Shown: piece by piece, positions 1 through 43,713 of the stretch
How the letters are laid out: each line of letters starts with the position of its first letter
Numbering within the stretch: the first letter of the stretch is position 1
Assembly (NCBI GenBank): GCA_937951415.1
Contig: CALFBW010000287.1
Span: forward strand, 1 to 43,713
Direction: 5' to 3'
Length of the DNA: 43,713 bases
Source: an uncultured Chitinophagales bacterium
GTDB taxonomy: Bacteria > Bacteroidota > Bacteroidia > Chitinophagales > UBA2359
Notes under the pieces: generated by a model
Seen by the model: the letters and a program-made list of their open reading frames with translations, nothing else
Told to the model about the DNA's origin: nothing
Databases searched by the model: none
Program-made: the position numbers and the translations under genes

Positions 1-1
1 T

Positions 2-406
2 GGCCTATTTAGCAATGCCAATGATATGGCGAAGATTATGCAAATGTTTCTAGAAGGAGGTTCTTATGGCGGCGACCTATATTTCGAGCCGCATACGGTA
101 GAGATGTTCTCCAGCAAGCATGGCGTAAAGGGACGTCGTGCTTATGGTTTTGACAAGCCTGAACCAAAAGCTGACAGTGGACCTTGTGCAGATCAAGCGC
201 CTCTTTCCAGCTTTGGACATACTGGATTCACCGGCACAATGGCATGGGCTGATCCAGAAAATGATATGATTTACATTTTCCTATCCAATCGGGTTTACCC
301 AGATAGTCAAAACTTTAAATTAGTTCGAAACAACATTCGTACACGTATCCAAGAAGTCATTTATTTGGCACTTAAGAAAGCCAAAAAGAATTCTAAAAAA
401 GGCTAG
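2..406 (+). CDS. Serine hydrolase (beta-lactamase family), C-terminal fragment
   Basis: The reading frame is open to the left edge, so only the last 134 residues are seen and the true start lies outside the window. The first visible residues, GLFSNANDMAKIMQMF, match the conserved segment of class C beta-lactamase/DD-peptidase-like hydrolases. GHTGFTG further on corresponds to their third active-site box (HTG/KTG). The ending, with FLSNRVYPD and then RTRIQEVIY, is typical of the beta-lactamase-like half of the long Bacteroidota proteins that fuse a family 3 glycoside hydrolase to a serine hydrolase. That fusion is inference, because the N-terminal part is not here. The likely role is in peptidoglycan or muropeptide turnover. 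The next gene, recX, is convergent. Confidence 0.75.
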   Translation, partial: GLFSNANDMAKIMQMFLEGGSYGGDLYFEPHTVEMFSSKHGVKGRRAYGFDKPEPKADSGPCADQAPLSSFGHTGFTGTMAWADPENDMIYIFLSNRVYPDSQNFKLVRNNIRTRIQEVIYLALKKAKKNSKKG

Positions 407-423
407 TTACCACTTAGCTTTTT
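395..423. terminator. Possible bidirectional terminator
   Basis: An A-run followed by GGCTA, then a short loop and TAGC followed by a T-run, can form an A/T-rich stem with one bulged G. It overlaps the stop codon of the left-edge hydrolase gene and lies between two convergent genes. The G+C part is only four pairs, so the call is weak. Confidence 0.3.
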
Positions 424-458
424 ACTCCTTCGATTCCTATCCTATTTCCTATTTCGCC

Positions 459-968
459 TTACAATTCCTCTTCCTGTTCTTCTTCCTTCAATCTACTGAT
501 GGCAGCCATAACTAAAGGCTTCTCATAACCTCGCCCTATCAAGAAATCGTGCACCTTCTTTTTGCGTTTAAAAACATCTTCGACCAATAAAGAAAGCCGC
601 CATTTATTTTCTGCTAAATCTTGGATTGTTTCGAGATAATGCGCTTCTTCAATTTGAGCAAAGGCAGCTTTCCAATGTTTTTCAGGAACACGTTTTTGCC
701 GCAAATGCTTTCGGATTTTTATTTTGCCCCACTTTTTTATTTCCCATTTACTTCGAACAAAATTTAAAGCAAATCGGTCTTCGTCCCAAAAGCGATGCTC
801 TTCCAATAAGATAATAACAGCTTCCTGTGTGATAGCATCTGCTTCGAGTTTTTCCAGTTTCTGTTGAATCTCGTACAAGCAGCGATCTTGATAAGCGCAG
901 TAGTGCTGTAGCTTCTCCAGCACTTCTTCGGCTGTTAAGGGTTCCTCTCTTTGCTTTTTCTTTCTCAA
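459..968 (-). CDS. recX: RecX-family regulatory protein
   Basis: A 169-residue, highly charged, helical protein with the three-helix repeat pattern of RecX, a modulator of RecA filaments in recombination and the SOS response. Recognisable stretches are the first repeat (CLYEIQQKLEK), the second with FWDEDRFALNFVRSKWEIKKWGK and the IRKHLRQKRVP segment, and a third ending in GRGYEKPLVMAAI. Length is normal for the family. The start is a TTG (966-968): an in-frame TAA lies a few codons upstream and there is no ATG near the N-terminus. The gene is convergent with the left-edge hydrolase and divergent from the MFS transporter. recA is not in the window. Confidence 0.85.
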   Translation of the reverse strand: MRKKKQREEPLTAEEVLEKLQHYCAYQDRCLYEIQQKLEKLEADAITQEAVIILLEEHRFWDEDRFALNFVRSKWEIKKWGKIKIRKHLRQKRVPEKHWKAAFAQIEEAHYLETIQDLAENKWRLSLLVEDVFKRKKKVHDFLIGRGYEKPLVMAAISRLKEEEQEEEL

Positions 969-1075
969 GAATGCTTACTTATATTTTTAGAATGTTACTC
1001 CCTCGCAATTCGGACTGAACCGACTTTTATGCTAAGGGATTCACCTTATCTTCACGCTCCGTTACACAGGAATTC

Positions 1076-1083
1076 CAAATATA
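1076..1083 (-). promoter_or_regulatory. TAnnTTTG -7 element, possible recX promoter
   Basis: TATATTTG on the minus strand fits the Bacteroidota -7 consensus. It lies about 108 bases upstream of recX, right against the MFS start codon. No convincing -33 TTG is seen, so this is tentative. Confidence 0.3.
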
Positions 1084-2385
1084 TTGAAAAACCTCAGAGC
1101 TATCCTGCTTTTATTTTTGGCAAACACCATTTCTGGTTTTTCGCAAGGCATTACCGTCATCGCCATTCCTTGGTATTTCAGCGATACCCTTGACAGTCCC
1201 GGCTTATTTGGAAAAATCTACATGGCTGTAACTATCGTATCCCTTTTCTGGGGCTTGTACGTGGGAACGCTTGTTGACCGCTACAATCGGAAACATCTCT
1301 TTTTATTAGAAAACTTAGCGGGTGCATTTATTCTATTAACTGCTTCGGCCTACGGATTCTATGCAGGGGAAGTTTCTGTGGCTTTGGTTTCTCTAGTCTT
1401 TGCTTCTACTTTTTGGATTTACAACATTCACTATCCCACATTGTATGCTTTTGCTCAAGAAATTTTGGAGCGCGATCAATACCAAAAACTGGCTTCTTAC
1501 ATTGAAGTTCAAGGTCAGTTAACGACAATGATTGCTGGAGCAATGGCAGCCATTTTATTAAGTGGAGCATCTAGTGGAAACTTTGAATTCTTAGGACAGG
1601 AATACCCAGCACCATTTTCTTTTGAGGCATGGTCGCTTCCAAAGATATTTTTATTAGATGGCTGCACCTATCTTTTATCCTCACTGGTGATAGCATCTAT
1701 TGCATTTGTCCCCCTGGTGAAGCGATACAAAGAAGGCGGCGGCGTAATAGCACAACTAAAAACGGGAATAGAATTCCTGAAAGTCAATCCCAGTATTTTT
1801 CTTTTTGGAAATGCGGCCTATTTCATTTTTGTCACCATCATGGTGGCGAATTTTTTCCTATTCCCCAACTTAATAAAGAGTGTCTTAAATGGCAGTGGTT
1901 CCGACTATGCCATTGCAGAAATGGCTTATGCACTAGGTGCGATTGGAGCAGGTCTGTTTGTTCGTTACATTTTCAATAGAACCAATTACGTAATGGCTTG
2001 TATTGTTTTAAGCTTACTAGGTGCTGCTGTTTTCTTCAGCATCAGTTATGGAGTAAGCATGATGGGTTTACTCGTTCTTATGGCTTTTCTAGCACTTTCC
2101 AATTCTGGTTCTCGGATCATGCGAATCACCTACTTAATGGAACGCATTCCCAATCAATTCATAGGACGAGCGGGAAGTGTTTTTCAAGTAATAAATGTGG
2201 TCTTCCGAATAATTCTCATAGGAAGTTTTTCCTTGGCATTTTTTACTGAAAATATTTCATACGCTTTCTTCATCTTGGGCTTTGGCGCTTTCATCGCAGC
2301 ACTTATTCTTCTCAAAAACTACCGCACTTTAGTGAATCTAAAATCCTGTAATCTACCAGAACAAGCGAAATCCGAGCAACTGTAA
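1084..2385 (+). CDS. MFS transporter
   Basis: A 433-residue, very hydrophobic protein with the layout of a 12-helix major facilitator. It has an N-terminal helix with ANTISGFSQG, a loop between helices 2 and 3 with YVGTLVDRYNRKHLF (the GxxxDrxxRk motif A of MFS proteins), a central soluble stretch near residues 205-225, and a second hydrophobic half. It resembles the MFS_3/enterobactin-exporter-like subgroup; the substrate cannot be told from sequence. The start is TTG at 1084, chosen because no in-frame ATG lies upstream and the next Met falls well inside the domain. It is divergent from recX and convergent with the T9SS cargo gene, with a 17-base gap there and no visible terminator. Confidence 0.85.
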   Translation: MKNLRAILLLFLANTISGFSQGITVIAIPWYFSDTLDSPGLFGKIYMAVTIVSLFWGLYVGTLVDRYNRKHLFLLENLAGAFILLTASAYGFYAGEVSVALVSLVFASTFWIYNIHYPTLYAFAQEILERDQYQKLASYIEVQGQLTTMIAGAMAAILLSGASSGNFEFLGQEYPAPFSFEAWSLPKIFLLDGCTYLLSSLVIASIAFVPLVKRYKEGGGVIAQLKTGIEFLKVNPSIFLFGNAAYFIFVTIMVANFFLFPNLIKSVLNGSGSDYAIAEMAYALGAIGAGLFVRYIFNRTNYVMACIVLSLLGAAVFFSISYGVSMMGLLVLMAFLALSNSGSRIMRITYLMERIPNQFIGRAGSVFQVINVVFRIILIGSFSLAFFTENISYAFFILGFGAFIAALILLKNYRTLVNLKSCNLPEQAKSEQL

Positions 2386-2402
2386 AGATTTGCTTGTTTT
2401 AT

Positions 2403-5400
2403 TTATTGCTTCACCATTTTCATGCTCAAGTGTTCTTGCAAACTACTCATCTCCAAAACATAGACTCCACGGCTCAAATCGGCCAAATTGATTTTCACCT
2501 CATTAAATCCTTGCTGCAATTCCACGGGAATCTCGTAAACCAACTTCCCGTCCGTTTGATAAATACGTAAAGTTTCTTCGCTTTCTCCTGTAGTTAAAAC
2601 CAGCAGTTCTAGCAAGTCTTCTACCGGATGAGAGCCTTGCATGCTCCACTCATTTCCTATTGCATCAATCGTCACACAAACTTCTCGCGTTGACTGTACC
2701 GCTCCATAGATATTGTACTGATCAATTCGGTAGCAATGATCACCGGGTCCTGGGCTGTGAACGGCATCACGTAACTCCCCGGCAGATTCTGGATCAACGG
2801 ACAGACTAAGAAACTCCGTAAACTCGCCTCCGTTCATCGAATGCATTAAAGAGAATCGGTCGTTGTTGTATTCCGCAATAGTTTGCCAAGACAGATAATT
2901 TTGTTGATTGTTTGTTTCCACGGTAAAGAAATCCCATTCCACACTTTTTTCTAAACTTGTGTCATCCAAAAGAGGATCCGCAATTCGCAAGAAACGATTG
3001 GTGGTACGACTGTAAGGCACTGCAAAATCCTCGTAAACTTCCGTTTCATTTTCGATGAGCGTTCCTGCCGGCAAACCAGGAAGAAGATCAATAGTAAACT
3101 TCACAAACACTTGTTCAGCAATTCCTAAGGTATCTTGCCACACCCAGCCTAAAACATTATCCTCAACGATTCGATAGTCGACTTCTATCTCTTCTTCTTG
3201 TGCTACCAAGGAATAGGATAAACTTGTTATGTCTAAGTGTGGAGAAAAGTGTTGGCGAATTTCCAAACGATTAATTTTCTCACCCGTCAAATTCTGATAG
3301 ACAATTTTGTACTCGATAGATTGATCACGTTCTATCAAATGTTCCTCTCCTACCCCTGCAGGATAAGAAATTTCATCAAAACTATCGAGCTGATCGCTAA
3401 GCTCAAAACAATCAATATCTACAAATAGATCATTGTCATCTTGAGGAAAATCGGTAACAAATCCTGTGCTGTAGTCCTCTTGTCCTTGTGGCACACATGC
3501 TTCTAAAGTCACGCTGGGGAATCCATTGCTTGGATGCCCTTCCGATTGCTCCACATCCACACGAATCGTTTGTCCTGTTAATGGGCGAACAATTTCAACA
3601 AGCTCTCCTTCTTCTAACTCAATGGGGAAAACTATTCCTAAAACATTATCTTCTACGATTCGATAGCGCGCGACATCCGTCATGTCATCACCGACATTCT
3701 GAATCAAAATATAAATACTATCGGCGCTACAGTTCGCGCTTAAGCGCAAATCAGAACCATCCCAATCAGTACTTCCTGGATTACAAAAATCCGCATCCAC
3801 TTCTTTTGCTTGAACAATAAAAGTGCGCAGTGGATCTGCATCGCAAGACAAAATCGCGTCAAAACTAATTCGACCGCAATCAGCTGGATTCAGTGAATCA
3901 ATATCAAAAGCAATCCCTGCTTCCGTTTCTGACCAAGTTGTACTAGCTCCTACGATGGTTAATTCTTCGTCCATCAGTACTTCAATCGCAGTTAAATCAG
4001 AAGGAATCGTTCCAGCATTACAGAACTGAAGTTCATAAGTAGAAACGGAACAAGGATTCATACTTCCTGTGCTTAGCTCCAGTGCCAAATCTGAACATTC
4101 GTAAACATCCGTTAGAAATAAATGCTGGATTTCCATAATGGTCCCATCAGCCTCTACCACTAGATCTCTGGTACAAGGTGATAGTTCCCAAGCTTCAGAA
4201 GCCGTGTGTATTTCAACTTGAAAGCTACCATTTGGCAAATCGATTTCGTAGCGACCTTCAAAATCTGGGCGTGTATATAAACGAAAATTATCATTGTAAA
4301 ATTCAACAACAATGTCACTCAAGCGAATTCCAGCATCAGCAACACAATCGCCATTGTAATCAGGAAATACAAAACCGCGCAATTGATTAGTATACTGTAA
4401 ACCATCTTCGTTTACTTCCATCAAGTACCCGTCTTGCTGCCCAAAATTACCCTCGTCCACGTGTCCTGTAATAAGGAACCCTTTCGGGCTCTGCTGCACA
4501 CTACATCCCACGCCTGTGCTGCCAAAAATGTCATACTTCAAACTCCACATTTGAATACCTGTGGTAGGATTGTGTCTTGCCAAAAAGACTTGCCCATCTT
4601 GACGCCCTGTCATCAAAATATCACCATTATCTGCTTCAGCAAGAGCAATCCCTCTTCCTTCAAAACCAGTAACTGCTATATTTTCTTCTATCCACAATTC
4701 TTCCAAGTCCGACCCATGCTTGGAAACAAAAGCCATGCATGTATTCTCAGGCTGTCCAGTTTGCTCAGATATGAGATCTCGACAAATTTGACCAGTAATA
4801 GCAAAAGAGCCGTCCGACAATTGGATCACATCTTCAATTGCTTGGCTCACTTCGTCAATCTCAGGTTGCCAGCGGTCCAACTCGTTCTCTAAATCGGCGT
4901 CAAACAAAACCAAGGCTGGATCATTTATCGGCTCTCCCAAAACATCTCTGGTATTGAAACCACCAGAAAGCACATTTCCACTCGCGGTTAAAACCAAACT
5001 ATTTCCTTCGATACTATTAGCAATGGCGGTATCTTTTACCAAAGAACCATCGAGCGCTAATGTTCCCAATTGCATTTCACCATCAAGAGAGCCGGTAAAA
5101 TAAAATACGGATTCGTCTGCAGCTGCCACAGCATCACTTGCGCTGCTGGCGCCATCTTGAAACAAGGTGTTTTCCCAAATAAAATTACCCGCTTGATCGA
5201 GCAAGACAAAGTATGCATCTGTAAAACCTGTGCTGAATTCGTTTCTTCCAACAACTAGGATATCTCCGTTTTGCTTTTGGTAAGAGTTAAAAGCAAGATC
5301 ATCGTTACTATTTAGATTCTCAGAATCAATTTGTGTACTCCAACGCAAGAGCCCGTCGGAAGTGAAACGCTTTACAGAAACGTCAAAATTGTCGCCATTA

Positions 5401-5564
5401 GATTCATCAAAACCCACAACAATCAAATCTCCGTTTGGAGCAATTTGAACTGATCTGGCATAATCTTCACCACCCCCTCCAAGCAACTCTGTCCACGACT
5501 GAGCAGTCAATGAAGCTGGTAAGCAAAGTGCCAAAAGAACTACAGCAATTATTAAGCGATTCAT
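2403..5564 (-). CDS. Secreted T9SS type A cargo protein, multidomain
   Basis: A 1053-residue protein with a clear signal peptide (MNRLIIAVVLLALCLPASLTA, cut near residue 21). Residues about 22-390 contain repeated units such as GDLIVVGFDES, GDILVVGRNE and GDILMTGRQD, typical of beta-propeller-like repeats. A carboxypeptidase-regulatory or SdrB-like domain follows (GFVFPDYNGDCVAD, about 400-470), then DUF11-like and DUF7619-like beta domains (PAGVGEEHLIERDQSIEY). The last 80 or so residues, with RIYQTDGKLVY, LSRGVYVLEM and KMVKQ, form a type A C-terminal sorting domain, which directs export through the type IX system and cell-surface attachment or release. The substrate is unknown. It is transcribed alone, divergent from the 467-residue protein. 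It carries an internal 30-base duplication. Confidence 0.85.
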   Translation of the reverse strand: MNRLIIAVVLLALCLPASLTAQSWTELLGGGGEDYARSVQIAPNGDLIVVGFDESNGDNFDVSVKRFTSDGLLRWSTQIDSENLNSNDDLAFNSYQKQNGDILVVGRNEFSTGFTDAYFVLLDQAGNFIWENTLFQDGASSASDAVAAADESVFYFTGSLDGEMQLGTLALDGSLVKDTAIANSIEGNSLVLTASGNVLSGGFNTRDVLGEPINDPALVLFDADLENELDRWQPEIDEVSQAIEDVIQLSDGSFAITGQICRDLISEQTGQPENTCMAFVSKHGSDLEELWIEENIAVTGFEGRGIALAEADNGDILMTGRQDGQVFLARHNPTTGIQMWSLKYDIFGSTGVGCSVQQSPKGFLITGHVDEGNFGQQDGYLMEVNEDGLQYTNQLRGFVFPDYNGDCVADAGIRLSDIVVEFYNDNFRLYTRPDFEGRYEIDLPNGSFQVEIHTASEAWELSPCTRDLVVEADGTIMEIQHLFLTDVYECSDLALELSTGSMNPCSVSTYELQFCNAGTIPSDLTAIEVLMDEELTIVGASTTWSETEAGIAFDIDSLNPADCGRISFDAILSCDADPLRTFIVQAKEVDADFCNPGSTDWDGSDLRLSANCSADSIYILIQNVGDDMTDVARYRIVEDNVLGIVFPIELEEGELVEIVRPLTGQTIRVDVEQSEGHPSNGFPSVTLEACVPQGQEDYSTGFVTDFPQDDNDLFVDIDCFELSDQLDSFDEISYPAGVGEEHLIERDQSIEYKIVYQNLTGEKINRLEIRQHFSPHLDITSLSYSLVAQEEEIEVDYRIVEDNVLGWVWQDTLGIAEQVFVKFTIDLLPGLPAGTLIENETEVYEDFAVPYSRTTNRFLRIADPLLDDTSLEKSVEWDFFTVETNNQQNYLSWQTIAEYNNDRFSLMHSMNGGEFTEFLSLSVDPESAGELRDAVHSPGPGDHCYRIDQYNIYGAVQSTREVCVTIDAIGNEWSMQGSHPVEDLLELLVLTTGESEETLRIYQTDGKLVYEIPVELQQGFNEVKINLADLSRGVYVLEMSSLQEHLSMKMVKQ
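3148..3177. repeat. Intragenic direct repeat, copy 1
   Basis: This 30-base stretch matches 3637-3666 at 28 of 30 positions. Both copies encode YRIVEDNVLG in the T9SS cargo protein, 163 codons apart. This copy lies in the DUF7619-like domain. Confidence 0.9.
3637..3666. repeat. Intragenic direct repeat, copy 2
   Basis: Partner of 3148-3177. It encodes the same YRIVEDNVLG stretch, in a domain where a similar YIVIEDNVL-type strand is, from memory, usual for related Bacteroidota proteins. This copy is therefore the likelier original. Confidence 0.9.
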
Positions 5565-5756
5565 AGGGAGCTTTTTTCATCAATGACTTGATAGCTCAAA
5601 GATGAATAGGAAACAGGTTTTTTGAAACGACTAATTTGATAATTTGTCACAAAGAGGCTACCTCCAATAGCAAATTTTAGGACTGATAATGAAGGACTTA
5701 AAGAGACAATTTGTCTAAAAAAGTCTGTATCTTTTCTTCTCCTAAGTGGACAATTT

Positions 5757-7160
5757 ATGAAAAAGAGCAAGCTTTTAGATGTCTTTCGCAGTTTAGAAGG
5801 AAACCAAATACGATTGTTAGGTGAATTTTTAGATTCTCCATACCACAACAAAAACCAATTAGCTTGCAAACTTTTCAAATATCTAGAACGCTGCTATCCA
5901 GACTTCAAGGACAAGAAAATCGAAAGAAAATTGGTTTTTTCTAAGATATTTCCCAAGGAGCCGTACAACGATCTCAAAATGCGGCACCTCTTTTCGCTGC
6001 TGTTGAAGTGTACAGAGGAGTTCTTGATTGCCGAAGCTCAAAAAGAAGACCCCACACTTTCGAACATCCTCCTTCTACAAGAATATCGAAAACTCAAGCT
6101 ACAGAAGCACTTTTCAGCCACTCTGAGAAAGATCAGTGATTTACGAAAGAAAAACAACAAAAAAGGCATTCAGTATTTCTATCACTCCTATAGAATTGAG
6201 CAAGAAGTAGAGCTTATTGACTCTCTCTTTCAAGAACGACGGAACGAGACTAATCTGCAAAATGTTTCGGATCAACTCGACGCATTTTATGTAACCAGCA
6301 AACTAAAACAAATCTGTGAAATCGTCAGTTATCAACATTTATTTAACCAAGAATATGAGTTAAAGATGATGCAAGAGATTCTCGACCATTTAGAGGAAAA
6401 CCACTACCAGAATCCTGTCATCAACATTTATTACTATGGCTTTCTTACTTTAAAAGAACCCGAAAATCGCAATCATTTTTTGCACCTAAAAAAGGAGCTG
6501 ATTCAGCACCAACACGAACTTTCTAGAGACGAGTTAGCAGATGCGCATGCCTTGGCGCGAAACTCAGTCATCCGGAGAATGAATCTGGGTGCAAAGGTTT
6601 ATCAAGAATTGCTGGACTTATACAAACTTGGTTTAGAAGTAGGAATTCTGTTAGACGAAAAAGGCGAAATGAGTCCTGCCTCTTTCAAGAACATTGTCGC
6701 GGTGGGATTAAGAGTAAAAGAGTTTGACTGGGTAAAAAGTTTTATTGAATCTCATTCAATAAAAATAAATACACAAGAGCGTGATAGCTATAGAAAATAT
6801 GGAATGGCGCGTTGGCATTTTGCCAATGGCGACTATGAGGAGGTTATATTCTTATTGAATCAAATTAACTACGCTGATATTTTCATGATGCTCGATTCAA
6901 AGGTCGTGTTGATGCAAACTTACTATGAGTCGGAAGAATTTGATGCTCTAGAAAGCTTGTTGGAAAGTTTTAATCAATTGTTGATTCGAAAAAAAATCCT
7001 CGGCTACCACAAAGACAATTATCGAAACACAAGCAAATTTATTCGTCAGTTGATGAACTTGAACGGGTATGACCGACAGGCAAAAAATTTAATGCAAAAG
7101 AAAATCAAGGAAACTAAAGCTGTGAGTATTAGAGAATGGTTATTATCGAAGCTGGTTTGA
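5757..7160 (+). CDS. Conserved helical protein of unknown function (Saprospirales-type)
   Basis: I do not recognise a named domain. The 467-residue product is almost entirely helical and charged, with no signal peptide and no membrane segment, so it is probably cytoplasmic. The N-terminus (LLDVFRSLEGNQIRLLGEFL, then SPYHNKN and LFKYLERCYPDF) recalls a family I associate with Lewinella-like genomes, where several paralogs seem to occur. The C-terminal half (YGMARWHFANGDYEEVIFLL, YYESEEFDALESLLES) has TPR-like helix pairs, which suggests a protein-binding scaffold. It is transcribed alone, divergent from the T9SS cargo gene across a 192-base gap, and ends 8 bases from the convergent smpB. The start is the ATG preceding the KKSKLLDVF stretch. 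Confidence 0.7.
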   Translation: MKKSKLLDVFRSLEGNQIRLLGEFLDSPYHNKNQLACKLFKYLERCYPDFKDKKIERKLVFSKIFPKEPYNDLKMRHLFSLLLKCTEEFLIAEAQKEDPTLSNILLLQEYRKLKLQKHFSATLRKISDLRKKNNKKGIQYFYHSYRIEQEVELIDSLFQERRNETNLQNVSDQLDAFYVTSKLKQICEIVSYQHLFNQEYELKMMQEILDHLEENHYQNPVINIYYYGFLTLKEPENRNHFLHLKKELIQHQHELSRDELADAHALARNSVIRRMNLGAKVYQELLDLYKLGLEVGILLDEKGEMSPASFKNIVAVGLRVKEFDWVKSFIESHSIKINTQERDSYRKYGMARWHFANGDYEEVIFLLNQINYADIFMMLDSKVVLMQTYYESEEFDALESLLESFNQLLIRKKILGYHKDNYRNTSKFIRQLMNLNGYDRQAKNLMQKKIKETKAVSIREWLLSKLV

Positions 7161-7168
7161 CCCAGAGG

Positions 7169-7627
7169 CTAGTATTCTCTTTTAGCTCTATCTATTTCTC
7201 TTTTCTGTTGTTTGTCTTTTAGGCTATGACGCTTGTCGTGCATTTTCTTACCTTTCGCTAAGGAGATTTCCAACTTCACAAATCCACGCTCGTTAATGTA
7301 CATTTCAATTGGGACAATCGTAAGGCCTTTCTCTTTCAGTTTTGCTTCGATTTTACGAATTTCTGCTCTTTGTAATAAAAGTTTCCGCTCTCTCTTCGCC
7401 TCCACATTATTATAAGAGCCTTGTTGGTAATAGGCAATATGCACATTCTTTAACCACATTTCGCCATTGCGGATGTAACAGAAGCCGTCAGACATATTGA
7501 CTTTGCCCAAACGGACTGATTTCGCTTCGGTCCCTGTAAGAACAATTCCAGCCGTGTATTTCCCCACAAGGTTGTACTCGAAGGTTGCCCGTTTATTTTT
7601 AATCGATGTCTTTACAAATTTCATCAT
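7169..7627 (-). CDS. smpB: SsrA-binding protein SmpB
   Basis: A 152-residue SmpB, the partner of tmRNA in trans-translation, which frees ribosomes stalled on mRNAs without a stop codon. The diagnostic segments are all present: KNKRATFEYNL at the start, AGIVLTGTEAKSVR, NMSDGFCYIRNGEMWLKNVHIA, then REAEIR-like LLLQRAEIRKIE and the basic C-terminal tail KGKKMHDKRHSLKDKQQKRE, which enters the mRNA channel. Length is normal. Two Met codons stand in tandem at the start. A TAnnTTTG element lies 25 bases upstream in the 47-base gap to the alpha/beta hydrolase gene, so smpB probably has its own promoter. The tmRNA gene ssrA is not visible in the window. Confidence 0.97.
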   Translation of the reverse strand: MMKFVKTSIKNKRATFEYNLVGKYTAGIVLTGTEAKSVRLGKVNMSDGFCYIRNGEMWLKNVHIAYYQQGSYNNVEAKRERKLLLQRAEIRKIEAKLKEKGLTIVPIEMYINERGFVKLEISLAKGKKMHDKRHSLKDKQQKREIDRAKREY

Positions 7628-7652
7628 AGCAAACTGATCAATGGGAAGACGG

Positions 7653-7660
7653 CAAATTTA
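7653..7660 (-). promoter_or_regulatory. TAnnTTTG -7 element upstream of smpB
   Basis: TAAATTTG on the minus strand matches the Bacteroidota -7 consensus exactly and sits about 25 bases before the smpB start. No good -33 TTG is seen at the usual distance. Confidence 0.5.
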
Positions 7661-7674
7661 GTTCCCTTTTCACT

Positions 7675-8520
7675 CTAATATTTAAAAAATGCCAGCGTCG
7701 CTTTCACCGCTTCCTCCAAACATGGCGGCAATGAATCCGATTCCCAAGGATGTTTTGCACCGAAAGTGTGATCACCGCCCTCAATAGGCCGCAACACATG
7801 TTCAGCTTGTGCAGCTGCTAGTTCTTCTGCAGCCGAGAAAGGAACGACAGTATCTTTATCTCCGTGAACAACCAACAAGGGCTGAGTTAAGTCAGCAACC
7901 GCTTTCGCAACATCGAGCTCCGCCTTTCTAGCATAGTAGTCAGCATAAATCTGCCAATAAAGCGGCATATCTTGCCCCGTCCGGCCATTTCTTAAGTAGT
8001 GTACTCCAGCTTTTTCCCAAGCTTCCATCAAGTCTTCACGAAAAAATCTCCCAAAGGCGGCTACAGAGGCCCAAGTCGCCAATTTACGAACACGAGCATC
8101 TTTCCAAGCTTTTAATAAAACTGCTCCTCCTCCTCTACTGTGCCCAATCAAATGCACTTCTCGACGAACGAGTTCATTCAAGGGAATTCCTATGTTTCCA
8201 TTCGCCACCCAATCAATCACCTTTCCGAGGTCAATCTGCTCCCTTGAGAAATTATTATTTCCAAAGGCTTCTAAATCTCCAAAATTGAGCGGATCATCGA
8301 TCGTGGTTCCATTGTGTGAGAAGTTAAATTTAATAAAAACGACTCCAGCACGAGCAAAGGTTTTTCCCATCAAATCCCATGCGCCCCAATCTTTAAAACC
8401 CTTAAGGCCGTGCGCAAAAATGACCACCGGTTTTCTAATTCCATCTTGCACATGGTACATATCCAACAACAGTGGTCGAGCATCTGCACCTTCAATCTTA
8501 ATGTTCCGAATGATGTTCAT
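7675..8520 (-). CDS. Alpha/beta hydrolase (serine esterase/peptidase-like)
   Basis: A 281-residue alpha/beta-hydrolase fold enzyme without a signal peptide. The oxyanion region is VVIFAHGLKGFKDWG (residues 32-46). The nucleophile elbow is GHSRGGG with Ser128. The acid is probably Asp223 in HGDKDTVVP, and the base is His251 in GGDHTFG, so the catalytic triad is complete. It resembles the Bacteroidota group of prolyl-oligopeptidase or dienelactone-hydrolase-like esterases; the substrate is unknown. Its ATG lies 3 bases after the pcm stop codon, so the two genes form one transcript. Confidence 0.85.
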   Translation of the reverse strand: MNIIRNIKIEGADARPLLLDMYHVQDGIRKPVVIFAHGLKGFKDWGAWDLMGKTFARAGVVFIKFNFSHNGTTIDDPLNFGDLEAFGNNNFSREQIDLGKVIDWVANGNIGIPLNELVRREVHLIGHSRGGGAVLLKAWKDARVRKLATWASVAAFGRFFREDLMEAWEKAGVHYLRNGRTGQDMPLYWQIYADYYARKAELDVAKAVADLTQPLLVVHGDKDTVVPFSAAEELAAAQAEHVLRPIEGGDHTFGAKHPWESDSLPPCLEEAVKATLAFFKY

Positions 8521-8523
8521 GTC

Positions 8524-9195
8524 TTATCTTTTATCACCAAATTCTCTTGCCTTCCCTTCTAGCATTGGCACAAAACGAGCTGGTCCTTTATCCTCTTGGA
8601 CGCAAGTATCTTCTTCGGTTCTTTTTAAAAGGACCAAGCGTTGATTGTCTGCATCCTTTCCAACAGGAATAACTAAAATCCCTCCTATTTTGAGTTGTTG
8701 CAGTAGCTCATTAGGAATTTCAGGTGCCGCGGCTGTTACAATAATTCGATCAAAGGGCGCAGATTCGGGCCAGCCCTTAAAACCATCTCCATACCTTGTT
8801 TGCACCCTGTGATACCTTCGTTGCTGTAAGATTTCTTTTGCGGAGCGGTACAAGCCACGTATGCGCTCAATGCTAAACACTTGAACACCCAACTCCGCTA
8901 ATACCGATGCTTGGTAGGCCGAGCCCGTTCCAATCTCCAGTACTTTCATGCCTTTTTCGAGCTCCAACAATTGACTTTGATAAGCCACCGTATAAGGTTG
9001 CGAAATCGTTTGATTTTCCGCAATACGAATCGGAATATCTAAATAAGCACGGGCTTCAAAAGTAGAATCTATGTATAAATGACGTGGTACTTTTTGAATG
9101 GCTGCTAAGACAGATTCTGAACTAATACCCTTTTCTCGCAGCTGTTGAACCAGACGTCTTCGCTTGCCTTGATGCATCATTGAATCCATCCTCAT
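8524..9195 (-). CDS. pcm: Protein-L-isoaspartate O-methyltransferase
   Basis: SAM-dependent methyltransferase that repairs isoaspartyl residues in aged proteins. The hallmark segments are present in order: a helical N-terminus (VLAAIQKVPRHLYID), the substrate loop with ENQTISQPYTVAYQ, SAM-binding motif I VLEIGTGSAYQASVLAELG (the more usual GSGYQ is GSAYQ here), YGDGFKGWPESAPFDRIIVTAAAPEIP, and GGILVIPVG. The N-terminus holds several Met codons. The longest frame begins at a GTG (9198), so I chose the next codon, ATG at 9195, while ATGs further in are also possible. It is followed directly by the alpha/beta hydrolase gene. Confidence 0.93.
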   Translation of the reverse strand: MRMDSMMHQGKRRRLVQQLREKGISSESVLAAIQKVPRHLYIDSTFEARAYLDIPIRIAENQTISQPYTVAYQSQLLELEKGMKVLEIGTGSAYQASVLAELGVQVFSIERIRGLYRSAKEILQQRRYHRVQTRYGDGFKGWPESAPFDRIIVTAAAPEIPNELLQQLKIGGILVIPVGKDADNQRLVLLKRTEEDTCVQEDKGPARFVPMLEGKAREFGDKR

Positions 9196-9211
9196 CACTT
9201 TCGTATTTTTG
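9180..9211 (+). promoter_or_regulatory. Bacteroidota-type promoter for the phosphohexomutase gene
   Basis: TTG at 9180-9182 and TATTTTTG at 9204-9211, separated by 21 bases, fit the TTG/TAnnTTTG consensus on the plus strand. The element overlaps the 5' end of pcm and would give a leader of about 110 bases before the mutase ATG at 9326. Confidence 0.5.
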
Positions 9212-9227
9212 TATCACGATTCGATAC

Positions 9228-9235
9228 CAAATGTA
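9228..9235 (-). promoter_or_regulatory. TAnnTTTG -7 element upstream of pcm
   Basis: TACATTTG on the minus strand, about 33 bases before the pcm start. It matches the -7 consensus; no clear -33 box is seen. Confidence 0.45.
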
Positions 9236-9325
9236 AGTACCGACCGTCATAAGATCGGCTTTATTTTGGAACTAAGTCTGGAATAGCCAAAGAATACAGC
9301 TAATAAATAAAAACCACCACACCAT

Positions 9326-10726
9326 ATGATTAAGATAAAATTCGGCACCGACGGTTGGAGAGCCATCATTGCACAAGAGTACACCACCGATAATGTCGCA
9401 AGAGTTGCACAAGGAACTGCGAACTGGCTTTTGGAAAAGAACGAAACGGCCAAAGTAGTTATTGGTTATGATTGTCGCTTTGGTGGACCACTATTTGCGC
9501 AAGTAGCCGCCAGAGTTTTCTGCAACAATGGCATTAAAGTCATTATGAGTAGCAGCTTCGTTTCTACGCCAATGGTTTCCTTGGCCGCTGCCGAATGGGG
9601 CGCACAGCAGGGAATTGTAATCACTGCTAGCCACAATCCTCCGAGTTACAACGGTTTCAAACTCAAGGCGCACTACGGAGGTCCTTCCATTCCATCGGTA
9701 GTTGCGGAAGTAGAAGATCAAATTCCTGAAACAGCAGAGATTCCTGCCAAAACAATGGAAGCCTATGAAAAAGAAGGCATGTTGGAATATCGCGACATGG
9801 AAGAATTGTACTTCCAAAAAGTTAAAGAAGGTTTCGATCTAGACGCCATTCGCAACTCCGGAATTCAGATAGGCTATGATGCCATGTACGGCGCTGGCCA
9901 ATCGGTTTTACCCCGAATCTTACCGAATGCAAGTCTTTTGCACTGTGAATACAATCCTTCTTTTTTAGGAACTGCTCCTGAGCCATTGCACCGAAATCTA
10001 GGAGAATTGTCAGCTTTGATGGCGAGCAATGATGCCTTAAAAGTTGGACTAGCCAACGACGGAGATGCAGATCGAATTGGTATGTACGACAGTTCTGGAA
10101 ATTTCATTGATTCCCATCACATCATTTTATTGTTGATTCACTACCTGCACAAGTACAAAAAAATGTCGGGCAAAGTAGTCATTGCCTTTTCAGTAACCGA
10201 CAAGGTGCGCAAGCTTTGTGATTTGTATGGCATCGAATGTCAAGTAACGAAGATTGGCTTCAAATACATTTGCGGAATCATGGTTGATGAAGACGTTCTG
10301 TTAGGAGGCGAAGAATCGGGCGGAATTGCCATAAAAGGTTTTATTCCAGAACGTGATGGAATTTGGATGGGCTTGACCTTGCTAGAATTTATGGCAAAAA
10401 CAGGAAAATCTATTGAAGAACTTATCCAAGAAGTGTACGACATCGTTGGAGGTTTCGTCTTTGAACGGAACGACTTGCATTTGGACAATGACCTTAAGTG
10501 GCAAATTGTAGAAAACTGCAAAGCGGGCAAATACGAATCCTTTGGTAAATTCAAGGTAGAACGTATAGAGGATATTGATGGACACAAATTCCACTTTAGT
10601 GACACGCAATGGGTGATGATTCGTCCATCCGGAACTGAACCTGTTTTACGTGTTTATGCTGAAGCACCAACAGCCGAAGGTGTAGAAGAAATCTTAACAG
10701 AAGTAAAGAAGGTTTTACTTTCATAG
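9326..10726 (+). CDS. Phosphoglucomutase/phosphomannomutase family protein
   Basis: A 466-residue alpha-D-phosphohexomutase. All four signature loops are intact: the phosphoserine loop TASHNPPSYNG (Ser102), the metal loop DGDADR (245-250), the sugar-specificity loop GGEESGG (327-333), and the C-terminal phosphate loop RPSGTEPVLRVYAEA. The N-terminus KFGTDGWRAII is standard. The enzyme interconverts the 1- and 6-phosphates of glucose, mannose or glucosamine; the specificity cannot be settled from sequence, although GEESGG is common in phosphogluco/phosphomannomutases. The product would feed cell-wall and polysaccharide sugar nucleotides. It is followed after 33 bases by the DUF2279 gene on the same strand. 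Confidence 0.93.
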   Translation: MIKIKFGTDGWRAIIAQEYTTDNVARVAQGTANWLLEKNETAKVVIGYDCRFGGPLFAQVAARVFCNNGIKVIMSSSFVSTPMVSLAAAEWGAQQGIVITASHNPPSYNGFKLKAHYGGPSIPSVVAEVEDQIPETAEIPAKTMEAYEKEGMLEYRDMEELYFQKVKEGFDLDAIRNSGIQIGYDAMYGAGQSVLPRILPNASLLHCEYNPSFLGTAPEPLHRNLGELSALMASNDALKVGLANDGDADRIGMYDSSGNFIDSHHIILLLIHYLHKYKKMSGKVVIAFSVTDKVRKLCDLYGIECQVTKIGFKYICGIMVDEDVLLGGEESGGIAIKGFIPERDGIWMGLTLLEFMAKTGKSIEELIQEVYDIVGGFVFERNDLHLDNDLKWQIVENCKAGKYESFGKFKVERIEDIDGHKFHFSDTQWVMIRPSGTEPVLRVYAEAPTAEGVEEILTEVKKVLLS

Positions 10727-10759
10727 AGATTTAGTTAGGTAATTTTTTCAATAATAAAA

Positions 10760-11773
10760 ATGAAAGCAGGACTGAGATATTTAGGTTTAATACTCAGCTT
10801 CCTGCTTTTTTTTACGCTTGAAGCACAGAACGAACGCCCAATAAATGAGCAAGATCCAGGTACTATTTTACTTGATTCTTCTAGTAATAAAAACGGATTC
10901 TGGAGGGCTAGTCCTCAGTTCAATAAAGCAAAATTCTACGGCTTAACTGGAGGAGCTTTAGGCATCTATTCCGGCATAACAATAGCCCTTAGCACCACTT
11001 GGTATTCAGAGTTTGACCAAAGTAGTTTTCACTTTTACAACGACAATGGGGAATGGCTTCAGATGGATAAGTTTGGCCACAGCTGGACAACTTATGCGGA
11101 GGCACGTTATGGAATGCATCTTTATGAATGGACTGGTTTATCGCAGCGAAAAGCAGCATGGCTTGGTGTAGCATGGGCAATGACCGCTCAACTCACGATA
11201 GAAGTGCTAGATGGATTTTCCGCAAAATGGGGAGCTTCTCCAGGCGATTTATTAGCAAATACCAGTGGTGCGGCTCTTTTATTAGCACAAGAATATGCTT
11301 GGCAAGAGCAGCGTTTTCTACTAAAATTTTCTTCAGGACGCGTTGATTACTCTATGTATGATCCGTCCATACAAGAAAGAGCGAACAACTTGTTTGGAGC
11401 TACAAATCGGGAGCGCATTTTGAAAGACTACAATGGGCAGTCCTATTGGCTCAGCTTTAAGCCTGCTAGAGTTTTAGGGAGAACGTCTAGAATGCCCAAT
11501 TGGCTCACTTTATCTTTGGGTTATGGCGCGGAAGGAATTTTAGGAGGTTTCGAAAACGAATGGGAAAACGCGGAAGGAGAAATCATCGTTCGAAACGATA
11601 TTCCTAGAACGAGACGGTACTTTTTATCACTAGACATCGACTTTTCTCAGATTGAAACCCGGAATGTCTTTCTTCGAACACTTTTCGATGCCGTCAATAT
11701 TTTAAAAGTTCCGGCGCCAAGTCTCGAAATAAATAGCAGGGGCGATCTGAAATTTCACCCCCTTTATTGGTAA
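10760..11773 (+). CDS. DUF2279 family envelope protein
   Basis: A 337-residue protein with an N-terminal signal peptide (hydrophobic GLILSFLLFFTLEAQ) and no lipobox cysteine. Residues about 90-180 carry the DUF2279 pattern: MDKFGHSWTTYAEARYGMHL, then AWLGVAWAMTAQLTIEVLDGF and SPGDLLANTSGAALLLAQEY. Those segments look like short membrane helices or barrel-associated turns. The family is described only as a putative periplasmic or membrane protein and its function is unknown. The C-terminal half (WLTLSLGYGAEGILGG, YFLSLDIDFSQIE) looks beta-rich and may sit in the outer membrane. It lies 33 bases after the mutase gene and may share its transcript. It is convergent with recJ across a 10-base gap. 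Confidence 0.75.
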   Translation: MKAGLRYLGLILSFLLFFTLEAQNERPINEQDPGTILLDSSSNKNGFWRASPQFNKAKFYGLTGGALGIYSGITIALSTTWYSEFDQSSFHFYNDNGEWLQMDKFGHSWTTYAEARYGMHLYEWTGLSQRKAAWLGVAWAMTAQLTIEVLDGFSAKWGASPGDLLANTSGAALLLAQEYAWQEQRFLLKFSSGRVDYSMYDPSIQERANNLFGATNRERILKDYNGQSYWLSFKPARVLGRTSRMPNWLTLSLGYGAEGILGGFENEWENAEGEIIVRNDIPRTRRYFLSLDIDFSQIETRNVFLRTLFDAVNILKVPAPSLEINSRGDLKFHPLYW

Positions 11774-11783
11774 TCTTCTATTC

Positions 11784-13595
11784 TTAAAGACGCATTCGCT
11801 TCGTTTCCTTATCCTCGTTGCCTTCTTTGTCTTTATCATTGCTATTGGCAGATTGATCGGCTGGTTCCTCTCGCAACTCAACTGCACCCTGCGCACTCGT
11901 CTTCAAATCTTTGATGGTAAACTGCAGGTTCTTTGTTCCTCGCCAAGTATTCAAGTCAAGGTGATAGCAAACATCGAAACTTCCCGCTTTAACCACTGGG
12001 AGTTTTTCTGCCATATTGAAGCCGATACCGCTAATGGCATAAGAATCAATTTGCGAAGCGTGAATTTTGATGTGCCCTTTACGCTGACCCACTATATCAG
12101 AATAGCCCGTATCATTCAGCGCCCGACTCACAAAAGTTGGCTTAAGATTGGCTGGACCGAAAGGCTCAAATTGCGCCAAAATGTTGTAGAACTTTAAGTC
12201 GAGTTGGTGTACATCCACTTCTGCATCTACAGAAATCTCTGGACTCATTTCCGTTTCATTGATCGTCGAAGCTACAACTTGCTCGAAGCGTTCAATAAAT
12301 TCCGGAATACGCTCCTTTTCGATGGTGAGTCCTGCTGCATATTTATGTCCACCAAATTGTTCCAAGATATCTTCACAAGCTCCAATGGCATTATAGATAT
12401 CGAAGTTCTTTACCGAACGCGCAGATCCCGCGGCGTATCGATCATCGGAAGAGGTTAAAATGATGGTAGGCTTGTAGTAGTTCTCGATCATTCGAGAAGC
12501 AACAATACCAATCACTCCTTTGTGCCAGTGCTTTTGATAGAGAATCGTGGACTTTTTATTGCCAAAATCCTCATCTGCTTCAATTAGATCTAAGGCTTCT
12601 TGAGTGATCGTTCGATCAATCAGTCTTCGCTCGCTATTGATGCTATTCAGATTATTGGCTTGCTCTAAAGCCACGGTAGAATCTTGAGAAGTAAGTAAGC
12701 GAACTGCTACATTACCATGATCCATTCGACCTGCCGCATTGATACGTGGGCCAATGACAAAGATGATGTCAGAAATGCTCAGCTTACGATCTACGCCACT
12801 GCTTCTCAACAAAAAGCGCAGTCCAGGGCGCGGTCTTTTGTTTAAGCGTTTCAAACCGTGATAGGCTAGGACTCTGTTCTCTCCTGTTATCGGAACGATA
12901 TCGGCGGCGATACTCACCACCACCAAGTCCAATTGTTCCTCCACCTTTGACTCGTCTAGCTGCATATAGGAAGCTAGCGCTTGCGCCAGCTTGTATCCAA
13001 TACCGCAGCCACTGAGTTCTTTGTAGGGATAGGGACAATCTTCCCGCTTCGGATCAAGCACCGCGGCCGCCGGTGGAAGTTCCTCCCCTGGCCTGTGGTG
13101 ATCACAAATTATGAAATCGATGCCTCGCTCATTGGCATACTTAATCTGATCTACGGCTTTGATGCCGCAGTCTAGAGCAATGACTAGCTTTATTTCATGC
13201 TGTACAGCATGATCTATTCCCTGATAAGAAATTCCATATCCTTCGCGATATCGATCTGGTATGTAATATTCTAGGTTAAAATAGATTTCTCTTAAAAAAC
13301 CAAAAACCAATGCTACGGCGGTAGTTCCATCTACGTCGTAATCGCCATAAACCATGACTTTTTCATTGTTACGTATAGCTTCATCTATCCTTCGCACAGC
13401 CTTATCCATATCTTTCATGAGATACGGATCATGTAAATGACTGAGTTCAGGGCGGAAAAAGCGCTGCGCTTCCTCGTATGTTCGAATGCCTCGCTTAACT
13501 AATAGTTCGCAAAGTACTCGATTGATCTTAAGTTCTTTATAAAGTTTTTCTACTGCTAATTCATCTGTTTTACTTATTACCCAACGTTTATCCAT
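11784..13595 (-). CDS. recJ: Single-stranded-DNA-specific exonuclease RecJ
   Basis: A 603-residue RecJ, a 5'-3' ssDNA exonuclease of recombination and mismatch repair. The DHH-phosphoesterase motifs are complete: YGDYDVDGTTA (83-93, metal binding), a conserved LDCG (141-144), CDHH (164-167), then ELSGCGIGYKLAQAL. The DHHA1 domain shows GRINAAGRMDHG-type GPRINAAGRMD and EQFGGHKYAAGLT. The C-terminal OB-like domain contains EPFGPANLKPTF. A hydrophilic tail rich in Asn, Asp, Lys and Glu ends the protein. Length is normal. A TAACTTTG element lies only 13 bases upstream of the ATG, so the leader must be very short. Confidence 0.97.
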   Translation of the reverse strand: MDKRWVISKTDELAVEKLYKELKINRVLCELLVKRGIRTYEEAQRFFRPELSHLHDPYLMKDMDKAVRRIDEAIRNNEKVMVYGDYDVDGTTAVALVFGFLREIYFNLEYYIPDRYREGYGISYQGIDHAVQHEIKLVIALDCGIKAVDQIKYANERGIDFIICDHHRPGEELPPAAAVLDPKREDCPYPYKELSGCGIGYKLAQALASYMQLDESKVEEQLDLVVVSIAADIVPITGENRVLAYHGLKRLNKRPRPGLRFLLRSSGVDRKLSISDIIFVIGPRINAAGRMDHGNVAVRLLTSQDSTVALEQANNLNSINSERRLIDRTITQEALDLIEADEDFGNKKSTILYQKHWHKGVIGIVASRMIENYYKPTIILTSSDDRYAAGSARSVKNFDIYNAIGACEDILEQFGGHKYAAGLTIEKERIPEFIERFEQVVASTINETEMSPEISVDAEVDVHQLDLKFYNILAQFEPFGPANLKPTFVSRALNDTGYSDIVGQRKGHIKIHASQIDSYAISGIGFNMAEKLPVVKAGSFDVCYHLDLNTWRGTKNLQFTIKDLKTSAQGAVELREEPADQSANSNDKDKEGNEDKETKRMRL

Positions 13596-13608
13596 GATTT
13601 CATGTTAA

Positions 13609-13616
13609 CAAAGTTA
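13609..13616 (-). promoter_or_regulatory. TAnnTTTG -7 element upstream of recJ
   Basis: TAACTTTG on the minus strand ends 13 bases before the recJ ATG, which implies a near-leaderless transcript if it is used. No clear -33 TTG is seen. Confidence 0.4.
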
Positions 13617-13696
13617 ATCTTTCTGAGGACATCTTGCCTATCTACTTCCTATTTAACAGAAAGGTGAAAAAATGGGCGTTTCGTTGGTATTTGTAG

Positions 13697-13704
13697 TAAA
13701 TTTG
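13697..13704 (+). promoter_or_regulatory. TAnnTTTG -7 element upstream of metK
   Basis: TAAATTTG lies 24 bases before the metK ATG at 13729. A TTG at 13684-13686 is only 10 bases upstream, closer than usual, so the -33 box is uncertain. The element argues against the longer metK reading frame that begins at 13672. Confidence 0.5.
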
Positions 13705-13728
13705 CACCGCTTTAAAAAACTAAAAAAT

Positions 13729-14988
13729 ATGCCTTACCTATTCACTTCAGAGTCAGTATCTGAAGGACACCCTGATAAAGTTTCCGATCAAATTTCTGAT
13801 GCGATTCTCGATGAATTCCTAAAACAAGACCCTGATTCGAAAGTGGCTTGTGAAACCCTGGTTACTACTGGATTAGTTGTGGTGAGTGGTGAGGTTAGAA
13901 GCAATGCCTACGTTGACATACAGAAAACAGCGAGAGACGTCATTAAAAGAATCGGATACAATCGCTCAGAATATCAGTTCGATGCAGATTCTTGTGGAGT
14001 AATTTCCACTTTGCACGGACAGTCTGACGACATCTACCAAGGGGTTGCAAGAAAAAAAGAAGAACAACAAGGAGCTGGTGATCAAGGGATGATGTTTGGT
14101 TATGCAACCAATGAAACCGATAACTACATGCCACTGGCATTAGATTTATCGCATTTAATTCTTCAAGAACTTGCAGCAATTCGTAAAGGCGGAAAGAAAA
14201 TGACGTATTTGCGTCCAGATTCTAAGTCTCAAGTAACCATTGAGTACAGTGATGATCACAAGCCAATTCGTATTGAGGCTATTGTGGTTTCAACACAGCA
14301 TGACGATTTCGCTGCTGAGCGCAAAATGTTGAAACAAATCGATAAAGACGTTCGCGAGATTTTGATTCCCCGAGTAAAGAAGAAGTGCCCAGCCCGCGTT
14401 AAAAAGCTTTTTACCGACGAAATCAAATTCCACATTAATCCAACAGGTAAGTTTGTTATTGGTGGTCCTCATGGAGATACTGGCCTAACAGGTCGTAAGA
14501 TCATCGTTGATACTTACGGAGGTAAAGGAGCACATGGTGGTGGTGCATTTTCAGGAAAAGACGCCAGTAAAGTGGATCGTTCGGCTGCCTATGCAACACG
14601 CCACATGGCGAAAAACATGGTAGCTGCAGGATTGGCGGATCAAGTTTTGGTGCAAGTAGCATATGCAATTGGAAAAGCTGAGCCAGTTGGACTTTATGTT
14701 GACACCTACGGTACTTCTAAAGTTGACATGACTGATGGTGCTTTGGCAAAGAAAATGGCAAAGATTTTCGATTTACGTCCAGCGGCAATCATTAAGCACT
14801 ACGGATTGAAGAACCCAATTTTCTCAGGAACAGCTGCTTATGGGCACATGGGCCGCAAGCCAAGTACCATCAAAGTAAGTGTGCCTGCTAAGAAAGCCGG
14901 GACATTCGAGGAAAAATCTTTCGAAAGCTTCACTTGGGAAAAGCTAGATCGAGTAGAAGACATCAAGAAAGCATTCAAATTATCTTAA
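13729..14988 (+). CDS. metK: S-adenosylmethionine synthetase
   Basis: Forms S-adenosylmethionine from ATP and methionine, the methyl donor for enzymes such as Pcm and RsmA encoded nearby. The 419-residue product begins [28 protein letters not shown], which holds the ATP-site GHPDK and the metal-binding [18 protein letters not shown] and [21 protein letters not shown] are the two signature segments, followed by [19 protein letters not shown]. An in-frame ATG 57 bases upstream (13672) would add 19 atypical residues and lies upstream of the -7 element, so I set the start at 13729. A strong intrinsic terminator follows. No SAM riboswitch-like leader is seen. Confidence 0.97.
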
Positions 14989-15011
14989 GTTTTAGATCAA
15001 ATAATCATAGC

Positions 15012-15048
15012 AAAAAGCGCCGATGGAATTCCGTCGGCGCTTTTTTAT
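15012..15048 (+). terminator. Rho-independent terminator of metK
   Basis: AGCGCCGA (15016-15023) pairs with TCGGCGCT (15034-15041) around a ten-base loop whose GGAATTCC core is itself self-complementary. An A-run precedes the stem and a T-run follows it, so it could also stop the convergent DUF3108 transcript. Confidence 0.92.
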
Positions 15049-15104
15049 TGCAATAACTTTTACTACGTACGTAAATATCCTCTTAAGAAGAGATAGCGAT
15101 ACTT

Positions 15105-15935
15105 CTACTTCTCCATTTGGAGCGGATAGCGAAGATTCTCCGCACTTACCAAGTAGACTTTGATCGTGCCTATTGATAGATCTGACTTAATCATGATCGG
15201 CAGCAAATTTTCATCATTACTTACAAAAACTTCCATTTTATCGCCATCTGTAAAAACATCTCCTTCTAATAATAGAGGTTCAAATCTTAAGCACTCAACA
15301 TCTCCGATTTCGCCGTCTACCATTTCCAGACCCAAATACTTCAAATGTACTGGAAACAAATCACCGTCGATCACCAATTCTACTGGAACAATATCCTCTA
15401 CTTCTAAGGATTCCAAGTTCATAGATCGCAAATAATAAAAAGCTGAAAGCAAATCCTGTGTACAGAGATTTATCTTTCTTCGCTCATTTTCCTGGCGCAT
15501 GTGCCCTTGCGCTTGGTGAAAATCGATGGTTAATGAATCACCGTCTTCGTCGTAGGTATATTGAAGATCTTTTTGATAGCCTCCTTCTCGCACTTGTCTC
15601 AAAAATTTCACAGGTCTTAAAGTGTTTTGATCGAGATAGGATTCATAGACATCTCTAACCTTAAAGAACCAGTCATAGCGTTTCAGAGTCTTTCCTTGAG
15701 CCCTTGCATGTAGAACTGCCCGATAGTCCAAGCTTTCTTCTTGCAAGTCTATTTCTAACTTGCCTATTCCAACCCATATAGCTGTCCAGTGATAGTAAGC
15801 TTTATACTCCAACTTTTCCCCTACTTGAAAGGCTGCTTCTTGGTTTGTACAAGAAGAGACATAAGTATCCTGCGCATTCAAAAGGCCATTTAACCCCGAT
15901 AGAAAAAAAGCAAGAAGGAAGATTTTTTTGATCAT
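15105..15935 (-). CDS. DUF3108 domain-containing exported protein
   Basis: A 276-residue protein with a signal peptide (IKKIFLLAFFLSGLNGLLNA). The mature part follows the DUF3108 pattern: FQVGEKLEYKAYYHWTAIWVG at the start, a beta-rich core with RYDWFFKVRDVYESYLD and LRPVKFLRQVREGGY, then DLLSAFYYLRSM and SNDENLLPIMIKSDLSIG near the end. The family is periplasmic or outer-membrane associated and of unknown function. Its ATG overlaps the stop codon of the upstream membrane protein gene (shared ATGA, 15932-15935), so the two are translated together. I infer a joint role in the envelope, but nothing in the sequence defines it. Confidence 0.8.
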   Translation of the reverse strand: MIKKIFLLAFFLSGLNGLLNAQDTYVSSCTNQEAAFQVGEKLEYKAYYHWTAIWVGIGKLEIDLQEESLDYRAVLHARAQGKTLKRYDWFFKVRDVYESYLDQNTLRPVKFLRQVREGGYQKDLQYTYDEDGDSLTIDFHQAQGHMRQENERRKINLCTQDLLSAFYYLRSMNLESLEVEDIVPVELVIDGDLFPVHLKYLGLEMVDGEIGDVECLRFEPLLLEGDVFTDGDKMEVFVSNDENLLPIMIKSDLSIGTIKVYLVSAENLRYPLQMEK

Positions 15936-16906
15936 TCATCCCATTTAAAAGTCCACCAATAAAACATCCCCAATACAGAGGGGATAAGCAAATTGATCAC
16001 CCAAAGACCGAAAGTGGACATAATTCCTGCAATAGCATTTACTCCAATCATTCCGCAAAGCATCATCATTACCGAACTACGAACGCCCAACTCTATTAGT
16101 GCTATCGAAGGCAAAACTGTTTGCAAAAAGAAAGCCGTTAATATCAATGACATAATCAACAAAGTCGACTCTTCGCCCCCAAAGAAACGAAAGAGTAAAA
16201 ACAGTTGAAACGAAAACAGCAAATGCCGAGTTGCACTTAAAAAGAGTACCGCACTTAACTTTTCGATCTGCAAATTTGCAACAAGATTAATCGAAGTTCG
16301 AAATTTTTCTTTGTTCAGGATGGGGAATTTCACCAGAAAGCGACGCATATAGTCCAACTTAAAGTAAGAAAGACTTAAGAGTGCAACAATAAATAAACCA
16401 ATGGGAATCAGTAATTTAAGCCAATTGTGGGACTGCGTAAAGTAGACAAAAGACAGACTTCCTAAAAACCCTATGGAGAAACTAGCTAGCAACTGAGATA
16501 AGCTTGAGGTAAATCCTAAGCCCAGTCCCACTAATCGATTTCCGGGAGAAAGCAAGGCTAATCTTCCTGCGGTTTCTCCCACTCGATTAGGAGTAAACAT
16601 TCCAATTGTTATTCCAGCTAAAACGGCCTTAAATGCATCGAAAAAGCCAATGTCTTGAATACCCTTTAGCAACTTTTGCCACTTCAAGGCTTCTAATGCT
16701 ACATTAGGGACCAGCAATAGAAGACTAATTGCAGGGTAAAGAATGCTAGATTTTTGGCTATTAAGAACTGTCTCTGCCCATAGGGATTCCCATTCACCCA
16801 CAAGGTATTGTCGAAAAATGCTGAGCGACAGCAAGAGCAAAATAGTTACCTTTAGCAGCAGCAGGGCAATCTTCCAAAATGTTTTTTTGCTTGCTGATTT
16901 ATCCAC
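15932..16906 (-). CDS. UPF0104/lysylphosphatidylglycerol synthase-like membrane protein
   Basis: A 324-residue integral membrane protein with about eight helices, matching the transmembrane half of the LPG synthetase (flippase-like) family. Recognisable parts are WQKLLKGIQDIGFFDAFKAV, the conserved GMFTPNRVGETAGRLALL (residues about 97-115), the loop after SLSQLLASFSIGFLGS, and C-terminal LPSIALIELGVRSSVMM. It lacks the cytoplasmic aminoacyl-transferase domain of MprF, so it probably moves or binds a lipid rather than aminoacylating one; that is inference. The start is GTG (16904-16906), 20 bases from the divergent ruvC start. It overlaps the DUF3108 gene by 4 bases. Confidence 0.82.
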   Translation of the reverse strand: MDKSASKKTFWKIALLLLKVTILLLLSLSIFRQYLVGEWESLWAETVLNSQKSSILYPAISLLLLVPNVALEALKWQKLLKGIQDIGFFDAFKAVLAGITIGMFTPNRVGETAGRLALLSPGNRLVGLGLGFTSSLSQLLASFSIGFLGSLSFVYFTQSHNWLKLLIPIGLFIVALLSLSYFKLDYMRRFLVKFPILNKEKFRTSINLVANLQIEKLSAVLFLSATRHLLFSFQLFLLFRFFGGEESTLLIMSLILTAFFLQTVLPSIALIELGVRSSVMMMLCGMIGVNAIAGIMSTFGLWVINLLIPSVLGMFYWWTFKWDE

Positions 16907-16926
16907 TTAGATGATCTTATTCAAAT

Positions 16927-17493
16927 TTGCCAAAAGAAACTAAAAAAAGACGAATCTTAGGCATAGATCCAGGTACGAATGTACTGGGTTATGCATTTAT
17001 AATTACTGAAGGAGATAAGATCTCCTTAGATAGTGTGGGTATTGTGCGCTTAGATCAGTATGAAACAGCCTTCAAGAAGCTTCAAATGATCGCAGAAAAA
17101 CTCTCGGGATTGATTGAGCGCTATGGGCCAGAAGAAATGGGAGTTGAAGCTCCTTTCTTTGGGAAGAATGTTCAATCTATGCTTAAGCTAGGACGAGCGC
17201 AAGGCGTAGCAATTGCAACGGCCATGCTGGCTGGTGTTGATGTGACAGAATACAGTCCTCGGAAAGTAAAACAGTCGGTTACAGGCAACGGGAATGCCTC
17301 CAAGGAACAAGTTGCAGCCATGGTTCAGCGGATGATGAAAATGGATCGACTTCCGAAATATTATGACGCGACTGATGCACTCGCAGTTGCGATTTGCCAC
17401 TACCTGCAAGGTGGCAAAAAGAAACTTAGTGATGGTAAGTATTATTCGGGTTGGGAAGCCTATGCAAAGGACAATCCTAAAAAGGTCAAATAG
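16927..17493 (+). CDS. ruvC: Holliday junction resolvase RuvC
   Basis: A 188-residue RuvC, the endonuclease that cuts Holliday junctions with RuvAB. The four acidic active-site residues can be placed: Asp14 in GIDPGTNVLGYA, Glu74 in GVEAPFFGKN, and Asp147 and Asp150 in YDATDALAVAICH. AQGVAIATAMLAGV and YSPRKVKQSVTGNGNASKEQV are also typical. The start is TTG at 16927: an in-frame TGA lies five codons upstream and the only nearby ATG (16911) is out of frame. ruvA and ruvB are not in the window. A six-pair A/T-rich hairpin in the gap to the convergent HIT gene is too weak to call a terminator. Confidence 0.96.
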   Translation: MPKETKKRRILGIDPGTNVLGYAFIITEGDKISLDSVGIVRLDQYETAFKKLQMIAEKLSGLIERYGPEEMGVEAPFFGKNVQSMLKLGRAQGVAIATAMLAGVDVTEYSPRKVKQSVTGNGNASKEQVAAMVQRMMKMDRLPKYYDATDALAVAICHYLQGGKKKLSDGKYYSGWEAYAKDNPKKVK

Positions 17494-17507
17494 TTGCTGC
17501 TATTTCT

Positions 17508-17897
17508 CTACAAAGCTCGAGCAATATCTTTCGCTAATTCTTGCATTTCATCTTTGGTAAAACTCAGTTTATTTCCAAAGGAGATAGTCCCACGCTTATC
17601 CAGGGGAACCAAGTGAACGTGCGCATGCGGGACCTCTAGACCCAAAACGGTTACTCCAATTCGTTCGCATTCGATTACTTTGTTCATCGCGTTAGCGATC
17701 TTCTTCGCATAGATCATTAGGTCGGCAATGATTTGATCATCGAGGTCGAAAAAGTAGTCCACTTCGAGTTTGGGAACAACGAGCAGGTGCCCCTTTGCAA
17801 CTGGATTGATGTCCAAAAATGCAAAACAGGATTCATTTTCTGCCACTTTGTAACAGGGAATATCTCCATTTATTATTTTAGTAAAAATGCTCGCCAT
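17508..17897 (-). CDS. HIT family nucleotide-binding protein
   Basis: A 129-residue histidine-triad protein, probably a purine nucleoside phosphoramidase or dinucleotide hydrolase acting in the cytoplasm. The triad is HAHVHLVPL (91-99), and the N-terminal segment IFTKIINGDIPCYKVAEN with FLDINPVAKGHLLVVPK is diagnostic. Length is normal. Its ATG shares one base with the greA stop codon, so the two genes are translationally coupled. The greA-HIT order is, from memory, common in Bacteroidota. The physiological substrate is unknown. Confidence 0.93.
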   Translation of the reverse strand: MASIFTKIINGDIPCYKVAENESCFAFLDINPVAKGHLLVVPKLEVDYFFDLDDQIIADLMIYAKKIANAMNKVIECERIGVTVLGLEVPHAHVHLVPLDKRGTISFGNKLSFTKDEMQELAKDIARAL

Positions 17898-18370
17898 TAT
17901 CGAGATATCTCCAATATTTCAAATTCCATGATTCCAGCTGGCACTTTTATTTTTGCGACATCACCAACTTCAAGTCCCATTAATCCTGAACCGATCGGAG
18001 AATCACTCGAAAGCTTGCCAGCTTTCAAATCGGCCTCGCTGGGAGAAACCAAAGTGTATTTGAATTCTTTGTTAAACTTCTTGTTAAGCACACGAACTTT
18101 CGACAAGATCATCACTCGAGTGGTATCCACTAAGCTCTCATCCAAGATTCTTGCATTAGCGATTGCGTTCTCCAGTTTTGCTATGCGGGCTTCCAAGTGA
18201 CCTTGCGCTTCCTTTGCAGCATCGTACTCCGCATTTTCAGATAAGTCGCCTTTATCACGAGCTTCCGCAATTTGGCGCGCCATATCTGCCCGTCCCTTTG
18301 TGGTCATTTCTCTGTGCTCAGCTTTGAGCTTATTCAAACCCTCTTCTGTATAATATCTTATATCAGACAT
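17897..18370 (-). CDS. greA: Transcription elongation factor GreA
   Basis: A 157-residue GreA, which rescues backtracked RNA polymerase by stimulating transcript cleavage. The N-terminal coiled coil includes LKAEHREM and the tip region with ARDKGDLSENAEYDAAKE, where the acidic residues (Asp, Glu) that reach the polymerase active site are intact. The C-terminal FKBP-like domain contains SDSPIGSGLMGLEVGDVAKIKVP. Length is usual. It is the first gene of the greA-HIT pair. Its leader (18371-18533) is A/T-rich, carries an inverted repeat and borders the group II intron-like element. Confidence 0.96.
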   Translation of the reverse strand: MSDIRYYTEEGLNKLKAEHREMTTKGRADMARQIAEARDKGDLSENAEYDAAKEAQGHLEARIAKLENAIANARILDESLVDTTRVMILSKVRVLNKKFNKEFKYTLVSPSEADLKAGKLSSDSPIGSGLMGLEVGDVAKIKVPAGIMEFEILEISR

Positions 18371-18441
18371 GTTTCCTAATTCTTTTGCACTATATAAAAA
18401 AGAAACGCTCCTGCTAGTACAAGAACGCCAATCCCCTAAAG

Positions 18442-18468
18442 ATAGCTAAAACTCTTTTTATTAGCTAT
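18442..18468. repeat. Inverted repeat in the greA leader
   Basis: ATAGCTAA (18442-18449) and TTAGCTAT (18461-18468) form an 8-pair stem with an 11-base loop. There is no adjacent T-run on the minus strand, so it is not a clear terminator. It lies about 75 bases upstream of greA. Apart from it and the group II intron-like element, nothing else is seen in 18371-18980. Confidence 0.5.
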
Positions 18469-18533
18469 AAGTTCAATACTCTCTGGTATTTCCCAAATCG
18501 AAAGTTCAATCAAACCCTTAGAATGCTATCATA

Positions 18534-18943
18534 ATCGAGTAGGGTAAGGTGAGAGTCATTACTCCAAATTTATCCTTCTCACAGAACCATGCGTACGAAC
18601 CTCATCCACAGCTCCTGTTAAATCTTATTTATAAACTGATGCAAAATATTGTATACAACGAACAGTTGCGCTTCACTTTGCAGCTCTCTGTTGATTAAAA
18701 ATTTCCCACTGGCCAGCTATAACTTCTTTTAGACTCTCAGGCGTTTCTTGTCTTTAGAATGCAACCTATCTGCTAAATTCTACAATATTCAGGCTCGTGC
18801 GCTTTAGTGTCAAGCAAAGCTCCTTAAAGCTTTCCCATAATTCCTCGTTTGCACTTCCCAAACGATTGTCTTCACTTGTAATCAAGTTATGATATAAACC
18901 ATCCCATTTGAGTGGCTTCGATGTATCTCAAACAGGTTCGCAC
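18534..18943 (-). mobile_element. Degenerate ORF-less group II intron-like element
   Basis: Read on the minus strand, the right end carries a group II domain V-like hairpin at 18584-18614: GAGCTGT at its base can pair fully, with wobbles, to ATGGTTC. It is 31 bases long instead of the usual 34. GTTCTGTGAGA follows, then a long imperfect domain VI-like hairpin (18541-18577) with an AATG loop, and the 3' end CCTACTCGAT. On the other side, GTGCG at 18939-18943 matches the conserved 5' end of group II introns. Within the element TCGTTTG and CAAACGA form a hairpin. There is no reverse transcriptase frame, and 410 bases is too short for full domains I-III, so this is probably a decayed deletion derivative. 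The 3' half is the firmer part; the 5' boundary is inference. Confidence 0.55.
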
Positions 18944-18981
18944 TTTAAGCCTAGTGAAGTACAGTATGCATGGCACACAAC

Positions 18982-19014
18982 AAAAAGAGGCAAGCCCTTT
19001 CGGACTTGCCTCTT
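18982..19014 (-). terminator. Rho-independent terminator of the TonB receptor operon
   Basis: AAGAGGCAAG (18985-18994) pairs with CTTGCCTCTT (19005-19014) in a 10-pair stem. On the minus strand a run of five T follows. It lies 25 bases after the stop codon of the PorV/PorQ-family gene. Confidence 0.92.
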
Positions 19015-19038
19015 ATATCTTTACAATATCGGTCTTGC

Positions 19039-20094
19039 TTAGATACCTAGCTTCACGGAGAAGCTATGAACACCATCAAAAACCGTTGTAGTTCTATAGC
19101 TATAGTCAATTGCAAGTTGTGGACCATCTTCTTTAAATGGAACCTGAAGCGTTAAACCTCCAGCAAATCCATTTAACGCAGAATTTCCTAAGATGATTTC
19201 TGATTCATCGAACATACCATCTTCGTACTTAAATCCACCTCTCAACATGAACATTTCGTTGAATGCATACTCTAGACCCAAGCCGATGAAATCTCCACGG
19301 AACGAGTTAGAAGTAAAGTTTCCTACTGCCGTCAAACGGTGACGCTCACCAAAGTAAAAATCATAAGCTCCACCGATATTTAACATTGTTGGCAATTCAA
19401 AGCTCGCAGGACGCTGCTCACCATTGATGGTAGCACCGGTACTTGCTTCATATGCAACATTCAATCCATCACCACGGTAAGTCATTGGTGTTCCCACATT
19501 TCTGAGAGAGATACCAAATTTCACATTATCGTTTGGGCCTGTTACGTATTGGATACCTGTATCGAAAGCGATACCACCAGCACTTACATCAGAAATTGAT
19601 TGATTCACCAAACGTACAGTCAAACCACCGTGAATACTCTCAGAAAACGACTTTGCGTAAGAGATTCCGATGTTAGTATATCGAGGACTGAATGTACTGT
19701 TGTCACCAAAGTCTGGCTGATCAACAGTAGTTCTCAAGAGCTCTCCAAAGCTCATCGACATAACGCTAATACCAATAACTCCGCTTTCGCCAACAGACTG
19801 CGCGAAGCCAAACGAATTAACATTGATATCACTTCCTTCCAACCAACGAGTCGAAGAGAATGCGATTTCCGTTTTGTTCACGAAAGCTAGCCCACCTACA
19901 TTAAGGCGGATGGCTTCCAATCCCCACACTGAAGCTGTATTCAAGCTGTGAAAGCCAGAACTTCTAGCCCAAGGGTTGATTAATAAATCGAGGCTACCAG
20001 CCTCACCTACCCGATCTCCGTTGCCCGCCTCTGCTGTTTGAAAGCAGCCGAACAGAGCCATTAAGAGAAAAGGTATATATATATGTTTCTTCAT
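19039..20094 (-). CDS. PorV/PorQ-family outer membrane beta-barrel protein
   Basis: A 351-residue protein with a signal peptide ending near AEAGNG and a mature part of amphipathic beta strands. Landmarks are INPWARSSGFHSLNTASVWGLEAIRLNVGGLAF near the N-terminus, GISYAKSFSESIHGGLTVRL in the middle, and RGGFKYEDGM followed by AGGLTLQVPF and IDYSYRTTTVFDGVHSFSV at the end. This is the pattern of the FadL-like PorV/PorQ family, whose best-known members act with the T9SS translocon. It is not the obvious housekeeping PorV; it is the third gene of an operon with a TonB receptor and a giant secreted protein (20-base gap). I infer that it serves that operon's product. A strong terminator follows. Confidence 0.8.
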   Translation of the reverse strand: MKKHIYIPFLLMALFGCFQTAEAGNGDRVGEAGSLDLLINPWARSSGFHSLNTASVWGLEAIRLNVGGLAFVNKTEIAFSSTRWLEGSDINVNSFGFAQSVGESGVIGISVMSMSFGELLRTTVDQPDFGDNSTFSPRYTNIGISYAKSFSESIHGGLTVRLVNQSISDVSAGGIAFDTGIQYVTGPNDNVKFGISLRNVGTPMTYRGDGLNVAYEASTGATINGEQRPASFELPTMLNIGGAYDFYFGERHRLTAVGNFTSNSFRGDFIGLGLEYAFNEMFMLRGGFKYEDGMFDESEIILGNSALNGFAGGLTLQVPFKEDGPQLAIDYSYRTTTVFDGVHSFSVKLGI

Positions 20095-20114
20095 AAAATA
20101 TCTGTTCTACAGGT

Positions 20115-23100
20115 TTAGAATGTGTCGAGGTCAATTTGTCTGAGAACACCAAACCATTTCAAGGTTTTAGATTCTCCTAGTTCAGGTGCATCTATATTAA
20201 TGATATACACACCAGAAGCAATTGGCACTCCTTTAAAGTTCTTCAAATCCCAGCTCAAGGAATTTTCTACGGTTCCATCTTTTGTACTTAGAGAAGTACC
20301 GTTGATTGATCCAGAATTGTCAATTCCAAGTTCGCGGACAAATGTACCATCTACACTGAAAATTCGAACTGTTGCTCTTCCAGGTAGGTTGGTAATCTTA
20401 ATAGTGTTATCAAACTTGCTGTTCTCGTACTCAGAAAATCCGTAATACGGGTTAGGTACTACACGAATCTCATCAAGCGCTGAAGCAGCAGCTTCTGCAT
20501 TATTAGTAGCAACTGCATAATCAGCCATATTGAATCGGTAAGTATTTGGCTGCGTTCCAGTTTCCGTATAAGGTTTAGTTACTCTTATGCGAATCTTAAC
20601 CTCTGAAGGAATTAATCCGTCCTCGATTGAAGTCATTTCAAAACCTTCTGCTAGAATGGTCGTTGAAACGTACATCGCATCATCATACACTTCTTTCTTC
20701 GTCGTTTCTGACTCATTAGCAGGTGCTGCTAATTTGGCAGCATACTCTTCAGCTTTTGTTTCACTGTAACGAGAGTTCATTACATAAATCCAGTGCTCAC
20801 CACCCATCTTATAAGAGGTCGCAGGGTTTGGATTACCGAATCCAGGTACTGTTCGTAGTGAAGTAGGGTTATACAACATATCGCGTCCGTTACCAACTCC
20901 AATGAATGAGTTTTCACTAAACATCATATTCAAGCGCTCACCCGTTTCAATGTTAATTGCGTACCCTGGGAACCAAGACATTCCTGTTCCTGCCACGTCA
21001 TTACCATTTTTGTCAACAGAGCTACTCAATCGAAGGCTGTTCTTACGAGCAGCTCCAATGTTATTGCTCGCCTCACGTCCCATTTCAACCACTGGTACTT
21101 TCGTCCAAAGATCCTTGTTATCGGTTAATACGATATCAACACTACACATACTATTGAGTGTATTTGTTGGAGCATTAGTCAAGAATGCTGAAATTGGATC
21201 TGTGCCATAGCAATCTGAACATGCAGGCGAAATTGTTAAAATGTTATTATCAGTACCTAATGTAGATAGAGTAGGTACATTATTAGCTAGACAGTACGGA
21301 GCGAATCCACCTTCTACCATTGACTCATACCATGAGTTAAAGTCATAGAAACTAGGATTATTTGTACTATTTAAGTCGTCTGAGTAATCAGGGATATTTG
21401 AAAGCGCAAACGTTTCATCAAATGCAGCCTTTAAACTTCCTGAACGAATCCATTCGAAAGAAGTACTGCCATCCGCATCAGCCAATACTGTCAACCAGCG
21501 ACTTTGAACGTTCTCAAACTCGAAGCCTGTTTTGATAAGCGCATTTGCTCCACTAGCTGTCGGTGACTGTGTAACAGAAACCGTGAATCCTTGTGGATCA
21601 AACAACTGATCAAAAGCTATCTGCTCATCCTCATCCAAATTACCTATGTTGGACCACAATCCAAGGTCGCGTTCCCAGCCACCAATTGCTTGCTCATTCG
21701 CTTTCTTAATATCACGCTCAGAACGGTAAATCTTACCATTATCTAAGTTTTCGAGTACCCAACGAGACGAACTCGCTAAATAGCCGTTTCCAATATTGTT
21801 GCCTCTATCATTCTCCAATACATTGAAACTTCCACCGTCACTACCTATTTCGATCACATCATCGATAGCTTCGTAAGGATTTGTTTCTCTTGCATCCAAG
21901 ATATTGATATAAACAGTTGCTGTATCTAAATCGCCTTGCGCTGCAATGATGTAGTCGAATTTGACCAAGCCGAAGAATTCGTACTCGCCTCTATATCTAA
22001 GAGTACTTCCATCTATTGAAACCGTTCCACGGGAAGGCTGCACAACTTCTTGTATAATTGGCGTTAAACCCGCTGCATCATTTGCCAAAACATCCAACTC
22101 GATTGAAGGACAACCATCTTCGGTGGCACAATTACCCGGACCTGTAAAGTGATTAGGGTTGTGAATAACATAAGTATCATCAAAGGCAGAACCAGGCTCA
22201 ACAATAGGGTTATTTACTACCAATACAACAGATGCTATTTCAAGTTTACAATCTTCACTGTATGTTTCATAGTTGAAATGATCGTAACCCTTGTTAAAGT
22301 TAGCAGCTGGTTCATATGAAACAGTTCCATCACTCTGCGCAGTTAATGTTCCACCCATGTCTGTTTTTTCTGGCAAGTTTGCAAAATCATTTCTTTCGAT
22401 ACGCAATTCGTATTCACCAGCTTGAACCAATAAAGGGTCGTAGATTTTCACATCAATTGGGCCCATTCCTCCAACATAAGTAGGAGTTGGATCAAAGCCA
22501 TCGGCCAAAATAGTTTGTAGACTTTCTTCAGTCAGTTCCAATTCAGATCCACCATTACCAGATCCTGAAATTTGTATAATTTCTGGCCCTTCTCCGTATG
22601 CAGTATTAACGACTGCACCTCCAGCTTCAGCACCAATTCTATGTGGCACTGCTGTATATGACTGAATGTTTTTACGTCCAGCCAAATAAGGCGTTTTCTG
22701 TGACGTCCCTGAAGGAGCAGAAGGATCGTATGCTTCATGCGTATTAGCTGCATAAGCAATTGCCATGTAGTAGTACTTCTTATTATTAATAAGTGAACGA
22801 TCACCTTCCGCAAACAAATCTTGTGTTACACGAAATGTGTGTTGAATACCTTCATCTGATCCCTCAACTTTCACAACAGGAACAAATTGCTGTAAGTCTG
22901 TATCGAAGTCGTAATTGATCAAACGAGTAATTCCATCATTCGCTACATCTACAACCGCAACTGGTCGAGCCAAATCGAAGTTTACTAACTCCGCAGCACT
23001 TACAGAAGCTTTCTTCAATTGGTACAATTCGTATCCTTGGAACTGGAACAAAGAGTCCGTAAACCCTTGTGTAGCCAAGATAGGATCTGTAGATACAAAT

Positions 23101-24716
23101 TCCTCTCTGAAGTTATTCGAAGAAGGAGAATTCCACAAAGAGATAATCAATTCCTGATCAAGTTCTCGAATAGTTAAGTTAGGCGCATCAGGACCATCTT
23201 CTACTGCGAAATTAGAATCGAAAAGACCCTGAGCTTTCTGATCCGCTTTTAAGATGGCATCAAAAGATGCACCACCACCACAGCCACCTGCTTCATCTAC
23301 CCAAACAACTCCAACAATTAGGTCATTCACCGCTCCTGGAAGCAAAGAGAAAGGCCCTGAATTTTGCAAGAAACGACGGTCAGCAGGATCGATACCCTCT
23401 GAACATTCTGACCAAATTCCGTCTGCTACATCACCAGAGATGGATGGATCAGTAGGGAACATGAATGGAGCAGGATCTGTTCCACCATACCCGTTTCCAC
23501 CAAAAGTAAATGGCAAACCATCTTTCCAGAAACCAGCTAGATACTGGTAATAGTGAGAGGCTGTTTCAGGGTTACCGTTAACACTAAAGTCATTATTATA
23601 GAACAAGAAACTTGACATTCCAAGTTCGTTTCCATTCTCATCTTTTGGGCCTTGAAAGAAATCCACTGCTAACATTGGTGGAATTCCAGGGTAAGCAGCC
23701 TCAGAAGGACCATCTACCGCATTACCATTGTACACAATACCCAAACTATTCGTAGTATCACAACCAACATAATCATCTTGGTATTCTCCCAAATCTGGAT
23801 CTACCCACTGTCCGAAGTAAACACTATCTAGAGCAGTTGTTGCATTATTTTCGATCACGTATTTATAGAAAGTCATGTTGTTGACCTCATCGTTAGTAGC
23901 AAAAGCAAAAGCCAATGCACCAATTTCCAAACCAATTGCCTCACCACCGGTCTCAGAGTGATCATTTCCTTGGTCATTCAATACCCACCAAATCATCTGA
24001 TCTGCATATACTCCTTCGATTTCTGGATCAATTACTGGGTAATCACCATTAAGCGGGTCATACTCGCCATCACCATTACAATCCCAAAAAGGAGCTAAAT
24101 CTTGATCCACTGGCAAAGTAAAATCTTCGAAGTACTGATTATTTCTACCAGGCCATTCCAAGATGGAGGCCGGAATTTCTGATTCTTGAAGCTGGGGACA
24201 AGTTTCTGTACCTATTGATCCTAGAGCGGCTTCCACCAACTCTCTATAATCATCAATATCTTCTCCTTTTACTTCCCAGAAACGGTCAAACTGGCTACAA
24301 GTAATTTCACTTACTTGTCCATTCTGATCCAGTGGTCCTGGATAAAAGTCGTTACCACTCTGGCGATAAGTCTGTGCTGCTACCTTAAGTTGCCCTAAGG
24401 CATCAACTCCACCAATCCACAAAGCTCCTGCGAACAAAGAGTGACGCGAAACTTCACCAGATCCTGGTTCCACTTTCGGTATTTCATATTGTCCGCTGTT
24501 CAAATCCCACCACATGTCACCACCTGTGAGAAGACGCGTTCGTACATTGTTGATGTTCAACTCCGTTTGTGCAGTAGCAGTCTGGCAATTTCCAGAACCT
24601 TTACTTACTACTACATCCGTGGATTGTTCACCATTTTGTACATTTTCCTTTGCCGATAAACTCCCCACTAAGGACAGCAGCATCAAGGCGCAGAATATGC
24701 TTTTGAATGTTCTCAT
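20115..24716 (-). CDS. Giant secreted protein with cadherin/Big_9-like and FlgD-like domains
   Basis: A 1533-residue protein with a signal peptide (FCALMLLSLVGSLSA). The N-terminal region has the conserved motifs RTRLLTGGDMWWD, HSLFAGALWIGGVDALGQL and FYPGPLDQNG, and then WDCNGDGEYDPLNGDYPVIDP, a family I recall only as Bacteroidota secreted proteins. Around residues 850-960 are Ig/cadherin-like repeats (IELDVLANDAAG, then FNVLENDRGN). The last 110 residues contain IRVVPNPYYGFSEYE, ATVRIFSVDGTFVREL, SWDLKNFKGVPIASGVYIIN and TLKWFGVLRQIDLDTF, a FlgD-like Ig domain common near the end of T9SS-related proteins. The function is unknown. Its place between a TonB receptor (26-base gap) and a PorV/PorQ-type barrel suggests a surface-exposed partner of both. 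Confidence 0.78.
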   Translation of the reverse strand: MRTFKSIFCALMLLSLVGSLSAKENVQNGEQSTDVVVSKGSGNCQTATAQTELNINNVRTRLLTGGDMWWDLNSGQYEIPKVEPGSGEVSRHSLFAGALWIGGVDALGQLKVAAQTYRQSGNDFYPGPLDQNGQVSEITCSQFDRFWEVKGEDIDDYRELVEAALGSIGTETCPQLQESEIPASILEWPGRNNQYFEDFTLPVDQDLAPFWDCNGDGEYDPLNGDYPVIDPEIEGVYADQMIWWVLNDQGNDHSETGGEAIGLEIGALAFAFATNDEVNNMTFYKYVIENNATTALDSVYFGQWVDPDLGEYQDDYVGCDTTNSLGIVYNGNAVDGPSEAAYPGIPPMLAVDFFQGPKDENGNELGMSSFLFYNNDFSVNGNPETASHYYQYLAGFWKDGLPFTFGGNGYGGTDPAPFMFPTDPSISGDVADGIWSECSEGIDPADRRFLQNSGPFSLLPGAVNDLIVGVVWVDEAGGCGGGASFDAILKADQKAQGLFDSNFAVEDGPDAPNLTIRELDQELIISLWNSPSSNNFREEFVSTDPILATQGFTDSLFQFQGYELYQLKKASVSAAELVNFDLARPVAVVDVANDGITRLINYDFDTDLQQFVPVVKVEGSDEGIQHTFRVTQDLFAEGDRSLINNKKYYYMAIAYAANTHEAYDPSAPSGTSQKTPYLAGRKNIQSYTAVPHRIGAEAGGAVVNTAYGEGPEIIQISGSGNGGSELELTEESLQTILADGFDPTPTYVGGMGPIDVKIYDPLLVQAGEYELRIERNDFANLPEKTDMGGTLTAQSDGTVSYEPAANFNKGYDHFNYETYSEDCKLEIASVVLVVNNPIVEPGSAFDDTYVIHNPNHFTGPGNCATEDGCPSIELDVLANDAAGLTPIIQEVVQPSRGTVSIDGSTLRYRGEYEFFGLVKFDYIIAAQGDLDTATVYINILDARETNPYEAIDDVIEIGSDGGSFNVLENDRGNNIGNGYLASSSRWVLENLDNGKIYRSERDIKKANEQAIGGWERDLGLWSNIGNLDEDEQIAFDQLFDPQGFTVSVTQSPTASGANALIKTGFEFENVQSRWLTVLADADGSTSFEWIRSGSLKAAFDETFALSNIPDYSDDLNSTNNPSFYDFNSWYESMVEGGFAPYCLANNVPTLSTLGTDNNILTISPACSDCYGTDPISAFLTNAPTNTLNSMCSVDIVLTDNKDLWTKVPVVEMGREASNNIGAARKNSLRLSSSVDKNGNDVAGTGMSWFPGYAINIETGERLNMMFSENSFIGVGNGRDMLYNPTSLRTVPGFGNPNPATSYKMGGEHWIYVMNSRYSETKAEEYAAKLAAPANESETTKKEVYDDAMYVSTTILAEGFEMTSIEDGLIPSEVKIRIRVTKPYTETGTQPNTYRFNMADYAVATNNAEAAASALDEIRVVPNPYYGFSEYENSKFDNTIKITNLPGRATVRIFSVDGTFVRELGIDNSGSINGTSLSTKDGTVENSLSWDLKNFKGVPIASGVYIINIDAPELGESKTLKWFGVLRQIDLDTF

Positions 24717-24742
24717 ATAATATATTCTTTTATTTCTACTGA

Positions 24743-27700
24743 TTAGAATGAGAAAGCTGCACCCAAACGGATTCTTCTAGGCAAGCCATAGTTCGTTGGG
24801 TTGTTTACTTTTTGTCTGTACAACTCTGTAAAAGATTCCGCACTTATTTGCGAAGAAACTGATGTTTGACCTTCAGGAGAAGTCAAGAATCCATCATCCG
24901 ATGGGCTTCCCGTGTAAGAGTAAACATTGATTACATTTTCTGTGTTCAACAAATTTTGAACCTGTAGGTATACATTCAAGAAAAGGGCATCTTTACCGTC
25001 TTTCTTTTTTCTCAATTTAAAATCTTTGTCCAAACGCATATCCACTCGGTAATTCCATGGTAACCGTGAACCATTGATACTACCGAAAGTTTGAGGACGT
25101 CCAGCAACACCGAATTGTCCTTCAGGTGTAGCAAAAGCTTGTTGCGTATATGGAGTACCTGAACGCGCTTGCAAAATGAAGTTTGCACCAGCATTTGCAA
25201 AAAGATCCACACCACCAATTTTAGGTCCGTTGTATTTGCTTCCATCAGCAAAACGGTAATCGAAATTGATGTTGAATGAGTGTCTTGAATCGAAATCAAG
25301 CGGATTAATTGAACGAATGTTTGCTTGACCCGAGTTGATTTGGTTCTGTGCACCTAAATCTGAAGATCCAGTTCCATCAGCAAATTGCAAAGTATAGTTT
25401 GCAGTCAATCGAATATTTCCTGTTCGACGTAAATCGTAAGAAATTTCAAATCCTTTTACGGTACCGAAATCGATGTTTCCGAAAGTATTGTAAGAAGTTA
25501 CAGGATAAGCAAAAGGCACTGCAATTACTTGAATCATATCTCGCATCTCACGATAGAAAGCAGCAATAGATAGTACTGAAGAACGACTCAATTTCTGCTT
25601 AAATCCGATTTGGTAATCGATTGTTTTCTCAGGACGTAGATTCGGATTATTGAACAGACGACCAGTAGCCGAAGCACTAAAGAAGTAATACTGCTCTGCG
25701 AAAGCATTCACACGGCTTTGAGGACGCTGTGTCAATACACTGTAGTGCGCAAAGAATTGAGCTTCATCAGAAATGTTAAAGGAGAAAGCTACACGAGGCA
25801 TCCAAGAATATTGAGGAGCATAATCTTCAAATGCAGTACTCAAATCAAAATCTTCGTCTTGAATGTCATCCTCAGGATTTCCATCATTCAAAGTTCCAGA
25901 AAGGTAGGGGAATAAGTTTCCGCTTTCTGCCAAAATTCGAGGATCATTCGTAAATGTTCCATCTGCAGTATACCAGTCGTCACCATCCCGGTAACCTTTA
26001 ATGTCTGAAGAAGGATTTGTTGGATCATCAACATAAACAACGAAATCATCACCGATTGTTTCAGGATGTGTAATAGCAACACCATCAATAGTAGTTACCT
26101 CACCAGCCTTACGAGTTCCGTATAATGAATAAGGGTCCTTTGGTACTTTTTGGTTCGCATCGAAACGATCTACTCTCAAACCAATGTTAAAGTTCAAATC
26201 CTTATAAGCAAACTTATCTTGAATATAAGCTGCACTGTAAACTGGGCGGAAGGCGCCAACTGCTCCTACTAAACGACCTTGCTCGTCTCGTTCAAAGAAG
26301 TCTTCAAAAGCAGGTTGCCCACTTAACTTTTTACCCGTATGATCGAAACCGTAGTACTGAACTAAGTTGTCCGACTCAGTACCTGATCCGAAAAGGTCTT
26401 CTGGTGAGAATAAATCTAGACTCAAATCTTCAGGAGACAAAGCATCGATGTTTACAAAATCATAATCACCGAAACCAAACTGTTGACGAACTTGCTCATC
26501 GAAGAATGACTGAGAAATATTTCCCTCAGAATCTTCCAAACGAGTGAAGTTGTATGCAATAGTATCGTAAATACTAAATGCTCCGTGAATATCTTCATTA
26601 TAATCAGCCAACGGAATCTCTTCACCATCGATGATCAAAATCGGATTTTCCAAATCTCTAACGATGTCTGTTCCTGGATTAGAAACTACACGACGCATTC
26701 TGTCCCAAAGATTGTCTGCAGTTAAAAAGTAACGACGGTCAATTCTTTGCTCATACTCGAATCCAAACTCAATGGCGTGCTTATTACGATCAGAAGCTCC
26801 TGGCTTCTTGATATCCACACTACCATTAAATACTAAACGATACTGATCGTTGTCATCTTCCAAGTAACTTCCAAAACCAACACCTGGCATGTAGTATAAA
26901 CTATATACTGAGAAGAGTGTCGTTGGACGACCACCATTTAACAATCCAAGATTCGTTTGCCATTCTGCTAAGTTATTGAACGATCCATTTCCACCAGACA
27001 AATCTACTAACGACTGGTTGTGTTGTACTGCAACAGGATTTGGAGAATTTTCTGCATCTGCCGTGTATGAAACTCCTGTTTCTTGAAAACCTTCAAAAAT
27101 TCGTCCTGACAAAGTAATTGGATTTCCATCTTGGTCTGTCAGAGTAATCGGCACACCGTTTCCGTCTTCTAATGGAATTGGACCTTGGCTATAAACAGCC
27201 GAACGATCAAGATCGAAACGACCAACATAACCATAATTGAAGAAGTTGTCTTGATGCACCGGATCTTCACGAATCAAACGATCTCTTGTATAATCAAACT
27301 GAATAGAGTAAAACGCATTTGAAAATACAGATCCTCTTTCTTCTTCTTCTCGATTTACTTCCGCATTCAAATCACGTGCTCCAAAGCGTTGCGTAAAACG
27401 TGCAAACAAACGGTAAGTGTTATCAGTATAAACCGGCAAGTGATCACTAGCCAGTGGATCCATTCGTCTTACTATATCTTTAATGAATGCTGAACGCAAG
27501 CCAACACCACCTTTATTATAGTTATAAGAACCACCAATAGTGAAGTTCAAATTAGTTACTGGTTGAAAGTCCACTTTAAAAGTACCGTTTATTGCATCTC
27601 TTGGTAATGTCTCTCTCGCATCACGGTTTTCAAAGTCACTACTTGTAAGGAAATCTGCCGACTTCTGAAAACCTGATGAGTTAGGTGCTTGAATCAATGG

Positions 27701-28615
27701 ATTAGAAACAATCGCATTGTAAACAGAATCCTTAACAACATCTACACCTACATACGATGGAAAATCATCTTTCTCATGTTGGTACTCTGCAGAAACGATA
27801 AAACCTAAAAGCGCACGCTCCTGATCTGTTCCTCTGTTTCTTTTCAAAATTGGTCCAGAAATATTACCTCCAATCAAGTTGTAATCATAAGGATCCAACA
27901 ATTTCGAAGACAAAACCTCGATTCCTCCGTGATACTCACGAGAAGGCCCTCTTGTTGTAATATTGATGATACCACCAGTGGCATCTCCATATTTTGCAGG
28001 AACACCACCCGTTACTACACTCATCTGCTCAATGGCAGAAGCTGGAATAGCAGTACTACCACGTACTTTTACACCATCAATGTAGTAATCAGTCGCCTCT
28101 GCACGGGCACCCTTTACATTTACATTTCCAGACTCCTCGTCCTTATAAACCCCTGCAGTTGTAGAGGCGATGGATTGAACGTTTCTTGTAGGAAGGTTTT
28201 CAATATCTTCCTTTGTAACTGTTGCTCCAGTACTCGTTTCATCCGCTTTCAATAAGGGTACACGGTACTCCGTAACAACAACTGTTTCCATCATTTGAGA
28301 CTCTACCCCCATTTCTATATCGAGGAAAGTACTCTTATCTGAACTTACCAGTACATTATTAATGACCTGGGTTTGATACCCAACGTACTGTACAGTAACT
28401 TCATAATTTCCCGGAGGCAGCGGTTTAATGGAATAAAATCCATCAAAGTCTGTCTGTGCTCCGGTCAGTGTCCCGTTCACAACTGTGGTAACTGTAGCAA
28501 AGGGCAACCCTTCCCCTAAGTCGGGGTCAAGTACCTTTCCTTGAATTTCACCAGTTTGTGCGACAAGGGAAGCACTGAAAAACACGGCTAGTAATAGCAG
28601 TAAAATTCGCTTCAT
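24743..28615 (-). CDS. TonB-dependent receptor with CarboxypepD_reg-like domain
   Basis: A 1290-residue outer-membrane receptor. After the signal peptide (RILLLLLAVFFSASLVAQ) comes a carboxypeptidase-regulatory-like domain (GEIQGKVLDPDLGEGLPFATV, DFDGFYSIKPLPPGNYEVTV). The plug starts near VVVTEYRVPL and contains DIENLPTRNVQSIASTTAGV, GARAEATDYYIDGVKV and GVPAKYGDATGGIINITT. The barrel follows, with FSFNISDEAQFFAHYSV and PNLRPEKTIDYQIGFKQKL, and the final strand GLPRRIRLGAAFSF ends in Phe as outer-membrane barrels do. It lacks a SusD partner, so it is not a classic SusC/SusD polysaccharide locus; it is closer to the Oar-like receptors. The cargo is unknown. It is the first gene of the three-gene operon. 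Confidence 0.93.
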   Translation of the reverse strand: MKRILLLLLAVFFSASLVAQTGEIQGKVLDPDLGEGLPFATVTTVVNGTLTGAQTDFDGFYSIKPLPPGNYEVTVQYVGYQTQVINNVLVSSDKSTFLDIEMGVESQMMETVVVTEYRVPLLKADETSTGATVTKEDIENLPTRNVQSIASTTAGVYKDEESGNVNVKGARAEATDYYIDGVKVRGSTAIPASAIEQMSVVTGGVPAKYGDATGGIINITTRGPSREYHGGIEVLSSKLLDPYDYNLIGGNISGPILKRNRGTDQERALLGFIVSAEYQHEKDDFPSYVGVDVVKDSVYNAIVSNPLIQAPNSSGFQKSADFLTSSDFENRDARETLPRDAINGTFKVDFQPVTNLNFTIGGSYNYNKGGVGLRSAFIKDIVRRMDPLASDHLPVYTDNTYRLFARFTQRFGARDLNAEVNREEEERGSVFSNAFYSIQFDYTRDRLIREDPVHQDNFFNYGYVGRFDLDRSAVYSQGPIPLEDGNGVPITLTDQDGNPITLSGRIFEGFQETGVSYTADAENSPNPVAVQHNQSLVDLSGGNGSFNNLAEWQTNLGLLNGGRPTTLFSVYSLYYMPGVGFGSYLEDDNDQYRLVFNGSVDIKKPGASDRNKHAIEFGFEYEQRIDRRYFLTADNLWDRMRRVVSNPGTDIVRDLENPILIIDGEEIPLADYNEDIHGAFSIYDTIAYNFTRLEDSEGNISQSFFDEQVRQQFGFGDYDFVNIDALSPEDLSLDLFSPEDLFGSGTESDNLVQYYGFDHTGKKLSGQPAFEDFFERDEQGRLVGAVGAFRPVYSAAYIQDKFAYKDLNFNIGLRVDRFDANQKVPKDPYSLYGTRKAGEVTTIDGVAITHPETIGDDFVVYVDDPTNPSSDIKGYRDGDDWYTADGTFTNDPRILAESGNLFPYLSGTLNDGNPEDDIQDEDFDLSTAFEDYAPQYSWMPRVAFSFNISDEAQFFAHYSVLTQRPQSRVNAFAEQYYFFSASATGRLFNNPNLRPEKTIDYQIGFKQKLSRSSVLSIAAFYREMRDMIQVIAVPFAYPVTSYNTFGNIDFGTVKGFEISYDLRRTGNIRLTANYTLQFADGTGSSDLGAQNQINSGQANIRSINPLDFDSRHSFNINFDYRFADGSKYNGPKIGGVDLFANAGANFILQARSGTPYTQQAFATPEGQFGVAGRPQTFGSINGSRLPWNYRVDMRLDKDFKLRKKKDGKDALFLNVYLQVQNLLNTENVINVYSYTGSPSDDGFLTSPEGQTSVSSQISAESFTELYRQKVNNPTNYGLPRRIRLGAAFSF

Positions 28616-28656
28616 AAACGCTTATTTTCTATTTATCGATTCTCTGAGATAGTCAA

Positions 28657-28664
28657 CAAATATA
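28657..28664 (-). promoter_or_regulatory. TAnnTTTG -7 element upstream of the TonB receptor operon
   Basis: TATATTTG on the minus strand, 41 bases before the receptor ATG, matches the consensus. The -33 region has no clear TTG. No SigE/anti-sigma genes lie next to the operon. Confidence 0.45.
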
Positions 28665-28743
28665 TGGAAAAAGTAAGAACAGAAATCCATGATTGCAAGG
28701 CTTTCAGTAGCTTGTGCACTTTATTCTGACAAAGTGCTGACAA

Positions 28744-29697
28744 TTAGAAATGCTCTTGAATTTTCTGTGACAAAGTTGCTGCCATTCGATGGTAAGCATC
28801 TCTTGAAACTCCAGCTATGTGCGGGGTCAAAATCACCTGCTTATTTTCCATCAATTCTTTATACCATATCTCCTTTTTTCCAGCTTCGCCAGTCAAGGGT
28901 TCTGTTTCAAAAACATCCAGCGCAGCACCCAATACTTGTCCGCTTTTTAAGGCGCTCAACAAGGCTTCTGTGTCTGCAATTGGACCTCTAGAACTATTTA
29001 TTACATAAATGGGCTTTCTGAATAAATTCAGAAATGTTGTATTCACTAAATGATGCGTTTCCGCATTTAGTGGCAAGTGAATACTAATTATATCGCATAA
29101 TTCGTGTAAATCTTCCATTGAAGACTCTTCTACTCGATCATCACCGAAAGACGATTTATACTTATCGTAGACCATTATCCTACATCCGAACGGCTTAAGG
29201 AGCTTTGCCAAGCGTGAACCTGTGTTCCCATAGCCGATCAATCCGACAGTTTGCTCCGACAAATCTTTGCCTACTTCATCTTTCCGAATCCATTGCCCAG
29301 ATCTAATCTTTCCATCCTGCCATACGATTTGCTTCAACAAAGCAATCATAAAGGCCACGCAATGCTCGGCAACAGAAGGACTATTTCCTTCAGGAGAATT
29401 CAAACAAGCTATTCCTAACTCATTTGCAGCTTCTCGATCAATATGCTCCATGCCTGAACCCAAGCGCGCAACAAACTTCAAGTTGGGCGCTGCTTCCAAA
29501 ATGCTCCTATCGATCGGTGGACGACTTCGCACCACCATCCCAACAGCATTTTTTACTGCCTCTTTTATCTCGAACGCACGAAGATCGACTTGTTGATCGA
29601 TTTCATAGCCATGTTCGGCACATTCTTTTATTAGAACATCCGCTACACGACAGGTAACCAACAATTTTCCTTTCGTTTTTTTACTTGTATCCTTCAT
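28744..29697 (-). CDS. D-2-hydroxyacid dehydrogenase (phosphoglycerate dehydrogenase-like)
   Basis: A 317-residue NAD-dependent D-isomer-specific dehydrogenase of the SerA/hydroxypyruvate reductase type. The Rossmann loop is GLIGYGNTGSRLA (152-164); the catalytic residues are Arg237 (SSRGPI), Glu266 (VFETEP) and His293 (TPHIAG). It has no ACT regulatory domain and no obvious serine-pathway neighbour, so the substrate is open: 3-phosphoglycerate, glycerate, lactate or another 2-hydroxyacid. The frame can extend to a TTG at 29724, but the ATG at 29697 fits the domain start better and I used it. It lies downstream of rsmA on the same strand, about 100 bases away. Confidence 0.85.
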   Translation of the reverse strand: MKDTSKKTKGKLLVTCRVADVLIKECAEHGYEIDQQVDLRAFEIKEAVKNAVGMVVRSRPPIDRSILEAAPNLKFVARLGSGMEHIDREAANELGIACLNSPEGNSPSVAEHCVAFMIALLKQIVWQDGKIRSGQWIRKDEVGKDLSEQTVGLIGYGNTGSRLAKLLKPFGCRIMVYDKYKSSFGDDRVEESSMEDLHELCDIISIHLPLNAETHHLVNTTFLNLFRKPIYVINSSRGPIADTEALLSALKSGQVLGAALDVFETEPLTGEAGKKEIWYKELMENKQVILTPHIAGVSRDAYHRMAATLSQKIQEHF

Positions 29698-29800
29698 AAA
29701 TACTCTTCTTGGCGTCGAGCACAATTACTTGCTCTATCGGATTACATGAAAAGTGGCGCTTTCTTTTTGCTTGGTGCTTGCATTTACTGCTATGCTACAA

Positions 29801-30568
29801 CTATACCAATTTGCATTGTGCAAGTCGGATATAGTCTTCTACCGACAAATTATCGGGTCTTTTATCCAAATATTCTTCTGGGACATTTTCCATGAAAGGC
29901 AAAAGTGCTTTGATCGCATTTGACAGCTTTTTGCGTCGTTGTTGAAAAGCCGTTTTGACTAAATGCTTAAAAAAGGCGGCATCCATTTCAGGCTCTTCTT
30001 CCTTTCTTGTCATTTTCATCACACCAGACCATACCTTCGGAGGCGGATTAAAGGACTCGGGTGGAACGTCAAAGAGATATTCCACATCGTAGTACACTTG
30101 AGTAAGCACGCTCAACACCCCGTATGACTTACTCTTTGATTTGGAAGCCAAGCGCACAGCCACCTCCTTTTGAAACATGCCCATCATAAAAGGGATGTTA
30201 GCCCTTTGTTCCAAAACCAAAAAAACAATTTGCGATGAGATATTGTAGGGGTAATTTCCAACCAAGCTAATTGGTTGGTCAAAGAGTTCGTTCACTTTTA
30301 TTCGGAGAACATCTTGATGAATAATCTTCCCCTTCAGTGCTGGAAAACGCTTAATCAGCATAGCTGGCAAGCGATCATCCTTTTCTACCAGCCATAAATC
30401 GATTCCCTCTTCTTTCAGTAGGCCCGCAGTAAGTTTACCTTCTCCAGGGCCCACCTCCAAAAAAGGATTCATAGAAGCATCAAAATCGATGGCTTCAATC
30501 ATGCGATCGATGACCGAATTGTCGTTTAAAAAGTGCTGACCGAGTGATTTCTTTTTCTTGAAAGTCAA
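29801..30568 (-). CDS. rsmA: 16S rRNA dimethyladenosine transferase RsmA (KsgA)
   Basis: Uses SAM to dimethylate the two adjacent adenosines in helix 45 of 16S rRNA during small-subunit assembly. The 255-residue product has KKSLGQHFLNDN at the start, SAM motif I FLEVGPGEGKLT (36-47), the catalytic NYPYNISS (105-112), the conserved RREVA-like QKEVAVRLASK, and SFNPPPKVWSGV followed by FQQRRKKLSNAI at the C-terminus. The start is TTG (30566-30568): the upstream codons contain no ATG, and it puts the family's N-terminal KKKSLGQ at the expected position. It is divergent from the aminopeptidase gene. Confidence 0.96.
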   Translation of the reverse strand: MTFKKKKSLGQHFLNDNSVIDRMIEAIDFDASMNPFLEVGPGEGKLTAGLLKEEGIDLWLVEKDDRLPAMLIKRFPALKGKIIHQDVLRIKVNELFDQPISLVGNYPYNISSQIVFLVLEQRANIPFMMGMFQKEVAVRLASKSKSKSYGVLSVLTQVYYDVEYLFDVPPESFNPPPKVWSGVMKMTRKEEEPEMDAAFFKHLVKTAFQQRRKKLSNAIKALLPFMENVPEEYLDKRPDNLSVEDYIRLAQCKLV

Positions 30569-30700
30569 TAGTTAAATCTAAATGTGGCCTCAAATTAGAG
30601 ATAAAAGCCGTGTTTAATATGGTGCGAAATAAGCAGAAATAAATCGTAATGCCTATTTCAGTAACTTCGCGCCTGCATTTATTATAAAAGAAAATACAGA

Positions 30701-32131
30701 ATGACCAAGCTAAAAGTGGCACCAAAGAACAATACTTCGAATGCATTTTTCTATTTGATTGATAAAAAAAGTCAACTTTCGAAACTACCCTTAAGCAGTG
30801 GAGAGAAGAAAATCGTTAAAAGTCAGCTAGATAGCGAGTGTTTTTGTGCAAGAGTTCAAACAGACGGACTTAACAAATTGGTGATTCTTGTAGAAGGCGA
30901 TAAAGAAGCTTCTTATGCGCGTGAAAATTTTCGCTTAGCAGGTGCCAAGGCTACTCAATGGGTCAATGAAGCACATTGGTCAACAGTTCAAGTAGAGTCT
31001 TTTAGCTCAGTAGAGGAAGCACATTTCTTATTTGCTGAAGGAATGGGCTTAGCAAACTATCAGTTCTTGAAATACAAAAAGGCACCGAAAAAGGAGCAAA
31101 ATGCGCTTTCGACCATTCAGTTTTCCAAAGAACAGTGCAACCGCCAACAAGCTACTGAATTAGAAAACCTGATTGCATCAGTTTCGGAAGCAAGGAACTT
31201 GGTCAATGAGCCGTTGAATTACTTAACTGCCGTTCAATTGTCCAAAGAGTTCAAGCGCATGGGTAAAGAAGCGGGTTTTAAGGTCACTGTTTGGAATAAA
31301 AAGCGAATCGAAAAGGAAAATTTCAATGGTTTATTGGCGGTAAACTTAGGCAGTATCGATCCTCCGACCTTCACTATCATGGAGTATAAGCCCGCAAAAC
31401 CAGTCAATAAGAAACCGATCGTCTTGGTGGGCAAAGGGATTGTTTATGATACGGGTGGATTGAGTCTTAAACCTACGGCCAATTCAATGGATCATATGAA
31501 GTGTGACATGGGTGGTTCCGCAGCTGTTGCTGGTGCTTTATACGCTGTAGCAAAGAACAAACTGAATGTGCACGTTATCGGATTGGTACCTGCTACGGAC
31601 AATCGTCCTGGACTCAATGCTTATGTACCAGGTGATGTAATAAAAATGCGTGACGGTCTTACTGTAGAAGTTTTAAACACCGATGCCGAAGGCCGAATGG
31701 TTTTAGCCGATGGCTTGAGCTGGGCAAAAAGGTACGATCCAGAAGTAGTGATTGACTTAGCAACCTTGACGGGTGCAGCGCTTCGCACTGTGGGCCCAAC
31801 TGGAATTGCCGCTATGCAAAATGGTGCAGGAAAGAACCTAGATCGCCTCCGAGACAGTGGAAACAATGTGTATGAGCGTCTATTCGAAATGCCACTTTGG
31901 AGAGAATATGGCGATATGCTAAAGTCAGAAATTGCCGATATTAAGAACTTAGGTGGCCCTTTTGCAGGGGCTCAAACTGCTGGAAAATTCCTTGAACACT
32001 TTACAGATTACCCTTGGATTCACTTGGACATTGCGACGCTAGCTTGGTCATACAGCAGTGATGGCTATCGTTTGAAAAATGGTACAGGAGCCGGTGTTCG
32101 TGTCTTGTATGATTTCTTAAAAACGCGCTAA
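30701..32131 (+). CDS. Leucyl aminopeptidase (M17 family)
   Basis: A 476-residue cytosolic metallo-aminopeptidase that trims N-terminal residues from peptides. The two-metal site is complete: Lys245 and Asp250 in GKGIVYDTGG, Asp269 in MKCDMGG, and Asp328 and Glu330 in the signature NTDAEGRMVLAD; Arg332 is the catalytic arginine, and Lys257 is in the expected place. The non-catalytic N-terminal domain (1-150) is divergent, as is usual. The following pdxA gene starts 77 bases on. The divergent rsmA start is 132 bases away, with no clear TAnnTTTG element in the gap on either strand. Confidence 0.94.
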   Translation: MTKLKVAPKNNTSNAFFYLIDKKSQLSKLPLSSGEKKIVKSQLDSECFCARVQTDGLNKLVILVEGDKEASYARENFRLAGAKATQWVNEAHWSTVQVESFSSVEEAHFLFAEGMGLANYQFLKYKKAPKKEQNALSTIQFSKEQCNRQQATELENLIASVSEARNLVNEPLNYLTAVQLSKEFKRMGKEAGFKVTVWNKKRIEKENFNGLLAVNLGSIDPPTFTIMEYKPAKPVNKKPIVLVGKGIVYDTGGLSLKPTANSMDHMKCDMGGSAAVAGALYAVAKNKLNVHVIGLVPATDNRPGLNAYVPGDVIKMRDGLTVEVLNTDAEGRMVLADGLSWAKRYDPEVVIDLATLTGAALRTVGPTGIAAMQNGAGKNLDRLRDSGNNVYERLFEMPLWREYGDMLKSEIADIKNLGGPFAGAQTAGKFLEHFTDYPWIHLDIATLAWSYSSDGYRLKNGTGAGVRVLYDFLKTR

Positions 32132-32208
32132 AAACGAACTAAGATTTTTCATACTGCGTTTATACCATTAAGAAAGAGTTGCTTTCGCAAGCAGCACAAA
32201 TAGGACAA

Positions 32209-33285
32209 ATGAATAAGAATATACCGAAGCTAGGCATCACTATAGGAGACTTGAACGGAATTGGCGTTGAAGTCGTTATGAAAACCTTTGCTGACAAACG
32301 CATATTAAAAATGTGCACGCCCATCATATATGGTTCTAGCAAAGCGCTTTCTTACCACCGCAATATCTACGGGATGGATAATTTCAAATATGATATTATC
32401 GATTCAGTAGAAGATGCCAATGCAGGTGCCGTCAATGTGATCAACTGTTGGGAAGATCCTGTGCCCTTAAGAATCGGATATCCAGATAAAACCCTGGGGC
32501 AGTTTGCGATGCGTTCTTTGAAGGCAGCTGCTTATGATGTGGTGCAAGGACGTATTCAAGGCGTAATCACTGCTCCCGTTAACAAAGCACATCTTTGCAC
32601 CGACAGCAAAAAGTTTGTAGGGCAAACGGAATTCTTTTCCGAGGCTTGCGGCGGACGTGAAAGCATGATGTTTCTTGTGAGCGATTCTATTAAGGTAGGA
32701 TTGGTCACCAATCATATTCCTATTAGCGCAGTATCATCGGCCATCACAAAAGAGCTTATTCTTAAGAAGATGAGCATAATGAATAAATCACTGCAACAGG
32801 ATTTTATGCTGCAACGACCTAAAATTGCTGTTCTAGCATTGAATCCTCATGCCGGAGATGAAGGCTTAATAGGAACAGAAGATGATGACATTGTAGGTCC
32901 AGCAGTACAAGATGCCAAGGAAATGGGTATTCTTGCTTTTGGTCCTTACGCAGCTGATGGCTTCTTTGGCTCTGGTACCTACCGTCAATTCGACGGTATT
33001 TTGTCCATGTATCATGATCAAGGATTGGTACCTTTTAAGTCGCTCTCTTTCGGACACGGCGTTAATGTGACAACTGGTTTGCCAATTGTAAGAACGAGTC
33101 CAGATCACGGAACTGCTTACAACATAGCAGGGAAGAACATTGCGAATTCTGACTCTTTCAGAGAAGCCGTTTATATGGCTTTGGACATTCATAGAAACAG
33201 AGAAACTTACAAGGAAATGCAAGAAAATCCCTTATATAAGCCCAAGTCACAGTCTAACGATGCGCCTGTAAAAACAGACGCATAG
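32209..33285 (+). CDS. pdxA: 4-hydroxythreonine-4-phosphate dehydrogenase PdxA
   Basis: NAD-dependent oxidation of 4-phosphohydroxy-L-threonine in the DXP-dependent route to pyridoxal 5'-phosphate. The 358-residue protein has the N-terminal ITIGDLNGIGVEV, TAPVNKAHL, the metal histidines His169 (TNHIPIS), His214 (NPHAGDEG) and His269 (YHDQGLVPFK), and SPDHGTAYNIAG. The frame extends upstream to a TTG at 32179, but the ATG at 32209 begins MNKNIPKLGITIGD, the usual start. The partner pdxJ is not in the window. A stem-loop (33260-33283) sits inside its last codons. Confidence 0.95.
   Translation: MNKNIPKLGITIGDLNGIGVEVVMKTFADKRILKMCTPIIYGSSKALSYHRNIYGMDNFKYDIIDSVEDANAGAVNVINCWEDPVPLRIGYPDKTLGQFAMRSLKAAAYDVVQGRIQGVITAPVNKAHLCTDSKKFVGQTEFFSEACGGRESMMFLVSDSIKVGLVTNHIPISAVSSAITKELILKKMSIMNKSLQQDFMLQRPKIAVLALNPHAGDEGLIGTEDDDIVGPAVQDAKEMGILAFGPYAADGFFGSGTYRQFDGILSMYHDQGLVPFKSLSFGHGVNVTTGLPIVRTSPDHGTAYNIAGKNIANSDSFREAVYMALDIHRNRETYKEMQENPLYKPKSQSNDAPVKTDA
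33260..33283. repeat. Hairpin in the last codons of pdxA
   Basis: ATGCG-C-CTGT and ACAG-A-CGCAT form nine pairs with one mismatch around an AAAA loop, overlapping the pdxA 3' end. There is no T-run after it, so a terminator role is doubtful. Confidence 0.5.
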
Positions 33286-33360
33286 AGGGGCTTTATGCTA
33301 ATAAAAGTGTTTGAGCAATGAAAATAAGAGAGAGTCTTCACACAAATGGCTCTTTTTAAC

Positions 33361-33368
33361 TATCTTTG
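33361..33368 (+). promoter_or_regulatory. TAnnTTTG -7 element upstream of DUF177-rpmF
   Basis: TATCTTTG matches the consensus exactly and lies 27 bases before the TTG start of the DUF177 gene. A weak TTC at 33337-33339 could serve as the -33 box. Confidence 0.5.
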
Positions 33369-33395
33369 CAATCCATTTTCTGAATCGGACGTTCC

Positions 33396-33935
33396 TTGAA
33401 AGATTTTCGCAAATATGATATCCCGTTTGTTGGATTAAAATTGGGTGAACACCCTTTTTTCTACAAACTGGATCAGAGCTTCTTCGAATTATTCGAAGAT
33501 TCCATGATCCAAGATGCGCAAATCGATTTGAACTTGGTCTTTGATAAGAAGCCTGGTTTTTTCGATATACAATTCAACTTATCGGGTTTTTTGAAGGCGG
33601 ATTGTGATCGCTGTGCTGAGGAATTTCATTTACCCATCGAAAACCGATACCGCGTTATTGTAAAATTTAACGAAGGTCTAGTGAAACCCTCCAGTGAAAA
33701 TGAGGAAATCTTATGGCTTTCTCAGGGAGACACACATATCAATATTGCAAATCACGCTTACGAGTTTGCGGTTTTGAGTTTACCAATGCAGCGCGTACAT
33801 CCGGAGAAACCGAATGGAGAACCAGGTTGTTCGATTATTGCAATCTTGAACCCGGAAAGCAGCGAAGCAGAAGACGAAATGGACCAAGCAGTGGATCCCC
33901 GATGGGAAGCACTGAAAAAATTGAAGAAGAAATAA
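33396..33935 (+). CDS. DUF177 (YceD-like) protein
   Basis: A 179-residue member of the DUF177/YceD family, which nearly always precedes rpmF and in plants and E. coli is linked to 23S rRNA accumulation. The zinc-finger-like CDRC (Cys70 and Cys73, in [12 protein letters not shown]) is present. The end of the protein is acidic, then basic ([13 protein letters not shown]), as in relatives. The start is TTG at 33396: an in-frame TGA lies four codons upstream and no ATG is available. rpmF follows after 13 bases, so they form one transcript. Confidence 0.88.
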
Positions 33936-33948
33936 TAAACATATACCA

Positions 33949-34134
33949 ATGGCACACCCAAAGAGAAAGATCTCGAAAACGAGACGAGACAAAAGAAGAA
34001 CACATTATAAAGCAGCTATACCAAACGTAGTAAACTGCTCAAACTGTGGAGCTCCAACTTTATACCACCGCGTTTGTTCAGAATGTGGCTACTACAAAGG
34101 ACAACTAGCAATTGAGCCAAAAGTAAAAGGCTAA
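33949..34134 (+). CDS. rpmF: Ribosomal protein L32
   Basis: A 61-residue bL32 of the large ribosomal subunit. It begins [20 protein letters not shown] and has four cysteines, Cys30, Cys33, Cys43 and Cys46 (CSNC and CSEC), so this is the zinc-binding (C+) form. The gene is paired with DUF177 upstream and followed at 34156 by a strong terminator. In many bacteria plsX and fabH come next on the same transcript; here the terminator separates rpmF from fabH and plsX is absent. Confidence 0.98.
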
Positions 34135-34155
34135 GCTAAGAGCGATAAAATTTAG

Positions 34156-34186
34156 ACCGCATACATTATTGTATGCGGTTTTTTTG
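34156..34186 (+). terminator. Rho-independent terminator of DUF177-rpmF
   Basis: ACCGCATACA and TGTATGCGGT form a perfect 10-pair stem with a TTAT loop, followed by a T-run. The gap to fabH (34187-34329) otherwise holds only the fabH promoter. Confidence 0.95.
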
Positions 34187-34284
34187 TGCACAAAACTCAA
34201 TCACTAATGGAAAAGAAGAGGCCAGTGTCTGTGCTTAATAAATATTTATTACTTCATAAGCCCCCGATATCCAACGAAATTTGA

Positions 34285-34313
34285 TTGAATCTAAGTAATC
34301 ATTCCTATGTTTG
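34285..34313 (+). promoter_or_regulatory. Promoter of fabH
   Basis: TTG at 34285-34287 and TATGTTTG at 34306-34313, 18 bases apart, give the best full match to the TTG/TAnnTTTG consensus in the window. The predicted transcript start, near 34320, lies after the TTG codon at 34285, so translation must begin at the ATG at 34330. Confidence 0.65.
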
Positions 34314-34329
34314 GACTCAAAGTCTAAAA

Positions 34330-35322
34330 ATGTCGGAATTAAGAGCAGCCATCACAGGCGTCCAAGGATATCTCCCAGACTACATTTTAACGAATGCGGA
34401 ATTGGAAAAAATGGTGGATACCAATGACGAATGGATCATGTCTCGAACGGGAATCAAGGAGCGTCGAATCCTAAAAGGGAAAGGCTTAGGAACTTCTGAC
34501 ATGGGAGCTGAAGCGGTGACCCGTTTATTAACGAAAAAGAATATCTCTCCCTCCGAAATTGATTTATTGATTTGCGCTACAGTCACGCCTGATCATCAAT
34601 TTCCTGCTACTGCAAATATTATCTGTGATAAGGCAGGTTTAGGAGAAATTCCAAGCTTTGACGTTGGGGCGGCATGCTCTGGTTTTTTATATGCACTTAC
34701 TACAGGCATAAGTTTCATCGAGTCTGGTCGATACCAAAAGGTCCTTGTGGTCGGGGCAGACAAAATGTCTTCAATTGTCGACTATACCGATCGAGCAACC
34801 TGCGTTCTTTTCGGCGATGGTGCTGCAGCCGTTCTATTAGAAGGGCGCACAGAATATGGCATCCGGGATTCGATACTTCGTTCGATGGGCGCAGGAAAGC
34901 AATACTTACATCAAAAAGCTGGAGGCTCCGTTTTACCTGCGAGCAAGAAAACGGTGGAAGACAGACTACACTATATCTATCAAGACGGAAAGAATGTTTT
35001 CAAATTCGCGGTAACAAAAATGGCAGATGTTGCGGAAGAGATCATGAAGAAAAACCAGCTAACGGGTGATGATGTTGCTTGGCTCGTACCACATCAGGCC
35101 AACAAGCGCATCATTGATGCCACTGCCCGCAGAATGGGTTTGCCAGAATCTCAGGTCATGATGAACATTCACAAATATGGCAATACCACAGCTGCTACCA
35201 TTCCGCTTTGTTTGTGGGAATGGGAAAAGCAGTTGAAAAAGGGCGACAAAATTATCCTTGCTGCTTTTGGAGGAGGTTTCACTTGGGGAGCTGTATACCT
35301 CGAATGGGCTTACGAAGATTAA
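34330..35322 (+). CDS. fabH: 3-oxoacyl-ACP synthase III
   Basis: Condenses acetyl-CoA with malonyl-ACP to begin fatty-acid synthesis. The 330-residue protein has the catalytic triad Cys116 ([13 protein letters not shown]), His255 (VPHQANKRI) and Asn285 ([10 protein letters not shown]), plus the N-terminal [17 protein letters not shown] longer frame starts at 34285, but that codon is inside the promoter, so I used the ATG at 34330. Its neighbours accB and accC supply malonyl-CoA, which fits a shared pathway, with efp in between. plsX, which usually stands just before fabH, is missing. Confidence 0.96.
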
Positions 35323-35349
35323 GGAACACTTATTGCAAATACTATTACA

Positions 35350-35384
35350 AAGGGGGCGAACGATCATAGATCGACAATCCCCTT
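35350..35384. repeat. Hairpin between fabH and efp
   Basis: AAGGGG (35350-35355) can pair with CCCCTT (35379-35384), and CGATC (35361-35365) with GATCG (35369-35373) inside it. No T-run follows directly, so it may be a weak terminator or a structured leader of efp. Confidence 0.45.
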
Positions 35385-35393
35385 AATTCTCCT

Positions 35394-35401
35394 TACTTTT
35401 G
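35394..35401 (+). promoter_or_regulatory. TAnnTTTG -7 element upstream of efp
   Basis: TACTTTTG matches the consensus, 67 bases before the efp ATG. A -33 TTG is not evident. It would drive efp-accB-accC. Confidence 0.45.
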
Positions 35402-35468
35402 TGCGACTTTGGGTCCAGTTTTATTACTTTCTTCTCAAAGCTTTTACTAAAAAAGAAAAATACATCTA

Positions 35469-36035
35469 ATGGCAACTACTGCTGATATTCGAAACGGCTT
35501 GGTCATCAATTTCAAGCATGCTTTGTGGACAATTGTTGAATTCCAACATGTAAAGCCAGGAAAAGGACCTGCTTTTGTTCGAACTAAATTAAAAAATCTC
35601 AGCACGGGAAAGGTATTAGATCACACAATACCAGCTGGTCACAAGATCGAAACGGCAAGAGTTGAACGCAGAAAGTATCAGTACTTATACAAAGAGGGAG
35701 ACAGCTTTGTGTTCATGAACATGGAAAACTATGAACAAATCAACTTAGAAGATAAGTTGATCAATAACTCTGGCTTGCTACGCGACGGAGATATGGTAGA
35801 AGTTCTTTTCCATACAGAAAAGGATATGGCATTGACTTGCGAGCTTCCTCAGTTTGTAAATCTTTCGGTTCAGCATACAGAACCTGGCTTGAAAGGTGAT
35901 ACAGCAACAAACGCTTCAAAGCCTGCTACGCTAGAAACTGGTACTCAAATCATGGTTCCTTTGTTTGTAAATGAAGGGGATTTGATCAAGGTAGACACCA
36001 AGTCTAACAGCTATGTTGAACGTGTAAAAAAATAA
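35469..36035 (+). CDS. efp: Elongation factor P
   Basis: A 188-residue EF-P, which helps the ribosome through polyproline stretches. The three beta-barrel domains are recognisable: the KOW-like N-terminal domain with HVKPGKGPAFVRTKLKNL, GDMVEVLFHTE in the middle, and the C-terminal ETGTQIMVPLFVNEGDLIKVDT. The tip of the essential loop is PGKG with Lys32, the residue that is modified in many bacteria; no modification enzyme is encoded nearby. Length is usual. accB follows after 16 bases. Confidence 0.97.
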   Translation: MATTADIRNGLVINFKHALWTIVEFQHVKPGKGPAFVRTKLKNLSTGKVLDHTIPAGHKIETARVERRKYQYLYKEGDSFVFMNMENYEQINLEDKLINNSGLLRDGDMVEVLFHTEKDMALTCELPQFVNLSVQHTEPGLKGDTATNASKPATLETGTQIMVPLFVNEGDLIKVDTKSNSYVERVKK

Positions 36036-36051
36036 GTAAACCACAGCCATT

Positions 36052-36564
36052 ATGGATTTCAAGCAAATACAGGAATTGATCAAATTGGTTAACAAAACCA
36101 ACGTTAGCGAGGTGAAGATCGAGGACAATGGGTTTAAGATTACGATCCGTTCGAAATCATATACTGAAGCCATTAATCAGCCGAATACAGTACCAACGAT
36201 GGTACAACAACCGATAACCATGGCTGCCAATCCTATTCACGCTGGACCACCGCCTGAACCTGCTACTTTGAAAGAAGCACCAGCTAGTGATGCTGCTGCT
36301 TCAGCTCCTCGTGCGGAATCCAATCTAATAGAGATCAAATCTCCCATGATTGGGACTTTCTATCGCTCTTCCACACCTGAAAAACCACCTTTTGTAAAAG
36401 TGGGTGATAGTATAAATGTGGGCAGTGTTTTATGTATTGTTGAAGCCATGAAGCTTTTCAATGAGATAGAATCTGAAGTAAACGGAACCATCGTTAAAAT
36501 TCTTGTGGAAAATGCTTCACCTGTCGAATACGATACTCCATTGTTTTTAGTAGAGCCTGCTTAA
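36052..36564 (+). CDS. accB: Biotin carboxyl carrier protein of acetyl-CoA carboxylase
   Basis: Carries the carboxyl group between the carboxylase and carboxyltransferase parts of acetyl-CoA carboxylase. The 170-residue protein has an N-terminal helical part ([19 protein letters not shown]), a Pro/Ala-rich linker at 45-88, and the biotinyl domain with [23 protein letters not shown] and [12 protein letters not shown]. Lys134 in EAMKL is the biotinylated lysine. It lies 20 bases before accC, which fits one transcript. Confidence 0.97.
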
Positions 36565-36584
36565 TCGCTGGAAAACAAGAAGGC

Positions 36585-37946
36585 ATGTTTAAGAAAATCC
36601 TGATTGCAAATCGAGGCGAGATCGCCTTGCGCATCATTCGTACTTGTCGAGAAATGGGTATAAAAACCGTTGCGGTTTTTTCTACTGCAGATCGAGAAAG
36701 TTTACACGTAAAATTTGCCGACGAGGCCGTTTGTATTGGTCCTCCATCCAGTGCAGAATCTTACCTAAATATTCCCAACATCTTGTCGGCTGCGGAAATC
36801 ACAAATGCTGATGCCATTCATCCTGGTTACGGGTTTTTGGCAGAAAATGCTGGTTTTGCCGAAATTTGTGCAGCCCATGAGATCAAGTTCATCGGACCAA
36901 GTGCGGAGATGATCCAATCGATGGGTGACAAGATCACCGCAAAGGAAACCATGATAAAGGCCGGTGTTCCGGTTATTCCAGGTTCAAAGGGACTAATTCA
37001 GAGCGTCGAAGAAGGAAAAGAACTAGCAAAAGGGATTCGGTACCCAATCATCCTTAAGGCAACTGCTGGTGGGGGTGGTAAAGGAATGCGTGTAGTTTGG
37101 AGTGGAGATCAATTTGAGAGCAACTGGGACTCTGCGCGAGCTGAAGCCGGTGCTTCTTTCGGAAACGATGGAATCTACATCGAAAAGTTCATTGAAGAAC
37201 CTCGACATATTGAAATTCAAGTAGCAGGAGATCAGTATGGAAAAGCCTGCCATCTCTCCGAAAGAGATTGCTCCATTCAACGTAGACACCAAAAGCTGGT
37301 AGAAGAATGTCCTTCACCATTTATTACCGACGACTTACGGGAAAGAATGGGCGCCGCTGCGATTAAAGCCGCACTTGCCATTAACTACGAAGGGGTGGGA
37401 ACCGTGGAGTTTTTGGTAGATAAAAATCGTGAATTCTATTTCATGGAAATGAATACGCGAATTCAAGTAGAACATACAGTTACAGAAGAAGTAACAGATA
37501 TTGACTTGATTAAAGAACAGATTAAGATTGCAGCTGGTGTTCCAATCTCTGGAAAAAACTACTTCCCTCTTCGCCATGCGATTGAGTGTAGAATAAATGC
37601 GGAAGACCCATACAATGATTTCCGTCCTTGCCCTGGAAAAATTTCTCAACTACATACTTCGAAAGGCTTTGGAGTGCGCGTAGATACACACGTTTACGCG
37701 GGTTATACCATTTCTCCTTACTACGATTCAATGATTGCTAAAATTATCGTTCGTGCGCAAACACGGCATGAGGCTATTGCCAAAATGCAACGCGCACTTC
37801 ATGAATTTATGATCGAAGGTGTGATGACAACCATTCCTTTCCATTTGAAGTTGATGCAAAACGAACAGTTTCGCAAAGGAGATTTTACTACCGACTTTAT
37901 CAACGATTTTGATATGGGCAGTGAGAAAGAAGGCGACTTTGAGTAG
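36585..37946 (+). CDS. accC: Biotin carboxylase subunit of acetyl-CoA carboxylase
   Basis: ATP-dependent carboxylation of BCCP-bound biotin, the first half of malonyl-CoA formation. The 453-residue ATP-grasp protein has [18 protein letters not shown] at the start, [15 protein letters not shown] (79-92), the glycine-rich ATP loop [14 protein letters not shown] (158-171), [15 protein letters not shown] and [15 protein letters not shown] (286-300), which holds metal and bicarbonate residues. Length and order are normal. accA and accD are not in the window. It is convergent with the SprT-like gene across 18 bases, with no clear terminator. Confidence 0.97.
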
Positions 37947-37964
37947 TTGAAGCCTTTATAAATT

Positions 37965-38624
37965 TCAATCTTTTACTAGCTCCCAAACCTCAGCTATAGG
38001 ACTAAAAGCATATTCCTTTTTCGTTTGATATTCTTCACAGAGATAGCGTTTGCGAAGCTTTTTTTTGAGTTGAAAGACCTTTCCGTTTCTGGTTTGAAAC
38101 CAAGCTCCTGTTGCTAAATCTTCCACCAATACTGTAGGTGGCCCTACTTGTTCATTGTGATTTCGCAACACTTTATACAATCGCGTATCAACGCAACTAG
38201 AGGCGGCCGGATTACTCAAGTACACTTGTAAAGCCTCTTCAACATCTTTCGGAAAAACACTGTTTGCCATAAATTCTCGCATCAAATCGTGAAAATTTCT
38301 TTTCCATTCTATTCCATGAGGAGCTACTTTCGAGCGATGCTCATTCCAAGTAACTAAATGAGCTATCTCATGAGTCAATGTGATCAAAAATGCGTATCGA
38401 TTTAAGTCACCATTGACACTGATGCGGTGCCCATCATTTTTCCAAGGCGCTCGATAATCTCCTAGTTTAGAATTGCGTTTCCGTGTGACAGTAAGTTGAA
38501 AGTTGTATTCTTCAAACCAATAAACAACAGTAGGAATGGCAGCCTCTGGAATGTGCTTCGCGAGATTATTTGCTAGATCCGTTCTTTGCTTTCTGTTCAA
38601 GGTATTGTATGTATTTATTGACAA
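37965..38624 (-). CDS. SprT-like zinc metalloprotease domain protein
   Basis: A 219-residue protein with the gluzincin-like motif HEIAH (85-89, in LITLTHEIAHLVTWNEH), followed by APHGIEWKRNFHDLM, where the last His is the likely third zinc ligand. This is the SprT/Spartan fold; eukaryotic relatives cut DNA-protein crosslinks, while bacterial members are little studied. The predicted start is TTG (38622-38624), which gives a 59-base overlap with the upstream membrane protein gene; another in-frame TTG at 38600 would shorten it. It is last in the M23-bactofilin-AtpZ operon, where ATP synthase genes are common in relatives. Confidence 0.82.
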   Translation of the reverse strand: MSINTYNTLNRKQRTDLANNLAKHIPEAAIPTVVYWFEEYNFQLTVTRKRNSKLGDYRAPWKNDGHRISVNGDLNRYAFLITLTHEIAHLVTWNEHRSKVAPHGIEWKRNFHDLMREFMANSVFPKDVEEALQVYLSNPAASSCVDTRLYKVLRNHNEQVGPPTVLVEDLATGAWFQTRNGKVFQLKKKLRKRYLCEEYQTKKEYAFSPIAEVWELVKD

Positions 38625-38976
38625 AGTACATCTCTACAACAGTAAAAAACAAGTAGATGCCTACAAAAGGGATCAAAATCTCATTTCCTCCTTTCCAATA
38701 AGCCAAAATATATACAGCTATAAATGTTGCTGCCATAAGGAATCGAAAACTCAGCAAGGCCAACAGCACCAAAGTGGCGTCTAATTGAGGATTGACTTTT
38801 TTAAAAAGGTAGACTGTACCTAAAAACCCGAAAGCCATTAGCGCGAAAAAGACATAGCAAACCCAAGTGAAGTACATTACACTCGGAGCATGTACAAAGA
38901 AAGAAAGAAGAAAGATAACTAAAGCCAGTCCAAGACTGCAGTAAGTCATGCGAAAAAGCGTCTGAAGTAAATTCAT
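38566..38976 (-). CDS. Four-helix membrane protein of unknown function
   Basis: A 136-residue protein with four hydrophobic segments (about 12-30, 32-55, 66-92 and 100-118) and a charged C-terminal tail (YLEQKAKNGSSK). No named domain is recognised. It overlaps atpZ by 4 bases (38973-38976) and the SprT-like gene by up to 59, so it is translated together with them. From memory, a similar small membrane protein stands between AtpZ and ATP synthase subunit a in many Bacteroidota, which would make it an AtpI-like assembly factor, but the sequence alone does not show this. Confidence 0.7.
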   Translation of the reverse strand: MNLLQTLFRMTYCSLGLALVIFLLSFFVHAPSVMYFTWVCYVFFALMAFGFLGTVYLFKKVNPQLDATLVLLALLSFRFLMAATFIAVYILAYWKGGNEILIPFVGIYLFFTVVEMYFVNKYIQYLEQKAKNGSSK

Positions 38977-39158
38977 TTTTTATCTGAATCTGGCTTTTCC
39001 GAAAGTAATTCCCTTAGGACGGATCCCATAGCAAGAAAGACTGCTAATAAAATAATCAAGGCTACCCCGAGCTGACCAATAGCATACTTACTATTCAGCC
39101 AATTAGCCAAAAGTGCACCTAAAAGTATAATGCCGATCATTTGACCAGCAATACTCAT
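38973..39158 (-). CDS. AtpZ/AtpI-family small membrane protein
   Basis: A 61-residue protein with two transmembrane helices (GQMIGIILLGALLANWLN and LGVALIILLAVFLAMGSVL) joined by a short loop, and a charged tail. Size and pattern fit the AtpZ/AtpI family, which helps assemble the c-ring of ATP synthase or transports Mg2+/Ca2+ in some bacteria. No other ATP synthase gene is in the window. It starts 19 bases after bactofilin and overlaps the next gene by 4. Confidence 0.72.
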   Translation of the reverse strand: MSIAGQMIGIILLGALLANWLNSKYAIGQLGVALIILLAVFLAMGSVLRELLSEKPDSDKK

Positions 39159-39177
39159 GTACTTGAGCCAATATCTG

Positions 39178-39645
39178 TTATCCGACTTTTTTATTGCTTA
39201 ATCCTTGAGGAGTAGTTGTGTTTGTGCTGGTCTTTTTTCCCGCAGAAATAGCCGGTGTTCCAGTTCCCATTTTGCAATTTCCGTTAAAGCTTGCACCCGG
39301 ATCGATGATCAATTTACGTGAATGGATATCTCCCTCAACGTGAGATTTATCTTTTAAAGTTAAGATCTCTTCCACCTTAATGGTGCCTATCACCTTTCCA
39401 GCGATATCCATGCTCTTACACTTGATATCACCTTTGACTACACCACTTGCGCCAATAATAATTCTAGATTTTGATTCCAAGTATCCTTCTAAAGTTCCTT
39501 CGATGCGAATGGTCCCATCAGAAATTATCTCTCCTTGAATTTCAGTACCTCTACCAATTCTATTGGTTGTCCCGGATTGATCTGTTGAATTATTTGATAC
39601 GTTATTTTTAAATGTATCGTTTGATTTCTTCTTTAATCCAAACAT
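39178..39645 (-). CDS. Bactofilin (polymer-forming cytoskeletal protein)
   Basis: A 155-residue bactofilin. The central right-handed beta-helix runs from about residue 33 to 125 with repeated short strands (GEIISDGTIRIEGTLEGYL, SRIIIGASGVVKGDI, SMDIAGKVIGTIKVEE, SHVEGDIHSRKLIIDPGASFNG). The N-terminal (about 1-30) and C-terminal (Thr-rich) tails are disordered, as is typical. Bactofilins form filaments at the inner membrane and recruit cell-wall enzymes; here the gene follows a gene for an M23 peptidase by 20 bases, a pairing known to shape cells in other bacteria. The link is inference. Confidence 0.93.
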   Translation of the reverse strand: MFGLKKKSNDTFKNNVSNNSTDQSGTTNRIGRGTEIQGEIISDGTIRIEGTLEGYLESKSRIIIGASGVVKGDIKCKSMDIAGKVIGTIKVEEILTLKDKSHVEGDIHSRKLIIDPGASFNGNCKMGTGTPAISAGKKTSTNTTTPQGLSNKKVG

Positions 39646-39665
39646 TGAGCGTGTTTTTCTGGCGA

Positions 39666-40553
39666 TTAGTCTTCAAATAAAATGTAATCAATAGGGTTTA
39701 CAGGGCTTTGATTGTACCAGAGTTCAAAGTGTAAATGCGGTCCATCGGAAAGCTCTCCGCTACCACCAATTATAGCGATAGCATCCCCAGCTTTCACGAA
39801 AGTACCTACTTTTTTTAATAAAACAGAATTATGTTTGTAAAAAGAGATCAAATTGTATTCATGTTGTACACCTATAATATAACCTGTTTCCGTGGACCAC
39901 TCATTGAGTATGACCATCCCATCTAAAACGGACTTGATCGGTTCCTTTTCTCCCGCCACTAAATCAATACCGAAGTGCTCTGTTTGGATATTGAAGGTGT
40001 CACTCAATACACCATTTACAGGTTTTGTAAAGAAGAGATCCGAGATTTGTGTTTGTTCTTTTTTGCGATCACTGAACAATTCATAGGTCTCAGCAACTTC
40101 CATTTCTTTCCGTAAAATCGAATCTTCTTTCGAAATCACACTTAAATCAACGCTGTCATAGCCGCTGTCTTGTTTACTTCCTGGGGCTTCTTCCAAAGAA
40201 TCAAAATTTGCCAAAGCTTCAGGGTTTCCCGCAAGTATTGCTTGGACCGTTTCTACCCATTTTCCATTCGACTCCACCACATTGACCGTCGAGTCCATTC
40301 TAGAAGCCAAATCAATAGCATCTCTCCGCAAACCAACATCTTGATAACCAGGTATATACAACTTAAGAGGTGTAAAAACTATCATAGCTACGGTCAGCGC
40401 AACAAGAAGTACACACAGCGTGCTAAACACAATGTACACGTTCAAACGTGACAATCTAAACGACAATTTCTCCTCCAAGGAAGTGTCATTCATGATAACA
40501 AGTCGATACTTATTATTTAGTCTTTCAAATAAGTCGCTAGTCTTCTTATTCAT
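39666..40553 (-). CDS. M23 (LytM-type) metallopeptidase, membrane-anchored
   Basis: A 295-residue protein with one transmembrane helix (about 40-61), a linker, and a C-terminal LytM domain. The zinc residues are complete: His193 and Asp197 (HFGIDLV), His241 (YKHNS), His273 and His275 (GPHLHFELW). The complete set suggests an active peptidoglycan endopeptidase rather than a degenerate EnvC-like activator. The catalytic domain lies on the periplasmic side if the N-terminus is cytoplasmic. It is the first gene of the leftward operon and is divergent from the PorW-like gene; the 116-base gap holds the promoters. Confidence 0.9.
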   Translation of the reverse strand: MNKKTSDLFERLNNKYRLVIMNDTSLEEKLSFRLSRLNVYIVFSTLCVLLVALTVAMIVFTPLKLYIPGYQDVGLRRDAIDLASRMDSTVNVVESNGKWVETVQAILAGNPEALANFDSLEEAPGSKQDSGYDSVDLSVISKEDSILRKEMEVAETYELFSDRKKEQTQISDLFFTKPVNGVLSDTFNIQTEHFGIDLVAGEKEPIKSVLDGMVILNEWSTETGYIIGVQHEYNLISFYKHNSVLLKKVGTFVKAGDAIAIIGGSGELSDGPHLHFELWYNQSPVNPIDYILFED

Positions 40554-40569
40554 ACCTCTAAATACGCCC

Positions 40570-40577
40570 TATCTTTG
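40570..40577 (+). promoter_or_regulatory. TAnnTTTG -7 element for the PorW-like gene
   Basis: TATCTTTG on the plus strand, about 92 bases before the GTG start. It matches the consensus; the -33 region (near 40548) lies inside the 5' end of the divergent M23 gene and has no clear TTG. Confidence 0.4.
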
Positions 40578-40669
40578 GGCTTGTTTTTTAAACGAAAAAG
40601 GTAATAATTTCGCCTGTTTTCAGTTTATAAAATGTTGCCCCGATTCGGGATTTAACTAATTGAATCACA

Positions 40670-43600
40670 GTGACTAAGGTCTTACGAATAATTCTGCCCC
40701 TAATGTTAGCATTAATCTTAATGCCTTCATTGGACGCGCAATCGAAAAGAAAGCGCAAAAAAAGCAAGAAAGATAACAAAAAATCTTCTGCGCTTAGAAA
40801 TGCTTATCAAGACATGACTGCCCGGTACAATGGGTATTTCAATGCAAAGCTAATCATGCAAGAGAGCTTATTAAGCCTCAAGGATGCTAACCGAGATAAT
40901 TTCAAAGAGATTTTGCCCATTTTCGACTTCACTGGTGGGGACGAAGCTAGTGCAGTTCACGCACAAATGAACAAAATCATTGAAAAATGCTCAGCAGACA
41001 TCACTTTGCATCCCAATAGCAAATGGGTAGATGATTGCTACTTGCTGATCGGAAAAGCGCGTTTCTTCAAGGGCGAGTACGAAGAGGCATTGGTCAACTT
41101 TTCTTATATCGAAAGAAAATTTGGTCGAAACATTCGAAAAGGTGCCAAACAAAAGAAAGGAAAAGTAAAAAGAAACCGCAAAGGCCCAGGTGTCGATTTT
41201 GGCTTAAAGTCTAGTGGAGCTGTATCGAGTGATACCGACAAGATTCGTGAAAACTTAAAGGAGGAAAGAGCGCAGAATAAAAAAGACAAAGACCAAGCTA
41301 GAAAGGATAAAGCGAAAGAGAACAAGAAAATCAAGAAAGAGCGCGAAAAAGCAAAAAAGAAGCTGCAAAAAGAACGGGCCAAAGAAAAGAAACAGAAAGA
41401 AAAGGAACGCGCTCGTTTGAAGAAAATGAGTAAAGAAAAGCGTCGCAAATACATCCAAGATCAAAAAGCTAAAAAGGAAGAAGCTGCAGCGGCTAAGATT
41501 GAGGAAGAAGAAAACAAGGAAGCGGACTTAGCAGCTGAGAAAGCAGAAGAAGCTCGGAAGGCTGCAGATGAAGAAGCTGCTGCATTAGCAGAAAAGGAAG
41601 CTGCTGAAAAGGCAGAAGCTGAAGCATTAGCAGAGAAAGAGCAGGCAGAGGAGGAGGAAGCCAAACAATTTGATTTAGTAGATAGCGACTTGGATCCTGT
41701 CCGTTATGACCGAAATTTCTTAGGGTTCTTAAGTCACCGTCCTGCAAAATTTGAAGGTGCAATTTGGCAAGCTCGTACGCTTATGTCTATGGAACGATAC
41801 GATGATGCTATAAGTCTCATCGAAGGAATCCGAGAGAACAGCAAAATGCCTAAGAAGTTCAGGGGCGAAATGAATGCCCTTTACGCAGGCGCCTTCTTGC
41901 AAAATGAAGATCCAGTCAAAGCTTATGCTGCGCTTTCTGATGCTATAAAATCAACAAGAGGTAAAAAGAAAAGAGCCCGTCTGCACTTTATTCAAGGTCA
42001 AATTAGCCAAGATCAAGCGCAGTATGCCTTAGCGATGAAATCCTACAAAAGGGTTTTGAAGAGCAAGCCCAGCTTCGAAATGGAATTCCATTCGAGACTG
42101 CAAATGGCGGGCACGAAAATGCAATCAGGAGAATACGCATCTAGTGATGTGATTCGAGATTTGGAAAAGATGCTAAAGGAGGAAAAATACGACAATCACC
42201 AAGATGAGATTTATATGATGATGGCGAACATTGCCATTGAAGAAGGTGATATCGAACAAGCAATGGCATACTTAGGAGAATCTGCTGCGAACAGTACGAT
42301 GAACAATGAGATGAAAGCTGAGGCTTACTTGAGACTAGCAGAGCTACATTTTCAGCAAGAGAGTTATTTATTATCCAGCTATTACTATGATAGCACGGCA
42401 AGTATTTTGCCTAAGGACTATCCAGAGATTGACGACATTATCTCGCGTAAAGAAATCCTGGGAGATCTTGCAGGTCATATTAGAACAGTAGAATACGAGG
42501 ACAGTCTTCAGCATTTGGCCCAGTTACCGGTAGATGAGCGCAATCGAATTATTGATGAACTTATCGACGATTTAGAACAAAAGATAGAAGATGAAAAACT
42601 AGCTGCTGAACAAGCTGCTAATGCCATTTTCGAAGATCAAAACTCGAGCGGAAACAGTGCTGCAGGTTCATGGTATTTTTATAATGAGACTGCGAAATCA
42701 ATGGGCTATAATGAATTTCAGTCCATTTGGGGAAATCGCTCTTACAGTGACAATTGGCGATTGAGTGGAACAGCTGGAGATGAGTTTGTTAACCGATCTG
42801 AATCGGAAGCTGAGCAGGCTAGAATTGACTTAGCTCAAACTGGTCGACTTTCGAGAGAGGCCTTTTTAGCTGATATCCCTTTCAACGAAGAGGCGGTATT
42901 GGCTTCTAATAATAAAATCATTGACGCCCTTTTTGGCAGTGGTAATATTTACAAAGACAAATTGGACAACAAACCGAAAGCCATCAACTCTTTTACTGAG
43001 TTGAATGATCGTTTTGCTAAAAATATCCATGAGATTCCGGCTTGTTATAGTTTGTACTTACTATATCGTGCAAACGATGATAATGTGCGTGCCGAACAAA
43101 TGAAAAAGTACATCATCGCAAACGATGCTACTGGCGAATACGCTGGTATACTTCAGGACCCAGAAGCTGCCTCAAGAGTAGATAAAGAGGCGCAAGTATT
43201 TTATGAACAGAGCTATAAGTTGTACTTGGCAGAGAAATTCGAAGAAGTATCAGAGCGACAAAAAGAAGCTGCGAATTTGTACGCTTCCAGTGAAATGACT
43301 CCTCAGTTTGATTTGTTAGGAGCGTTTGTAGTGGGACAAACAGAGGAAAAGAAGTTGTACATCGACGCGCTCAAGGAAGTAAAAGATCGTTACCCAAGTC
43401 ACGAGGTGGGAGAAAAAGCGGCAGAGATTCTAAAGTACATTAGTAAAGAGGAAAAAGAAAAAGATAAGGCTGCGAAAGAGAGCATTTATAAATTCAAGAT
43501 GAAATCTTCACACTACTACATTTTGACTTTCGGTGAGTATGTTGAAGAGATTAATGACGCAATTATTCAATTCTCGAATCATAACACCAGCAAATTCAAA

Positions 43601-43713
43601 TTGGATCGACTGAAAGTAACACCAATGCTTTTGAATCCTGAAAATCAGATTGTTTTAGTAAAAACTTTTCCAAACGGAGAAAAGGCCATGTCTTACTACA
43701 AGCAAACAAATGA
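40670..43713 (+). CDS. porW: PorW/SprE-like type IX secretion component (3' end off window)
   Basis: The frame is open to the right edge, so at least 1014 residues are seen and the C-terminus is missing. The start is GTG at 40670, after an in-frame TGA at 40661. An uncleaved-lipoprotein cysteine is absent: the leader is VTKVLRIILPLMLALILMPSLDA, then QSKRK. Family signatures are RYNGYFNAKLIMQESL (after the leader), SKWVDDCYLLIGKARFFKGEYEEAL (TPR), SWYFYNETAKSMGYNEFQSI with WGNR, and HYYILTF and VKTFPNGEKAMSYY near the right edge. TPR-like helices fill the rest. Residues about 157-340 form a Lys/Glu/Ala-rich insert. PorW/SprE is required for type IX secretion and, in P. gingivalis, links the translocon to the PorKN ring. 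The assignment rests on these motifs. Confidence 0.85.
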   Translation, partial: MTKVLRIILPLMLALILMPSLDAQSKRKRKKSKKDNKKSSALRNAYQDMTARYNGYFNAKLIMQESLLSLKDANRDNFKEILPIFDFTGGDEASAVHAQMNKIIEKCSADITLHPNSKWVDDCYLLIGKARFFKGEYEEALVNFSYIERKFGRNIRKGAKQKKGKVKRNRKGPGVDFGLKSSGAVSSDTDKIRENLKEERAQNKKDKDQARKDKAKENKKIKKEREKAKKKLQKERAKEKKQKEKERARLKKMSKEKRRKYIQDQKAKKEEAAAAKIEEEENKEADLAAEKAEEARKAADEEAAALAEKEAAEKAEAEALAEKEQAEEEEAKQFDLVDSDLDPVRYDRNFLGFLSHRPAKFEGAIWQARTLMSMERYDDAISLIEGIRENSKMPKKFRGEMNALYAGAFLQNEDPVKAYAALSDAIKSTRGKKKRARLHFIQGQISQDQAQYALAMKSYKRVLKSKPSFEMEFHSRLQMAGTKMQSGEYASSDVIRDLEKMLKEEKYDNHQDEIYMMMANIAIEEGDIEQAMAYLGESAANSTMNNEMKAEAYLRLAELHFQQESYLLSSYYYDSTASILPKDYPEIDDIISRKEILGDLAGHIRTVEYEDSLQHLAQLPVDERNRIIDELIDDLEQKIEDEKLAAEQAANAIFEDQNSSGNSAAGSWYFYNETAKSMGYNEFQSIWGNRSYSDNWRLSGTAGDEFVNRSESEAEQARIDLAQTGRLSREAFLADIPFNEEAVLASNNKIIDALFGSGNIYKDKLDNKPKAINSFTELNDRFAKNIHEIPACYSLYLLYRANDDNVRAEQMKKYIIANDATGEYAGILQDPEAASRVDKEAQVFYEQSYKLYLAEKFEEVSERQKEAANLYASSEMTPQFDLLGAFVVGQTEEKKLYIDALKEVKDRYPSHEVGEKAAEILKYISKEEKEKDKAAKESIYKFKMKSSHYYILTFGEYVEEINDAIIQFSNHNTSKFKLDRLKVTPMLLNPENQIVLVKTFPNGEKAMSYYKQTN

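Follow-up and report, generated by a model that had tools for sequence, protein, structure and literature searches.

A two-part charged insertion, predicted to be helical, in the PorW/SprE homolog of an uncultured Chitinophagales bacterium

Structural and interaction work on PorW/SprE, a component of the type IX secretion system (T9SS), rests on two models, SprE from Flavobacterium johnsoniae and PorW from Porphyromonas gingivalis. The N-terminal part of SprE contacts SprA (PMC10994853). The protein also contains an insertion of around 160 residues in TPR 9, called the Finger Region, which binds PorD. The finger and C-terminal parts of F. johnsoniae SprE, which are structurally unresolved, are dispensable for secretion. 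PorW is the link to the PorK/N ring, and a lipobox was stated for all members of the PorW family (PMC8754138).

For a basic single helix rich in K, E and R, the closest known mechanism is that of the KER domain of CAF-1, a helix of 128 Å with a DNA-binding and spacing function (PMC10335832). The PorW/SprE homolog described here carries a charged segment which the solved model protein does not possess, and which may bear on the placement of the type IX translocon with respect to the outer membrane, the peptidoglycan and the motor.

The PorW/SprE homolog and its insertion

The window, that is, the whole stretch of DNA analysed (43,713 nucleotides), is one complete contig of a draft genome. Its last open reading frame starts with GTG, encodes 1014 visible residues and is open at the 3' end, where the contig ends inside the gene. 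The encoded protein scores 538.6 bits against NF052312, the NCBIfam model for PorW/SprE (cut-off 250), and is the only protein of its genome above this cut-off. The sole match in a PDB sequence search was F. johnsoniae SprE (8gl8_I, E-value 7e-46), and the same chain was the top Foldseek match of the AlphaFold2 model (E-value 8.6e-21, TM-score 0.63 by target length). SprA is encoded in the same genome (2387.7 bits), indicating that a type IX translocon is present. Together, the NF052312 score, the SprE fold match and the presence of SprA identify the protein as a PorW/SprE homolog, which shares with SprE and PorW homology over the full length, the TPR body and the C-terminal domain.

The gene is flanked by divergent genes for a bactofilin and an M23 peptidase (39178–40553), homologs of which occur in 31 and 37, respectively, of 80 named porW loci. 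Genes related to the cell wall often adjoin porW.

In the alignment with chain I of 8gl8, residues 43–152 correspond to SprE 31–150 and the match resumes at residue 363, equivalent to SprE 158. Because of this jump from 152/150 to 363/158, residues 153–352 are regarded as an insertion of 200 amino acids. It is charged and predicted to be helical, and SprE has in its place a loop of seven residues, located after the N-terminal TPR helices. The Finger Region lies at another site, and the insert cannot therefore be equated with it. The initial annotation, made from the letters of the DNA, had noticed this segment at 41140–41690 (residues 157–340); the segment is real, and the bounds given for it are correct to within around 12 residues. 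As judged from these comparisons, the insert appears to be a variation on a known component, absent from F. johnsoniae SprE.

The residues K, E, R, A, D and Q make up a fraction of 0.79 in residues 157–340, as compared to 0.44 in the remaining protein. The description of the segment as consisting almost only of these residues is accurate for residues 189–331 (0.87), but not for residues 153–188 (0.47), which form a Gly/Ser/Lys linker. The order from basic to mixed charge, also described at that time, is borne out by a net charge of +17 over residues 189–252 followed by −11 over residues 255–331. The hydrophobic fraction in residues 189–331 is only 0.08, and no membrane helix was found within or beside the insert. 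A search of the genome returned no copy of the insert other than itself.

Tandem Repeats Finder detected in the DNA only three tandem arrays, with units of 5–15 bases in 2–5 copies and scores of 32–46. In view of the lack of a sizeable array and a dN/dS ratio of 0.10 for one pair, expansion by DNA slippage was rejected. An antisense open reading frame (41104–41454) and other minus-strand frames over the insert show no signs of being genes and look like shadows of Lys and Glu codons.

Table 1. Coordinates of the PorW/SprE homolog, its parts and its neighbours in the window
Feature	Position	Strand	Basis or remark
porW/sprE homolog	40670..43713	+	NF052312 538.6 bits; 8gl8_I closest solved structure
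Type I signal peptide (MTKVLRIILPLMLALILMPSLDA cleaved before Q), no lipobox cysteine	40670..40738	+	Read from sequence, family comparison
Lys/Arg-rich tail right after signal peptide, residues 25–40, net +9	40742..40789	+	
N-terminal TPR-like helices, residues 41–151	40790..41122	+	Homologous to SprE 31–150; pLDDT ~85–97
Whole insertion, residues 153–352 (200 aa)	41126..41725	+	SprE alignment, family and order comparison
Flexible basic linker, residues 153–188	41126..41233	+	pLDDT mostly 35–55
Basic straight α-helix (predicted), residues 189–252, 64 aa, net +17	41234..41425	+	AlphaFold2; charges phased at 3.6 residues per turn
Break between helices, residues 253–254 (Met-Ser)	41426..41431	+	AlphaFold2; within motif KKMS.EK common to close relatives
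Acidic Ala/Glu-rich helix (predicted), residues 255–331, 77 aa, net −11	41432..41662	+	pLDDT ~50–70, low confidence
C-terminal linker of insert, residues 332–359	41663..41746	+	AlphaFold2
TPR body, residues 360–932	41747..43465	+	NF052312, 8gl8_I, AlphaFold2
C-terminal conserved domain, first part (residue 948 on), cut by contig end	43511..43711	+	Alignment, AlphaFold2
Bactofilin, divergent neighbour	39178..39645	−	
M23 peptidase, divergent neighbour	39666..40553	−	

Predicted structure and charge periodicity

The AlphaFold2 model of the window protein, built from an alignment of 48 sequences, contains a helix of residues 189–252 (pLDDT ~74–79), a break at 253–254 and a second helix of residues 255–331 (pLDDT ~50–70), with low-confidence linkers around them. 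In another member of the family, L057, the first predicted helix comprises residues 160–263 (104 residues) and the second residues 295–329 (35 residues); the break is longer, around 31 low-confidence residues, and holds the end of an RKKGKAPIK motif and a poly-Ser stretch. The prediction for the insert is thus a pair of charged helices with a break between them and flexible ends, and the earlier expectation of a helical segment, as opposed to disorder only, agrees with both models.

At 0.15 nm per residue the predicted helices of the window protein would be about 9.6 and 11.6 nm long, and those of L057 about 15.6 and 5.3 nm. The attachment points in SprE are seven residues apart in one loop, so the arm must fold back and cannot be a one-way rod; its reach may be roughly 10–16 nm. 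The idea of a single rod of about 180 residues therefore did not survive the modelling (64 + 77 residues with a break here, 104 + 35 in L057), nor did that of a helix of at least 20 nm spanning the periplasm, as the longest predicted helices in the two proteins measure 9.6–15.6 nm and both ends return to the same short loop.

A break motif recurs after the basic helix in the inserts of groups f1 and f18. It reads RKKGK..P in many of them and KKM(S/D)P.K in the closest relatives of the window protein, and has the look of a signal that ends one helix before the next begins.

AlphaFold2 tends to render K/E-rich sequence as helix, and for this reason the order of charges was tested on its own. Charge spectra were compared with those of sequences shuffled inside 28-residue blocks. 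The 18 inserts of the family have peaks at periods of 2.24 (z 31.9), 3.62 (z 6.4) and 5.86 (z 4.4), group values that overstate the significance because the sequences are related. At 3.62 residues per turn, the first three harmonics of a helix are 3.62, 2.24 and 5.84. The 13 inserts of f18, a separate branch, have peaks at 2.24, 3.62 and 5.80 among others. Taken singly, 17 of the 18 family members have their best period at 2.20–2.26, and the window protein alone reaches a z of 8.5 at 2.24. Its residues 190–285 are best fitted by 3.61 residues per turn, a fit equalled by 2 of 1000 shuffles, and the periodicity is limited to approximately residues 193–264, in agreement with the first predicted helix. 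The charge correlation has positive z values at lags of 7, 11, 18 and 29, is close to zero at 14 and is negative at 21 and 28.

Controls behaved differently. Heptad periods are 3.5 and 2.33, and the hydrophobic residues of SMC from the same genome have peaks at 3.52 and 2.34, while the charges of TolA peak at 7.2, 2.66 and 5.36. Judging by its periods, the charge pattern of the insert is that of a straight α-helix and not of a heptad coiled coil; the left-handed coiled coil is ruled out by the 3.62/2.24 peaks and the low hydrophobic fraction. The three-harmonic charge spectrum is a simple means of distinguishing charged helices that are straight from heptad coiled coils and from disordered polyampholytes.

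The initial annotation had also compared the segment to TolA. Domain II of TolA is likewise periplasmic, long and K/E/A-rich, but it has a higher alanine content (0.40), is anchored in the membrane and has a separate domain at its end. The differing periods, the lower alanine content of the insert, the lack of a membrane helix and the position inside a TPR protein rule out a rod of the TolA type. That a single rod of this kind crosses the periplasm is accordingly considered hardly credible, in spite of the K/E/A-rich composition and the predicted helices, since there are two helices with a break, of which the longest predicted is 15.6 nm (in L057), both ends are at one loop and the periodicity is unlike that of TolA.

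The insert resembles charged single α-helices (SAH) in being K/E/R-rich, in having charges in phase with a helix and in lacking a hydrophobic seam. Similarly to SAH domains and CAF-1 KER, it would form an exposed helix with basic stripes along its length, and the 90-residue KER (~128 Å) can be compared with the 104 residues predicted for the first helix of L057. Unlike these helices, the insert is located in a loop with both ends returning to one body, is periplasmic and has an acidic segment after the basic one. Of the oppositely charged pairs at i+3 and i+4 that mark SAH domains, those at i+3 are enriched in the insert (mean z 2.4) and those at i+4 are not (−0.4); pairs at i+1 are favoured as well.

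Distribution, selection and the lipid anchor

The search within the family of the window covered 20 genomes, in which 18 PorW proteins, including that of the window, could be read through the site. All 18 contain an insert of the same kind, 165–281 residues long; this presence throughout the family and a charge pattern beyond that of shuffled sequences show that the insert did not arise by chance.

The order-wide search (Chitinophagales in the GTDB sense) covered 199 genomes, 192 of which had a match, and the length at the site ranged from 12 to about 290 residues. It is 12 residues in f16, 24–58 in f3, f5, f6, f9, f11, f14, f20 and others, 30–42 in f21, 174–184 in f19 and 291 in f2, while in f18 it varies from 37 to 282. 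In the PorW tree f18 groups with named Saprospiraceae and Lewinella. Their Lys-rich inserts share with that of the window protein the site, the basic-to-acidic order and the helix-phased charges, some of them also having the RKKGK..P break, but they are usually shorter (~77–180 residues) and the lipobox is retained.

In named public genomes of Bacteroidales, Flavobacteriales, Cryomorphaceae and Sphingobacteriaceae the loop contains around 6–8 residues; the automatic lengths of ~30–47 obtained for some Bacteroidales and Flavobacteriales are an alignment artefact, the stretch in question being a TPR helix. Among genomes of the same class outside the order, approximately 124 of 138 PorW matches, counted by hand from the class-wide sample table, were unbroken over nearly the whole 716-position model, and the split matches with listed pieces showed no large gap at the insert site. 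As had been expected, neither Flavobacterium SprE nor the PorW proteins of other Bacteroidota orders have the segment, and the comparison of lengths across PorW homologs does not reveal an equal insert everywhere. The suggestion of a clade-specific feature needs to be widened: by these alignments the insertion site is specific to the order, but the clade is larger than was implied, as the whole order has an insert, with very different lengths.

In the tree, the family of the window forms one side of a branch with a support of 84, f2 is adjacent to it, and both together have a support of 100. A contig labelled Candidatus Competibacteraceae, of the Pseudomonadota (L096, JACSSC010000018.1), encodes a PorW which groups with Flavobacteriales with a support of 96, and this contig is probably mis-binned.

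Sequence identity is 0.31 inside the insert and 0.42–0.49 outside. Across the order, each of the 58 inserts of at least 90 residues is more basic in its first half than in its second. For one close pair, L004 and L005, dN/dS was 0.10 in the insert and 0.14 and 0.05 in the flanks, with dS around 0.5 (0.52 in the insert); in two further pairs the synonymous sites were saturated, and no ratio could be derived for the insert. For this pair alone, the ratio shows apparent purifying selection on the insert, while the length itself, given how widely it varies, is loosely held. Random growth of a low-complexity loop would not explain the charge order and the selection well.

The N terminus of the window protein also departs from the published description. 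By pattern-based calls, none of the 17 PorW proteins of the family with an intact N terminus contains a lipobox; their signal peptides finish at a type I site, for example LDA|Q, and many are followed by a Lys-rich tail. The cysteine is present in every named PorW outside this family and f2 in an alignment of 48 rows. The lipobox is also missing in f7, f10, f16 and f19, in most or all of f21, where two pattern hits fall inside the hydrophobic core, and in part of f14 and f3. The NF052312 model does not demand a lipobox. The window protein appears to be a PorW homolog devoid of a lipid anchor, not a typical PorW lipoprotein; a lipid anchor would thus not be universal in PorW, which corrects the published statement.

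Possible roles of the arm

The reading favoured here, although its chances are put a little short of even, is that the insert is a periplasmic polyelectrolyte arm which tethers or spaces the translocon. PorW/SprE serves the type IX translocon as a TPR scaffold. Throughout the order the insertion site is at the loop after its N-terminal TPR helices, and in the family of the window the insert has grown into what is predicted to be a two-part charged helical arm. The chain would leave the TPR body through a flexible linker, pass along a straight basic helix, a conserved break and an acidic segment, and return through another flexible linker to the same place. In the periplasm the basic helix may touch a polyanion non-specifically (peptidoglycan, the phosphates of lipid A or a partner protein), and the acidic half may fold back toward it or maintain its solubility. 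The anatomy comes from the computation, the contact is inferred. In this manner the arm would serve the translocon dish as a tether or spacer, by analogy with CAF-1 KER and not with TolA.

The presence of the insert in the whole family and its restriction to the order, the position in the N-terminal part of SprE, the predicted helices, the uniform charge order and the helix-phased charges in two groups argue for such an arm. The dN/dS of 0.10, the lack of a sizeable tandem array, the SprA gene of the same genome and the KER analogue point the same way. The wide variation in length and the low identity, as found in spacers of little specificity, argue against it, as do the low pLDDT of the acidic half (50–70), the long low-confidence break in L057, the single pair behind the selection estimate and the bias of AlphaFold2 toward helix in K/E-rich segments. 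Secretion in F. johnsoniae does not need the unresolved parts of SprE, and an insert at the periphery of the protein may be just as dispensable.

The main rival, which is distinctly possible while being given a lower chance than the polyelectrolyte arm, regards the insert as a mostly neutral solubility or spacer segment of variable length, where the loop tolerates Lys-rich growth, the helix propensity is a by-product and there is no specific partner. The range of 12–290 residues, the frequency of short poly-Lys linkers among the other families, the low identity and the existence of another Ala/Glu-rich linker in the same genome, in ribosomal protein S16, are what such a segment would look like; on the other hand, a neutral spacer does not readily account for the same polarity in 58 of 58 inserts, for charges phased to a helix in two separate groups, for the dN/dS of 0.10 or for the lack of any family member without the insert. 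A specific docking arm is unlikely. In that case a T9SS partner (the SkpA tentacles, PorD or the PorK/N ring) would be bound by the basic helix, or by the basic and acidic helices together, in place of a contact that Flavobacterium makes in another way. The insert is located in the N-terminal part, which in SprE contacts SprA (PMC10994853), and the other SprE insertion, the Finger Region, binds PorD, but beyond the break motif there are no conserved non-charged residues, some of which would be expected at a specific interface.

The missing lipobox raises the question of anchoring. It is improbable, even if conceivable, that in this lineage a basic SAH arm, by binding an envelope polyanion, fastens a core T9SS component without its lipid anchor to the wall or to the inner face of the outer membrane, as a periplasmic counterpart of KER with the acidic helix as a built-in regulator. 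A slightly smaller chance still is given to a replacement anchor, where the basic tail and the arm would jointly keep a PorW devoid of its lipid anchor at the envelope. The absence of the lipobox from 17 of 17 family proteins, when named PorW outside the family keep it, and the Lys-rich tail behind many of the signal peptides are in line with this. However, the loss of the lipobox and the length of the insert are uncoupled: f18 retains the lipobox in 14 of 14 proteins with inserts of 37–282 residues, f16 is without it in 5 of 5 with 12 residues, and f21 is without it with 30–42 residues. The lack of association across the order rules out replacement of the lipid anchor by the insert as a general rule.

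An order-wide site with graded lengths offers natural variants for testing what the insert spaces or binds.

Other charged tails were noticed in the course of the analysis. Two PorW proteins of f9 (L051 and L052) have a C-terminal extension of several hundred residues with repeats of the AxKAxQDSIxAxx type, which is a second kind of long charged and alanine-containing tail, located at the end that contacts PorN in P. gingivalis. Ribosomal protein S16 from the genome of the window (L002:1052–1969) has a long Ala/Glu/Pro-rich tail, which ends in a helix-hairpin-helix domain.
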